64,000 nucleotides of DNA, taken from Gonapodya sp. JEL0774. Its lineage: Eukaryota; Monoblepharomycota; Monoblepharidomycetes; Monoblepharidales; Gonapodyaceae. The stretch is from positions 41,958 to 105,957 of the forward strand of contig JADIIX010000077.1 in the NCBI GenBank assembly GCA_027604505.1, read 5' to 3'. The notes beneath the pieces are model-generated. The model ran no database searches, had not been told where the DNA came from, and saw only the letters and a list, made by a program, of their open reading frames with translations. Of the stretch, positions 1-64,000 are shown one piece after another. The first letter of the stretch is position 1. Each line of letters begins with the position of its first letter. The translations under genes were made by a program, and so were the position numbers.

Positions 1-665
1 CGCCATCCCAGCTTGATCATATAACTGGTATTAACTTACTACCATCCACAGCGAAACATCACTGCCGCCATTTCAAAATAGTTTGGATCGCGGCAATGTA
101 CATTCGCCAAAACCCATCACGCAACCTTCTTCATGAGGACCAGCTGTCACCTCTAACTCTTCCCGTGGAACGCTGGTGTATACCCTATAGTGGTGTGTGA
201 GCATTCCATTTAGCACCTTGACTTTTTTCGACGGTGGCATTGTTACTTCCAACAACTCGCGCCACACGTCGATCCGGCTTCGTGCATTTGCGCTTATGAC
301 GCGAAGAGCCAGTGATTTCAGACCATGTCTCATTCGCGATCTGCATCATTGTGCTTCCCGATCTTGCATGGGCGGCGGTTTTTGTGAGCCTCCTGGCAAT
401 CGGGTCACCCGGACAGACCGGTCGACTTTCCACCAAGAATGGTCTAGCTCACGATCGCTAGAAAAAATGACCCTGCGATAGGCCCCAGGGCTCTACCAAA
501 ATCGCGCCCAGCCGAATCGTTGGTTATTGACATGATGTTTTCGGGTTAAATTTGCCGAATCTTGACTGGTGCAGGGTTCCACCGTGCACTGCCGTGTTCT
601 CTCGTTCGACTTCATATCGCTTCGGAACTTGTGGTATTTACACCAAACGAAGGGAAACGGCTATA
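1..665. other. Window edge, no firm gene
   Basis: I see no recognisable gene here. A minus-strand open frame at 73-333 has reasonable amino-acid composition, about 86 codons, and could be a terminal exon of a gene running off the left edge, but it matches no family I know. The right part should hold the promoter of the reductase that starts at 666. Confidence 0.4.
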
Positions 666-2129
666 ATGTGGGCCATCGCTCAAACGTCCCCAGGTGGAGC
701 GGACGTTTTGCGTTTGATGCAGGTTCCGAAACCGGCAGCGAAGGGGAGAGACGTGCTTGTGAAAAATCTGGCTGTCGCGACGAACCCCGTGGACTGGAAA
801 GGTACGGATCGATGGAAATTGAATACCTCTCTTAGGCTGTCTGCTCATCTGGTGATTGTGTTTGTGTAGTAAGGTCAGGAGGTGGTGGTGCAACCGAAGA
901 GAGTCCGAGAAGTGAGCATGACTGGTTATTATGCAACTCTCCCACCAATGTTATGTTGACTTTCGCGACTTGAGTTGTTGGATGGGATGCGTCTGGCATT
1001 GTGGAGGACGCTGGTGAGGACGTGACGACATTCAAAAAGGGCGACCACGTGTGGTATGCAGGAGGAGTCCATAGGAACGGATGCAACGCTGAGGTGAGGG
1101 AGATGTTGCGAGGCTTGGAACTGTCGTAGAACTGTGATATACAGCTCTCTCTGTCTAGTTCACTCTGGTGGATGAAAGGATCGTAGGGCTGAAGCCCAAA
1201 TCTTGGTCGTTCGAAGACGCTGCGGCCCTTCCCCTCACAACTCTGACGGCGTGGTGAGCTCTATTGGCTCCTTTGTGAACCTCAGTGCAACTTTTCTGAT
1301 GAGCATGATCCAACTGCTCCCATATTTCACAGGGAGGCGTTGGAACTTCAAATGGGTCTGTCACTCGCACCGGAGGAAGGCCCCTCATCCAATGTCAATG
1401 TACACCTCCTTATCATCAACGCTGCTGGCGGTGTCGGGTCTATTGCAATACAACTCGCCAAAAACGCTTTCAAAGTGGGTTCTGTGACTGGCACCGCCAG
1501 CAGGAACGAAACCATCGACTTCATCCGGTGAGTCTCTGTTCATTCGTTTTCTCTCAACCGCATTTTTATACCGCCAGTGTTTTTCTCTGGAACCTGTTAC
1601 AGCTCTCTCGGTGCAACCGACGTTGTAAACCACAGGGAGCCTCTTGCACCCCAAATCTCGGCTTTGACTCATCCTATCACACATGTACTCATCTGCCACG
1701 ACCCTGACTATTATTGGCCGCAAATCGTTGACTTGATCGAACCGTTCGGGAGGATTGTGTCGATTCTTCCTCCCCAGAAGGCTCTGGATTGGGGCAAAGC
1801 GTTTGGCAAGAGCCTTGTGTTTGGGGTGGAATTAATGGTGAACTCTTGCCACAGCCAAATCTGCCGTATGAACTTTCTAACTAGTTTTGATTTCCATATT
1901 CCAGTTCACAAAACCACAAACAGTTGCCATCGATTACGCTCCAACTCAGAGCACAGTCCTGTCACGGGCTGCGCATTTGGCCGACCTCGGCCTTATTCGA
2001 ACCACGCGAACTGGAGATGTGAAGGAGCTGTCAGTTGAGACACTAAGGGCGGCACATGATACGCAACAGGGATTGATCGCAATGGGCAAGCAAGTTTTGA
2101 AAGTGCCGGATGGAGGGCTTAAGAAATAG
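666..2129 (+). CDS. Zinc-type alcohol dehydrogenase-like / quinone oxidoreductase (MDR family)
   Basis: Medium-chain dehydrogenase/reductase related to the zinc-binding alcohol dehydrogenase-like (ZADH) group, expected to reduce quinones or enones with NADPH in the cytosol. The first exon encodes the GroES-like start, with [16 protein letters not shown] just before a donor. Later exons give KKGDH-type sequence near 1035-1060 ([12 protein letters not shown]), the [11 protein letters not shown] helix at about 1225-1255, and the Rossmann motif [16 protein letters not shown] at about 1415-1460. The C-terminal part from about 1600 includes [10 protein letters not shown] and a [14 protein letters not shown]-like tail. 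At least four introns interrupt it. The start was chosen because the ATG at 666 opens directly into the conserved N-terminus. Substrate is unknown. Family assignment is firm; exact splice sites are not. Confidence 0.85.
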
Positions 2130-2446
2130 ACGTAGGAAGTTGCCAGAACTAGCTAGTACTCTTTTGTACCCACAATATAAGTATCTCACCCTTTGCGCAT
2201 GGACATGACAAACGCATGATATGGAGTAGAGTTATCTGATCTGATCAGCAGCAGAGTCCCACGCATAAATAGAAGACCTCACGCAGGGAGCTTTCCTCAT
2301 TACCAGGTATATGTACCATAGATACGGTCTTGGTCATGATCGTGGTTTTCTAAAGAACAGCAACCGGTTCGTGTGATTGGCTCACTGCTTAGCATTAATA
2401 ACGAAGACTTCACAGACTGCACTAAATCAGACCAAGATCCGTTCTC
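2130..2446. other. Intergenic
   Basis: About 320 bases between the reductase and the next gene. It is AT-richer than the flanking exons and I see no gene or RNA in it. Confidence 0.5.
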
Positions 2447-3573
2447 ATGGATCAAACGTACGCCAGCTCTGTTTCAAGCCTCCAAATAGTAGCTCCTGAC
2501 GATCATGATCGTCTCTTCTACGTCCTTCCACCCACGTCATCCCGTCCCAATTAATGCCGTTGCACTTCGGATCCTCACAGCGAAAACGAGGACGTTACTG
2601 AAATTCTTGCTGCTCTTCAAACTCGCGTACAGAAGCAAGAAGCCAGTCGGAACAGGCGCGCGCAGGAGGAAGCCCAAGGTAACAAAAGGTGATGAAAGAA
2701 GTCTCTAGATGAGAAACTCATGAGCTACGTGTGCCTTGATTGACATGAAGAGGTACTCGCGAGCTACCACGCTGCTGTGGAGGAGCTTCTCCAGGCGCAG
2801 TCGTCGGAGATTGCGAGCAAAATGGACGGGTACAGCAGGAAGGTATGTCTGCGCTCTTTTTGTACGCATTGCGATGATCGCGCTATAGCATTCAGCGATG
2901 ATACGTGAATTGGCTTACAATCCGCGTTGGCGACCTATAGAACGAGGAAAATGTGGAGGAAAGGTGTGTGATTTGAACATCGTGAGAGTTGGCTGCGATG
3001 TCGTCGAGTGATTGATATGATCGACCACGTGCGGTTATTTGGGTACCACTTTTTGAAGGTCTGTGATTGTGAAAAGATTAGCCATGGACCAGGACAAGTA
3101 CAAGGTCAGATCTTAAGCGCTTGTTCAGTTTCCGAATGTCATCGACAAAGAAATATGAAGCAGCGGAATTATTTACATCGACAGACACAGCACGACGCCG
3201 TCTGCTCAGAGCTCGGCAAAGCGTGCGCGGAGCTTAAAAAGCTTGATGGGACATTCGAAAAGGAGGTGAACGCAATCTTGGCGTGTGAGTCTTTGGAGAG
3301 GTTTTGTAGGTGTAGCTTAACGGCGGACTGTTCTCCATCCAAAAGCAATGGAAAAAAATGTATCACAGAGCAGTGACGCTGATGGGGCCCGTCTCAAGAC
3401 TTATGCCGACGTTGGAGACGACAGCGAAGAGGAGGAAGACCTAGAGGAATCACGGCCTCGCAAGAAAGTGCGGAAGTCACGCGAGGTAAGTTGATAGTCA
3501 AAAGTACGAACATTCAGCTTGAATTACATTGAAAATCGGTTTCACGCTGCATGATCAGAGCAAAAAGGTCTGA
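2447..3573 (+). CDS. Hypothetical coiled-coil protein with acidic and basic C-terminal patches
   Basis: I do not recognise the family. A series of short exons can be read: MDQTYASSVSSLQIV at 2447; a heptad-like exon with TEILAALQTRVQKQ at about 2590-2650; EVLASYHAAVEELLQAQ at 2752-2843; a helix with ELGKACAELKKLDGTFEKEV at about 3150-3286; and a last long exon at about 3348-3486 with the acidic run GDDSEEEEDLEE followed by the basic run RPRKKVRKSRE. A donor follows, and a final five-codon exon ends at the TGA 3571-3573. The acidic/basic tail could be a nuclear localisation signal, which is inference. In the first exon frame a TAA appears near 2549; a 45-60 base intron ending at the CAG near 2580 would remove it. 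Otherwise the gene would be broken. Confidence 0.5.
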
Positions 3574-4054
3574 GATCTGTATCGTTCGATTATGCGAAGT
3601 GCTGGAACAACCAAAGACGAAAATTGGAGAAGGGCGACTGGCGTGGAAATGTGCACCGGGGAGTAGAACTTTCTCATGATTTGGTGGTTTCTTTCTGCAT
3701 GGGTATGTACCCTAATGCGAATGATGAAGTCCATTTTCCTGAACCTTTCTGAGGGCTCATGTCAGCACGCCCCACTATCCATAAGTGGATTATCCACAGA
3801 CTTCTTTTAGCTGACCAGTGAGCCATTAGCAAGTTAATAATACACCAATTTGACGACAGGAAAAAGGGAGTATGTAGCGCGGGAGTAACATGAGCCCTCC
3901 CAATTTAACTCCGATCGAAATTTTAGACGCTCTAAGCCCTTGACGGGCACAGCATTCAGTTCCACTATATCTCATCACTGTAAAGGAAAGGAGATTGGGA
4001 CATCTAAGACATCTAATAACGTCATTGACAGTACTCCGACAGGCACTCTGACCA
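3574..4054. other. Intergenic between convergent genes
   Basis: About 480 bases between the ends of the coiled-coil gene (+) and the phosphatase gene (-). Nothing recognisable. Confidence 0.5.
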
Positions 4055-4979
4055 TCAAACTGTGAGTCCATTCAATTCTGCACCGCCGCCTTGACGGCGC
4101 CACCATACCACAAACTCGTGCAAAAACTGCACTTGTTCCTCGTTGAGGACGTACCCCCGCTTTCCCCGAACGTCTTGCAAAAGTGATTGGGAAGACTTTG
4201 CGGGATAACGATGTGCAAGAAAGCACAGAGCCGAAAGGGGCGCACGACCCAGACCTTGGGATGCGTCAGGAGATGGTTTATTCTTGGTTTATTCTTGAGA
4301 GCTGCTGCCTTAACACATTGCAACACCAACCTGCGTGACAGTGAACCGCCACTTTGAAGCCTTGAGAGACAGCTTCATTCATGCGTACAACGATTGCCGC
4401 CATTTGGTTGTATGTGGGAATCTTAAAAGGGGTGACGATGTTATGGATCCGAGGTCACCCCACTTCCCAAGTCGTCGACAAGGTGAAACTGCATCATCTC
4501 ACATTGTCGTCTTCCCACCACTCGTGCAAATGATCAATATCATGTGATTTGAGCTCCTCAGGATGGTAAGAAAGCCCAGAAACAGTAGCGTGCACTCCAT
4601 CACCGCAAGACGCATGTTCCCCGGGTTCCTGACAGCAAACAACTAGTCGAATACCAGCATCGTAAAACTTGGAGAGTAAGTCATACTGCGTGGCGTTGCG
4701 ATTTGTCCGTCAGAGAGAGAACGGACTCGATCGGCGATGTGGATTGGCATTGATCGTTTGGAACACACTCACCTCCTTCAAAGTTCTGGAGCTCGGGCGA
4801 CTCATAACTAGCACCTCATCTGATACCCATGTCGCGTAGAGCCCATCGAAAGCTGACTCCACTCGACGACCGTTCTGTCCAGGTTTGCTCCATCTCGTTC
4901 CGCAGTAGGTGCACGTTCGACCTCCACAGTAGCATGCGATCGATTGGATTCTCCTTCCTATCTTCGAAGCGTCCTCCAT
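4055..4979 (-). CDS. PTPDC1-like dual-specificity protein phosphatase
   Basis: Cysteine-dependent phosphatase most like vertebrate PTPDC1. Four exons join in frame to 226 residues: 4979-4773, 4685-4503, 4421-4331 and 4254-4055. Exon 1 carries GLYATWVSDEVLVMSRPSS, the region PTPDC1 proteins have before the catalytic core. Exon 2 carries CQEPGEHASCG, which is highly characteristic of PTPDC1, and WWEDDN, where the WPD-type general acid is expected. Exon 3 ends in VAVHCHAG and exon 4 opens with LGRAPL, so splicing rebuilds the P-loop HCHAGLGR (Cys and Arg present). The residue after the Arg is Ala where most family members have Ser or Thr. Exon 4 also holds the helix that usually follows the P-loop. 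PTPDC1 has been linked to centrosomes and cilia, which suits a zoosporic fungus. An extra upstream exon cannot be excluded. Confidence 0.85.
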
Positions 4980-5084
4980 TCAGAGCAACTTGGATGGCAG
5001 ATGGAAACCGCCGCAGCTCAAAGATTTCCCAATGATGTTCAAATATTTTAGTATTGACATATAATTAAATGATAGTTACCTGAA

Positions 5085-5155
5085 GCGCCAATAGTATAGG
5101 GGTAGTACAAGCGCCTCCCACGCGCTAGGTTCGAGTTCGAGTCTCGATTGGCGCA
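5085..5155 (+). tRNA. tRNA-Gly (anticodon CCC)
   Basis: A 71-base cloverleaf without intron. The acceptor stem pairs GCGCCAA at 5085-5091 with TTGGCGC at 5148-5154, with discriminator A at 5155. The anticodon stem AGCGC/GCGCT encloses the loop CTCCCAC, giving anticodon CCC, which reads GGG glycine codons. The T arm is TCGAG/CTCGA around a TTCGAGT loop. The GCGCCAA start is typical of eukaryotic tRNA-Gly. Box A and box B promoter elements lie within the D and T arms as usual. Confidence 0.93.
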
Positions 5156-5769
5156 TTAACGTTTTTGTTACACCACTGCCACGGTCATATATATTTTTGG
5201 GGGGAACGCAGTTTCGGACTGATATGCGCGCAGCAACCAGGAAATACATTGTAATGGGTGCGGTTTTATCATAGTTTCGCTCCACACTCGCGGCTCAGTC
5301 ATCATTGTCGTCCGACATTCGTCAGTCTCCATGTCACTCGCTTTCCCCAAGAATGTTCGCTGTCCTGCGTTTCCATCCAGTGCAACGCGGAAAAGGGTAT
5401 TACTTTCCCCTATTGTGTAAATTGAGTAGTCAAAACACCCTCCTACGTCATCCAGGTTTTCCAACCCGTTCGCACGATTGCCCCCATTTCGGCCACTCGT
5501 GTACATCGCGGCACTCTCATGCACGGAGCATACCATGCTCTAACTGACGTTTCATTTTGGGGGTGGAGAGGAGGTGGGCGGGTAGAGCGCGGGTTAGTAA
5601 TAAATAACAATTGGCTTGTACAGGTCTCACACATCACCGCGTACGGGCTTGGGACTGGAGCAACACTTGACTTCAGTCTTCAAAGCCAGCACCCTGGTAC
5701 GTATAGACCCTGCAAGTGATGCAAATACATTCAGAGGGACACTACGTAATTTAGCTTGTATTCGGCGCT
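5156..5769. other. Intergenic
   Basis: About 610 bases downstream of the tRNA and downstream of the MAT2B-like gene. A minus-strand open frame at 5168-5536 has no recognisable motif and I do not call it. Confidence 0.4.
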
Positions 5770-7644
5770 CTATGCTCCATGTGTACCCGCGAGTTCCTTT
5801 CTCCACCACTCCTCGAAATCCACACATTTCAACGAGCTATGATTTTCGCCAAGCACTGTGCTAATCCGTCGCATGCTGAGTTGTGCGTCTTCGGGGCGGG
5901 AAGCTGTGATTTAGAAAGGGTATACATTTAGGGGTTGACGAGTGGTTGCAGCTTTCATTCAAGTCAGGACTAACGTGTCTCTCCAAATTTGCGAGCACTT
6001 GTACGCCAAAGGCCAGAGCCTGCCTAAACTCGTACCCCGATTGATTTCTGTACACTCACCTGCACCCGCATCGGGGATTGTGTTCCTGATGATATGATCT
6101 ATCACTCTCCCACCATCGACTTTGGCCAGCACCTCGCACATCTCATACTTGGTGAAACGTTCACTGGCCGTAAAATGAAAAGCCCCAATGCGAGATGTTG
6201 GGGCAGCGTTGCACAGAGCGACGAGCGCACGTGCTACATCCGCAACTACGAAAAATACCATGATGGTAACACGCGAGTTCATACGCCGAAGCAACAGTTG
6301 AAACACCCTGGAGCAAACTCCTTCAACTGCCTTACACTGCTTTGCACTCACCATTCGTGGGGTATCGCAGTTGCCGATGATCCATCTTGACTATCTTTGA
6401 AGAATCACGCACAATATCGAGGAGCACATTGACTGCAGATTCCGAGTTTTGGCCGGGGAGGGTCTTACCGTAGCTTCGTTATTATGGAGGGTGAGCACAA
6501 CTCAAGACATCATTGCGAAATCACCGCATGAACGCCGAGTAATGGACTCACAGGATTGGTACGCGAAAGATGGTGGCTTCGGGATACTCGGCAAGAACGG
6601 CATTTTCGCCTTGCAGTTTGGAGAGACCTGATATCGGAAAAACGTCTTGTTAGAGCTGAAAACGAGGTTGTAATTTCAGGACATAAAGAAACGTTTTCTG
6701 CAAGTGGAATCCACCTCAACCGGAGACTCGAAATCAGATGGGCCGTATAAGACTTTACTGTCCCCGTTCCACAAAGCTGGGCATGGCACATTGGAAACTT
6801 TATTGGGTGGTTGCCCCGTCCGACCCCCCAGGGCGGTGCAAGCACAAAGTGCACGAAGACTACTGCCGTCCCGCTCCCTTTTGAACTCCAAAACGTCCGC
6901 TGACATTGCATCCCTCACCGTAAAAGTTGAGCGGATTCGGTACGGCATCCACTTCGTACGGTGGTGCTGTTCCGTCAAACACATAGTCGGTGGAGATATA
7001 TACAAACGTAGCCCCCAGTTCTCGTGCAAGACGAGCGAGATTGCCTGAGGTAGCAACGTTGAGCTGGTGTTCATGAGTGAGTTCCTTGATTCAGATGTGG
7101 GTGACAGGGTCACAGCAATACGGGTGCACCCACCCGAAGAACACCGTCTTTGTCTCGCTCTGCGACATCAGGTCGCCGTTCCGCAGCACAATGAATGATG
7201 TCTGTGCGTCATGAAATCATCAACTCCAGCACTCTGGACTTCAAGAAGCACAGAAGCTTCATCCTTACAGCTCGGCTTCAGTTCATCAAAGGTTCTCTTC
7301 ACTTCGTTTTCGTTCGTGAGGTCTAGCTTGAGTCCTTAGAGCTCCAATCTTAACCTTGAAGCGTTGACAGGTCATCACATCACTCACGCGAATACAATCT
7401 TGTCCACTTGCCCTGGTGAATCCTACACCAATCACTTTCCCTTTGGCAAAATTTGCTTTGAATTCATCAAAGACAGCTCGTCCGAGCAGTCCTGTTGTCC
7501 AGATGGGGTCAGAAAAGGTCAGAAAAGGTCAGAAGGGGTATGGTATGACAAGAGTTTAGGATGAGATACCAAATACCAAATGAATGGGGAAGGAAGGACG
7601 TTACCTGTTGCCCCTGTAATTAAAAAAGTCGACGGTGAAAACAT
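5770..7644 (-). CDS. MAT2B-like NAD(P)-binding protein (RmlD / dTDP-4-dehydrorhamnose reductase family)
   Basis: Extended short-chain dehydrogenase/reductase resembling the regulatory beta subunit of methionine adenosyltransferase II. Exon 1 begins at 7644 with [10 protein letters not shown], the NAD(P)-binding glycine motif. Following exons read [19 protein letters not shown] (about 7490-7440), [19 protein letters not shown], and [14 protein letters not shown] near 7180. Next come [19 protein letters not shown] and a YG..SK exon junction giving the YxxxK catalytic pair near 6930-6890, then [14 protein letters not shown], the MAT2B-diagnostic [11 protein letters not shown]...[12 protein letters not shown] block near 6440-6360, [16 protein letters not shown] near 6180-6110, and [12 protein letters not shown] near 5880. 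It ends at 5770. It is divergent from the 3-HAO gene with only 128 bases between starts. In fungi such proteins need not bind a MAT enzyme, so the regulatory role is inference. Confidence 0.83.
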
Positions 7645-7772
7645 TGGTGAAGTTGTCTTTGGTAAACTGTGTGTTGAAGTGCAAACACGGCAATTGCCGG
7701 CGGTTGGAACTTTGTCATCCGATCCCATGAAGAAGCTGAGTCAACAATTATACTTCATCAAAACCCCAAGAT
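7645..7772. promoter_or_regulatory. Shared divergent promoter, MAT2B-like gene and 3-HAO gene
   Basis: Only 128 bases separate the two divergent start codons at 7644 (-) and 7773 (+), so both 5' leaders and core promoters must fit here. I see no clear TATA box. Confidence 0.5.
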
Positions 7773-8655
7773 ATGCCCCTCGCGCAACCCATCAATTTCC
7801 CAAAATGGCTCCAGGAGAACGAGCATCTTCTGAAGCCACCGGTGGGGAACAAGCTCATGCAACGAGGAGACTTTCAAATCATGATTGTTGGAGGTGAATT
7901 TGAACGCATTCTATGCCCGCTCTTTATTGCTTCGCTTCCGAATTTCGACCGTCTGAATGCCTTTTCACATCATTTGCACATTGAACATCTCAATCGCCTT
8001 GTAAAGGCCCAAACAAGCGAACGGATTATCACATAAACCCCACCGAGGTCTGACCAAAACAGTCCTCAATGAGATTTACATCCGACTGGTAGTGAACTAC
8101 ACACCTGGTGTTTTTTGTCATCGTAGGAATGGTTCTACCAGTACCGAGGGAATATGACGCTCCGTGTGGTGGAGGATGGACAACACTTCAGAGACATTCC
8201 CATAAACGAAGGCGACATGTTCCTGTTGCCGCGTGAGTCTCATCATAGTGAGATGGAGGACCCTTGATTCTTCTGACTAGATAATTTCCTTGGATGTTCT
8301 TCTCCGGCGTGTCCTCCACATCCTCCTCCAGCAAACACGCCCCACAATCCTGTCCGGCAAGCAGACACAGTGGGGATAGTCGTTGAGCGAAACAGGCCTG
8401 AAGGGCAAAATGGTGAGTTCGTAATTTTCGTCTTTGTCTCAACGCTTTAACGTTCTTGCACTGAGCTTTTTGCTCCCCCAAAATTACAAAGACACACTGC
8501 GATGGTACTGCGATAAATGCCACCAAGTTGTCTATCAAGACTCATTTTATTGCACGAACCTGGGCACCCAGCTTAAACCCGTCATCGAACACTGGGCGAA
8601 CAATGCCGAAGTGCGAAAGTGCAGTCACTGTGGGCACGAGAACCCTGCAAAGTAG
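7773..8655 (+). CDS. BNA1: 3-hydroxyanthranilate 3,4-dioxygenase
   Basis: Cupin iron dioxygenase of the kynurenine pathway. It opens the ring of 3-hydroxyanthranilate to a semialdehyde that cyclises to quinolinate for de novo NAD synthesis. Five exons join in frame to 170 residues: 7773-7893, 8007-8047, 8127-8232, 8332-8412 and 8492-8655. Exon 2 gives the iron ligand stretch TDYHINPTE, exon 3 [10 protein letters not shown], exon 4 [14 protein letters not shown] with the second histidine ligand and [10 protein letters not shown]. The last exon retains two CxxC pairs, WYCDKC and KCSHC. These form the rubredoxin-like second iron site found in bacterial and fungal enzymes and missing in animals. 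Length agrees with fungal homologues. It is divergent from the MAT2B-like gene. Confidence 0.95.
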
Positions 8656-9026
8656 CTTGCTCATTTTGATATTACTCTTGGATGGTCAATATTGATACCG
8701 AGGCGTAGTTTTGCGTGAATGGACCATTGCATTTCCATCTTTGTAGCGAAACATGGGAGCGCTAAGCCTCATTTGCCATTCGTAAGAATCGAGATACATA
8801 GGTCAAATGTGAAAGGGGTCTGCAATGCGCAGGCCGCCGTATTGTTCCCTGACAGGACAGTAACAGAATGACAACTTTGCTGTTGTTGACACGAAAATGG
8901 ATTTCACAGTCAACACTCTGTACCACGACTATTTGTCAGTGTACGAGGTGTATTTTCGTAACAAACTGTGAAACGCAGGTGGAGGAGCGTAATGGGGAGT
9001 TTATCTTCCTCACCTCATATATTACT
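8656..9026. other. Intergenic / possible 5' leader
   Basis: Runs between the 3-HAO stop and the preferred start of the methyltransferase-like gene. An in-frame ATG at 8868 would add 53 residues, but the extension is Thr/Cys/Leu-rich and looks like leader or intron sequence. Confidence 0.45.
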
Positions 9027-10367
9027 ATGTCTGATACATCTCCCAAAAGTCCACCCAAATGCACATGTCCTTCACTTCTGGCTCCATTAAGGAACAGAGT
9101 GCGATCGGGCCCAGCTCCAGCAATCAAGATGTTGGACCCAGCCCCCACTCCCACAATCTCATTCACCAGTAGAACCTCACACGACTACATTTACTTTCTC
9201 TACCCTGGCTATCGAAAAAATACTTCTAAAGAATCTCCAGTCGTGGATGCCACTGTACGTCCGTTCTTTAGGAGTGGTGATTCGGTCTACGTCCACCTGA
9301 AATCGGACAAGGAAACGGGCCACGCGATCGCGCTAGAGGACGAGCAACCAGATGGACGGGTGCACGTAAGATATAGGTGCTGTGGCGTCACCCATAGAGT
9401 GAGGAGCGACAGATTGACTTATGTGAGGACAGTAATCCCGTGGGTTGGGAAAGAAGTGCTAAAAGACGTGCACAGGAGACGGGCAGAGATCTTGGGCCAG
9501 ATCGATCAAAAGAATCGCACAGTGAAAGAAAGCTTGGATCATTCATCGACAGAGATCGGGCAGGTGGAGACTCCAGAATCAGTCGGAGATAGAGAGGAGA
9601 CGAGATGCCAACTTAGGGATGAAGACGCTGTTCGCCAAGACTGCGACCACCATCAAAACTCATCATCCGTTGGAGCCCAGACCATGCTCTCAGAAAATTC
9701 ATATAAACCTTCAGCGTTCGTTTCATCCACGACCCCTGGTCGCCCCACTATCATCATCACCGCCTCCACAGACAACTACCGCCATCTCGCGCGCTCTCAT
9801 ACACACCCTTTCTCCTTGAGCCTGGACCTCGGTTCATCTTTCGGTCTCTCTACCGTCCTACTCGTCCAGCACGCATATTGGGATGCACATCGGGTGGTGG
9901 GTGTGGACACCGCGGCAGAGGCTCTGAAGGGTGCCAGGAAGAGGCATAAAGGGGTAGTGTTTGAGCAAGCAGATACAGTAACCCAAGCTGGATGGACACG
10001 GGTTGTGGCGACCGCCGCAGCCTTGGTTGCATATGGCGCTCGAACTGGTGTCTCTTCCTCAAGTTCTGAACCTGCACCCACCTCCTCCCTCTCTATATTT
10101 ATTGACATTGGCGGGTCTCGCCCGCTGGCTCAGGTCGCCCCTCTTGTTTCTAAGTGTATGCGTGACCTGGGCCCCAATTTGATTGTGGTTAAATGTGAGG
10201 AGATGGCCGCCGCCGCCGAAATGAGAATCGTGAGCGAGGTGAAGAAGAGTGACGACATTTTGGACGGGTGGGCTGGGGACGGATTAGTACCTGCGGGCGG
10301 TTCATGGTTTCAAGGAGTGGTTGACGCAGCCATAGAGACAGTAACGAACAGCATTATCTATAATTAG
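9027..10367 (+). CDS. Methyltransferase-fold protein with Tudor/SH3-like N-terminal region
   Basis: A single uninterrupted frame of about 446 codons from the ATG at 9027 (499 from 8868). Nucleotides about 9265-9435 encode a small beta-barrel-like stretch, FRSGDSVYVHLKSDKETGHA followed by RVHVRYRCCGVTHRVRSDRL, resembling Tudor, chromo or SH3-like domains. A charged linker follows. The C-terminal half is a class I S-adenosylmethionine-binding fold: SLDLGSSFGLST (about 9820-9855) as motif I, RVVGVDTAAEALKGARKR with the acidic motif II residue, then FEQADTVT. Later come IFIDIGGSRPLAQVAPLV and LGPNLIVVKCEEM near 10095-10205. The DIGG...LIVVK pattern recalls an uncharacterised algal and oomycete methyltransferase-like family, from memory. 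Absence of introns is unusual among its neighbours. Substrate and activity are unknown. Confidence 0.7.
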   Translation: MSDTSPKSPPKCTCPSLLAPLRNRVRSGPAPAIKMLDPAPTPTISFTSRTSHDYIYFLYPGYRKNTSKESPVVDATVRPFFRSGDSVYVHLKSDKETGHAIALEDEQPDGRVHVRYRCCGVTHRVRSDRLTYVRTVIPWVGKEVLKDVHRRRAEILGQIDQKNRTVKESLDHSSTEIGQVETPESVGDREETRCQLRDEDAVRQDCDHHQNSSSVGAQTMLSENSYKPSAFVSSTTPGRPTIIITASTDNYRHLARSHTHPFSLSLDLGSSFGLSTVLLVQHAYWDAHRVVGVDTAAEALKGARKRHKGVVFEQADTVTQAGWTRVVATAAALVAYGARTGVSSSSSEPAPTSSLSIFIDIGGSRPLAQVAPLVSKCMRDLGPNLIVVKCEEMAAAAEMRIVSEVKKSDDILDGWAGDGLVPAGGSWFQGVVDAAIETVTNSIIYN

Positions 10368-11050
10368 GATCAAAAGAGCAAAACACTTGAACTCAGTGAA
10401 GTCCGCAACGGAGCGGAGGTTCTCTGGGTGGGTCACTGCCCGTTTGAGAATAGATGGGATCTTGGAACTTTCTTGTATATAATTTGGAAGTTAGTGCCAA
10501 GAAAAGTTATATGACAATAATCACAGTATCAAAATGAAACTTTCAGCTTGTCATGTCCCCAAGTAGCGGCTTGGATCCGCACCGCAGTTGTCGCCGGCAC
10601 AACTCTTTTGTGAACAAGGTTGAACAATCCAGCGCGTGAGATAAGAATAGGAAGGTAAGGTACCGTAGACTAGAAAGAGGAGAAGGATACCGTTGCGTGG
10701 GGTAGGTGTATTTTCGAGATTGAACTTGTTCTACACCGGCGCCTGCACACCAACTCCCATCCGTGGCTCATTTATGTGCAGGAACCTACAACTGACAGTT
10801 ATAGTTGGTCAACCGTCTCGCCTATGTACCATACCGTAACTACATGTGATGACTCGATAAGGCTTGTGCTAACTAAAACACGAATTCGCACTCAATCTGC
10901 TCCCAAAAGATGGAGCAAAGTCTGAAGAAGTGTGTCTATTTTGCCCGACAAGATCAGCAGTGAACAGTTTATTCGGCAGTCGGGTGTATACAACGTCAGC
11001 AGAAAAATTGCTCGATTCCCTGTGGATATCCATCAACAATCCAATCCCCA
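10368..11050. other. Intergenic between convergent genes
   Basis: About 680 bases between the 3' ends of the methyltransferase-like gene (+) and the acinus-like gene (-). I see no gene in it. Confidence 0.5.
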
Positions 11051-14000
11051 TTACCTTCTTCGTGTGTCTCGGTCACTCTTCTTACTGTCCCCAATGCGCG
11101 AATCGTCCCGATCACGTTCCCGATCTCGGTCCCCGTTACCTGCCTTTTTCCTAGGCGGACTCCTGCTTACCGATCTGGACGGGGATCTGACCTTACGCTT
11201 TCCATCACTATTCTCCGCCTTACCTTCATCAACTTTTAACTTCTTGCCACGCGGTGGGCTTCTCGACCGAGACCTATTGGAAGGACTGGGAGACCTAGAG
11301 GGCCGGCGCTTGGCCTTGCGAGGCTGTGGGGACCGGGAACGAGATCCTGATGGAGAACGACCCCCACGAGCACCACCGCGTGGTGGAGACACGGTTCTAC
11401 CAGGTTGTCGGCCTGGTGCTTGCGGGCCTGGTGGGCGGCGCCCAGAACCGATGAACCGATCAATGTTCTGTAGTTGATGCGGGGAGGTGTTAAATTGGAC
11501 GTATATATAGAAAGGAAAACCAATCGCCTTGCCCATATATCCCCCACATACCTTTTCTCTGGCCTCCCTTTCCATATTTTTCCTCATTCTCTCTTTCTCC
11601 ATCTCCTCCCGTTCTCTGGCTATGGCTGCTTCTCGCGCCGCCTTCTCTCTCTGTCTGGCTTCATACTCCTTCTGCCTGATTTCCTTCTGCTCCACGGTCC
11701 ACTCTTTTGTTCGTGGACTGCCCAAGTCATCGGTCACATCTGGATTCCAGTTAGATTTCTCACGTTCCTTTACTTCCTCGTCACTTATAGGTAGCCAGTA
11801 GATGGCCGGTTCTGCTTTGGTCTTTCGAAACAAGCGGTCCAGTGCCGGCTGTGGTGGTGGTGCCAAATCCGGGAATGGTGACAAGAGTGGCCGCACTGGC
11901 TCCGATACAACAGCTTTATGGATCTGATCGCGAAGTACCTTGCCCATACCGACAATCCCAAACACCCTTTGAGGTCCTGCGGCGCCACGCCCCCGGATTT
12001 GAATGGGGTGGTTCGACTGGGCACCCTCAAGCCCTCGATTTTGATCATCCAGAGCGACGACTTCGGCACCGGGGGGTTCGTTGGCAGGCACTCCCGCTGG
12101 TCGGAATCCTTGCTTCGCTTCAGTTTCAGTTGGCGTGATGGAACCACTGACGGCGGGTGGCACCGAATCTGATCCCGAAGCCATAGTAGGAACCTGAGCA
12201 CTCGCGGTCTGCCTTCCACCAAGTACGGCGGCCCTGCCCGCAATCCCAATACCCCCGGCACCAACCACGTTTCTGCCTGTCGGTCCGGCCACCGGTGCTG
12301 CTCTTGCCACGAACGGCGCAGGCTTCTTCTCTTTACCAGCGTCCTGCGAGATGTTTGAAACACACTCGGCGGCTGATATGGTCGTGGCAGTAAGCACCTT
12401 GTTGTCGGTTCGGTCAGTGGGGAACTTGAATCCTTCTAGTGCGACGGCGGCGACAGCAGCGGAAGCTGGGGAGGCGTACTGGAGATGAAACACAGAGGAG
12501 AGATGGGGATGATGTGAGAACTGGTAAACTACCGGGAGGGTGGGGTGGCTACCTAGATATTCCTTCTGCAATATTCCTTCCGCCATTTCGTCCCCCATTG
12601 CGCCTACCCCCACCCCCCTTCGACTCTAACCACCCTCAATGCTCACCGTGACATAGCAATGTGTCTTAATTCCGTTCATCCAAAATCGTGTCACCTGCCC
12701 GTATCCGGCGAGCAACTGCTGCACTGCAGGCAACTGCAGCGGTCTCACAAAACCGCGCACCACAACTGAATTGAGCGTATCATCGTCAAAGGGTACAGTT
12801 GGAGGTGATTTGGGAGCTTCGTAGGTAGTTGTATCGGCATGGGTTTGATAGGGGGACGTGATTGACGGAGGGTCTGAAGAAATAGGTGCCGGCAGTCGTG
12901 GTGTTTCCGAGACTGTGGAGTGAGAAGCGACGGTGGACGAGGCTAAAGCAGTGGCCGATGTGGGTGAAGGCAATGCAGAGGCAGCGTGGCGGGTGACAGG
13001 GGGTGCTTGCGCCCCGCCACCCATGCTTGCGCGCCCACGGATTGTAATACTCGGTTTCACAGTGGCAGTGGTCGCGGTGGATGCGGAAGCGGATGGGGGG
13101 GGTATGCGCCCGTTGGGTTCCGGGGAAACTTCCACCACAGGCACCACGCTGACACTCTGCACCACAGCAGGGACAGGCGAGTGCATGGTCAAGAGAGAAG
13201 CGTTGCCGGTCGTGGCGCTACCTGGGATGCCATCTTCGATCTCTTCTCCAATGACTGATGGAGCAGCTGTGGTCATGGAGCCGGCGGTCGCACGGGCAGA
13301 TAGGTTGGATACCGAAGCAGGGTAGTGAGAAGAAGTTGCGGTGGAGGTCGCAGGGGAAACAGGCTCAGTGGGCGGGGCGGATGGGACGGAGGAGGATGTG
13401 ACGCGGCGACCGCTGTTGGGAGTTTTGGGGTGGCGGGACGTGTCAACTTCGAACTCCATGTCGCCGGTATCGGAGGAAGCAGCGATAGAGCTTTCAGCTC
13501 CGACGCGTAATGAGAGTTCCGGGTGAGGGGTGGGAGGCTCTGCAATGACGGGGGAGGGCGGCCCGGGCGCAGGAGAGGAAGGGAAGTGGAGTGGGGCCGA
13601 AGGTGTGGTTGGGGTGGGGGCAGTTGATGGTGGCAGTTTTGCAGAGGCAGAGTGGCGCGATGAACTAGTGGGTTGAGTCGGTAGGGAAGCTTGGGCACTG
13701 TCCTCTTCTGCCTCCGCAGGGGCATCTGATTCATCTTGGAGCTGTGACTGCCGCTGCCCACCCTGGGTCGTGGTGGCAGGCTCACCAGTATCCGCAGTGA
13801 CTGGAGATACGATGGTAGGAGTCGTGGGTGATACTAATGCCGAGCCGGGGGATTCGTCGTTGACTTCCATTCCAGATTTTGAGGATTTGCTTCCTGCCCG
13901 ACGTAGACTACCGGTTCGACGGGGGGCCTCCTCCAGTACGACTTCGAGTGATTTGGGACGATCTCTGGGAATACGCCCGCTACTTCGGCGTCCATTCGCC

Positions 14001-14296
14001 GATACAGTGCCACTGCCGCTCCGACTGCCGGTGCTGCTCGGTGTTTCCCTTCCACCTTTGTCCTTCCCCTTTGCCGATACAACCGGCACGGGCTCTTCAA
14101 CCCCAGTCTCTTCCTGAGCCTTCTGTTCAATGTTCTTCTTGTCCTCGGCAACCTCCTCCATGTTCTTTTCAGCCTCCTCGAGCCGAATCACCAAATCCTT
14201 CTTAAGACCGCTGGTGGAGAGGCCCAAAGCGCTCAACTTCTGGCGCAAAACGGCGACCGTCATCGACGCATAATTGGTCATTTTTAGTTGTGCCAA
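11051..14296 (-). CDS. Acinus-like SAP/RRM/RS protein (ASAP complex, exon junction complex-associated)
   Basis: Nuclear RNA-binding protein homologous to acinus, the scaffold that joins RNPS1 and SAP18 in the ASAP complex and associates with spliced mRNA. The start at 14296 opens into a SAP domain (VAVLRQKLSALGLSTSGLKK). A long Ser/Thr/Pro-rich linker follows. Next is an RRM split by an intron: NSVVVRGFVRPLQLPAVQQL ... THCYVT near 12790-12645, then YASPASAAVAAVALEGFKFP near 12480-12420. A second linker leads to the RSB motif, LDRLFRKTKAEPAIYWLP near 11845-11785, which binds RNPS1/SAP18. Then come a charged coiled coil rich in Glu/Arg and an RS tail with SRSRSPQPRKAKRR and SNRSRSRSPPRGKK. A further intron at about 11545-11465 probably removes the stretch between REK and NIDRFIGSG. 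The domain order is exactly that of acinus. Confidence 0.9.
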
Positions 14297-14877
14297 TCTC
14301 TCTTGAGTGGTGCGCTCTCGTAAAATGGGAGCGCTGCGTTTGAAACCGCGGTGCTACTACATACAAAGTGCGGTTACGGGTTCTTGTACTTGGATTCGTG
14401 AGCAGCACTCACGTGACCTGGACTGGAGTCCACTGCGCTGACGAGTTCACGCAATCTTCGCTCCGCCTTGGCTGAATTGTCAACCGTGTCGATTCGGCTT
14501 CCTCCACCTTCCCGCTGCGCGCCACTTTCTTTGTGTGCAGATACCAGGTACAAAACTATATTTGGCTGAGAGTTCTTACGGAAAACTCGAAAGAGGAATA
14601 TCGCAGGACTAGTGACAAGAGAAAGAGAGTCCAAGATGGTGTTGCATAGCCGCGCTATCGGAGAACAAGATTCAAACCAGATAACTGGTCACGAGTGCAA
14701 AGGATATGTTTGTCTTCTTCGCGTTTGTACAGACTAGCAAGTGAACAGAAAGTATGGTTTGCTTTATTGCAAACTTTGGGGGATGTTTGTGACGGGTGTT
14801 CGTGAACCCTTTCTGGGCACTATGATATAGTATAAAATCGGCCCGCTTTCTCCGTCGATCAAATTTCGAAATTAATC
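14297..14877. promoter_or_regulatory. Divergent intergenic region, acinus-like and TauD-like genes
   Basis: 580 bases between divergent starts at 14296 (-) and 14878 (+). A minus-strand open frame of 86 codons at 14374-14634 is seen but not recognised; it could be 5' leader or a small gene. The right end holds the TATA box of the dioxygenase gene. Confidence 0.5.
14831..14837 (+). promoter_or_regulatory. TATA box of the TauD-like gene
   Basis: TATAAAA lies 41 bases before the ATG at 14878, which implies a very short 5' leader. Confidence 0.55.
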
Positions 14878-16386
14878 ATGCCAGTCGCCGTGTCGCTCGA
14901 ATCCAATCGCAAGGAGTATGGTCTCACAGTAGGAACCCGGCTCGGGCCCGATCCTCCTCTGAAAACTGTCCTGCAAACTGTCACCACAGCAGCAGGTCTC
15001 CACACGATAGCTTCCTTTGTGGAGCCACTCCCTCCCTCTGTAGATTCCAGCTTTGCTTGGCGAGGAAACGGTGCTGATGGATTGGAAGCGCGCAGCGAAT
15101 TATGGACACGTACGGTGACGAACGCGGAAATCGAAGAAGTTGAGGCAGCAGCGGAAAGGTTTGCGGCGTCAGGCAAGAAGCTCGTGGATTTGACCAAGGA
15201 AGACTTCCCGATACCAAGTAAGAGCGCTTTGGGTTCAGTGGGGAGCTCTGAGCAATTCTGTTCTCATCACATATGTTCGTTCAAACCAGAGCTGTCGAAC
15301 GCTATTAAAGATATTACACGCACAGTCAACGATGAACTCGGATTCTTTCTCCTGAAAGGATTTCCTGTAAAATCTTGGACGCGTGAGCAATCGGCTATCA
15401 TCTTTATCGGCATCGGAGCCCACATTGGTGATCTCGTCCCACAGAACAAAAAAGGTCACATTCTCGGCGTATGTATGGCTCACTCCCCTCTCGATTGTGC
15501 CCGGAACAAAAACATATCTCATGTTTTCTGTAAAGCACGTCAAAGATTTGAAGGTGGACCCGAATGCCCCAGCCACCAGGCGGTACATGACAAACGCACG
15601 GCAAGGCTTCCACACCGATGAATGTGATATTGTGTCCTTGCTTTGTGTCGAGACGGTGCGTATCTTCGAGAATCTCGGCTCTGCTTGGGCACTTTTTGAT
15701 CCCCTGTCCAGGCACCAGAAGGCGGCGAGTCAATGGTAGCGAGCTCCACCACAGTGTACAATGAACTTCAGAAAAGATATGCTGAACTCGTGCCTGTTCT
15801 ATTCGCTCCTTGGTACTGGGACCGTAAGGTTTGTTGCCACATCTCCCAGCCCCATAAATGAACACGAATTGCTTATGTTAGCTTTCCCGTAGAACGAGGA
15901 AAACTCGGAACAAACGCCCTTCTTTGTCGCTCCAGTCTACACGTGGCATGCACAACGTCTCTTATCTTTCTTTGTTCCTTATTTTGCCACGACCACGTCG
16001 CGGCACGAAGGTGTACCACCATTATCGGAGGAACAGAAAATGGCAATGCAGAGGCTCGAAGAAATCTGCGAGGAGGTGGCTTTAAGAATGAGACTGGAGC
16101 CTGGTGATATTCAGGTGGAGTTTTTCGGTTTGATACGGGGAAGCGTTGATGATACTGATGTGCGTGTCACCTCTGTGCAATGTCCCAGTTTGTCAACAAT
16201 CACCCCATTTTCCACGACCGCCTTGCCTGGCGTGACTCTCCCACTCAAGTTCGCCACCTTTTCCGTCTCTGGATCTCTACTGGAGGTCACGGTGGGTGGG
16301 ATCTGCCCCACTATGGCCAACAACAGCGAATGGGTTTTATGGGGGTTGAGCGGAGCCTGCCGCTTGAAGCGGAGATCGGCCAATAG
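14878..16386 (+). CDS. TauD/TfdA-like 2-oxoglutarate-dependent dioxygenase
   Basis: Member of the Fe(II)/2-oxoglutarate dioxygenases of the clavaminate synthase-like fold. The first exon gives about 115 residues ending VDLTKEDFPIP. The second has ELGFFLLKGFPVKSWTREQ and IGIGAHIGDLVPQNKKGH. The next carries the iron-binding HxD, GFHTDECDIVSLLCVET, near 15610-15655. Then GGESMVASSTTVYNEL and FAPWYWDRK follow, then an exon with VAPVYTWHAQRLLSFFVP. The last exon has FVNNHPIFHDRLAWRD with the distal His, and HLFRLWIS with the 2-oxoglutarate-binding Arg, ending at 16386. About five introns. The true substrate is unknown; fungal members range from taurine catabolism to secondary metabolism. It heads a run of same-strand oxidative genes. 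Confidence 0.88.
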
Positions 16387-16585
16387 AATTTTGTAACACA
16401 AGCTATTGTTAAGTTATGCAAATTATACATATTAGAGAAGGGAGCTACCTGGGATACAGATATTTCCGCATGGCATGTATGACAAACAATTTCCGCCGGG
16501 CATGGTAGTATGAGCCATTGGGAGACTCCACACCCAAATTTGTTTCCGCTTTTGAAACTGTATACACCCACATTAAATCTCGAAG

Positions 16586-17481
16586 ATGGCACCGACTGCG
16601 CCTCTCAACATCGTCAGCATCCTCGGCTCTATTCGTCCGAATCGCGTGGGGATCTCTGTTGCAAATTACGTTAACAAGATCGTAGTTGAGCGCGGTGACT
16701 AGCACAAGATTTCAGAATTTGTTTGAAGCATATGACAACTCACGATTTTGATTTCTCCTTTTGGCCAAACCATCTCGCCGGATCCCATTACGGAATCTTT
16801 CAAAAGGACATTCTCTCACCTTCGTGGACCCCGCGGAACCACACTATGAGCTTCCACTTCTCAAAAAAAGATTCATTGACTATAAAGATGGCGAGGAAGG
16901 TACGCTGATTTTATTGTACGCAGAGCATATTTGATGTCGACTCTCATACCGAGTCTCCCTGCAGTCCCGGAGAATCTGAAACGTTTGCAGGCCATATTTC
17001 ACGCAGCAGATGCGTTTATTCTCATTTCCCCAGAGTACAATGCCAACACATCGCCAGTTTTGGCGAACATCCTGGATCATTTTAACAATGAGTGAGTGAA
17101 CGCAAATGAATTATTGTATCCAAGACGACCTGAACCTGCACCGTTGCAATGTGAAATAGATACAAACGCAAAGTCACAGCCATTTGCAACTACTCCGTGT
17201 CTTTTGCTGCCGGTCGGCTTGGAGGTAAGTCTGCGTTCACTACAGAGTGAACCGAGTTGATCAGTGAATTTGACTCAAAAGGAAATAACCTCCGCGCAAT
17301 GAGTGCAATGCTGGAGATGATCACAGTCCCAATGGCCCATTCTTGGCCAAATGTGGGATCCAACACGTTCGATGAGAACGGTGTCCCCAGAGATGCTGGT
17401 TGGATCTCCCGAACGGAGAAGTTCGTATCAGAAGTAGAGCTCTATGGAAGTCTAATGAAGAGTGCCCGGACTGGACATTAG
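16586..17481 (+). CDS. NADPH-dependent FMN reductase family protein
   Basis: Flavodoxin-like fold protein that reduces FMN or quinones with NAD(P)H. The start at 16586 leads into LNIVSILGSIRPNRVGISVA, the phosphate-binding loop of this family. Later exons give ENLKRLQAIFHAADAFILIS followed by PEYNANTSPVLANILDHFNN at about 16970-17093. The SPEYN motif that contacts the isoalloxazine ring is intact. Next is YKRKVTAICNYSVSFAAGRLGG at about 17160-17225, then NNLRAMSAMLEMITVPMAHS with the C-terminal helices up to the TAG at 17479-17481. About four introns. It lies 200 bases after the dioxygenase on the same strand and could supply reduced flavin to oxidative enzymes, which is inference. Confidence 0.88.
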
Positions 17482-17695
17482 GGGATTTGCCCCATCCCCA
17501 TCGCCTATGAACGACGGTTGACAACACATGTCAACCGAGTCTCAAAATATATGGAAAACTCGGGCGAGCTGGAGATGTGAAATCTCATTATACTGGTCGG
17601 TAGGCCCCACAACATGATGTATGTATAGCGTTGCTACCATAACAGAATAGTCATACTTCTTCGTCACGCCGCGGTGTTGGGGTAGCCGGCTGGCC

Positions 17696-20150
17696 TTGCC
17701 TAAAACGATGATCACCAAACCTAGCAGAATGGATCCTACGGCAATTGAAAAGAAACCCCTGACCTCAGATGAATCTGTCCCGTACACTCTGCGGCATCTT
17801 CAGGCTCCGACAGCAAGCGGGTACACACTGCGAGCTCTGGTGTTTCTGATGGAATACTTTGGGAAGCAGTCTGGACTGGCATCATTCCTCACTGAACCCA
17901 CCGGATTGTTCAGCTTGAGAGGACGAAGTTTTCCTTATCCTCCCACTCACTTACCTGTGGTGAAAGACTATCCCAAATCTCTGCACGTTGCACCATATAG
18001 CATGGTCATTTCCAAGGACCCTGTTGGGTCGGAGCTTCCTTCAAAAGCACTACTTTCGTCACTCTCTCGCTACACTACGCCAACCATAGTGGTGGATGGA
18101 GGAAGGAGGCTCTCTTCTGGAAGCTTCGCCTTCCAATCTGCACGTGATTATTACGAAGCGTATTTCACAAAGCGGACGGATCCAGTCAAGGTCAGAATTG
18201 CATCAAACTCATAAGGAAAGCTGCACTGTTGCTGAACCTCCTCATTTCAGGTCGCTGAGCGTCTCATCGCCCATATTTCGGCCTCGAACGCAAACTATCC
18301 ACCGCTAAACTCCATCACGCAGCATAATCCGACTTTGATTCTCACGCAAGCACAGGCTAGTTCCAAAAGGTGGGCGGAAGGCAAGCCACTTAGTGTGCTC
18401 GATGGCGTTCCTGTGGCGAGCAAAGAAGAGTCAGACGTGGAAGGGTGAGCACCACAATAGTACTCTTCACATCTCACTGTGTCTTATCTGCATTGGTGAT
18501 ACTAAAACTTATTTATATAGATACGAAACTCGAGTGGGCACGTCATTTTATGGCCGTGGAGAGCTGGCAATCGCGCATAACGCAGCGCTCGCGCGGCTGG
18601 CTGCAGCTGGTGCCATCGTTTTGGGGACAACAAACATGCATGAAATCGGTACGCTCGTGGCTGATCAAGCATATTCTTGTTGGTTGACAAGTTAGCTTGC
18701 ACCGGTTTCAGGCTTTGACGTCAGCAACATCAATCCGAATTCCGGAACTGCGCGAAATCCCTACAATGTTCTTCACGTTACCGGGGGGAGCTCGGGCGGG
18801 TCTGCTTCGAGCGTTGCAAGTGGTTTGGCCGTAATCTCCGTGGGTGCAGGTATGTTCAGTTTCGAGAACACATGCAAACCGCATACACTTCCGTGACCAA
18901 AGTCGCGTATGTAGATGGTGGGGGATCACTCCGTATTCCTGCTTCTCACTGTGGTATCTACACCATCAAACCGTCCCATTCTCGAGTCCCCGCTGTGGGC
19001 TGGGTGCCCTTGGATGCCACCACTGCCCACGTAGGTCCCATGGCCGCCACCGCAACCGACCTGCTTTTGGGATATTCTTGTATGGCGGGGCCACACCCTG
19101 GTGACCAAGCGAGTCAAGGACTTCCAGATGTGCGGCTACCAACACCAGAAGCGTGGGCAAAAGCGGCTGATCCGGACAAGGGAATCCTTAAAGGTCTGCG
19201 TGTGGGAATTTTTTGGAAGTACTTCCGAGACGGCGATGTAGAGTATGTGAATAATGCCGAGCGTATGGTCATGGAAATGACAAAGAGGGGTGCGGAACTG
19301 GTTGAGATTGGAATTCCAGAGTTAGAGGATTTCCGGGTCGCGCATTTGTTGGCGATTGGTGCCGAGATCACACAGGAGGCAGCGGCGATGATTGCGAGGA
19401 CCAAGGAGAAAGAGGTAAGACACGATGGGCGCCGTAAAACTTGTCACTGACCGTTGCGATCGGTTTGCTCACAGCCAAACAGTACGCCATCATTCTCCCT
19501 GCCGAATCGTCTCACTCTAGCCATCCAAAACGCCTGCATGACCTCATCCGACTATGTTACCTCACTTCGCGTTCGCACGCAATGCATTCAACGCATGAAG
19601 GAGATTTTCGACAAGTGTGATGTCTTTGTGCTGCCCACAACTGCAGATGTTGCGCCAGGGGTGCCCGAGGACGGTGCTGGGGAGAAAGGCAGTACTGGTG
19701 TGAGCGATATGACCGTGAGCGGGGCGCACATGAGGTTTGTTTGTGAGTTATCTTCGGAATGCGTTGTGTTGTCCAAATTGGTTTTCAAGTTTGTTAATGG
19801 CCATTGTTGTTCTATGCTTTATCCTACCAGTTCTAGGTAACCTCTCGGGGATCCCAGTCATCTCCGTCCCTACGGGCTACCACCCGCCAAACCCCCCGGG
19901 CAAGTCTAACCTTCCAACAGGCTTGCAAGTTCATGCTCCGTGGTTCAGGGAAGATTTGCTCTTGCTAGTCGCCAAGGCATGCGAAGCAATTTTAGAAGAT
20001 GGGTCCATGATGATGGAGGTTGGAAAGGCAGACTACGGGACGGAGAGAGAGGGAGGTGCTCATGGGGTGATGGAGAAGAAGGTGGAGAAGGTGGAAGGAG
20101 GCAGGGTAGTCAGGCGGAAACCTGATGTGTGGTTTGATGTGCTGGCGTGA
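17696..20150 (+). CDS. Amidase signature family hydrolase
   Basis: Ser-cisSer-Lys amidase (PF01425), related to glutamyl-tRNA amidotransferase A and fatty-acid amide hydrolases. An N-terminal region of about 165 residues precedes the domain and ends in ARDYYEAYFTKRTDPVK. The catalytic Lys is in LDGVPVASKEE near 18400-18430. After introns the core reads GTSFYGRGELAIAHNAALAR, AAGAIVLGTTNMHEIG, NPNSGTARNPYN and TGGSSGGSAS (about 18780-18808), which supplies the nucleophile and cis-Ser. It continues GGSLRIPASHCGIYTIKPSH, VGPMAATATDLLLGY and a C-terminal exon GNLSGIPVISVPTGYHPP, ending at 20150. Overall length is typical for fungal amidases. Substrate is unknown. It sits in the same-strand run 14.9-22.2 kb. 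Confidence 0.9.
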
Positions 20151-20372
20151 TCCTCGCGTGACTTATATAATACTTTTTGCAACGATTTTGACAATAGCGA
20201 TATCATATCTTCAAAACTCGCAATCAAGGCCCTGGTGATGAATGAGAATACATTTATTGTTTGCATATTGCAGTACGTTGCATTACGAATGTTTACGTTT
20301 GGAGCGGGACGGGCAGAATCGGAGTAAATTAGGTACCACATCTCCGCAACTGTTACGAATTAGCGATTCACA

Positions 20373-21216
20373 ATGCTTACCGCCAAGATCGCTCTCTCTA
20401 GAGCTACATCTGCACGTTCCATCTCCCCTTCGCTTGCGGTGCTCCCCTGTGTCAACCTGAGCGCATGTCTGCGTCGTTACGATGCGCCCCGGGTAGTTGT
20501 TCGCACCACTTCTCAAGGGACGTACGCCAACGATGTAGTAGTGAGAAACAAGCACAATCTGATAGCAGATGAACCGGTGGACGTTGGGGGCCAGGAGTAA
20601 GTTGAGGTCAGTAATGCGATCCGACAAGGAAAGTGGTCTTACCAATCGGATTCAATTTCATGCTTCGCTTTTCGAAAAGCATTGGACCAAATCCTTACGA
20701 TCTATTGCTGTCTTCGTTGGGGGCGTGCACGAACATGTGAGAGAATGGCGATACCGACGAACAATGCACATACTGTTCGATTGATTCGACTGAGGCACGA
20801 CCACAAACGCCCTCTTTTGCGCTTCCTCGAATCAGCACCATCACAATGTATGCTCGACGCAAGAAAATCCCCCTCTCCGGTGTCACCACCTCCCTGAGCC
20901 ATTCCAAAGTGTACCGCGCCGACTGCGAGGCTTCGCACCAAGATCCCCCTCCCGCAATACGGGTCAAAATTGATCGAATTGTGAGAGAGATAAAGCTCGA
21001 GGGCGAACTATCCGAGGAACAGAAGCAGGTGAGAATTCTTTAATGGAGGGTCAGGGTGGGGTACACATCCCCGACTCTGGTGTCTCCATTGCTCTAAGGA
21101 TGAATGACATCACCAACCGAATGTTGATCTAGGTCCTGATGAAAATCGCTGAAAAGTGCCCAGTATCAGAGACATTGAAACGCGAAAATGAGATCATCGG
21201 GAAGCTTGTCAATTAG
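20373..21216 (+). CDS. OsmC/Ohr-like peroxiredoxin family protein
   Basis: Small thiol-dependent hydroperoxide reductase fold. The first exon starts at 20373 with an Arg/Ser-rich stretch (AKIALSRATSARSI) that looks like a mitochondrial presequence, then HNLIADEPVDVGGQE, the conserved lead-in of OsmC. Exon 2 gives GPNPYDLLLSSLGACTN with the first catalytic Cys. Exon 3 has TMYARRKKIPLSGVTTSLSH and KVYRADCEASH with IDRIVREIKLEGELSEEQKQ; the last gives MKIAEKCPVSETLKRE, where CPV carries the second catalytic Cys. It ends at 21216. Both cysteines expected of the family are therefore present. Role in peroxide detoxification is inferred from the family; mitochondrial location from the N-terminus only. 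Confidence 0.88.
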
Positions 21217-21363
21217 ACAGTCACTCACCACAGGTGGTAAATCTTGTACATATTTGAAATGAATAATTTCTCCACTTGTGTACATAGGACCTGACAGTTG
21301 GTTAGAGTTTACTGCTGCAATGGCAGACCAACCTCGCTCCACATCTCATTCCATTGTGAAAAC

Positions 21364-22199
21364 ATGTCCAAAACTGAATCCACTTCTCCAGTGCATAATG
21401 CCTTCTCCGCCTCCTTCTTCTGGATCTTCCCTTCCCTCCTCTCGGGCATTTTCGCGGCATCGGCCTCCCTCTTTTCGAAACTCGCACTGGTAGACTCTCA
21501 ATCCGTCGCTTGGGTGGGCCACGTGGTAGTGCATGCTGCGTCGAGTTTGATTGGTACAGCTGGATGTGGGCAGGGTGCAGGTGGAGTGCGTGTGGTGTTT
21601 GATGAGGTGAAGGCGTTGCTGGAGGGGATTGTGCTATGGATTGGGAAGATGGGAATTCCGTTCGTCGGACGTCCTGAAGAAGTGAGAGTCTAGGCGTGGT
21701 CGAATTGTTCATTACTCGAGTTTTTGGGCCTGACAACGCGTACGTCCCAATCGGCTCCCCCCCCGGGAACTCCACTCGGTACGCGGGCTAGTCCGTCGTC
21801 TCCCTCCTCCGCTTCCTCTCTTTCCTGCTCGTGCTTTTTTCCAATGTGCTCATGTGGTGGGCTTTTACTCGTGCTCTCGGTCGGGCACCGAGCTCGATGC
21901 ATGCCACCGTGGTGAACTCGGCATGTAACATGGTCATGACGGTGAGCGACTCCCGCGAACATAGAGGCTCCCTATTTTGGGATTCATGAGGGTTTATCTG
22001 TTGGCTTTGTTGATAGGCCGTACTTTCCAGGCTTGTGTTTGGAGAAGCACTGTCTGGATTGTGGTTTCTTGGTGTTGGATTCATCTTGACGGGGACAGTG
22101 GTCATGATCACCAGTGAGGACAGCTCCAAGGGTCAGGCTTTGGTGCACGATGTGACGGAGGATGAACCTATTGTTGGCAGCCTTGGTGGACATAATTAA
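21364..22199 (+). CDS. TMEM42-like / EamA-type membrane protein
   Basis: Small multi-pass membrane protein similar to animal TMEM42, a compact relative of the drug/metabolite transporter (EamA) fold. The chosen start at 21364 gives MSKTESTSPVHNAFSASFFW, then a first hydrophobic helix with LSGIFAASASLFSKLAL. After an intron come GPDNAYVPIGSPPG, then SFLLVLFSNVLMWWAFTRAL and APSSMHATVVNSACNMVMT, the part most conserved in TMEM42. The last exon gives VFGEALSGLWFLGVGFILTG and a hydrophilic tail ending at 22199. An upstream ATG at 21298 is in frame but reads poorly. Transported substrate, if any, is unknown. Confidence 0.78.
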
Positions 22200-23106
22200 T
22201 TTGGGCCAGCCGAGAAGGGTCTCCGTGTTATCGCCACTCGCATAAAATCACCAACAGCAGGTTAACACTGGGGCTCCACTTATTATGTTAAGTCGAGGCT
22301 CCTGGAGAACGTCACTTTCATGAAGGGGCCTCGCTGGAGATCTGGACAATATCTACCAGGACGAGCCGAGCGAACTCGAATATTGTCTTGTGCCCACGAC
22401 TAGGGAGATTGTGGAGCAGGAAACAGAACATACTGGAAAGCAGGAAGTCGGTTTTAGGAGTGCACAGTGGACTTCGGCATTCAAGGGTCATCGGCTGCGG
22501 TAAAATTATCTCGAACCCGCATGCATGCTGAATGCATTATAGAGGATAGGTTAGGATCGTGGGTGATCCTCACGCAAACTCGAAAAATATGTGCCTCCAA
22601 TTCTTAAATCTCCGGCATCAAATGCCCAACTGTGACCTGTAAAGATTTGGGTCAGATATCATGAAACGTCCTCTCAGCATGGTAAGTGAACATGTGATAC
22701 GAACACACTTTTGAGATCAGCAGAGAGGATGTGGGCAGGGTCCTCTATTCACCCCACACCCGTTCCCAAACACCGCCGAGTTTGTGCCTCAATGATTCTG
22801 ATATTTCGCAGCGCTTGAACCATTCTGGACACCTGCGGAAGTAAAATCTGATTCTGCAAAGCGGTGTCCCTGTCAATTTGGGATATGGACATGTACGTAT
22901 ATAATTTCAGGGGACAACACGGGTCCGGGGAGCAAGCCAGCTCTTCCGAGCGAGCAAGACTGTCAAGTGCATGCGTTCTGCTACGAGAATTACGCCTGAG
23001 TTTCTGTGTTTATTTCAGTAAAGGCGTCTGAATATGGAAAAGGGACGAAAATTGAGAGGCGACCCTCCGCCACACATCAATCTTTGACTCCTTCTTTATC
23101 GCCCTT
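22200..23106. other. Intergenic
   Basis: About 900 bases with no open frame or motif I can support. It should contain the 3' end of the TMEM42-like gene and the promoter of the PP2C gene. Confidence 0.5.
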
Positions 23107-25871
23107 TTGCTGCCACCGCATCGCTCACCCGTCAAGCCGTCTCCCGCGTCTTCTCGCCGTTCCCTTCTGCCGCGAGCTCTAACGATGGCCGCTGTTGCCG
23201 CTGTTCTGCCCGCGCTCGCGCCCCCGGTTGCCGTTTCCCGTCACTCCAGGACCTGTTCCCTGCGGTCCCCGACTCTGGAACTGCCGCTGGTTTCCTTCCC
23301 CCACCCCCCGCCATCGCCCCCTCTCGACGAAGAAGACGCAATTCCTATGGCTACAGAACCCGCGCCGGCACCGCAAACCGACCTGGTCATGGTGTCACGG
23401 GACAGCCCAACCTCGGAGCGGCCTGACCAAGAAATCAAACACTATCGCCCCATCTCCCCGCTTCCAACTCCCCCTGCATCCCCTCAAATATCCCAGGTAA
23501 CTCCAATTCCTCCGATGGTCGCGTTTCTGCGGGCAGAGGCCGATTCAGCGGACAAGGCATCAATGAGGCGGATTGACTCAGGAGTTTCAGTAGAGGCTGA
23601 CAAAGCCGCAAAAGTAGCCGCTGATGCTCGCTCAGAGTCAGAAAGCTCAACTCTCACCAGCGGAAAGTCGCTGGAAGAGTTTAACTGGACCGTAGCGACC
23701 GCCCAAGGTGAGGAAGACTATGCACCTGGACCTCGCTATCAGAATTTTCCCGTCATGGTGTAGCTGGACGCCTGTATAGTACTTCGGATAGCAATGCGGA
23801 AGATGCTCTGTGCGCCTGATGGCGTCATTTAGCCAAATGGTCTATTCTCCTCGACGTTTTGGGGCCATGTTTGCAAACACCTCTTGCCCCACCTCTGGAA
23901 CCAGGATTCGTCGTCCGAAGGAAAAACATATCGTCAGGAGGTGGCTGGAAATTCCTTTAATGTGGCTTGATATCCTGCTATTGCTGATGTGGTTTGCTTG
24001 AGAATCAATCCCTGGAGTTCGGGTTGTTCTCCCGTTGTTATAGTTTTTGTGCTTGGGACGGATGGTACTCTGTACCACGCACCTCACGCTGCCCTTTTGT
24101 ACACTACCTAGGTTACCGCTTGATGCCTTCAACGTCCATCTTTGCATCATCTCCATACTACGCCAAAGCTCTTCACGAACACTTTGAAGACTTCCACTGG
24201 CCCAACCTCTCCAAGCCTATCCACACCCCAGTTCCAGGTTCGGATGCCGCACTCGCACAACAGGCTGCTGGCACCGAATCACAGGCAAAGACAACACGCA
24301 GCGCCAGCCCGAGAATTGATGGATCCGGTGTCCTGTCGAATCTCGTTGGGCTTCTCCGCAATGGGAAGTCCAAGGTTTCTAACTCCGCTTCCGGACGTCC
24401 ATCAACTCCTCCTATCGCTCCCACCACCGCTACCACCGCACCAGCCCTTGAAACGTCCTCCCGCATCTCAACTGACTCTGATGCTGACACCACATCTGTT
24501 TCCTCCTCCTCCCCTGCCATCACATCCTCCAATCGTACTAACTCCCACACATCCGTGCACCCGTTCACCGGTCTACCGTACACTGTTTTTGTCCTTGCAG
24601 ATGGCCACGGGGGACATGGTGCCGCGGCGACTCTCGTGCCTCGCATGAAGGACGAGATCAGTCGCTTGGTGGAGTCACGGGTATGGGACTTCTCCGCCCA
24701 GGCTGATTCCGGGGACCTCTCCACGGCATCGTGTGGACGCTCAGCCTTCCGTCGGCTTGTCGAGGAGATTTTTGAGCGCCTAGACGACGAATACTGTGCT
24801 GGAAAAGTCGCTGAGTTTACCGCCTACAAAGCCGCTTTGGCTGCTCACCAACTGGCGACACAGCAGGTTCGAGAAACTCCTTATACTTCTCGTGCACAAA
24901 CGGCCCGCGCGGGCGCCGCGAACCAACGTGACCTTCCCGTCGCACCAAAAAAGCCCGCGGACGATGGATGCACAATGGTTGTCAACGTCATTTCGGACGG
25001 TTGGCTGGTCAATGCGAACCTCGGCGACTCGCGAACGGTTCTCGCGCGCCGGCGGTATCGCGTTTCGACCCCTGCTTCCGACGTTCCGGCTTTCTCGGTA
25101 TGCTTTGCCAGCGTTGACCATTCTCCTACGCACCCTCCCTCGGTTCACCACGTTGTTGAGAACGGTGGCATTTTCATTTCGGAGAATGGCACTCCCCGCC
25201 GATTCACCCCTCCTCCTCTTGTATCTTCGGACACTCGGAAGCCGAGCGCCGCACACCGGGAACGATATTCGGTCTTGGCAGGCTCTCGCGTTTACCGAAC
25301 GCTTAACGACGAGATGCGGGAAGGTGGTGTGTCCAACCTCAAGACTCTGAATCTTTTGGGCAGTCTCGGTGATGTCGGGTTCAAAGTTGGCGGACGCGGA
25401 AAGGTCATTAGGTCGAGACCCGACGTGTCTTTTGCTCCACTGCGAGCAGGTTTGAAGAACGATGAACCGGAGAAGGTCGAACAGGAACCCCAACACAGCG
25501 GATCGGAAGATGAAGAGGAGGAGCAGGAGGAATTACCCCCAGTTCGTGTGTTTGAAGAAGTGGAACCGGAGGGAACTGGCCCGATTGTGGACGAGTACAT
25601 GTACATCTCGTGCACGGACGGCGTATGGGACCACCTGCGCTGTCAATCTTCTGATGAAGCCCAATGCGATGGTGTTGTCGCCCTCGCTGGATCGCGGATT
25701 GGTGCAATGATCTCCAGCTCCGCATCTGAAGAGCGGGACGAGATGTCGGAGATGGAGCAGGTTGCGATGATGTTGGCGGACCGTGATAGGACCCGGGAGC
25801 TGTATGTACCTGGAGTGCCGAGAGTGGATGATGTGACAGTGGTTCTTGCGATCGGGAGATTTGTACAGTGA
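23107..25871 (+). CDS. PP2C-type (PPM) protein phosphatase with long disordered regions
   Basis: Metal-dependent Ser/Thr phosphatase. The first exon (23107-about 23760) is Pro/Ala/Ser-rich and ends PGPRYQNFPVM before a donor. The second long frame, open 23994-25871, carries the core. HPFTGLPYTVFVLADGHGGH at about 24555-24620 has the metal-binding Asp and Gly, DDGCTMVVNVISDGWLVNAN and LGDSRTVLARR follow at about 24960-25050, and then LKTLNLLGSLGDVGFKV near 25340. YISCTDGVWDHL (about 25600-25635) supplies a further metal Asp, and DDVTVVLAIGRF ends the protein. An acidic insert (GSEDEEEEQEELPP) lies near 25500. The usual N-terminal RxxMED motif is not obvious; it may sit in small exons between 23.76 and 24.1 kb that I could not resolve. 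Confidence 0.82.
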
Positions 25872-26704
25872 ACTGCAAGAGTTTTGTGGCTGACCATGCG
25901 GGACAGTGCGGTTGATGGAACTTTCGTACGGATTTGTCCTTGCCTCTTGGTGGAACAAGTGAGATGTTGTTGAGGCGAGAGAGCTCCTTACCTTTTCATA
26001 TTCCCCAGGCACTTTGGCTTGGATGGGGCAATTTGACGTTCACTCAGCGATTTGGGCTGATAACCAGTTTGTAGCGGGTCGATCCACAGTGTTACGCAGT
26101 CGACCGAACGCACTCATGACGGACACTTTGATACTTTGAATACTTTTACAGAAGGGTCAAATATACGTGACGACAGCCGTTGGCTACGTCGTCGGGTCAA
26201 ATAGCGATGATTACTACCACTTTTCGTCATGTACTCGGTGGAACAATGAAATTTATTTGCATTCAATGTTTCATGTATTAATGGTCAAAAATTGTCCTCT
26301 TATTGTCGAGTGCAGTATTCCCTAATAAAACATAGCTTTAAAGTCAACGGTGCTGGTCGACAGATGTTGGCAATAACAATGAAGCGTTGGTGTGGTTGTC
26401 GTGCAGGAATACGACAGATATATGTACATTACTTTTCAAGGGGTCCAGCAACTATGAAACTGTTGTCTGTCCGGTTGCTTAATCTCGCTCGAGAACTCTG
26501 ACGGGGTCGCTTGAATGTATTTTCCGACTTTACCAAACCTTTGTCATCAGCCGATATCGAGCTCATCGAGCATAAAAGCAGTCCCCGTGTGGTTAACATC
26601 TACAAGTGCACATCAGTTTGATGCAGAGCGCTCTTCATCGAATCTCACATCTCTCGTCGATCTTAAGCCACTCGCGACTGGCATCATCACTAGCTGCTGC
26701 AACC
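25872..26704. other. Intergenic
   Basis: About 830 bases between two same-strand genes. I see only short, unsupported open frames. Confidence 0.5.
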
Positions 26705-27769
26705 ATGGCTCCCAAATTCGAAGTTCGTAAAAGTGAAGATCGCGGCCACGCCGATCACGGTTGGTTGGACAGCTATCACGTAAGTGAGTCGGCAGTTTGT
26801 GTCTCTCTGGGATGGAGGGCACTTGCAGTTCTGGAAAGTGTAACTAGCTTTTAATCACCCCAATTCTCATATGCTTTCTCGCGTAATGTAGACCTTTTCC
26901 TTCGCCGATTACTACCACCCCAAATTCAACAGCTTTGGTAGCCTTCGTGTGTTGAATGAAGACAGAGTCGAAGTTGGAGAGGGATTCCCGACGCATCGTC
27001 ACACGTGGGTCAAAGTTTTACGTAACCCCTGTCATCCTTCACAAAACCAATCTTTACACCTCCACCGTCATTTTTTGTAGTGAATTTGAAATTTTTTCTT
27101 ACGTAGTGAGTGGAAGTTTGAGACACAAGGATTCGGCAGGGAACGACGAGATCATCAAACGGGGAGAAGTCCAGTTCACCACAGCCGGCACTGGGATATC
27201 CCACAGGTAACCAAAATGACATCTCATCTTTCTGCTGGCTCGGATTAATCTCATTTTTCGCAACTAGCGAGTACAATGCATCGGAGAAGGAACCGGTGCA
27301 CTTCCTTCAAATCTGGAACAAGCCCGACACAACACGCGTTCCTCCTTCCTACCAAACAGGACATTATCCTGACGCGTGCAAGAAAAATCGATTCGCTCTC
27401 CTCATCGCTCCAGGCCGCATCCGCGACTCAATGCCTCCACCAACTGATGGTGCACACAAGCCGCTCGCCATCAACAGCGACTTCTACATGAGCGCAGGCT
27501 TGTTCGACCCCGGCACAGAAGTGGTTTACACTACGCCCGCACCAGAATCCGAATCTTCCGCCTCCCCCCGCCGCCTCTACCTCCACCTTGTCAACAACAA
27601 TCCCAAAGCCCGTGTTGCAATCTCTAGCGACGGTTCCGCAATAAGCGGTGTTGAGTTGAAGCAGGGTGATGGATGTTTCGTACGAGAGTTTGAGGGAGCT
27701 AAGAACGGGTTGAAGGTCAGCAATGTGGGAGATGGAGTCGCAGAACTGGTGCTGATGGATTTGGCCTGA
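26705..27769 (+). CDS. Pirin family protein (bicupin)
   Basis: Iron-binding bicupin of the pirin/YhhW type; some members are quercetinases, others nuclear transcriptional co-regulators. The start at 26705 gives MAPKFEVRKSEDRGHADHGW, followed by LDSYH. The next exon reads TFSFADYYHPKFNSFGSLRV and then LNEDRVEVGEGFPTHRH, which contains the HxH iron ligands. Exon 3 has EFEIFSYVVSGSLRHKDSAG with the Glu and later His ligand region, and GEVQFTTAGTGISHS. The long last exon, from about 27268, starts EYNASEKEPVHFLQIW and continues through the second cupin with QTGHYPDACKKNRFALLIAP to the TGA at 27767-27769. Three introns. Gene length and motifs fit the family; the specific activity is unknown. Confidence 0.9.
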
Positions 27770-28856
27770 ATATGCAAATTTCTGGAAAGCGAGGCATGGC
27801 GGTTCTATGCTCTCTAGTATTGTTTCGCTATTCCTTAGCTGTAATAATCCGAATTTCATAAGGTCTTTTTTTGATTGACTAGCGACATCCATTGGTTCCC
27901 AGAAGCTCATCTCACCCGATTATACGAATTCGGAACAAGCAAATCCATTTACTTGATTGCATTTGATTACCAACCCTACAGCGATGGATCACGTGAGCAA
28001 GGGTTTTCTGTGTTCCCTCCCGTTCTTTTGTGTTGGTACATATACTAAAAATCGTCCAACTATTTCGGATTCTTTCTTCAAAATAGAATTGCCATTTTCC
28101 CTCGAACGAGTTGGTGCTCAGAGTCTGACACATAATTATTTTTTCTTGACGGCATACGATTTGGGTATTCCGCCGTGCACATGTGTAAATTATTCTCATG
28201 AAGGATTTTGGTAGCTGTATTCTTTAGCTCCTTTTCCTTCAAGATGAAATCAACGTCAAGCGAGTTGATCCGCACTTTTGTGTGTCTTGTTGTTTAATTT
28301 GCACTGGCTGCCTGGTTTCGCGAGGGATCGGTGTTTGTGCCATCTCTGCCAATCACGGCAACGCGTTTCCAAGTAGCAGATGGGATCTTGATATCCGAAT
28401 GCGGATCAGACATGATGTATGTATTGTAGGAATCAACACAGAAGGGGATGACATTATTGTTGCTGTCAGCTGATTCGGAAGCCAACTAACCGCCATAGAT
28501 CACGCAAATTTCTCCGATGGATGGACATCCGGCACAAAGGACATTCAGTGAATTTCTGTGAATTTCTGCTAATGTACATGAAACAGATGAATTTGAATTG
28601 AGATTCCCTTCAAACCAGGCTTGCCCTTTCACGTGACCAGGTTATTCCAAATCCGCAACAAAACACACAAAGCTAAAAAGCCCTAACAAGGCTGCAAGTA
28701 GAGAGACCCGAACTGAAAACTCTTGAATCTGACGGGAGAGCGTGTCCGGGTGTGCTTACAGGTCAGGCGGCGCCGCGGGCGCGCCGCCGAGGGGGGAGCA
28801 GGCCAAGAGGCGCTCGCCTCGGACAAGAACGAGCCCATCATTGGGGTGGGGGGCAG
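27770..28856. other. Intergenic up to the gap
   Basis: No gene seen. The part after about 28760 turns abruptly GC-rich (a run of CGC/GCC around 28770-28795) just before the gap, unlike the AT-rich sequence left of it. Confidence 0.5.
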
Positions 28857-28866
28857 NNNNNNNNNN
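28857..28866. other. Assembly gap (10 N)
   Basis: Ten undetermined bases. Sequence on the two sides may not be contiguous. Confidence 0.98.
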
Positions 28867-28929
28867 GCTGCAAGTACATCCCCCCCAACTTAAAACTTTT
28901 TATACTTCGGGTGCTGGGGGTCGGGGTTT

Positions 28930-28934
28930 CCCCC

Positions 28935-28965
<31 letters not shown>

Positions 28966-28975
28966 AAAAAAAAAA
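28930..28975. repeat. C26-A20 homopolymer block
   Basis: Twenty-six C followed directly by twenty A, 64 bases after the gap. Such a pair of pure runs next to a gap is more likely a sequencing or assembly end artefact than a biological repeat. Confidence 0.9.
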
Positions 28976-29300
28976 CAACAACAATAGTTCTGTCGGGGAA
29001 CCAGATGTGAAACGGATCTGAATTATTATCGCTGCAAAGTAGATTGACCAAAGAAATTGAAAGCACTTAGAAGAGAAGAAGGAATGCGAAGAGATGGGGC
29101 GCAAGAGGCACAGGACTTGTGTGAAGGGGAGTGGTGGAAGATTATTCGTGTGGACGTGCAAAAGGAAAATGTTGATGTTCACCCCTCGAGATGCTTGTCG
29201 GCGGAACCTGTACCGGAAACTCATAGTTGCTCCTTTATCAAATGCTGAAGATGCTGATGACCTCTCCCAGCCCCAACGCTGATCTTTTGGTTTCCACTAT

Positions 29301-32300
29301 TCAAAACGCGTGCCGACCACTCGCGACACCTGTGGTCCTGGCCTCCTTGTGGCTTTCTTCCCTTCCCACAAACCCTTTCAAGAGCGCCCATCTCACCGCC
29401 AACATGAATCCTCTGATCGTCTTGGTAGCAATCCACCACCCCCACGGCACATCCAGCACTTCTTTTCCCAAAAGTTTGCACGCCAACCTGTCGAGACTCT
29501 CCCCGATTGTGGCCGGCTCGTGACCGGACTTGCTACGAAACTCGCCGCGATCCATCTCTGCGGCCTCCCAGTATTCCCTCTCCAGCGCCGCTTGCTCCTC
29601 CATCGCCCCAAAATCTGCATGAGCAAGGGGGTGCTGCATTGCTACCATATCTGCTGCCGAAGGAACACGCACAGGACCGGGCAAAGTGTAAGAGGTAGTG
29701 GGCACCACCATGGGTCCTCGAGATCCAGACACGTGCCCCGTGGGAAGCAAAGTCGGAGACCTGGAAGCATACGAGGACGGCGCAAATACAGGCGGAGATA
29801 CCACTACCGACCGGCGGCCAGGTGATGGACCGGGGAGGGACATTTGACGGCGTGGGCCTCTCTGCTCTCTACCAATGCCGGTACTTGGTGAAGTGGGCGG
29901 CAAAACCTTGGTACCAGGTGCAGCCATCGTGGCTGATCTGAACATCATTTGCGGATCCGAGGAAGAATTGCCACCAGACCTCACCCTCCTATTACCGCAG
30001 CTGCCGCCCATGATTCCATCTTCGCCCTTCTTGAGAGGTTCTACTCTACCTTTGGACCCTCTGCTGTCCCTGGAGGTTGCCAGTTCGTCTGGTGATTCCT
30101 CTCCATCAGCGTCGCTAACACAATAAGTGTCGGAGAGTACGACAGCTGCAGCAGCGGCGGCGGCGGCGGCGGCAGCTGACCGTGTTAAGCCAACCGTTCT
30201 GATACCTCCTCCAGGAGAATCCTTCCCCATATTTCCTTCTTCTCCACTCCAACCCACCGGGCTTTTGGTGGTGGTGTCCAACAACTCCTGGTTGTCGTCG
30301 AGCTCAGTGATTCTTGCGGCTGGTAATTCTCTGAGTAACACCATATGTGGAGCGACATGTGTCTTGCCGTCGTGAGCACTACTCATGGAAGCGGTGGAAG
30401 AGCGGCGCACATTGCCAATTCTCGTCTGATTGTTCTGCTGCTGGGAAGGAACGGCTGTCGTTTGTCTCGGCACCTCAAGACTTGACCGGGAACGCTTGGG
30501 CGAATGAGGGTTCACTTGTGTCCCATATTGTACATCGGGTTCTGGCGCGGCTGTCACCAAACCCCCCGTGGACATGAAAACCTGCCCGGTAGATCTTATA
30601 CGCCGCGGTACAGACGCCGCTGAAGTCGCCGCAGTGGCGGCAGCAGCAATAGCGGCAGTTGACCCGTTACTAGACGTGGATCCCATCTTCTTCACCCCGT
30701 TTGATTTGAGGGGCACTGCGACAGGTACAGGTGGTACTCCTGAAAAAGCGCGGGATCGACCGGCACTGCCGGTACCTTGGGGAGACGTACTGGATACTGA
30801 GCGCGATTGATTCATGATCCCAGACCCACTGAAAGGTCCTAAGCCGAAGTCTGATGGGACCCGAGTTGCCGGCGGGAGCCGCGTGCCATTTCCGGTTCCA
30901 GTGCGAGTACTGTTCATCGACGCGCCTGCCCAGGAATCGTGTGCGGAGACAAATGACGCAGTAGATGCTGACGTTGAAGAAGCAAACGAGGTCGCACGAG
31001 GAGGGGATGAGAGGATGCGGTGCGACTGAGATTGTGGCGTGGCAGTGGGCAGAGGGAACCCGTAATCTTTGGCGCTTTTTCTCCGCTTCTTAAATCCCTG
31101 CAGTTGCCCCTGATCACCAGAGTGTTTTCGAGGGATGAACACTCCCGGTGCCTCCAATACCACAACTTTCCCAGATTTCAGAGATTCGTCGGCACAACTG
31201 GCCACCCATCGTGTCCACAATGTTAATTCCCTGCGCGCGTATGGATGGATGATGCGGTTGTACAAAGGGAGAATGAGGAGTAGTATAAGCGGGGACGAGA
31301 GATAGAGTATAAATGTGATAAAGGCGTCAAGTATGGGGAGGAACGGGTGGCGAACCCGCGAGCGAGGGGGTAGGGATGCGGACTGAACGGGGGACATCGG
31401 TGACGTTGGAGCGCTGGTAAATGTAGGCAGAGGCCCTGGGGATGAGGCTAGGGAAGTGGGTGGCGACGTGGGCGGTGACCCGAGGGAGAAAACGGATCCC
31501 AGTGCTTGATCGTGACCATGAGCGGACTGATAGTCAAGTGACCTTTTGGGCAGCGGAGTATGTTCACCAGGCGCTGACTCAGACTTGAGCGTGTGAGACT
31601 GTGGCGATCTTGGTTTCGAATCCCGCAGCGGCGTTGTCTTAATGGGACCCGACGCGTCTGCAGTGGATCGCGATATGGGTACGCTCGGCTGAGACCACGT
31701 GGGAGAAGGCGGATTGGACGTTGAAGTTGAGGAAGAGGTGGTTGGAGGGTGCTAGCCAGGTATGTAACGATTTTTGGCGGATCAACAGTGGAGCAAGAGA
31801 AGAGACGAAAGGTAACCCGCAACCCCTGAGATCTGTTTCCGTCGCAATGGTCTCGTCAGCCTTCCCTTTTCAATCATTAATGTCTTTAGATCAACAAGCG
31901 AGGTGGTCCAACACCGCCGAGAAACCGTTGAGGGATACTTCCCAATCGTCCCCTGCCAACAACTTCAATCGTGTAACCATTCCGCCAGCTCACCTCGCCT
32001 ATAACAATCTCTTTGCCTTGTTTTCTCCCCTTCCCTTCATCGGCGGCAGTCTCATCACTCCCCGCTCCATCTCTATCCTCCACGTCCACATCTGCAAAAC
32101 CAAACAATCTCCTACTTGGGGTCAGACCGGGACTGGAAGCCGGGGATGCTCGTGAAGGGGATTGAGAAAAGGAAGGAGCCAGGCTACGGTTTGGGGTGGA
32201 CGACTCCCAGGAAGGTGTACCACGGACCGACGTACGTGGGGGGGTGTATGTTGGTGTGGTGGAGCGCGATGGAGTTGCGTCCGACGGCCTGCGGAGAGGT

Positions 32301-32419
32301 GTGGCTGGGAATATTGTTGAGGGATGAGAAGGACAATCCAGCATTTTTAAGGTCCCAAGTTCAACGCGACAAAGACTTTCGATCCTGCAATCCCCGACTG
32401 CTTCAAAAATCGTGTGCAC
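29301..32419 (-). CDS. Hypothetical Ser/Pro-rich membrane protein
   Basis: Family not recognised. The main exon is open from about 31745 down to the stop at 29301. A Ser/Pro/Thr-rich start (PPTSPPTSLASSPGPLPTF) leads to one long or two short membrane segments, HPFLPILDAFITFILYLSSP and LILLLILPLYNRIIHP near 31330-31240. Then comes a region with RRELTLWTRWVASCADESLK and a disordered stretch of over 400 residues. The C-terminal 90 residues, with SLDRLACKLLGKEVLDVPWG and WWIATKTIRGFMLAVRWALL, look folded and could form an amphipathic or second membrane helix. A likely first exon runs from about 32419 to a donor near 31990, Ser/Pro-rich with TPSRRLFGFADVDVEDRDG. A poly-Ala tract is encoded near 30143-30178. 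Start and first intron are uncertain. Confidence 0.6.
30143..30178 (-). repeat. GCN trinucleotide repeat encoding poly-Ala
   Basis: An imperfect GCC/GCT repeat encoding about eleven alanines within the Ser/Pro-rich membrane protein. Such tracts are prone to length variation. Confidence 0.8.
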
Positions 32420-34223
32420 TGCTCCCCACGGTCCTGAAATTCAATCTAGAGCCGAAAGACCTGATCCAGGCAAGCTCGGGGAATTTTTCGGCAACAGTCT
32501 GAATCAAGGAGATCTTCCCGGTACCCAGATGGTGTTTGCTAAGCGAGTCACCGCTTATTCCGAGTCTTCACCACGTACGTAACTCCACCTGTCACAGGTA
32601 TTGGCGGCAGGACACAACTTCCTGACCACCGACGGCGCGATTGATTGAACACTGTTCATCCCCTTTGGTGACTCTCCATTCTTCCAGCATATACATACAT
32701 ACCTAAGATATGCGGTGGCGTGTGTGGCAGCATGATGACCGGTGGGGAGGGGGTCCTTGAAGGAGCGAGCGGTGGAAGACATGTGCGGAAGTCTGAGGTT
32801 GGTAATGGGTGGTGAGGGTTTGGGTTACCGGAGCGCTCGTCCATGTTCTTGATCCTGAGAGATGTTGGATATCAAGCGCAGAGTATCTTCGGAAGAGAGA
32901 GAGGAGAAGATGTACAGCAATAACGGGAAAGGACGATGATCAGTTACAAGCAGTGGAATGAGGGAGGGTCTCGTTGGAACCTCACAGGTACCAAAGGACG
33001 AGGGACAGGCACGCTGGAATCCTTCAGTTCATACCTCGCCACTCGAGTAGCGCAGTCATTCACGGCTTTGGTCTGTCTTCTTTCCGGTGCTCTCCTCGTG
33101 AAGCCAAAAAGCTCGCATACACAGGGGACACAAACCCGAAAGCCCATCGTCTCTCACTCGTTCCGGCCATTGTGCTCTCTGCAATCTCTCGTCTCCATCT
33201 CAGTGTCACTGGAAGAACTCTTCTTATCCGTCACCCTCTGAGATTGTCCTTGCAGAAGCCACGCTCGTCCGAACTCTCCTCAAACCACCACTAGAGCTGA
33301 GCACCAACCTTCACTCTCGTTATCACCACGTCTTCGGGCTAAATATCTCTTGCCAGGCTTAGGTTTTGGGTTGGTCTCTGCTCGGTGTGTTGCCGCGTTG
33401 GTGGCTCGTTTTGCTCCTGTTATGGTGTTGTTTGCCTGAGCGAGCCCCTTCACTCCAACATCCCTGAAGGTGTGCTGATATATCGTCCGATCACACCAAT
33501 GTCGCCCCAAACGTACAGCAGAATATTCATACCTCTTGACACTAGCATCATTCTTCTTGTGATATTAATGGTCGTGGAAGTTTCCACCATCATTTCGCCA
33601 TGGCTTTTACGGGGATCAAATTGTTGCATAAAACCACACAAGAAGTTTGCAAATTCTAATGTAATCTATTCACTTCGCTGGAAGCGTTTGCTCCAACAAT
33701 TTGGAGAAGATGAGGTTGCCCACTTGAATTATGTCGCTGTGACGCGGACAAGACTCTCACGAACTGCATCTTGAAGCCTTGCAAAGTCGGTCAGTAAGGA
33801 TACATATTCTCTTCTCAGCCGATGGAACACGTGTTTCGCCAAACTGGCCCCCTAATGGAACTGATTGTGCGGATTAGTTGCAAGACGTGCCACTGGCGAC
33901 GGATTCCTCTCCAACACACACGCATATGTAGAGAGTACAGATACGACGACATTCACCGCAGAACGGCGAGCAGGCCCGCCCGCCGCATTACTAGCTTGTT
34001 GGGTTACCAAGAAATTATACCAACACTCCATGGTCGTATCAGCGTGTATAAGCATCATGGACGAACACTTAGTGTATTATCTCTCTTGCATGTAAAAATA
34101 TGTGAGAAAATGCAATCCCCACCAATCGTCAAAAAGCAGACTTAGATCTTGAAACCAATCCGTCTGAAACCAATCCGGTGCTGTGGTCGTCACCTCTTGT
34201 CCTCAGCTCATCTCCCCAAGCGA

Positions 34224-34230
34224 TATAAAA
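34224..34230 (+). promoter_or_regulatory. TATA box of the actin gene
   Basis: TATAAAA lies 95 bases before the actin ATG at 34319, a spacing that fits a transcription start near 34255. Confidence 0.6.
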
Positions 34231-34285
34231 GTCAAATACTCGCTTTTATCGCAATCCAATTTCAGTCAATACAGTGAACTCAAAA

Positions 34286-34313
34286 CAAAAATCCCACAGC
34301 AAAAATCCCACAG
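34286..34313 (+). repeat. Two tandem 14-bp units in the actin 5' leader
   Basis: The 14-mer CAAAAATCCCACAG occurs twice without a gap, and the first seven bases recur at 34314-34320, running into the start codon. Confidence 0.85.
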
Positions 34314-34318
34314 CAAAA

Positions 34319-36070
<1,752 letters not shown>

Positions 36071-36614
36071 CGATTAGCGTGGCGAGATAGAAGTTCTAAT
36101 TTTGCAATTATTTAGCTGGTTGCATTGTTGATTGAATTGATTTTACTTGGCTTCTGAGGTTTGACGCTTCGCCCGTACTCTCCGAAAGCGACAAGAGGTC
36201 CCCCCAAGACCCGCTCCGGACGGTCGCTTCATGGAGCTGCGGAAAACTCGAAAACTCTTCATCGTTTCATGGACTACAATTATGGTCTCGGTTTTCATAA
36301 TATATTCACAGGACGATAGACCTTACGGCAACAGCATAGGCATCACCCGCATCTAAAGTTGCTTCTGGGGTACTGAGTGATTATCCCCGCTTCTCCCCTT
36401 ATTATTCCTGTCTTCAACCTTTACATAATACTATGTGACAATCAGTGTTGAAGTTTTACCACCAACGCGACCTTCCCCATCAAATGCAATCCACTCCGCT
36501 TTGATGTCATCAATATGATTTGCAGCGCGACTGATTGTATGTCCATAATACATGAAAGCAGGGTGTGGCCTCCCGAAAGTTTGTGGGGATACTTTATGTT
36601 CCATTGAGGCTGTC
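36071..36614. other. Intergenic
   Basis: About 540 bases holding the 3' end of the actin gene and the promoter of the next gene. No other feature is seen. Confidence 0.5.
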
Positions 36615-38587
36615 ATGTCATCATCTAACTCCACGTCTTCCGGGGAGGGCGACAGCTCCACTCTCGACCTCGTTTCCGGCCTTGTTTTTCTGGTTCTTGT
36701 CGTCGGATACCATGGATGGCTATTCAGTTACACGGAAAGACACCCCCACGCGACTGTTAACGGTATCGCGAGCGCAGCCAGGTTCGTGGACCGCTCGACT
36801 TCAGGAGGACGGATGTAGACTACACGATCTATGGGCATTGGTGAAAGACGGTTTCAAAGTGTGGCTCCGTCCGAGGTCCGAAAGGATTCCTTGTCGCGAA
36901 CTTACTTGTCTCCTCCACACCCCAATTTCTTCATCAAAGAACCGCGTGGATCACGGGTATGCTGAAAAAGCCTGATAATATTCTTGCTGGTGAGTTCTCA
37001 GAACGTCGGGGACCGTTGTGTTTAATCTTTTCAACTATGACACTTTCCGACTTGTAGCTCAACTTCTCCGAAATTGGTGGGTCCTTTGCATAGCAGCAGG
37101 GAAAGAGTCCTCGCGTGAACTTGAAGGGTGACTTCGACTCCCTCTGTTAGGGTGCTGACTGCCCAACTTCTGGGCACAACTTCCATATCCGTCATGTTTG
37201 GCATGCTCGGTGCGTTCCTCCCTTTACTTTACTAAGCCTATCTGCGTGTTTTTTATAAAAAGGCTGCCACATTCGGACCGGCTTTGGTGACCTTGTTGCT
37301 CAGCCTTCGTGGTCAATACCAATCCCAACACCACCACACCTGACTTCATAGGATTCGCGGGCACCTGTGAGTAACGCATTCGATTGTACTATGGTCTGAT
37401 TGCAGTACTTCGCGTACGAGACGGAGATTGTCTCCCTTTTACGGCAGATTCTGCTGACTGCGTCCTCTACTTTCAGTCCGTGGTTTCAAAATTGCCATCT
37501 TACTCCTCGTATATCTAATGGTTAGTTTTCGTTCGCTGACAGAACTAACTCACATTTCTAAGTGGACGCCGCTTCTTCCGTCTCCACCTCTCAGTCATTC
37601 CTGTGCTTTGCCCAAGTGTCCCGGCTGTTTGGCCACACTCTCATCACCTATACCGCCACCAACTATGCACTCAAGCCTCCAACAGCTCAAGTTTTATCTT
37701 CAGCATCCGCCGCCACGTCTCCTCTCCCTGAGTACCCTGTGCCCCACGAACTCGCCCCAGACCTGCTATCTCACCTCCTCAATTCGGGCGCCTTCTACTG
37801 GACGATTGGCACCCGCCTTTTTTCCTTCTCATTTGCGATTCTCTTGTGGTTCTTTGGCGCCATACCGATGCTTGTCACCGGTGTCGCCACTGTGGGAATG
37901 CTGGTTGTGCTTGATTTGGCCGGCCTAACGGCTAGATTTGAGCGCTGGGTCTCGGGGGAGGACGAGGAAGTTCTTGAGGGGGAAGATGATGACGTGGAGC
38001 TTGCCAGTGTGGGGGATCTGCATGAGGATGCGTCGAAATTGAATGTACCCGCCGCACGGCCAGGAGTGAGCCCTGGTTCTGATCGCAGCAAAACAATGCC
38101 ACCCGGAGCTACTGCATCTGATCTTGTGAAGAGTGCAAGCCACGCTGCATCAAAGACTGGTTCGGCACCTTTTGTCCACTTGGTTGCTGCGGCGAAAGAT
38201 GGGGAGGAAGATCCATATGTGAGTGGTGGCCCACAGTGGCTGGGATCCCTTCTGCACGCAGCCAAGAACGCTTGCATGCTTGGCCTTAATCCCTGCTCCG
38301 TCCATGACTTCCGATCCCAGCCCGCATCATCTGCCCCTCCATCAGATTCTCTCGCCAACACGGAAGCTGTCGGCTCTAGTTCTTTGACACCTCCCACTGT
38401 ACAGTCATCCCCCGCACGTTTACGAGCCGCCGCAACAATGACACGACGGACATCCATGGGAGTAATTTTCCAAGGGCAGGGTTACTTCGCGGAACCTGCT
38501 GGAGGCGCGTTCGACGCCGGTGCAAGGCGGGAAAGTAGTGCCTCTGCTGATACGAAATTGATGGGCTCAGGATCTATGGGCGTTTGA
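36615..38587 (+). CDS. DUF599-type membrane protein
   Basis: Multi-pass membrane protein of the DUF599 family, found in bacteria, plants and fungi, without a settled function. The start at 36615 gives MSSSNSTSSGEGDSSTLDLV followed by a first membrane helix and HGWLFSYTERHPHATVNG. Downstream small exons read QRTAWITGMLKKPDNILA, then AQLLRNWWVLCIAAG, the counterpart of the family's aVQtLRN motif. Next is TAQLLGTTSISVMFGML, and GFKIAILLVYLM. The last exon has SFLCFAQVSRLFGHTLITYT, then GAFYWTIGTRLFSFSFAILL and WFFGAIPMLVTGVATVGM, both typical of DUF599. A tail of about 200 residues rich in Ser and acidic groups is cytosolic by prediction and is an extension over bacterial members. Several intron borders are unresolved. 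Confidence 0.75.
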
Positions 38588-38936
38588 TTATTGGTACGAT
38601 ACGCGTCATGCGATTGAACTAGAGTTGCTCCAATTGACGGTGTTTTGTAATTTGATCATGCTTGTCGTATAATTATTAAATGTCTAGGAATGCTGAAATG
38701 AGCCATTTGTGAACAAGCGAGTAAGATACACTGGGCCGAATTTCATTTTTGGAATCCCCATTACTCCTCACAGAAATAGAAGCTGCAGGCTGTGTGTTGT
38801 GGCGTAAAGGTTCACAGCGTATTTGCATTATTTTATTCCCCTGAAACTTGATTCTTGTGGCTTGGTCAGCCTTCCGTTTTGAACTCTGTAAGTAGAGGAC
38901 AGTTCAGCGAGGGTGTCAAAATCATCATCACCTTCG
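38588..38936. other. Intergenic between convergent genes
   Basis: About 350 AT-rich bases between the 3' ends of the DUF599-type gene and the first Fungal_trans gene. Nothing else is seen. Confidence 0.5.
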
Positions 38937-40845
38937 TCATGAACTTGTTGCTGAGAACTCGGACATTCTCTGGTGTAGAACAATAGCGAGCTTGGAAGCG
39001 TAAGGCCACCGCTTTCCGAAACTTCCAAGGAATACAGCTCGGGTAAAATGAGATTTCAGGCCGTTGAATCTTGATGAAACATGACGGACCCACCCATCCA
39101 GCACCTCAATGGCCCCATAAATCAGATCTAGCTCGCCCTTGTCACCCTCCCGAATCAGGCCGAGGAGCTCGAATCCCAAAATGTACAAGGAGAACCCAGC
39201 CAGCGGGCACCCAATGTCGACCCAGTCAACACCACAACTTTTCGACGCTTCAAGGCAGACACAACTTTCAATAATTGTATGATCCAATTTAGCACATAAA
39301 TGGCTCGTTATGTTGACGAAAGTCTCATTGTAAACAATAGACAGTGAAACAATCAACTCACGCCAACTCCAACGCTGACTTCGCATTATCATATCGCTGG
39401 GCGGTGTCATTCCTTGGAATCATGCGTTGCATCAGAGTATGGAAAACGAGCGGGACTGTCAGGGAGCGTCCAGCACTCGAGTACATGTTGCTCATCGAAA
39501 CAGTCAGAGACCGCGAGATAGCAGTGTGCCCCCAAGATGGGATCGCAAAAAGATGATGATTTGCTGTGAAGGGTTATTGCGCAAAATCCAATTCAGAAAG
39601 TGCCAGGAACTGCCATCTTCTCTGCTCACACTCGCGGTACTTTTGCAACTTCTGACATTCTGAGACTTTCCACCGCCTTGTTGCTTCGCTCTCTGCATGA
39701 TCAGCTGCTAAACTTAAACTTGACCTGACTGTCTCGATCCTCCGCTCCTCGCTCGCAAACATGGCGGTGACATCAAGCAGGTGGTGCGTCTCAGCTGTTC
39801 CGGGATAGTTAATGGGTTTGTCGTCATACGCTTCTGGGATCCAATCACGGTCAGGGATCGTAGCACGCAAAGCAGATACAGGGGACACATCGAGAATCGG
39901 CGAACGGCATGTGATCCCTGAGATGAGCCGATCGAGGTGCCAGAGGCCCAAATACGTGCGTAGATTCTGTTCTGCTTCAATCCATGCGTGCGTGAATGGA
40001 GGTTGTGGGATGGTCACCTCAACATCGAGGTGCAGCTGCTTGGCAAGCACAAACGCCGAACCGAGGTAAGTGTTCGCGGCTTGCATGTTGGGCTCGTGTT
40101 CTGTGATGCTGGCGAGGGCAAGATGAATTAGACCCCAAACTTGCTGGATAGTGGGTGCGGCAGATTCAAGGACTGGAACAACCAATCGTCGGGCACGGAT
40201 GTAGAAGAAGTGACGGTCATATATTGAGGTGGGCTCGCTCAAATTTTGAGATGGGAAAGTATGTCCCGCGAAAAATGGTGCAGCGAGTGCCAACATAGAA
40301 TGGAGAAGAAAGGCCAGGGTAGCGGGGTTATCTAGTGCATGCGCGAGGAAGGAAGGCGGATAGATGAAGGGAATATGTGGGGCCACAAAAGTAAAGTAAA
40401 CCTGGAGCAGAACCTTCAACGCTTCTGGGCTCGGTAAATCGATGTGACCAGACGAGAATTCGGTGTGCTCAGAACTCGATGTTGAGGGCGATATCAAGTT
40501 CTGGCGGGTTCGGTCTGCAACTTTCGATCTAAGGAAGGACATTTGTAGAATATGGGCCACATGACCTTCACGGATCTTCTGCGCTGTGAGTAAGTAACGA
40601 AATGGCAGTTGTTGCGGTGGAGTCCTACCACTCTCCCTCCCAAGTCCTTGGGACGGGAACTGGAGGTGTTCCCACGAAGTGGGTGTCCCGCCAATTGCGC
40701 CGGTCACTGATTCAATTGATCTTTGTACGTTTCTAGTATCAAAAACGTTGCTTGGTGACGCTATGGAAAGATTGAATGGAATGCAAGAACGGAATGCAAA
40801 AACTGCGAGTCGTTGGTGAACCTGCACCTTTACGAATCGATTCAA
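38937..40845 (-). CDS. Fungal_trans domain regulator, copy 1
   Basis: Protein with the fungal-specific transcription factor domain (PF04082). The long exon 40845-about 39600 has HIDLPSPEALKVLLQVYFTF followed by VAPHIPFIYPPSFLAHA, then HLALASITEHEPNMQAANTY and LGSAFVLAKQLHLDVEV, and AEQNLRTYLGLWHLDRLISG. An intron at the KYREC junction is followed by an exon with MYSSAGRSLTVPLVFHTLMQ and NDTAQRYDNAKSALELA near 39490-39370. The last two exons read SCGVDWVDIGCPLAGFSLYI, LIYGAIEVLDGW, then FGKRWPYASKLAIVLHQ, ending at 38937. The same exon plan is seen in copies 2 and 3. No Zn2Cys6 cluster was found upstream. Possible 5' exons lie at about 41080-40974 (LLRLERGMRIEQYPKDRPST) and 40895-40840, so the start is uncertain. 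Confidence 0.75.
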
Positions 40846-43056
40846 TCAAATCACCGGCTCCATAACCGCGTGGTTGATGCTCAAGATCTCTGCAATGAGA
40901 AATATGAGAGGGTGATTCGATTTCGTTCTTCCCGAGATAGTATGTAAGTCGCACTGAAAATTTCCTCACCCAGGTTCAAACTCCATTTCCATCGCTATGA
41001 TTTCAACGAGCCTCAGGCTAAGCGCAGTAGATGGGCGGTCCTTTGGGTATTGCTCAATTCGCATACCACGTTCAAGACGGAGCAACTCAAAATGTCATCA
41101 GGTCAAGCCAAGACCTGTTCCGGCAATCAAATTTGACACCTTATCGCGAATGACAGCTCTTGCACGTACATTCACTTGAATGAACGAACGGAAGAAGGGC
41201 TCAGGAGATTTACAGAGTGAGCAGGTCTCTATTGTTCAACGCAAAACCACACAGAGAAGACTGTTCGTTGAACAGGAAGACTGAACTGCTCCCCCCGTCA
41301 CATGCTCTGTCGCCTTGTCAAATCGAGAATGAAGACATAAAAGGTGCTTGGAAAGCCATCTTGTTGGAGAGAACCACGCAACGATCTCAATTTTCCAGCG
41401 ACGTTGGCTGAGATAGCGACATTTACTTCAAACATCTTTCGTGTTCTTGCGAAATGAACAATATGTGAGGTGGTTGCGTGAATGGCTCGGCAATCAGTCG
41501 ATCTACCATGGCTTGTCGAGAGCTGGAGGGAGCCTGGTCTGGTTTGGCAGACGTCAATGTTGGCAGATCGGGTGGACCGAGTGCGCATTGTGACTACGCT
41601 CCGGCTTTGCTCAGGTGCGTACGGCTGCCCGACCAGCCTAGAGGGAGCCCCGACCGCTAAATTTCATATCGTCGCCTGTGATGACATCTTTGAGCTGTGA
41701 GCCTACGCTAGCTCGTCACTTGTTCTAACTGATTTTCAGAGCGGAAATTGCTTATGCTCCTTGCTGCCGAACGTGCTAGGATTGTCGGTGATATCGTTGA
41801 GATGCAAGCGAAAGTTCCCCCTTACGATCTCAACCACTACAACTCTCCCCATCTTCCACTCACTTTAAAAACTCTAACAGATACTGCCTTCTGTGAAGGT
41901 TAAAGTAAAACTGAAGTTGTGGGTACATAAGAGTTAATGCTGTGCTACCTCCTCCGCTGCAGCTCCGATTGAAAATCAACACTGAGAAAAGCATCAAGCA
42001 GACCAATGACATTTCTTTTCTGAGAGGTTGAATTCTGGAATGGCGATCTTCAAACGACGTGTGAAGAGTTGGGATTCGGGACCGGACTCAAGGATAGAGA
42101 TAGGATGGCTGAGGACACACAAGCACCACATTTTCCGGCGCACCAAAATCTTGCTCCTCTTCCGCCCTTGGATTCTCCTTGGTGAGCGAGCTATGCACAT
42201 AAGCCGATAGAACCCGTCCTACGCGGGTATGCAGCGCACCTGCTCTCTCGGTACTGCACTATCACCCTTCTCCACCCATCCTTCCCCCATTCGAACTTGA
42301 TCACATTCCCTCCGTTTGTCGGTATAATCTCTTTGCTTTCCACGCTCTTCCTCTTCTCACAGGACAGATTGTAGTTTTTTTGTTCTTATCTCTCCCTGCT
42401 GTCTGCGGATTGGGATGTCTCACTCGTACTCAGCTCGCCCCAAACCATCTTCACCTTGGTAATCGGATGCCACAAGAATACGTTCTTTTAATTGGTCTGG
42501 CCCTAGCTTTCGTGGCAACGTGGCGTGTTCCAAGGAACAGTGGGATCGTTAATTGCGAAAATCGAATTGCGTCCATCTGCTTATTCGTGCGAAAATATTG
42601 TCCTGGACGACGTTCCCAATAACCAGATTTTTGCATGGTTTTCAAGGTCGCAGCGCGCAACGAGTTATCTGTGAAATGCGCAGCCAGCTCTCGCAATGCA
42701 ACTGCCCACTGTCTCAACTGTACATTTGCATAAAAATCTCTCGAAATGTGGATTGCCAGTTTAGCTCGCCATCAGTGATTGGAACATGAACCAACAGCCC
42801 GGATTACAGTGACCGCGATGAGGTGCCGAGCTTTGGAACTTCATCACACCCCAAATATATTCTGTTCGTGTCCAATGAACGGTCACATGCGACACAACGA
42901 CTAATGCTACTACAAGATGACAAAATGAAAAATATCAGTTTAAGTTCATATGTGTTTAGCCATGCAGAAATATTAGTTTTCAACCTGTCCAGTTGGCATT
43001 GTGGACAAATATTGCTTTGAAAGCGTGTTCTCAAGCCGTGTAGTGCAGAAGGGGCG
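40846..43056. other. Mostly unassigned
   Basis: About 2.2 kb. The first 250 bases may contain 5' exons of copy 1. A plus-strand frame at 41482-41700 and a minus-strand frame at 42451-42717 have fair composition but no recognisable motif, and neither shows a coherent exon series. I do not call them. Confidence 0.35.
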
Positions 43057-44268
43057 ATGAACAGGAGATTATCAAGAACGAAAACCACCATGCTGCTTAA
43101 TAATCTTCTCCCCACCTCGATCCTAATTCAACATTCTGGCCATAGAAGAATTGCTCTTCTCTTCACCATCTTAGGGCGTTTGCCCTCCCAATCCCATCAA
43201 TCCATCAAGCGAAACCTGTCTTCACCTCGGCATGCTTTGTTGAATGTCGCGTCTCCCTCCTCAATCCCTTCCCCTAGAACGCCTTCTACACAACGGGCCC
43301 ATACTTCGTCGCTTGTTTTGCTCTATGAGGGCCCTCAAGCCTTATCTTTTTCCCGCTCGCGGTGGGCTGCTTGGGCATACACTTTCATCACCCCCATCGT
43401 AATGCCCTTGTATTTTGGGGAAGGATTGGCAGTGAGTTATACGAGGATTTTTGCAGTAGGTATGTTTGCAGTGTGGAGTGGATGGGAATGCGTGATCCTG
43501 GGACGAGTGAGATAGTCGTTCTGATGTCGATGATTCGTGAAGCAGTACGATTTTTGAGGGCGAAGTTCACTCGCGGTAGCTTTCGCCACTTCTACATTTT
43601 TCAATGCTTTTCATGAAACTGATCCGTGTCTTCTGCTCACATGACGGCGATTCTGTCCACCTTCCTTAACATCCCAAATAGCCCTCATCATTGGGGTCGC
43701 TCCTCATCTCTTCATCCACATCCTCTCCCGCAACTACGTTACCCGTATGTGGACCCGCCTCCTCCCTCCTGCCTCCAGTCCCTCTCATTCCGAGCGCCGC
43801 ACACGACCCCAACATGGTCAACAACATGAACCTGTGCAACAGGTCCCCCTCGTCATAGAAACGTTTAGGCCTCTATTAACGAGTAAATCCACTCTGGAGG
43901 TCACAGTGGATATGCTGCGGTATGAGCCCAACTATGTTTTTTCGAATTGGGCAGTAGTGCGAGGACCTACACTTCCAATTACCGACTCTCCTACACCTGA
44001 GCGACTGGTGAACTCATCCCTCTCACATAAGCGCACAACTGTCGCCAAGGTATCCACTAAAACCTCCGTCCCGTACCCTTCCCGATCCCTTCGCCGCCTT
44101 TTTGGACTCGGCAGTCGCCGCCGATTCTACGTTGACCCTATCAGGTTTCGGGAACAAGCTGACGCCATATGGAAAACTGTGCAGGAGGCTGGAGTGTTGG
44201 TGGAGGATGGGGAAGGCGGGACGAGGTACAAGGGCGGATGGTTTGCCAGGTGGAGTCAGAAAGACTGA
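43057..44268 (+). CDS. Putative mitochondrial membrane protein (TMEM223/TMEM186-like)
   Basis: Two exons can be joined. Exon 1 begins at 43057 with a basic, Ser-rich and non-acidic leader (MNRRLSRTKTTMLLNNLLPT) typical of a mitochondrial presequence. It ends with two hydrophobic helices, WAAWAYTFITPIVMPLYFGE and RIFAVGMFAVWSGWECVILG. A donor follows at about 43505 and an acceptor at about 43675. Exon 2 has ALIIGVAPHLFIHILSRNYV and TRMWTRLLPPASS, a variable stretch, then KSTLEVTVDMLRYEPNYVFS and a C-terminal domain with RRFYVDPIRFREQADAIWKT, ending at 44268. The layout, a presequence, paired helices and a matrix-side C-terminal domain, recalls the TMEM70/186/223 assembly factors, but residue similarity is weak. 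Treat the family name as a guess. Confidence 0.5.
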
Positions 44269-44691
44269 CAGGGTGGGCGATGTCCAGTTGCGCAGAACCT
44301 GTTAAATGAATGGCTTGACATCTTCGTAGAAGTTCTTTGTGGACATTTCGGATCTTGTTGATCTTCCTGTTTAGCAGACTGCTTGTTGATGTGGGAAAAG
44401 GTTGGAATCCACAGCAACAACGAATGTCCTCAACGGCGATGTCGTGAAGATTGCCAGGAGACTGTCATAATAATTTAGACCCTTTAACGAGTAAAATGGT
44501 TTATGTATGCAGGCACAGAACTCTTGACGGAGAGTGTGGATTGAGAATCTCCATGAGATTCATACTTAGATGTTTTGGAGCCTGGGATCTGAAACTTTTG
44601 ACGAAAACGTGACGCGAGCCTTTGAGATTTGCCCCCGCTGTTGCAAGAAATGCCTGATGTCACCCTATGCAGTTCTCAGTAACTCACAACA
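44269..44691. other. Intergenic
   Basis: About 420 bases between two same-strand genes. No feature is recognised. Confidence 0.5.
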
Positions 44692-46165
44692 ATGTCTCGA
44701 CCATCCCCAAAGTTACGGCGCAGCCGAAGTCTCCCACCAAATTACGAGCAATTGAACGTTAACCAACATCGCACCTATGGCTCCACATCCGTTTCACCTG
44801 TAAACCACCTGCGCACACAAAGTTACGAGTCCTATCGCATCGCAAACCCACCCAGATATCCTCAAATCGCGAATGCACAGAATCCCTACCAATCAACTTA
44901 CATTTCACTTGCCCCAATTTTGTTCCGCCGAGCAACGGGTGAAACCCACGCGGGGGATGTCGCAGGCATGGGAGCACAGACGCCGTCCCCTCGATCCGCC
45001 TCTCCTTCAGATATTATCACAAAACTCCGCGACAAACTTGATCATGTTGGCGTGATCCTCGAGTCACGCGGTGCGCATGTAGCCGTGCTGTGGCTCACAA
45101 CTGTGGACGTTGTCGCGGTGTTGACAGAGATACTCACGTCTTTGTGGACGGATCAACAAAAATGTAGGGACGGGACGGAATTAAATGCCCAAACTGGAAT
45201 TGTAAAGGGGAGTTGGAGAGCGGTGGAGACGGCGATGTACATACTGCATTGGATCTCTTTGTGTGAGTTGATCTCTCTCGTGCTCAAACAAGAGAACACA
45301 CACTCCAAAATTGTTTTTCCGTCACCTTTCAGCAATCCTTCTCCTTTTTGTCCTCGAGATTCTTTTGCGTATTCTCGTTGCGCGGCCTTCACCCCTCCAC
45401 TTCTTCTCGTCCCTATACCACATCCTTGACACATTGGTCATCGTGACGTCTTTAGTATTGCAAATTGTCTTGGTGCCTGGGAGTAAAGGCGAGGAACTAG
45501 CATCTTTGATTATCATTTTCAGGTTTTGGAGGGTAAGTTTTCGAGTATCATACCCCTCTTGATGTATCGTTCATGCGCACCACTTCCACTCACCCATGTC
45601 CGGTCAGGTCATTCGTCTGATCGAGTCTGTCACCATGCTCGAGTCCGCTCGCACCTCTGAACGCCTGTCTGTTCTCCACCTCCACGCGGAAGCCCTTGAT
45701 CGCCACCTCACACAGTGCAGAACTCGGATTCATGTTCTGAAGAACATGTTAAACGAGGTTGGAGTGGAAGTGCCCCATGGCTGGGAAGAAGACCCACGTG
45801 AAGAGGAGATTTGTGGCGAGTACAGACCGGAGGATACGATGGGCAGCCACATGGCATCCGGCGAGCATTGCGGTTCGCGCCCGAGAATGACCCCATGCAC
45901 GCAGAACCCCTACGACCAATCACGGTCATACCGTCGTGTATCCTCCTCGGATACATACCTTGCTCCAGCCAACTCTCTATCGCCGTTTCATTCTGTCGCA
46001 GACTCTGTCTCGTACCTATCATTCGGGTCGGAACCCAGCACCGCAGGTACGGAAGACCCCGACCTCAACTCACTCGAATGCGAGGCCGACACCTATCATC
46101 GCGCGGGTATGACTAAAGCAGCTGGAGACGTGCTGGTACCAGCAGCACCACGCTATGATCTTTAG
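44692..46165 (+). CDS. Voltage-gated proton channel (Hv1 family)
   Basis: Four-helix voltage-sensor protein that conducts protons outward across the plasma membrane. Three exons, 44692-45262, 45333-45532 and 45608-46165, join in frame to 442 residues. A disordered N-terminus of about 125 residues precedes S1 (HVAVLWLTTVDVVAVLTEIL), with Asp139 where the selectivity-filter Asp112 of human Hv1 lies, and Glu146. S2 is SILLLFVLEILLRILVA with the conserved Glu199 and a basic Arg203. S3 starts YHILDTLVIVTSLVLQIVL; Asp223 matches human Asp174, but human Asp185 is replaced by Gln234. S4 is IIIFRFWRVIRLIES, the RxWRxxR signature, with three gating arginines and an intron between the second and third. 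A coiled coil (LHAEALDRHLTQCRTRIHVL) follows, as in the dimeric animal channel. The last 120 residues form a Ser-rich tail. Confidence 0.93.
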
Positions 46166-46573
46166 GGATCAGATGACAGAGTGCGATTGTAACCGCTCAA
46201 ATGCGATGAGTCGAATGAACGGGTCCTGGGAAGTGGGTTTGAAGATCTGGAAGACAACGGATAGCCGAGTGGCCGTAATCGGTGAACAAAACGGTGTTTC
46301 GACGTGATTCAGCGTGTGTTTCTATGTTTGTACATGATAGTGCAAATTGAGATCGATAATGATGGGTGACAAAATGTGAAGCAAATACACAAAAAGAAAT
46401 AGCGTCCACCTATGGCTCCTATATTGCCAGTCAGTCCCAGAGAACGGGCCTGGCTCCCTTCGTTTTTGCACACCCCTGCCCGATCCTTGGATGGCAAACA
46501 ACTTTTCGCGAAATCCTCAGTAAACTCCATACTACAGCAACCAAGCTGTAGTTCGATGCTTGCATCAACCACA

Positions 46574-49537
46574 TCATCCAACTTTCTGTGCATACACTGT
46601 CCAGCCCCACGCTACCACACCCACCACAACGCTGGTCAGTCCCATGCCAACCGCAACCCTTGTCACCGGAGTATTTGGGATAGGGAAAGTGTAATACGGT
46701 GAGCGGCGATCTGAGCCGAACCACCATGCGAGGTACCATTCCGCGGCGCGTTCGCGTTCGCGGGAGCGCGCGGATCGAACGTTGATGTGGGAGAATTTGC
46801 TGCGCCCGCGAGGTACGTTGGCGTCGAGATCTAACTGCTGATAGTGGTGGTCCAAGTCTGCACAACGCTGAGCATTCGCTGCAGAGCCTCGAGCAGGATC
46901 CCACTCCCTCGGCACATCCACCCAGTTCTCCGACGGCGCTCGCCATGTGAGTATTGCTGACGCACCGCCGACCGTCACTCTCGGCTCTGGTTGGCCCTGA
47001 GCAATGCCCGAAAGAACGGAATCGTACCCCCCGCCAGGTCGTGCATATCGTGTGATGTATTCGGCGGTGTACGCGTCCGTCATAGCAATCACGAATTGTG
47101 TGATCCAGTCGGCGGATATGTCGATGCTTGGATCTCGCGATATGATTTTGTGAAGCACAGACGGGTCGAAACCGGTGTCCCAACTTTCATCATCTTCTTC
47201 TAAGCCAGTTCCCTTGCTTTTAACCACCCCTTTAACAGCTTTCTCCACCTCCACCTGCCTCGCCACCACCACACCCACCGCTGCCCAAACCAGTCCCACT
47301 GCACCTGTACCAGCCAGCAACACATCCCATACCCGCTCCACCCACGCTCTGTCAGCCACATCGTGTGCAAATCCGGCAACAAGCCACGGTACACAAGGGT
47401 GGAGACCGGGCCACCCCGAATCGCGCGCGTGGTGCAGCAAGGCGTGGAGGGCGGGTTGAGCAAGGTGGATGCAAGGGAGGAGGAGGTCAAGAATGGCCAT
47501 GGTGCCTCGGAAGGAGCATAGGGCGTGGTCATAGAAGATTGTATCACAGAGCGTGACGAGTACTGCTGACGCAGCGAGCTGCGATTTAGGATACATCAAA
47601 ATAATGAGGGCGGCAACCGAGTGAAGGCCTTGATAATAGTGGAGGTGCGGGCGGAGATGTAGAAGGATCCGGAGATGGAGATGGAGAAGGCGGTGGTGTG
47701 GTGCTAGCGGTGCGGGTGGGGGGGCTGAAGTTTGGTGGAGCGAAACAAAGTAGGTGGTGAGCGTTCCGGATGGTGTAACTTACATCGCAAACTTCAGATT
47801 CGACGGTCTTTTATTTCTCAACTCACACCACTGAGCGAATCCTCGTCGTGCGTCGGCAAGAACCTGCGGAGCATCGCGGGTCGGTGGGGGCATGTGAGGG
47901 TCTTTGAGCTGGATCGAATGGTGGGAGCCAGCGTTTGTACCACCGGCTGAGGATTGCGCAACAGGGTCCAAGTTGGACTCCCAATCTAGATTGTCCAGCT
48001 CAGAAGATGTTGTGTAGTGAGAGAGCAGAGTGGAGAGGAGGGGGTGGTGGAGGGGGTTCAGTCGGTATTGGTCTGACAGATTTGAAGAACACGGTGACGG
48101 TTGGTGAACGGGTGAGATCGGTATGGTGGCCGACGGGGATGGTGAGGGTAGTAGAGCATGAGCTTGGGGATGTGACTGTGAAAGTATGGTCCAGGAGTCA
48201 GAGTCCGAAGGTGGGGAAGGTGTATGTGAAGGAGAGGGATCTGACTGGGTTGCGGTGGAGGTGGTGTGGTCGTGTGGAAGTTGTAATCGGAGGTTTTGCG
48301 CATTGAGGTCCCCATTCTGTACTACAGCAGCACTCACCACCAGATCCTGACTCAAATCTGCATCTGGTGGATTTTCCGCTCCTTCCAGAGTTAATTCGTC
48401 AACATCTTCCGAAGTCCACGCCTTAATCGTAGTACTTGCGAATATCTGATTATCCTTCGGCGCCTTGTCCGGAGTCTCCATCGAGTCCGTCAAGCTGTAT
48501 TTCGATTCAGACTTGGCCCTCAATTTATCGATCCCTCGTCCCTCAAGTTGTCCATCCAGACCTGACTTCGTCTCCATGTCCCCGAACGCAACGACTTCGA
48601 TAACGCTCAGACCTGAATCCATGCCAAACTCCACCGGCTCAGTCACCAATTGTGCCATACTCTCCGTGTTCACATCCAAATTAGGTTTCACGAATTCATT
48701 ACCATCCACATCCGAACCAGTGTGGACATTAAGCTCAACTTCTTTTCCGTCAAGGTCAATTCTCCTTATGTTTGCACGATGATCGTTGTTAACCACCACG
48801 GGTTCCCAAATTCCACAAAGAACCAACCACGCCCTAGCTCGCATATCTGAATCCTGAAAGCCACCTGGTTGAAAAGCAATCTTTTGGAGTTGAGCGATAT
48901 CACGGGCAGTGATGGCAGAGAGAATGTTTCCGCGCACTACTGTGGAAGTCGGAGTGGCAGCAGGGGAAGGGGGATAGGGTGGTGGGAAGGAAGGGGCTCG
49001 GGAAGAAGGAGAAGATAAGACAGAGGGGAGAGACGTGAGGGCCGTAGAAACGGAAGACGAGAGGGTGAAGAGAGCGGACCAGAGAGAGGGCAGAGCGGAT
49101 AGGTTGTTGGTGAGAATCGGAGGGACCGCGGTTACCGAGGGGATTGAGGGGAGGGCAATACGGGAGGATAGAGACGATAAAGAGGAAAGAGAGGAGGAGA
49201 GAACAGACGCGCTGCGCGCGGAGGGAGAAGTGATGGAGCTAGCAGAAGCGGGTGATACTGTTGTCCCGGTTGCGGTCGTGTTCGTTGCCAATGCCGGGAC
49301 CGCATGACGCTGTCTGTGCCGGTGTCGTAATGGTCCTACCGACGCATGCGGCTGCATATGCGGTGTAGAGTTTGTTGACATGTCGGCAGCGATTCTGCCA
49401 TGCGTGGCATCATCTCCATCAGCTCCCACACGGGCACCTTCCCCTCCACTCGACCCATTCTCCTCATCTGTCCATTCCGCTTCCCGTGCCTGCTCCATTT
49501 CTCGTTCGATCTCTTCTGCTTGGCTCGTCTCCATCAT
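46574..49537 (-). CDS. TBC1D20/Gyp8-like Rab GTPase-activating protein
   Basis: Membrane-anchored TBC-domain protein related to TBC1D20, which acts on Rab1 and Rab18 at the ER, and yeast Gyp8. The first exon starts at 49537 and is Ser/Thr-rich. It contains ITARDIAQLQKIAFQPGGFQ and DMRARAWLVLCGIWEP (about 48905-48805), the start of the TBC fold, then a long acidic Ser/Pro insert, and RDAPQVLADARRGFAQW near 47870-47830 (the RD..QV..D.. motif). The second part gives LLHLRPHLHYYQGLHSVAAL, where YYQG carries the glutamine finger, then PWLVAGFAHDVADRAWVERV and a C-terminal membrane helix, VAVGMGLTSVVVGVVAWGWT, ending at 46574. By eye, the donor after KFA (47790) and the available acceptors near 47735-47710 leave the YYQG part one base out of frame. 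A seven-C run lies at the junction. The arginine-finger motif IxxDxxR is also less clear. Confidence 0.82.
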
Positions 49538-51687
49538 GAAATTGTTTCCGCCCCCTGCTCCAGAATGGCGGCCAAATGATTCAAGGAAAGCAATCTGGAA
49601 GCGGAAAGGCTATGGTTTCGATAAAACCTGCCTGTTCCGGAAGAGAGATGCTCGAAGGTGCTTGAATGGGCAGTCCCTATTCATTGTAAAACTGGGCCAT
49701 CATCATCCCACTGCATGTTAATTATGTTGCCGTACCACCACGCAATCGCAACCACCCGCAAGACACAATACAACTGAGGTTAGACATGCAATACACAATT
49801 TCTTCCTTCCACAAATGTTTTCGCGTGCAATCGATTGTTCACCTGCAATAAATAATGCACGTAGAATTACCAAGATGGTTATAACAGCGGGAGATCATGT
49901 CACTGAGAGAGCTGAAGGGGACATTCATCCAATCCAAGAATATGAATTAAGTCTTGCTATAAATGGTGAGCGGAGAGCCCGCGGAAAGGTAGAATGTAAC
50001 ACGAACCCCCGAGGGAACGAAACTGAGCCGAGCTTCACCTTGAAGCACCATTCCACTCACTGTGTTCCATTGTCTGGAAGCTTGCTCCTAGATCATACCG
50101 TATGCACACGAACGCTGCAGTGTGTACCCACATTCCGTCCACATTTCCAGACAGGACTCTCCGAATCATCGAAACAATTACCTCTTGATCACTCACTTGA
50201 GCCTGCCACAGGGATATATGACGTTTCTGTTACTGGCAACGCAGTCTATAGCTGCTGGAACTTTGCCTGTTAGCCGGCTTCGGACCATGCTCCGTGCAGG
50301 ATTCTGCATATGCCCGCATGAGGAGATTCCGGACATGCCGATGTCAAGTGAAGCGGAAGGCCAGCACTTTTGGATCCAGTTTGCGAGGGATCGCAGAGCC
50401 ACCGAGAGCAGGAGCAAGTCATTTTGATCCTGGGCCCCAGATGTGGTGCTTGTCTGTGTATGTCCTCAGCCAGGCTCATGTCCTTGGGTTGATCCCAGCT
50501 CTCGCAGTTCTCACGCAATCCCTTGCATTTCTTGGCACATCACCATGTGCGACAGCAATGGTTCCATGGGTGGCTGTGGTTAATTCAGACTATGGTCGGC
50601 TCGATCGTCAGATAACTACTCCAGGGTGAAGGAGTAGGTCCCTCGAGTCCGGTGAGCTCTTCCGTATCTTCTGTAATCTGTGGAACATTGGATTGACTGC
50701 TTTTTCTCTTCTTCAGTGAATTGAAGCCCGAAGGCTTGGGAAAATGGGAATCGTTGAAGTTTGATTGGTGCCTAGAGTGCAGATGCACGCGGGTGTCTGG
50801 AATCCTGTTCCCCACAGTCCACGGAGGAGCAAAATCCTTCCATTCATCGTCTTCATCATATAGTCAATGGTGGACCTGCTCCAAGCCGCTTGACATCCAA
50901 AACGTCTCGGCACTACAGAGTACTGGGTTGTGACCCGCACAAGTCGCGGTGATCTGAGCTTTGACAGTGAACATTGAAGATCCCGATTTTTCACGCATAT
51001 CACATCTCAGCTCACATTGAATGGGCTCACATGATTGCCACCGAAGCAATACCCTGGGTACGTGAGTGCTCATCTATCCAGATGGACTTGAACTGGAGCG
51101 ACATATTGACTTGAATCTGACTTCCCCAGCAACAAGATAAGCGGTTCGGTTGCAGCTACTTGCGGAAACAGTAGAATGGTCAAAGCACATAGTTGCGTGA
51201 TGTCGATAATGTACCTTCCAAGGTCCTGCTGCTCCGTCGGGAATGAATGTCTTCATTGTCGACGTAGAACACAAATTATCATCAACAAATTGTCATCTTT
51301 GAGATCTTTGCATCGGATATAGATGTCTTCGAGCACCTTAGTTACCATGCTCGGTAAATCTGACGTGCTTCCTGCTGCCGAATGTCACTGCTGATCCAGT
51401 TGTAAGTCCCCGTTCCTGACGCCCTATACCACTACACATTGAGGAATTGTCTAAGTGTCGGCTGTGGTGGAAGGGTCCAGTCGGTTTTGGGTTTTGTCGG
51501 GTTGCTCCAGGCAGGCTTGACCTGAAACAAGGAAAATTTGGAACCTTCCGGCGGCGGCACCTGAGTGAGTGGGGCAAAATATACCCTAAAAACAAAGTGT
51601 TGAGATTGATTTGATTGTGCGATTAGAATCGACTCTCAGCGGGAAATGGACGATGCAGTTGGGTGAGGATCTTGCTCTCACTTTCTC
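49538..51687. other. Mostly unassigned
   Basis: About 2.15 kb. A plus-strand frame of 152 codons at 49815-50273 has no recognisable motif. The right part should contain the promoter and any 5' exons of copy 2, but I could not find a Zn2Cys6 cluster. Confidence 0.35.
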
Positions 51688-53753
51688 TTGCTATATGCGT
51701 TCTATTTCACTACTTCTCGCTCCGGAAGTGTTACTGATCTGCCAAAGGGTGATGTGGGCTCTGCTTCGATCGAATCAAATCTTGAAGTTGGCAGAATTCC
51801 AGCATCTTCCCAAGCACTTGTTCCTGGGTCGGATCAGAAGACTTCCATAATGTCATCCATAAAACCGACCAGTGATCTTAAACTACAGTTACCCCCTGTG
51901 TTGGTGACAAACACTGTTCATGGGACACCGATTTTATCAGGATATCTCCCTGACGCGTCCCAAGGAGCAGTCTCACACCGCGTGAGGACGCCATACCAAC
52001 GATCCCCATCTTCACCTTTCCTTACTGCACAGCAATATGCCAGTGAAAGTTCCACGGGCACTCTTCTCCAAAATGCCTTCAATCCCGCTGGAAATTCGCC
52101 ATTTCGTTGGGGATACTTCCCCGAGCATCCCCCGTGGGGAACCTCCTTGGGACAGACAGTGTATTCGTCACACCAGATTGACTTGCCCAGTCCGGACGCC
52201 TTGACGGCTTTGCTTTCGGCTTACTTTGTTTTCGTGGCACCACACATACCTTTCATTCATCCACCCTCCTTCCTCGCACATGCTTTGAAGAACCGCGCCA
52301 CCATGGCATTTCTCCTCTATACAATGCTGACTCTCGCTGCACCTTTTCTCACGGAAACTAATCTCCCATCTCAAAACCCGAACGAGGACCTGTCACAATT
52401 TGACCGCCACTTTTTCCTCACCCGTGCCCGACAAATGGTATTGTCAGTCCTGGAGTCTCCCACGCCAAATATCCAGCACGTTTGGGGTCTCGCTCACCTT
52501 GCCCTCGCCAGCATCACAGAGAGCGAACCCAACTTGCAAGCCGGGTACTCATACCTTGGTTCTGCGTTTCTGCTTGCAAAGCAGCTCCACCTCGACATTG
52601 AAACTGCAAACCCGCAGCCTCCACTTACACCTGCATGGGTTGAAGAAGAGCAGAATCGGCGCACGTACCTGGTCCTCTGGCACCTCGATCGGCTCATCGC
52701 TGGCATCACCCGTCGCTCCCCAATGCTCGACGTCTCTCCCGTTTCTGCTCTACGTGCTCCAATCCCCGACCGTGACTGGATCCCAGAAGCCTTCCAAGGC
52801 AAACCGCGTGAATATCCGGGCACCAGCGAGATGCAGCATCTGCTCGACATCACGACCATGTTTGCGAGCCAGGAGCAGCGGATCGAGATGGTGCGGATGA
52901 GTCTAGGAAATGATCGCGGCGAGATTGAGGAAACGTGGCGATGGAAAGTGTCTGAGTGTCAAAAGTTGCGTAAATACCGGGAGTGTGAGTGAAGAAGACC
53001 GGTATTCGTTTGACGTTTTGTTGGTGTAACTCATCAAGGAGAAGGCTGCGCATCATCAACCAATACACCCTTTGATCAGCAAATCCCCACCTATTCCCTT
53101 CTGCTCTCTGGAGAGATTCTGTAATCTCGAGATCTGCTGTGTCTCCGCCGGATAATCTGTACGAGTACGCTGGGCGCTCCCTGAGCGTTGCTCTCTCCTT
53201 CTACGCCCTAATGCAACATATGTTGCCTTTGAATGACGCCGAGCAAAGATTTCAAAATGCCCGAGATGCATTGGAGTTGATGTGAGTTTTGTGTATCACC
53301 CGTTTACCGTTTTCATATTCGAACTCTTGTCCAAGAGCGAATCCTACTTGCTTCCTCGCCCATGATATATCCCGACGAAATATGCAATAGACGCTTCTGC
53401 CTCAATATTTCAAAACATTTTGATATGAGCTGGGCGGATATCGGATGCCCTCTGGCCGGTTTCTCTGTGTTTTCTGTTGCCCAAGAGCTTCTCCAAAATT
53501 CAGGTGAGGACAGGAAGGCAGCTTTGGATCTCGTGTATGCAGCAATTGAGGTGTTAGATGGGTGAGTTGAGGTTCTTGGCGATCGAGACACTGAGATTTC
53601 AGGATTGTATTTGAAGTGGGCATTCGTTCATATCTGAAACGTGACTTGTGACTTTTCATTACATTTTGGAGATTCGGCAAACGGTGGCCCTACTCTTCGA
53701 AGCTAGCGAGACTACTCCACCAGAGCTTGTCCGTGTCCTTGACAGCAAAGTGA
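51688..53753 (+). CDS. Fungal_trans domain regulator, copy 2
   Basis: Paralogue of copies 1 and 3. The main exon is open from 51688 and homology to copy 3 begins near 51715 (KGDVGSASIESNLE), probably just after an intron acceptor. Domain landmarks are HQIDLPSPDALTALLSAYFV with FVAPHIPFIHPPSFLAHA, then VLESPTPNIQHVWGLAHLAL, HLDRLIAGITRRSPMLDVSP, and RWKVSECQKLRKYREC at the donor near 52988. Further exons give YEYAGRSLSVALSFYALMQH with NDAEQRFQNARDALELM at 53155-53283, then CLNISKHFDMSWADIGCPLA with GFSVFSVAQELL at 53398-53560, and FGKRWPYSSKLARLLHQ, ending at 53753. The coding exons are intact. A 5' exon encoding a DNA-binding domain was not found, so regulatory function is inferred from the family only. 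Confidence 0.77.
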
Positions 53754-55949
53754 CAGCCAAACCAATGTACTACAGCAAGCTCAACGTTCCATTGTTTGAT
53801 CGCCGTAACACCACATGAGCCAAAGGTTCCCACACAAAGAAAGTTGTGTCATAATCCACGGAAATGTCTAGTACAGTATTTCGTGCATTCACTATATAAG
53901 AATGATATCTTTTCGTCAAACTACATGCGTACATGAGAAAGATTCATCATTGTGGTAGAACTGTTCGGAATTATCGAATTATTTTAGTGATCAACCTGCG
54001 CTCACACCCGTTCTGCGGAATCCGGAAGCGGGGGGTGCCCGTTTGCGCCAAAAACTCTCACACAGACTTCACTGTGGTTGCCCCGCTTCCTGGTGTACTC
54101 ACAGAAAGAAGGGAAACTATTGAGGTTGGACGTGGCCGAAAATCTCGGCAAGGGCGAGCGTGCAATGGTAGGTAACACAGAATCGAGCAATATCGGATGA
54201 GTTAAACAAAAAGGTTCAAAACACGATACTACCCGGGAATTTCTTATCCTTCGGTTGTAGAACAACATCAAACAGATCAAAATGGGGGACTCATCAAGTT
54301 GCATCGTACATTTATCTCTGCAATTGAATCCCCGATGTTCGAGAATCGGAAGCGACGAAAGAAAATCAGCAGGGGAAAGGTACCAAAAGGGAAATGATAC
54401 CCCCTTTTATCACATCATGGAGTGAAAGGCCGTTTGGTACGCTGACCCCCAATCCGTGTTCGCGAATTCGGGAGAGTCCTCATTTGGAAGGACGAAGATG
54501 AACAAAATCTCTCTGTGAGAAGAGGAATTTTTTAAAATACAGAGACTCGCCGAGAACATTTGTTGATACAAAACGAACCATGTCGCTTGTGTTGATGTAG
54601 GTAGTGGCGGTAAACGCGAAAAATTGACTTTGTCGAATTCATACTTAATTTAGAGCGCTCAGTTGAGTTTCGAGTGGTGTGTAAGAGGAATAAAGAGGAA
54701 AGAGGGGGTAGAACGGATCGCCTGACGCGAGATCTGTAGGGAAGATACGTTTTCACGCACATCCACCTAAATTCTTACTTACCTATGCTTTCACTGACTG
54801 AGGATTGACAGAATGGAGGTATTCAGTTATAGCCTTTGAGAGTGGTGCCTGTGTGTCCTCAGCTATCCTAACTCGTCCTTGGGTCCGTCCGATTTGCCTG
54901 GATCCCACATGTTCACACGCTATCCGTCTAGGATTCTCGCGCTTTCTCCCTGCGACAGCAAGGATGGCGGTGTGGTTTGTTTTAGAAAGTCCTTACTGAA
55001 AACCGGGTCGTCCTACAAAGTGGAAGTTAGCAAACGAAATTTTTAGTTTTGATAACCACCACATCGGTTCGAGCTCACCAAGCAGAGTGTTGGTATCGAG
55101 ACTATGATAGGGTGCATGTTGGATTGGATTCGGCGTAAGATGCCGTTGTTGGTGTGAAGGACATTGGCAATTTTCACGGTCGACTCATTTTTTTCACTAA
55201 ACAAACGACTGTCACCATATTGAAAGGTGGAAGGAAGCAAAACTCTTCATCGACCAAGATTTCAGCACGATGTCTTTTGGAATACAACCAGTTGCACCCA
55301 GAGTAGTACACAACCGGATTTCAAAGATGTGCAGATCACATTCCAGCGAAAGAATAATGCGCGGTTGGGAATGATTGGAGCTCAGATAGATTTTCTTCCC
55401 AGTTTCCTTCCCTGCAGGTTTACAATGGGCGAACATCGTTTCACCGCCACAGCCTTGAGATTGATCGACAAATATCAAAGTCACCGAAACTTGGATCACA
55501 AATAAGGCTTATTTGCGAATGACATGGAAGGTCCGCGAAGCACGAAGAACGTGTGCAAGTTGGAGAACAGTAGAAGGCACTTGGTTAAGCCTGATGTACC
55601 CTTCCCATCCTCGTTCCCAAGCCACTATATGACTTCATTGTCGAATAGACAGACCTTTGCATACTGTGACCAGAGAACAGCAGTCTGCCGATCTTGCGTT
55701 GGATACTTCGAGAAAAAGCTGTGCAAATTCCTTGAATCGAACATAACTCCACTCTGCCCACTTCCACAGCTCCGCCAGACGTTAGCCCTATTCTGGATGC
55801 CTTCCGCGAGCCCACATCGAGGAACTTTCGAAGTTCACGCCAGGAGATGTATCTGGTCAGGGTCTGAACCATTTTGGCGTGTGCTGGGCTGTGGGGACTG
55901 ACCAAAAACAAACAGCCGCGTTTCTTTCTTTAAAACAAGAAACTGAATT
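53754..55949. other. Unassigned region between copies 2 and 3
   Basis: About 2.2 kb. Plus-strand frames at 55227-55505 and 55524-55901 and a minus-strand frame at 55585-55911 are open, but none contains a motif I recognise. It should hold the copy 3 promoter and any 5' exon. Confidence 0.35.
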
Positions 55950-58643
55950 TTGCCCAAAGTTTCGACATTCGAGGTCGTGCACCTGGCTTGGCACAGTACA
56001 AGTCTGAACGTTTTCACGGTGGAAAATAATGGATGGGTTGTGAGGAAGAAATCTGTTCTCCCACTTCCAATACACCACTTTCACTTCACGATTTCTCACT
56101 CTAGTACTTATGTTGAATCGGCAGCACAAGGTCATGTAGGGTCTACCGCGATCGAATCGAATCTAACGGTACCCGCGACCGCAAGCTCTGGATCGGATCA
56201 GAACCAGCCTCCCGTATTACCTGCAAGGAAATCAACCAATGCTCTCAGGCTACAAATTCCAACTGAATCGGCGACCAGCGTTGGTGGGATGCCGATTTCG
56301 TGGGGACTTCTCCCTTACGCATCCCAGGGACCAGCAACGACGCTGCTAGGACAGCAAACACCATCTCCGCCTTTCTCCAATACCCAGCAACGTGTCGGTG
56401 AAAGTCCTACAGGCAATCGTCTCCAAAACATCTTTAATCCCGCTGGAGATTCGCCATTTGGTGTGGGATACTTGCCCGAGTTTTCACGAACATCCCTGGC
56501 ACAGACAGCGCATTCTTCAGATCAGATTGACTTGCCCAGTCCGGACGCCTTGACGGCTTTGCTCCCGGCTTACTTTGTTTACGTTGCACCACACATACCT
56601 TTCATTCATCCACCCTCATTCCTCGCACACGCTCTCAACAACCGCGCCACCATGACCTTTCTCCTCTACACTATGCTGACGCTCGCGGCGCCTTTTCTCA
56701 CGAAAACTCATCTCCCACCTCAAAACTCGAAAGAGGACTCCTTAGCATTTGACCGCCACTTTTTCCTCACCCGTGCCCGACAAATGGTATTGTCAGTCCT
56801 GGAGTCTCCCACGCCCAATATCCAGCACGTTTGGGGTTTAGCTCATCTTGCCCTTGCAAGCATCACAGAGAGCGAGCCCAACATGCAAGCCGCCAACGCA
56901 TACGTCGGCTCGGCTTTTGTGCTCGCTAAGCAGCTCCACCTCGACGTTGAGGCGGCCATCCCGCAACCACCACAAACACCTGCATGGGTTGAAGAAGAGC
57001 AGAATCGGCGCACGTACTTGGGTCTCTGGCACCTCGATCGGCTCATCGCTGGCATCACCCGTCGCTCCCCGATGCTCGACGTCTCTCCCGTTTCTGCTCT
57101 ACGTGCTCCAATCCCCGACCGTGACTGGATCCCAGAAGCCTTTGAAGGCAAACCCCGTGACTATCCGGGCACCAGCGAGGTGCAGCATCTGCTCGACATC
57201 ACGACCATGTTTGCGAACCAGGAGCAGCGGATCGAGACAATACGAGCAAGCTTGGGGAACGATCGCGGCGAGATTGAGGAAACGTGGCGGTGGAAAGTAT
57301 CCGAGTGTCAAAAGTTGCGAAGATACCGGGAGTGTGAGTGAAGAAGAGGATAGTCCTTCTCAATCTTTTGTTGTTGTGCAGTCGACAAGCCCAATTGGGC
57401 GCCCTTCATCCGACCGCCCCGCCCCACCCCACCCTTCCAAAAAAAACCCACCGCATACCCCCATTCGCCAGCAAACCCCCACCTGTTTCCCACCACGCTC
57501 CAGCAATACTCTCCAATCTCGGGCACTCCTTCAGTTCCAGTTCCACTGGACCAGGTGTATAAGTACGGCGGGCGCACGCTGAGCCTCGGGCTCTCGTTCC
57601 ACGTCCTGATGCAGCGCATGATACCCATGCACGACACCGAGCAGAGGTTTCACAACGCACGTGTGGCGTTGGAGTTGGTGTGAGTATGCGCGGGTGTGTG
57701 CCAAGACGGGGCGACCCCACGCTTTTTGTGCCGGCCACCGGAACTGATCCTTCCCCAATTGGAATCTCTGCACATAACCACCTGACCGCGCCTCTTCCCT
57801 ACCCCTACCTACCCCCCCCCCCCGCACGCGCCCCGCCCCCCCGCGGGGGGGGGGGGGGCGGCGCGGGGCCGGGCCGAGCGCCCCAACACCCCCCCCCCGC
57901 CCACCACCCCCACCACCACTCCCCCATCTCCTGCCCTTTGCCACCGCTCCACCCCACCTGCACATCTGGGGTCCCGTTCCTTTCCCTTTCCCTTTCCCCC
58001 AGCCGCTACTGCCTGACCACCTCGAAACACGTCGGCGCCACCTGGGTCGACCTCGGGTGTCCTCTCGCAGGCTACTCTGTGTTTTCCCTGGCGCACGCGC
58101 TGATGATGAATGCGGGAGAGGAGAAGGCCGCGGCGGTGGATCTGGTGTACGCGACGGTGGAGGTGTTGGACGGGTGAGTTGCGTCGGGCAGGGAATGGAT
58201 GTTTCTTTCTTTCTTTCTTTCTTTCTTTTTATTTTGGGGGGGGAAGGGGCGGGGGGTCGGTCTTCGTTGTTTGTTGGGCTCGTTCTTCTTCTGTTCCTTG
58301 CGTCTGCGCCTGCTTTTATAAACGGAACAGGCGAAGTCTTTTGCTACTTTTAAATTCCCTTCCATTTTACCTTCTTTTCGATAAACAAATCTCTTTCCTC
58401 TTGCCTTTTCTCCAACTCCGTCATCTTCATTGTGGCGCCTGTGTATCCCCTTCCCAAACCTTTTCCGATCTCCGATCTATTCCCAACCCACCTCACTCTT
58501 CCCTCTCTCGCGACCTCCCTCCACCACATTCGTCCCCTTCCCTCCACCTCCCCCGCCTTAGCTTCGGCACCCGCTGGCCCTACGCCTCCACCCTCGCCCA
58601 GACCCTCCACCGCGCCTTGTCCTCCTTCATCGCCACCCCATGA
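55950..58643 (+). CDS. Fungal_trans domain regulator, copy 3
   Basis: Closest to copy 2. The main frame is open from 55950. Homology to copy 2 starts near 56115 after an acceptor-like CTAG, with GHVGSTAIESNLT, and continues through SDQIDLPSPDALTALLPAYF, VAPHIPFIHPPSFLAHA and VLESPTPNIQHVWGLAHLAL to RWKVSECQKLRRYREC at about 57335. Later exons give VYKYGGRTLSLGLSFHVLMQ with HDTEQRFHNARVALELV (57555-57680), then TTSKHVGATWVDLGCPLAGY with SVFSLAHALMM (58015-58172), and FGTRWPYASTLAQTLHRAL with SSFIATP, ending at 58643. Two introns are much longer than in copy 2 and are filled with G/C runs and a TTTC repeat; the later exons are also GC-rich. Several blocks are nearly identical to copy 2 in DNA, which suggests recent duplication or gene conversion. 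Confidence 0.77.
57820..57900. repeat. G/C homopolymer cluster inside a copy 3 intron
   Basis: Runs of about 10 C, 7 C, 14 G and 8 C within 80 bases, in an intron that is compact in copy 2. This may be real low-complexity expansion or an error-prone stretch. Confidence 0.75.
58202..58230 (+). repeat. TTTC microsatellite
   Basis: About seven tandem TTTC units in the last intron of copy 3, followed by a G run. Confidence 0.9.
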
Positions 58644-60675
58644 TTCCCCGCCCTCGCTCTGCGGAGTGGGGGTGCCCGCGCCGTGCGTCCTCGGTGGGCG
58701 GTGTAGGGGGGTGTTGTGAATTTTCAAGGGGGCGGTGGTGGGGAACGGGTGTGGCGTGAGAGTACCAAACGGGACCGCTGTAAGCCACCGTGGCCCCGTC
58801 GCTCGTCCAGTGCCACCTCGGTCCGGTCCTGCCGGTGCTCGGCGGTCCCCCGCGTCCCCACGCATCTGTACCGCCCGAGCGGCCGCCGCGGGTGTGCGCG
58901 AGTGTGTGTGCGCGAGTGCGCGTGTGCGTGCCTGTACCCGCGTTCGGTGGACCTTTTGCACCGGGAGTGTACCGCCTTGATGCGATGGCGCATGGCGGTG
59001 GGGAGTGGGGGTGCTGGTGAGGGTACGGTGGTGCCCCGGATGGTGGAGGGGAGGACCGTCTGCGGGGTGAGGTGGGCGAGGGTGCATGGTGCGAGGTCTG
59101 GTGCGGCGGGGTACGGGTTTTGCGGACAGTGCCGGTGTGGACGGTATGTGTTGAGTGTTTACTTTCCTCTCTATGAACTTTTATTAGATCTTTCCTTACT
59201 ACCCAAACTATGTAATTGCTTTCATCGTATGTATACGTAACGTCGTTCAGTCTAAACGCCAAAACAAAATACAAAATGGCGGGACAACCACACGATGATA
59301 ACGGTCCACCTCGTCCACTGTCGCGTCATGTGACCGATCTGCACCACCCCCGGCGCGCCGGCGCGTGAACCCCGCATACCCCTTTTGCAGGGCAGGTGGA
59401 ACGTGCGTCACGATAGTGGTGGGGGGGAGGTGGCGCGCGTCGTGACGTGGCAAAGGCCGGCCGGCTGCGTGCGACGTGTCATGGGTTTGGTGCAGCGTGC
59501 GGCACCGGCGTTCGGGCGCGGCGCGCGTTCGGCGTTGAGGTGGCCGACGGCCGTGGGATGGGGTGTACGTGTGCCAGCGCGCGGTGGCGGGGCCGATGGC
59601 GCGGTCGGTCGGGGTTCGCCACAGTGGTGTGGCTGGCACGGACCACGGACACCGGAGCATAAGTGTGGGGCACCCAGACGCCCCAGACACCCGACGGCGG
59701 ACGGCGGGGGAGGTGGGCGGTGCGGAACTGGGGATGGGATGGGGGGCGGGCGACCGGTGCGGGTCCAGTCTCCACGCAAAACAAGGTAAAATCCAAGCAT
59801 CCGGGCTCCGGGCTCCGACCACCGACAACGGACACGGAGGAAGAGGCGAGATGCGAGATTCGAATCGATGGTGTCTCGGAAGGAACACGGAACACGGGCA
59901 CATGGAACATTGCAAAACACGGAAACGTGACACGAGCCCATAGGGTTCAAGGAAAGGACAGACCCAAACCCTGACGTAGACGTGGTCCCAGGGGGGGGTG
60001 AGTCCCCCCCATGTCGTGTCCGTCCCCGTCCCCACCGTCCCTCGGCCGGGGTCCACCAGCCATCAGGCACCAGGCACCAGCCCACCAGAAACCTTAGCCG
60101 ACGTCCAACCCGCCGTCCCCCCAGACCGCGCAGAGCCTGTGTGGGTTGGTGTGAGTTGAGTGTGAGTTGAGTGCGCGCGGGGGACGGGGAGAGGGGTGAG
60201 GGGTGAGGGGAGGCGTGTGGGTGACTGGGCGCGGGGGGCGGGGGGGGGCTGGCACCCCGTCCCCGTGAAGATCGTCGGAACGGGGAACGGTCTGACGGCC
60301 ACAGAGGTCGTGGGGGTGGAGGTGGGCAGAGGGCGGGGACTCGGGACTCGGGACTCGGGGGTGGGAGTGGGTGGGAGTGGGGTGGGTATCCAGGGCGGGG
60401 GGGGAGGAAGAGAGCGCGTGTGACCGGCCGGAGGGAGGCATCATGGCGGGAGGGAAGGAACCCATGGTGGAGATGGGGATGTGGCCACAGATTTTGCGCG
60501 AGATGCGAACGTGTGGAGGGGTGGATGTGCCTGTGCCTGTGCCTGTGCCTGCCGCTTCCGTGCGTGTCGTCCTCGTCCCACGGCCATGAAGAGGTGGAGG
60601 TGACTTTGTTCCTTGCGGCGTCCTCTTTCCCAGGTCTTGGACCAGGTTCCCAGGTTCCCGTCGGGGTCGGGGTCA
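58644..60675. other. GC-rich low-complexity region
   Basis: About 2 kb in which all six frames stay open for long distances because of base composition. The longest frame (59408-60679, minus) is mostly Pro, His, Arg and Ser with no motif. I see no gene. Short repeats include six-base TGCCTG units at 60527-60552 and repeats of GGGACTC near 60340-60360. Confidence 0.5.
60527..60552 (+). repeat. TGCCTG hexanucleotide repeat
   Basis: About four tandem six-base units within the GC-rich region. Confidence 0.85.
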
Positions 60676-61517
60676 TCACCGGTCGGTCGTCGTGGTCGTG
60701 TCCGACGACGTCATCCCTCCCACTCCCCCTCCCGCGCTCCGCAAGCGCACCGCCCTGGCCCTGTCCCTGTCCCTGGGCGCGCCGGTCTCACGTTCCCGCC
60801 CGGCCTTTCTGCCGGCCTCCCCATCCCTCTCCCGCCCCCCCACCCCCTTCGTTTCCACATCGTGGACTCTCCTCTTGATCAACTCGATCTCTGCAACGAC
60901 TGTTGCGTGGTTGTGGTCGACGCGGGACTCGAGGGAGGTGAGACGGTGTTCGGCGGATGTCATGCGGGAGGAGAGGTCGGAGACTTGCGTGGGGGGTGGA
61001 GGGTGTGGTGTGGTGTGGTGTGGTGTGGTGTGGTGTGGTGGGGTTGGGTGGGCGGGGGGAGTAGTCGGAGAGTGTGGAAGGGCGGGGGCGGGGTGCACAG
61101 GAGAGGCGAACGAGTTGGGGTCACCAATGAAAACCGAGACCCCGGTCGGCGAGGGAACGAGGAGCAGGCACATCACGGTTGGGTCATGCATGGGGCAACC
61201 AACGCAAACCAAGTGGCCGCGCTTCCCCTTCTGTCACTCCGTCTGGGTCTGGGTCGCGTTTCCGGCTTCCGGCTTCCGGCTTCCTGCGTCCGTCCCCAAT
61301 CCACGGTCCCTCCAGCCATGCACGCCGAAACCCCCAAGGCCCCTCGTCCGCTCGCACGCTCGCAGTGGAACACACCTTCGTTCCTCAATGAGCCATAAGA
61401 CTTGTAGAGGACGTAGGCAGCGCCGATGGCGACCCCGGCAGAACCGGAGAGGGCGAATCTGAAGAGGGAGGAGGGACGGAGGAATGCGAGAGCAGGGTGG
61501 GGAGGGGGAGCGGACAT
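60676..61517 (-). CDS. Hypothetical small membrane / coiled-coil protein
   Basis: Family not recognised. Exon 1 starts at 61517 with MSAPPPHPALAFLRPSSLFR, then a membrane helix FALSGSAGVAIGAAYVLYKS and YGSLRNEG, ending at a GTGTGT-type donor near 61375. A second exon, with acceptor probably near 60990, encodes a clean coiled coil (SDLSSRMTSAEHRLTSLESR followed by HATVVAEIELIKRRVHDVE) and a basic Arg/Gly tail ending at 60676. An N-terminal anchor plus a coiled coil resembles small mitochondrial or ER tethering proteins, but that is only a shape comparison. The intron contains repeats and the acceptor is uncertain. If the exon starts further upstream, the pentanucleotide repeat at 61003-61041 would encode a His/Thr/Pro tract. 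Confidence 0.5.
61003..61041 (+). repeat. TGTGG pentanucleotide repeat
   Basis: About eight tandem five-base units. They lie in or beside the intron acceptor of the minus-strand coiled-coil gene. Confidence 0.9.
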
Positions 61518-61802
61518 TGGGGGGAGTTGGTGGGTGAAGTGGGTGAAGTGGGGGCAGTGGGGCAGTGAAGGGGACAGAGAGGGAGAAAGAGGGAACCAAG
61601 CAAAAGAACAAGGCCACGTCAGTGCAGGGTGCAGGGTGCAGGGGTGGGCAGGGAGTGGGTGTGGCACAGGTGCTGTGGACAGGAGCAGGAGGGACGCAGG
61701 GGATGTGCAGGGGACACATCCGATCGGCGGCGGTCAGAGTGGGACTTCCCCCTCCCATCGTTTGGCGATCAATCAGTCAGCACTCAGCACTCAGTCAGCC
61801 GC

Positions 61803-61833
<31 letters not shown>
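61803..61833 (+). repeat. ATCA microsatellite
   Basis: Nearly eight tandem ATCA units, ending nine bases before the start codon of the PG-repeat gene, so probably within its 5' leader. Confidence 0.9.
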
Positions 61834-61841
61834 CCAGTGGG

Positions 61842-62989
61842 ATGATGATGATGCATCCCTCTGGTCACTCTGGTCCCTCTGGTCCCTTGGCATATCTCAA
61901 CAACAAACCAAACTCAAACTCTCCCTCTCGTTCAACTCCCAAAACTCGCCTTCCCCACCCGCACTCTCCCACATCTAAAAACACCCGCTCATCCATCTCA
62001 ATCCCTCCTCACTTCACTCACTCTTCTCTCTCGTCTTCAATCTCACCGCCTTCAATCCCAACCAGGTACCAGACTTTCCTCTTATCCCGAAACTCTCAAA
62101 AGGCTTTCAACTCAACCGTAGACAGATTCCACATCCCCGAATCTCAGAAGAACGCTCTGGCTGGTCCAGGCTACTACTACAAGGACCACCACCACCCCAC
62201 CAAGTCTCTCTCTAACTCCTCCTCCTCCTCCTCAACCACGACCGCCACCTGCTCTTCCCACGACCCCGCCTTCGCATCCACCTCCCCCAGATTCCCCCAC
62301 CCCGCGCCCCCCTCCCCCACAATCCGCCGCCCCCCCGGCCCTGGCTCCTACGAGGTCGCTCACGATCCCAGGTGGAGCTACTATCTCGACGTGAAGCCTG
62401 GAAGCATGTTTGCTGGGTCGGTCGTCGCGGGTGGTGCTGGTGCGGGTGCGGGTGGAGGTGGTGGGACGGTCAAGATGGGGACAACGTTCACGGGACCGAG
62501 GGCGAGGACAGGCGGTAGTATGGCACGAGCGGTGGATGCTGTGGCCATGCCGGCGCCCACCCCAGGTCCTGGCTCGTACGACGTGGTTCACGAGGTGAGT
62601 GTCCCATGTTTCCGATTCCATCGCCCGCCCCAACCCTAAAACCCCAATCGTCACGGATGTGTCTGCCTTTGCTTCGTCACACTCTGCCCACTCTCTACAT
62701 ACTCTCCGAACCCCACCGTCCGTCACTCCACACCTTTGGTCTCTCCCCCACCACCCACCCGACACACCCCCCCGACCCCGCACCCACCTAGCCCCTCCCC
62801 CCACCAACCCACCTCCTCCGCCGCCACCACGCCGAGATCGCAGAGCGGAGAAGGCTCGCACGCTGGGAGATGGCCCGGGCGGTCGCGGGGGAGGGAATGG
62901 GCGAGGGGGAGGGAGGGTTGGGGATGGGGATGGGGATTGGCGGGCCAGAGAGGGAGAGGGCGAGGAGGGCGAGGAAGGTGGGGTTTTAG
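61842..62989 (+). CDS. Sperm-tail PG-rich repeat (SHIPPO) protein, flagellum-associated
   Basis: Protein with the PGPGSY-type repeats found in outer dense fibre and sperm-tail proteins (STPG/ODF3 family), which bind ciliary and flagellar microtubules. The start at 61842 is the first of four consecutive Met codons. After a Ser/Pro-rich N-terminus, the exon encodes SQKAFNSTVDRFHIPESQKN followed by LAGPGYYYKD. Next come RRPPGPGSYEVAHDPRWSYY, a Gly-rich spacer, MGTTFTGPRARTGG, and TPGPGSYDVVHE, ending at a GTGAGT donor at 62595. A second exon ending at the TAG 62987-62989 reads AEIAERRRLARWEMARAVAG with a Met/Gly-rich tail; its acceptor is not fixed. Three PG repeats are visible. Such proteins occur only where cilia or flagella are made, so the host should produce flagellated spores. 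Confidence 0.82.
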
Positions 62990-63286
62990 GGGTGGGGTGG
63001 GGTGGGGGGGGGGCAGGCGAATGGGAAAGGAAATGGAGCGATAGGGATGGATAGGGAGTGACAGAGGAGAGCGGGAGGGACCAAAGAACAAAAAAAAACA
63101 GCAGGCAAAAACGTTTTCACTTCAGCCACGTTGAAATCGGTATAAATAAATAAGTGTTCAAACTCGGGGGGGCGTGCACGAACCACCCACCTGCCCCCAT
63201 CTTCACCTCCCACCACCATCCCATCCCATCCCACCGCGACCCGCATCCCCACCTTCCCCACCTCCGCCCCCACCGCACGACCCGCC

Positions 63287-63638
63287 ATGGCGGACGCGCT
63301 GACGCCATACATGGACAAGACGGTTCAGATCGTCACCAACGACGGTAAAGTTATTCTCGTGAGTTGGTTGGTGCGCGGGGACGGGACGACAAGCGACCAG
63401 CCCGATGGGGGATGGGAAGGCGGGAAGAGGAGCACCGTTTCCCTTCACAGTCGTCCAGAGAAGCAGGAGCGCGCTCACCCCCCCTTCCCGTTCCTTCCCC
63501 CCCCGGACAGGGCACGCTCAAAGGCGTCGACAACAGTGTCAACGTCGTCCTGCACGCATCGTCCGAGCGGGTGTTCTCACCCGACGAAGGGGTGGAGACC
63601 GTGCAGCTGGGACTCTATATCGTGAGGGGGGACAATGT
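63287..63638 (+). CDS. LSM8: LSm8, U6 snRNA-associated Sm-like protein (3' end unresolved)
   Basis: Small Sm-fold protein specific to the nuclear LSm2-8 ring that binds the U6 snRNA 3' end. Exon 1 (63287-63358) reads MADALTPYMDKTVQIVTNDG and KVIL. Exon 2 (63511-63638) reads GTLKGVDNSVNVVLHASSER, VFSPDEGVETVQLGLYIVRG and DNV. Sm1 and Sm2 motifs are complete, including the terminal IVRGDN. RVFSPDEGVE is diagnostic of LSm8 among LSm proteins. A GTGAGT donor follows exon 2. The usual C-terminal 25-30 residues should be in another exon; an acceptor at 63727 gives a poor match, so that exon may lie beyond the low-complexity end of the window. Confidence 0.92.
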
Positions 63639-64000
63639 GTGAGTTGGGCGGGCCTGGGACGGGGGGGGGATGATGCCGTATGGAGATGATGGGATGGGAG
63701 TGTCGGACCCGACCCCGAGGTGTGCAGTCACTTTGGTGGAATTTCAAAGATTTGTCTCGTGGGGTTCTCGGGTTGGAAAGGCGGACCACAATGACAAACA
63801 AAGGAATGTGGATCCACTTCCACGTTCCACATGCCACACGGACCGGGACATGCGACGACGACCACGACCATACCATGACAGACCGCACACTCGTCCCTCC
63901 TTGCTCACTCTTCACCGCACGTCCCCAAACACACCCCCCACCCACACCCCAGACCACCCCCCCATACCCTCCCACCCCCCCCCCCCCGCCCCCCCGGGGG
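63639..64000. other. LSm8 intron or 3' region and window edge
   Basis: Contains the LSm8 intron and possibly its last exon. The final 60 bases are C-rich runs ending in a G run, similar in kind to the low-complexity block at 57.8 kb. Confidence 0.5.

Follow-up and report, generated by a model that had tools for sequence, protein, structure and literature searches.

In animals, the established partners of the voltage-gated proton channel Hv1 are CatSper in sperm and NADPH oxidases in phagocytes. In the published passages drawn on here, sperm are mentioned in connection with Hv proton channels in PMC10377628 and NOX in PMC7910559. An aspartate in S1 (human Asp112) together with RxWRxxR in S4, including its Trp, is named as a criterion for Hv1 in the abstract of PMC8804609, and RLWRXX(R/K) is given for animal and fungal Hvs together in an excerpt of PMC10657467. 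A C-terminal coiled coil is usual in Hv1, a predicted one being reportedly absent from two unicellular Hvs (PMC10377628, in part). The acid at human Asp185, in S3, is described in passages of Randolph and colleagues (PMC5065317) as an acid whose conservation is confined to Hv1 and which matters for the open state; Asp185 mutants have a strongly positive-shifted threshold with unaltered proton selectivity (in the R1H background, Ala gives +65 mV and His +105 mV), and Gln is not among the substitutions reported in those passages. An insect Hv1 carries Glu at the equivalent position (PMC8804609, in part). For fungi, passages of Zhao and Tombola 2021 (PMC7910559) give the S4 motifs R.WR..K..G and R.WR..K..E for SlHv1 and AoHv1, and describe fungal Hvs as having no zinc histidines (human His140 and His193) and a cysteine near Ile127. 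Lengths there are 183-309 residues for the 16 Hvs of a cladogram and 204-262 for others listed, and a chytrid Hv, from Spizellomyces punctatus, is already included. The third S4 charge of fungal Hvs is Lys, with one Gln exception, according to excerpts of Chaves and colleagues (PMC10377628).

Analysis of a 64,000-nucleotide stretch of the genome of Gonapodya sp. JEL0774 (C77:41958-105957 in assembly numbering, here called the window) identified a gene that is intact and very probably encodes a dimeric voltage-gated proton channel of the Hv1 type, with current and dimerisation predicted from the sequence. The organism is placed in Fungi, chytridiomyceta, Monoblepharomycota by the NCBI taxonomy. 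The gene begins with ATG at 44692, its stop codon ends at 46165, and both introns are GT-AG (Table 1); left unspliced, the first would bring an in-frame stop at 45427-45429. Splicing into three exons and 442 residues, as proposed in a first-pass annotation, is borne out by the intact frame and by a letter-identical public NCBI entry (P0001), “Voltage-gated hydrogen channel 1 [Gonapodya sp. JEL0774]”, so that both the gene prediction and its name were already public. With the 442-residue protein as query (E 10), no second Hv1 copy was found in the same genome; one of the 23 exon matches listed for PF00520 in that genome is exon 2 of this gene.

Table 1. Features of the Gonapodya Hv1 gene (window positions).
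Feature	Position	Strand	Basis
Exon 1: long N-terminal region, S0-like helix, S1, beginning of S2	44692..45262	+	
Asp139 (human Asp112 position, selectivity filter)	45106..45108	+	multiple alignment
His186 (human His140 position, zinc site)	45247..45249	+	alignment
Intron 1, 70 bases, GTGAGT...TTTCAG	45263..45332	+	
Exon 2: remainder of S2, S3, S4 as far as second arginine	45333..45532	+	
Glu199 (human Glu153 position)	45356..45358	+	alignment
Asp223 (human Asp174 position)	45428..45430	+	alignment
Gln234, codon CAA (human Asp185 position)	45461..45463	+	phmmer and multiple alignment
S4 charges and Trp (R254, W256, R257, R260), interrupted by intron 2	45521..45616	+	
Intron 2, 75 bases, GTAAGT...GGTCAG, phase 0, within S4 between R257 and V258	45533..45607	+	
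Exon 3: last part of S4, coiled coil, C-terminal tail, stop	45608..46165	+	
Predicted coiled coil, five heptads, residues 277-311	45665..45769	+	heptad count and structure model

Alignment columns were computed here with fragments of human and mouse Hv1 as reference rows, and carry what we take to be the human residue numbers. Within the aligned fragments the spliced protein is 33-35% identical to human and mouse Hv1. The Hv1 plan that had been read from the letters alone (S1 Asp, S2 Glu, S3 Asp and RxWRxxR in S4) is recovered in these columns as Asp139, Glu199, Asp223 and R254-W256-R257-R260, the S4 motif being RFWRVIR (residues 254-260), which conforms to RxWRxxR with its Trp. The human positions retained, with Gonapodya numbers in brackets, are Asp112 (139), Glu119 (146), His140 (186), Phe150 (196), Glu153 (199), Asp174 (223) and Arg205/Trp207/Arg208/Arg211 (254/256/257/260). 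The S2-S4 portion was also aligned to Hv1 by phmmer; S1 alone gave no score in pairwise phmmer comparison with Hv1 (-1.0 and 0.1 bits), and the evidence for the S1 Asp is therefore the multiple alignment together with a profile match running through S1.

Pfam Ion_trans is matched over its positions 33-117 of 241 only, which indicates a voltage-sensor domain alone, in agreement with the structure model, and the Pfam scan of the protein found neither a pore domain nor a phosphatase domain. The C-terminal coiled coil of the first-pass annotation is recovered as the heptads at 277-311 and as a helix at 243-307 in the predicted structure, which also has long low-confidence tails. All heptad a/d positions are hydrophobic (10/10), a value reached by 1/20,000 shuffles of a 50-residue stretch, where stretch and residue set were chosen after the sequence was read. 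The sequence features of Hv1 found here are thus the S1 Asp, RxWRxxR, the inner counter-charges Glu199 and Asp223, Phe196, the lack of a pore domain and the coiled coil. In such a channel the coiled coil would pair two subunits, each with its own pore in its voltage-sensor domain. On depolarisation S4, carrying R254, R257 and R260, would slide outward beyond Phe196, its inner counter-charges being Glu199 and Asp223, and this movement would open a proton path with Asp139 as the selecting residue.

The same architecture, which by itself does not prove conduction, might belong to a voltage sensor of the TMEM266/HVRP1 kind, passing no protons and signalling instead via its long N- or C-terminal tails. 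The tails are long and of low confidence in the model, and 442 residues is unusually many beside the two fungal length ranges given in the passages of PMC7910559. This reading nevertheless seems quite unlikely to us, as Asp139, Trp256 and the three S4 arginines are retained and, in an excerpt of PMC10377628, it is the S1 aspartate that a comparison of human Hv1 with TMEM266 singled out as the selectivity filter.

Database comparisons by sequence favour Hv1. In a phmmer search of the PDB the mouse Hv1 chimera 3wkv (E 7.9e-11) and human Hv1 5oqk (1.3e-9) come first and the following sequence has an E of 0.003, a lead of 25 bits for Hv1; among proteins of known structure the top-scoring relatives are Hv1 channels. 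Mistaking a phosphatase sensor, a sodium or calcium channel repeat or a CatSper for Hv1 would be conceivable from the fold comparison, in which the protein ties with several voltage sensors and Hv1 is not separated from the others, and from a tree of 11 rows, without any named fungal Hv, whose supports of 65-78 on key branches are too weak to decide placement. Such a mistake is very improbable given the 25-bit lead, the lack of a pore or phosphatase domain and the joint occurrence of the S1 Asp and S4 Trp, and the original identification as an intact Hv1 is supported.

Homologues were few. A protein search with residues 100-320 returned only the Gonapodya protein itself out of 3001 candidates, one with S2-S4 at E up to 10 returned nothing out of 102, and one with a masked window row plus made-up S4 probes returned three of 227 (P0002, P0003 and P0004). 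No named fungal Hv was recovered in these protein searches, and the tree and the comparison at position 185 are therefore made without them. Relatives were confirmed in 0/35 and 0/31 pattern matches in the viral contigs and genome contigs scanned, respectively. On these sequence comparisons the Gonapodya protein is a somewhat divergent member of the known Hv1 family, of predicted function.

The replacement of the second S3 acid by Gln, noticed in the first reading, stands: Gln234 aligns with human Asp185 and its mouse counterpart, and neither Asp nor Glu is present at this position. A single base change separates its codon from GAA (Glu), and an Asp codon lies two changes away. The position is Asp in human and mouse, Gln in P0003 and Glu in P0002 and P0004, making Gln 2/4 and Glu 2/4 among the four non-animal rows, a sample that is small and not random since P0002-P0004 were found via the masked window row and nine made-up S4 probes, a design favouring an S4 of the RxWRxx(K/R) kind; P0002 and P0004 also resemble each other closely. 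That the Gln reflects an error of sequencing or assembly, or gene decay, as a single genome and a CAA codon one change from GAA might allow, is scarcely credible beside the same-place Gln in P0003 and the intact remainder of the frame.

Gln234 would amount to the loss of an outer S3 counter-charge that stabilises the open state in human Hv1. From the behaviour of the Asp185 mutants in the passages of PMC5065317, we infer that the Gonapodya channel is proton-selective and opens at a more positive threshold than it would with an acid at this position, barring compensation by other residues. A natural Gln at this position, common to a second homologue, P0003, makes it readily testable whether the channel requires this acid or whether its loss can be made good.

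Swimming spores are made by close kin of Gonapodya sp. JEL0774. The channel would likely serve for passive proton exit, balancing the charge and pH effects of an NADPH oxidase and/or producing an alkalinisation favourable to CatSper in zoospores, and we put forward this zoospore role as a hypothesis. A profile search of the organism's own genome gave a CATSPERB_C (CatSper-beta) match (C178:10655-10957, minus strand, 109.7 bits); the profile matched 0/14 control genomes, which is expected of controls that are all bacteria and archaea and adds little. PF15020 (CatSper-delta) had no match in the own genome and none in any control either, and its silence throughout makes this result uninformative. 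Three voltage-sensor exons of the genome were compared with the PDB. For that on contig C137, CatSper2 leads the single-sensor matches with 59.1 bits, a score on a par with multi-repeat sodium channels; for that on C63, CatSper3 is far down the list (24.8 bits); and for that on C316 there is no CatSper in the best 60 of 90 PDB rows. An NADPH-oxidase exon within C38:142500-147500 matches DUOX1 (114.3 bits) and has EF-hand-like frames near it, judged by eye. PF08030, the NAD-binding domain of NADPH oxidases and ferric reductases, has eight exon matches on six contigs, so the DUOX-like exon is one of several reductase-type genes.

A link of Hv1 to motile spores is possible, given the CatSper-beta match and the CatSper2-like sensor exon in the same genome, and with the CatSper-beta match and the DUOX1-like exon alongside Hv1, as candidate partners of the sort known from animals, a pH role in zoospores becomes testable. 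CatSper subunits are present in some flagellated fungi according to a 2026 paper (PMC13358043, in part), in the available main text of which a word look-up did not find “Hv1”, “HVCN1” or “proton channel”; Hv1 in Gonapodya or in zoospores is likewise absent from the titles and abstract openings among the literature matches listed. A wider proposal would be that zoosporic fungi retain an animal-like Hv1 (Arg as third charge, zinc-site His) that, through loss of its outer S3 acid, needs strong depolarisation or a large pH gradient to open, and that has CatSper and a DUOX-type oxidase as its partners in swimming spores, as an ancestral opisthokont flagellar pH/calcium circuit of which sperm Hv1-CatSper would be the animal descendant. 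This is speculative and on balance improbable, if with some real chance of being right.

The gene had been described as lying next to flagellar-type genes, and this was not upheld: no flagellar Pfam family was matched at E 0.01 in 79 window frames (71 of the 73 stop-to-stop frames of at least 150 aa, the other two being Hv1 exons, plus 8 shorter ones), a scan that genes built of short exons could escape. The frames above curated Pfam cut-offs are RabGAP-TBC (46577-47779, minus), three Fungal_trans, DUF599, two actin, PP2C, SAP, RSB_motif and amidase, none of them flagellar. The three Fungal_trans frames are closely similar, lie within 18 kb around the Hv1 gene (39577-40845, minus; 51667-52989, plus; 55947-57338, plus) and, flanking it on both strands, are a local gene family. 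The two actin frames (35203-35998, plus; 82.7 and 46.8 bits) match the C-terminal part of actin and are actin or actin-related. G+C is higher in the final 8 kb of the window (56001-64000), at 0.60-0.635 after about 0.48-0.55, and there are many overlapping long frames in it, with 0 Pfam matches among those scanned. A short run of unresolved codons at about 28870, beside a low-complexity stretch, is probably a small assembly gap.

The protein resembles P0003, an environmental sequence of 348 aa, in Gln at the 185 position, RFWRVIRL in S4, ILES ahead of S1 and His at the 171 position, although the two are 29% identical overall and P0003 has Arg at the 140 position. P0002 (from the green alga Nannochloris) and P0004 (environmental) share with it an Arg as third S4 charge, His at 171 and LES ahead of S1, but are shorter, with Glu at 185 and Ala at 140. 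His at the 171 position is thus found in 4/4 non-animal rows.

With animal Hv1/VSOP (human HVCN1 5oqk, mouse chimera 3wkv) the Gonapodya protein has in common the S1 Asp, the residues at the Phe150, Glu153 and Asp174 positions, RxWRxxR, the lack of a pore, the C-terminal coiled coil and the His at the 140 position. It differs in Asp185 -> Gln234, Glu171 -> His220, Lys157 -> Arg203 and Asn214 -> Glu263, in having no His at the human His193 position in the alignment to the human and mouse fragments, and in its longer tails. With the published fungal Hvs, as far as the passages of PMC7910559 describe them, it shares the S1 Asp of SlHv1 and AoHv1, the Glu three places beyond the third charge of AoHv1 (R.WR..K..E), and a cysteine near the Ile127 position (Cys158, four residues past that position when counted from Asp139 in presumed human numbering). 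In contrast to these fungal Hvs, which have Lys as third S4 charge, no His at the 140 position and 183-309 residues, it has Arg260, His186 and 442 residues, and this Arg and His, in place of the Lys and non-His of the reported fungal Hvs, may be the sign of a fungal form of the channel that branched off earlier.
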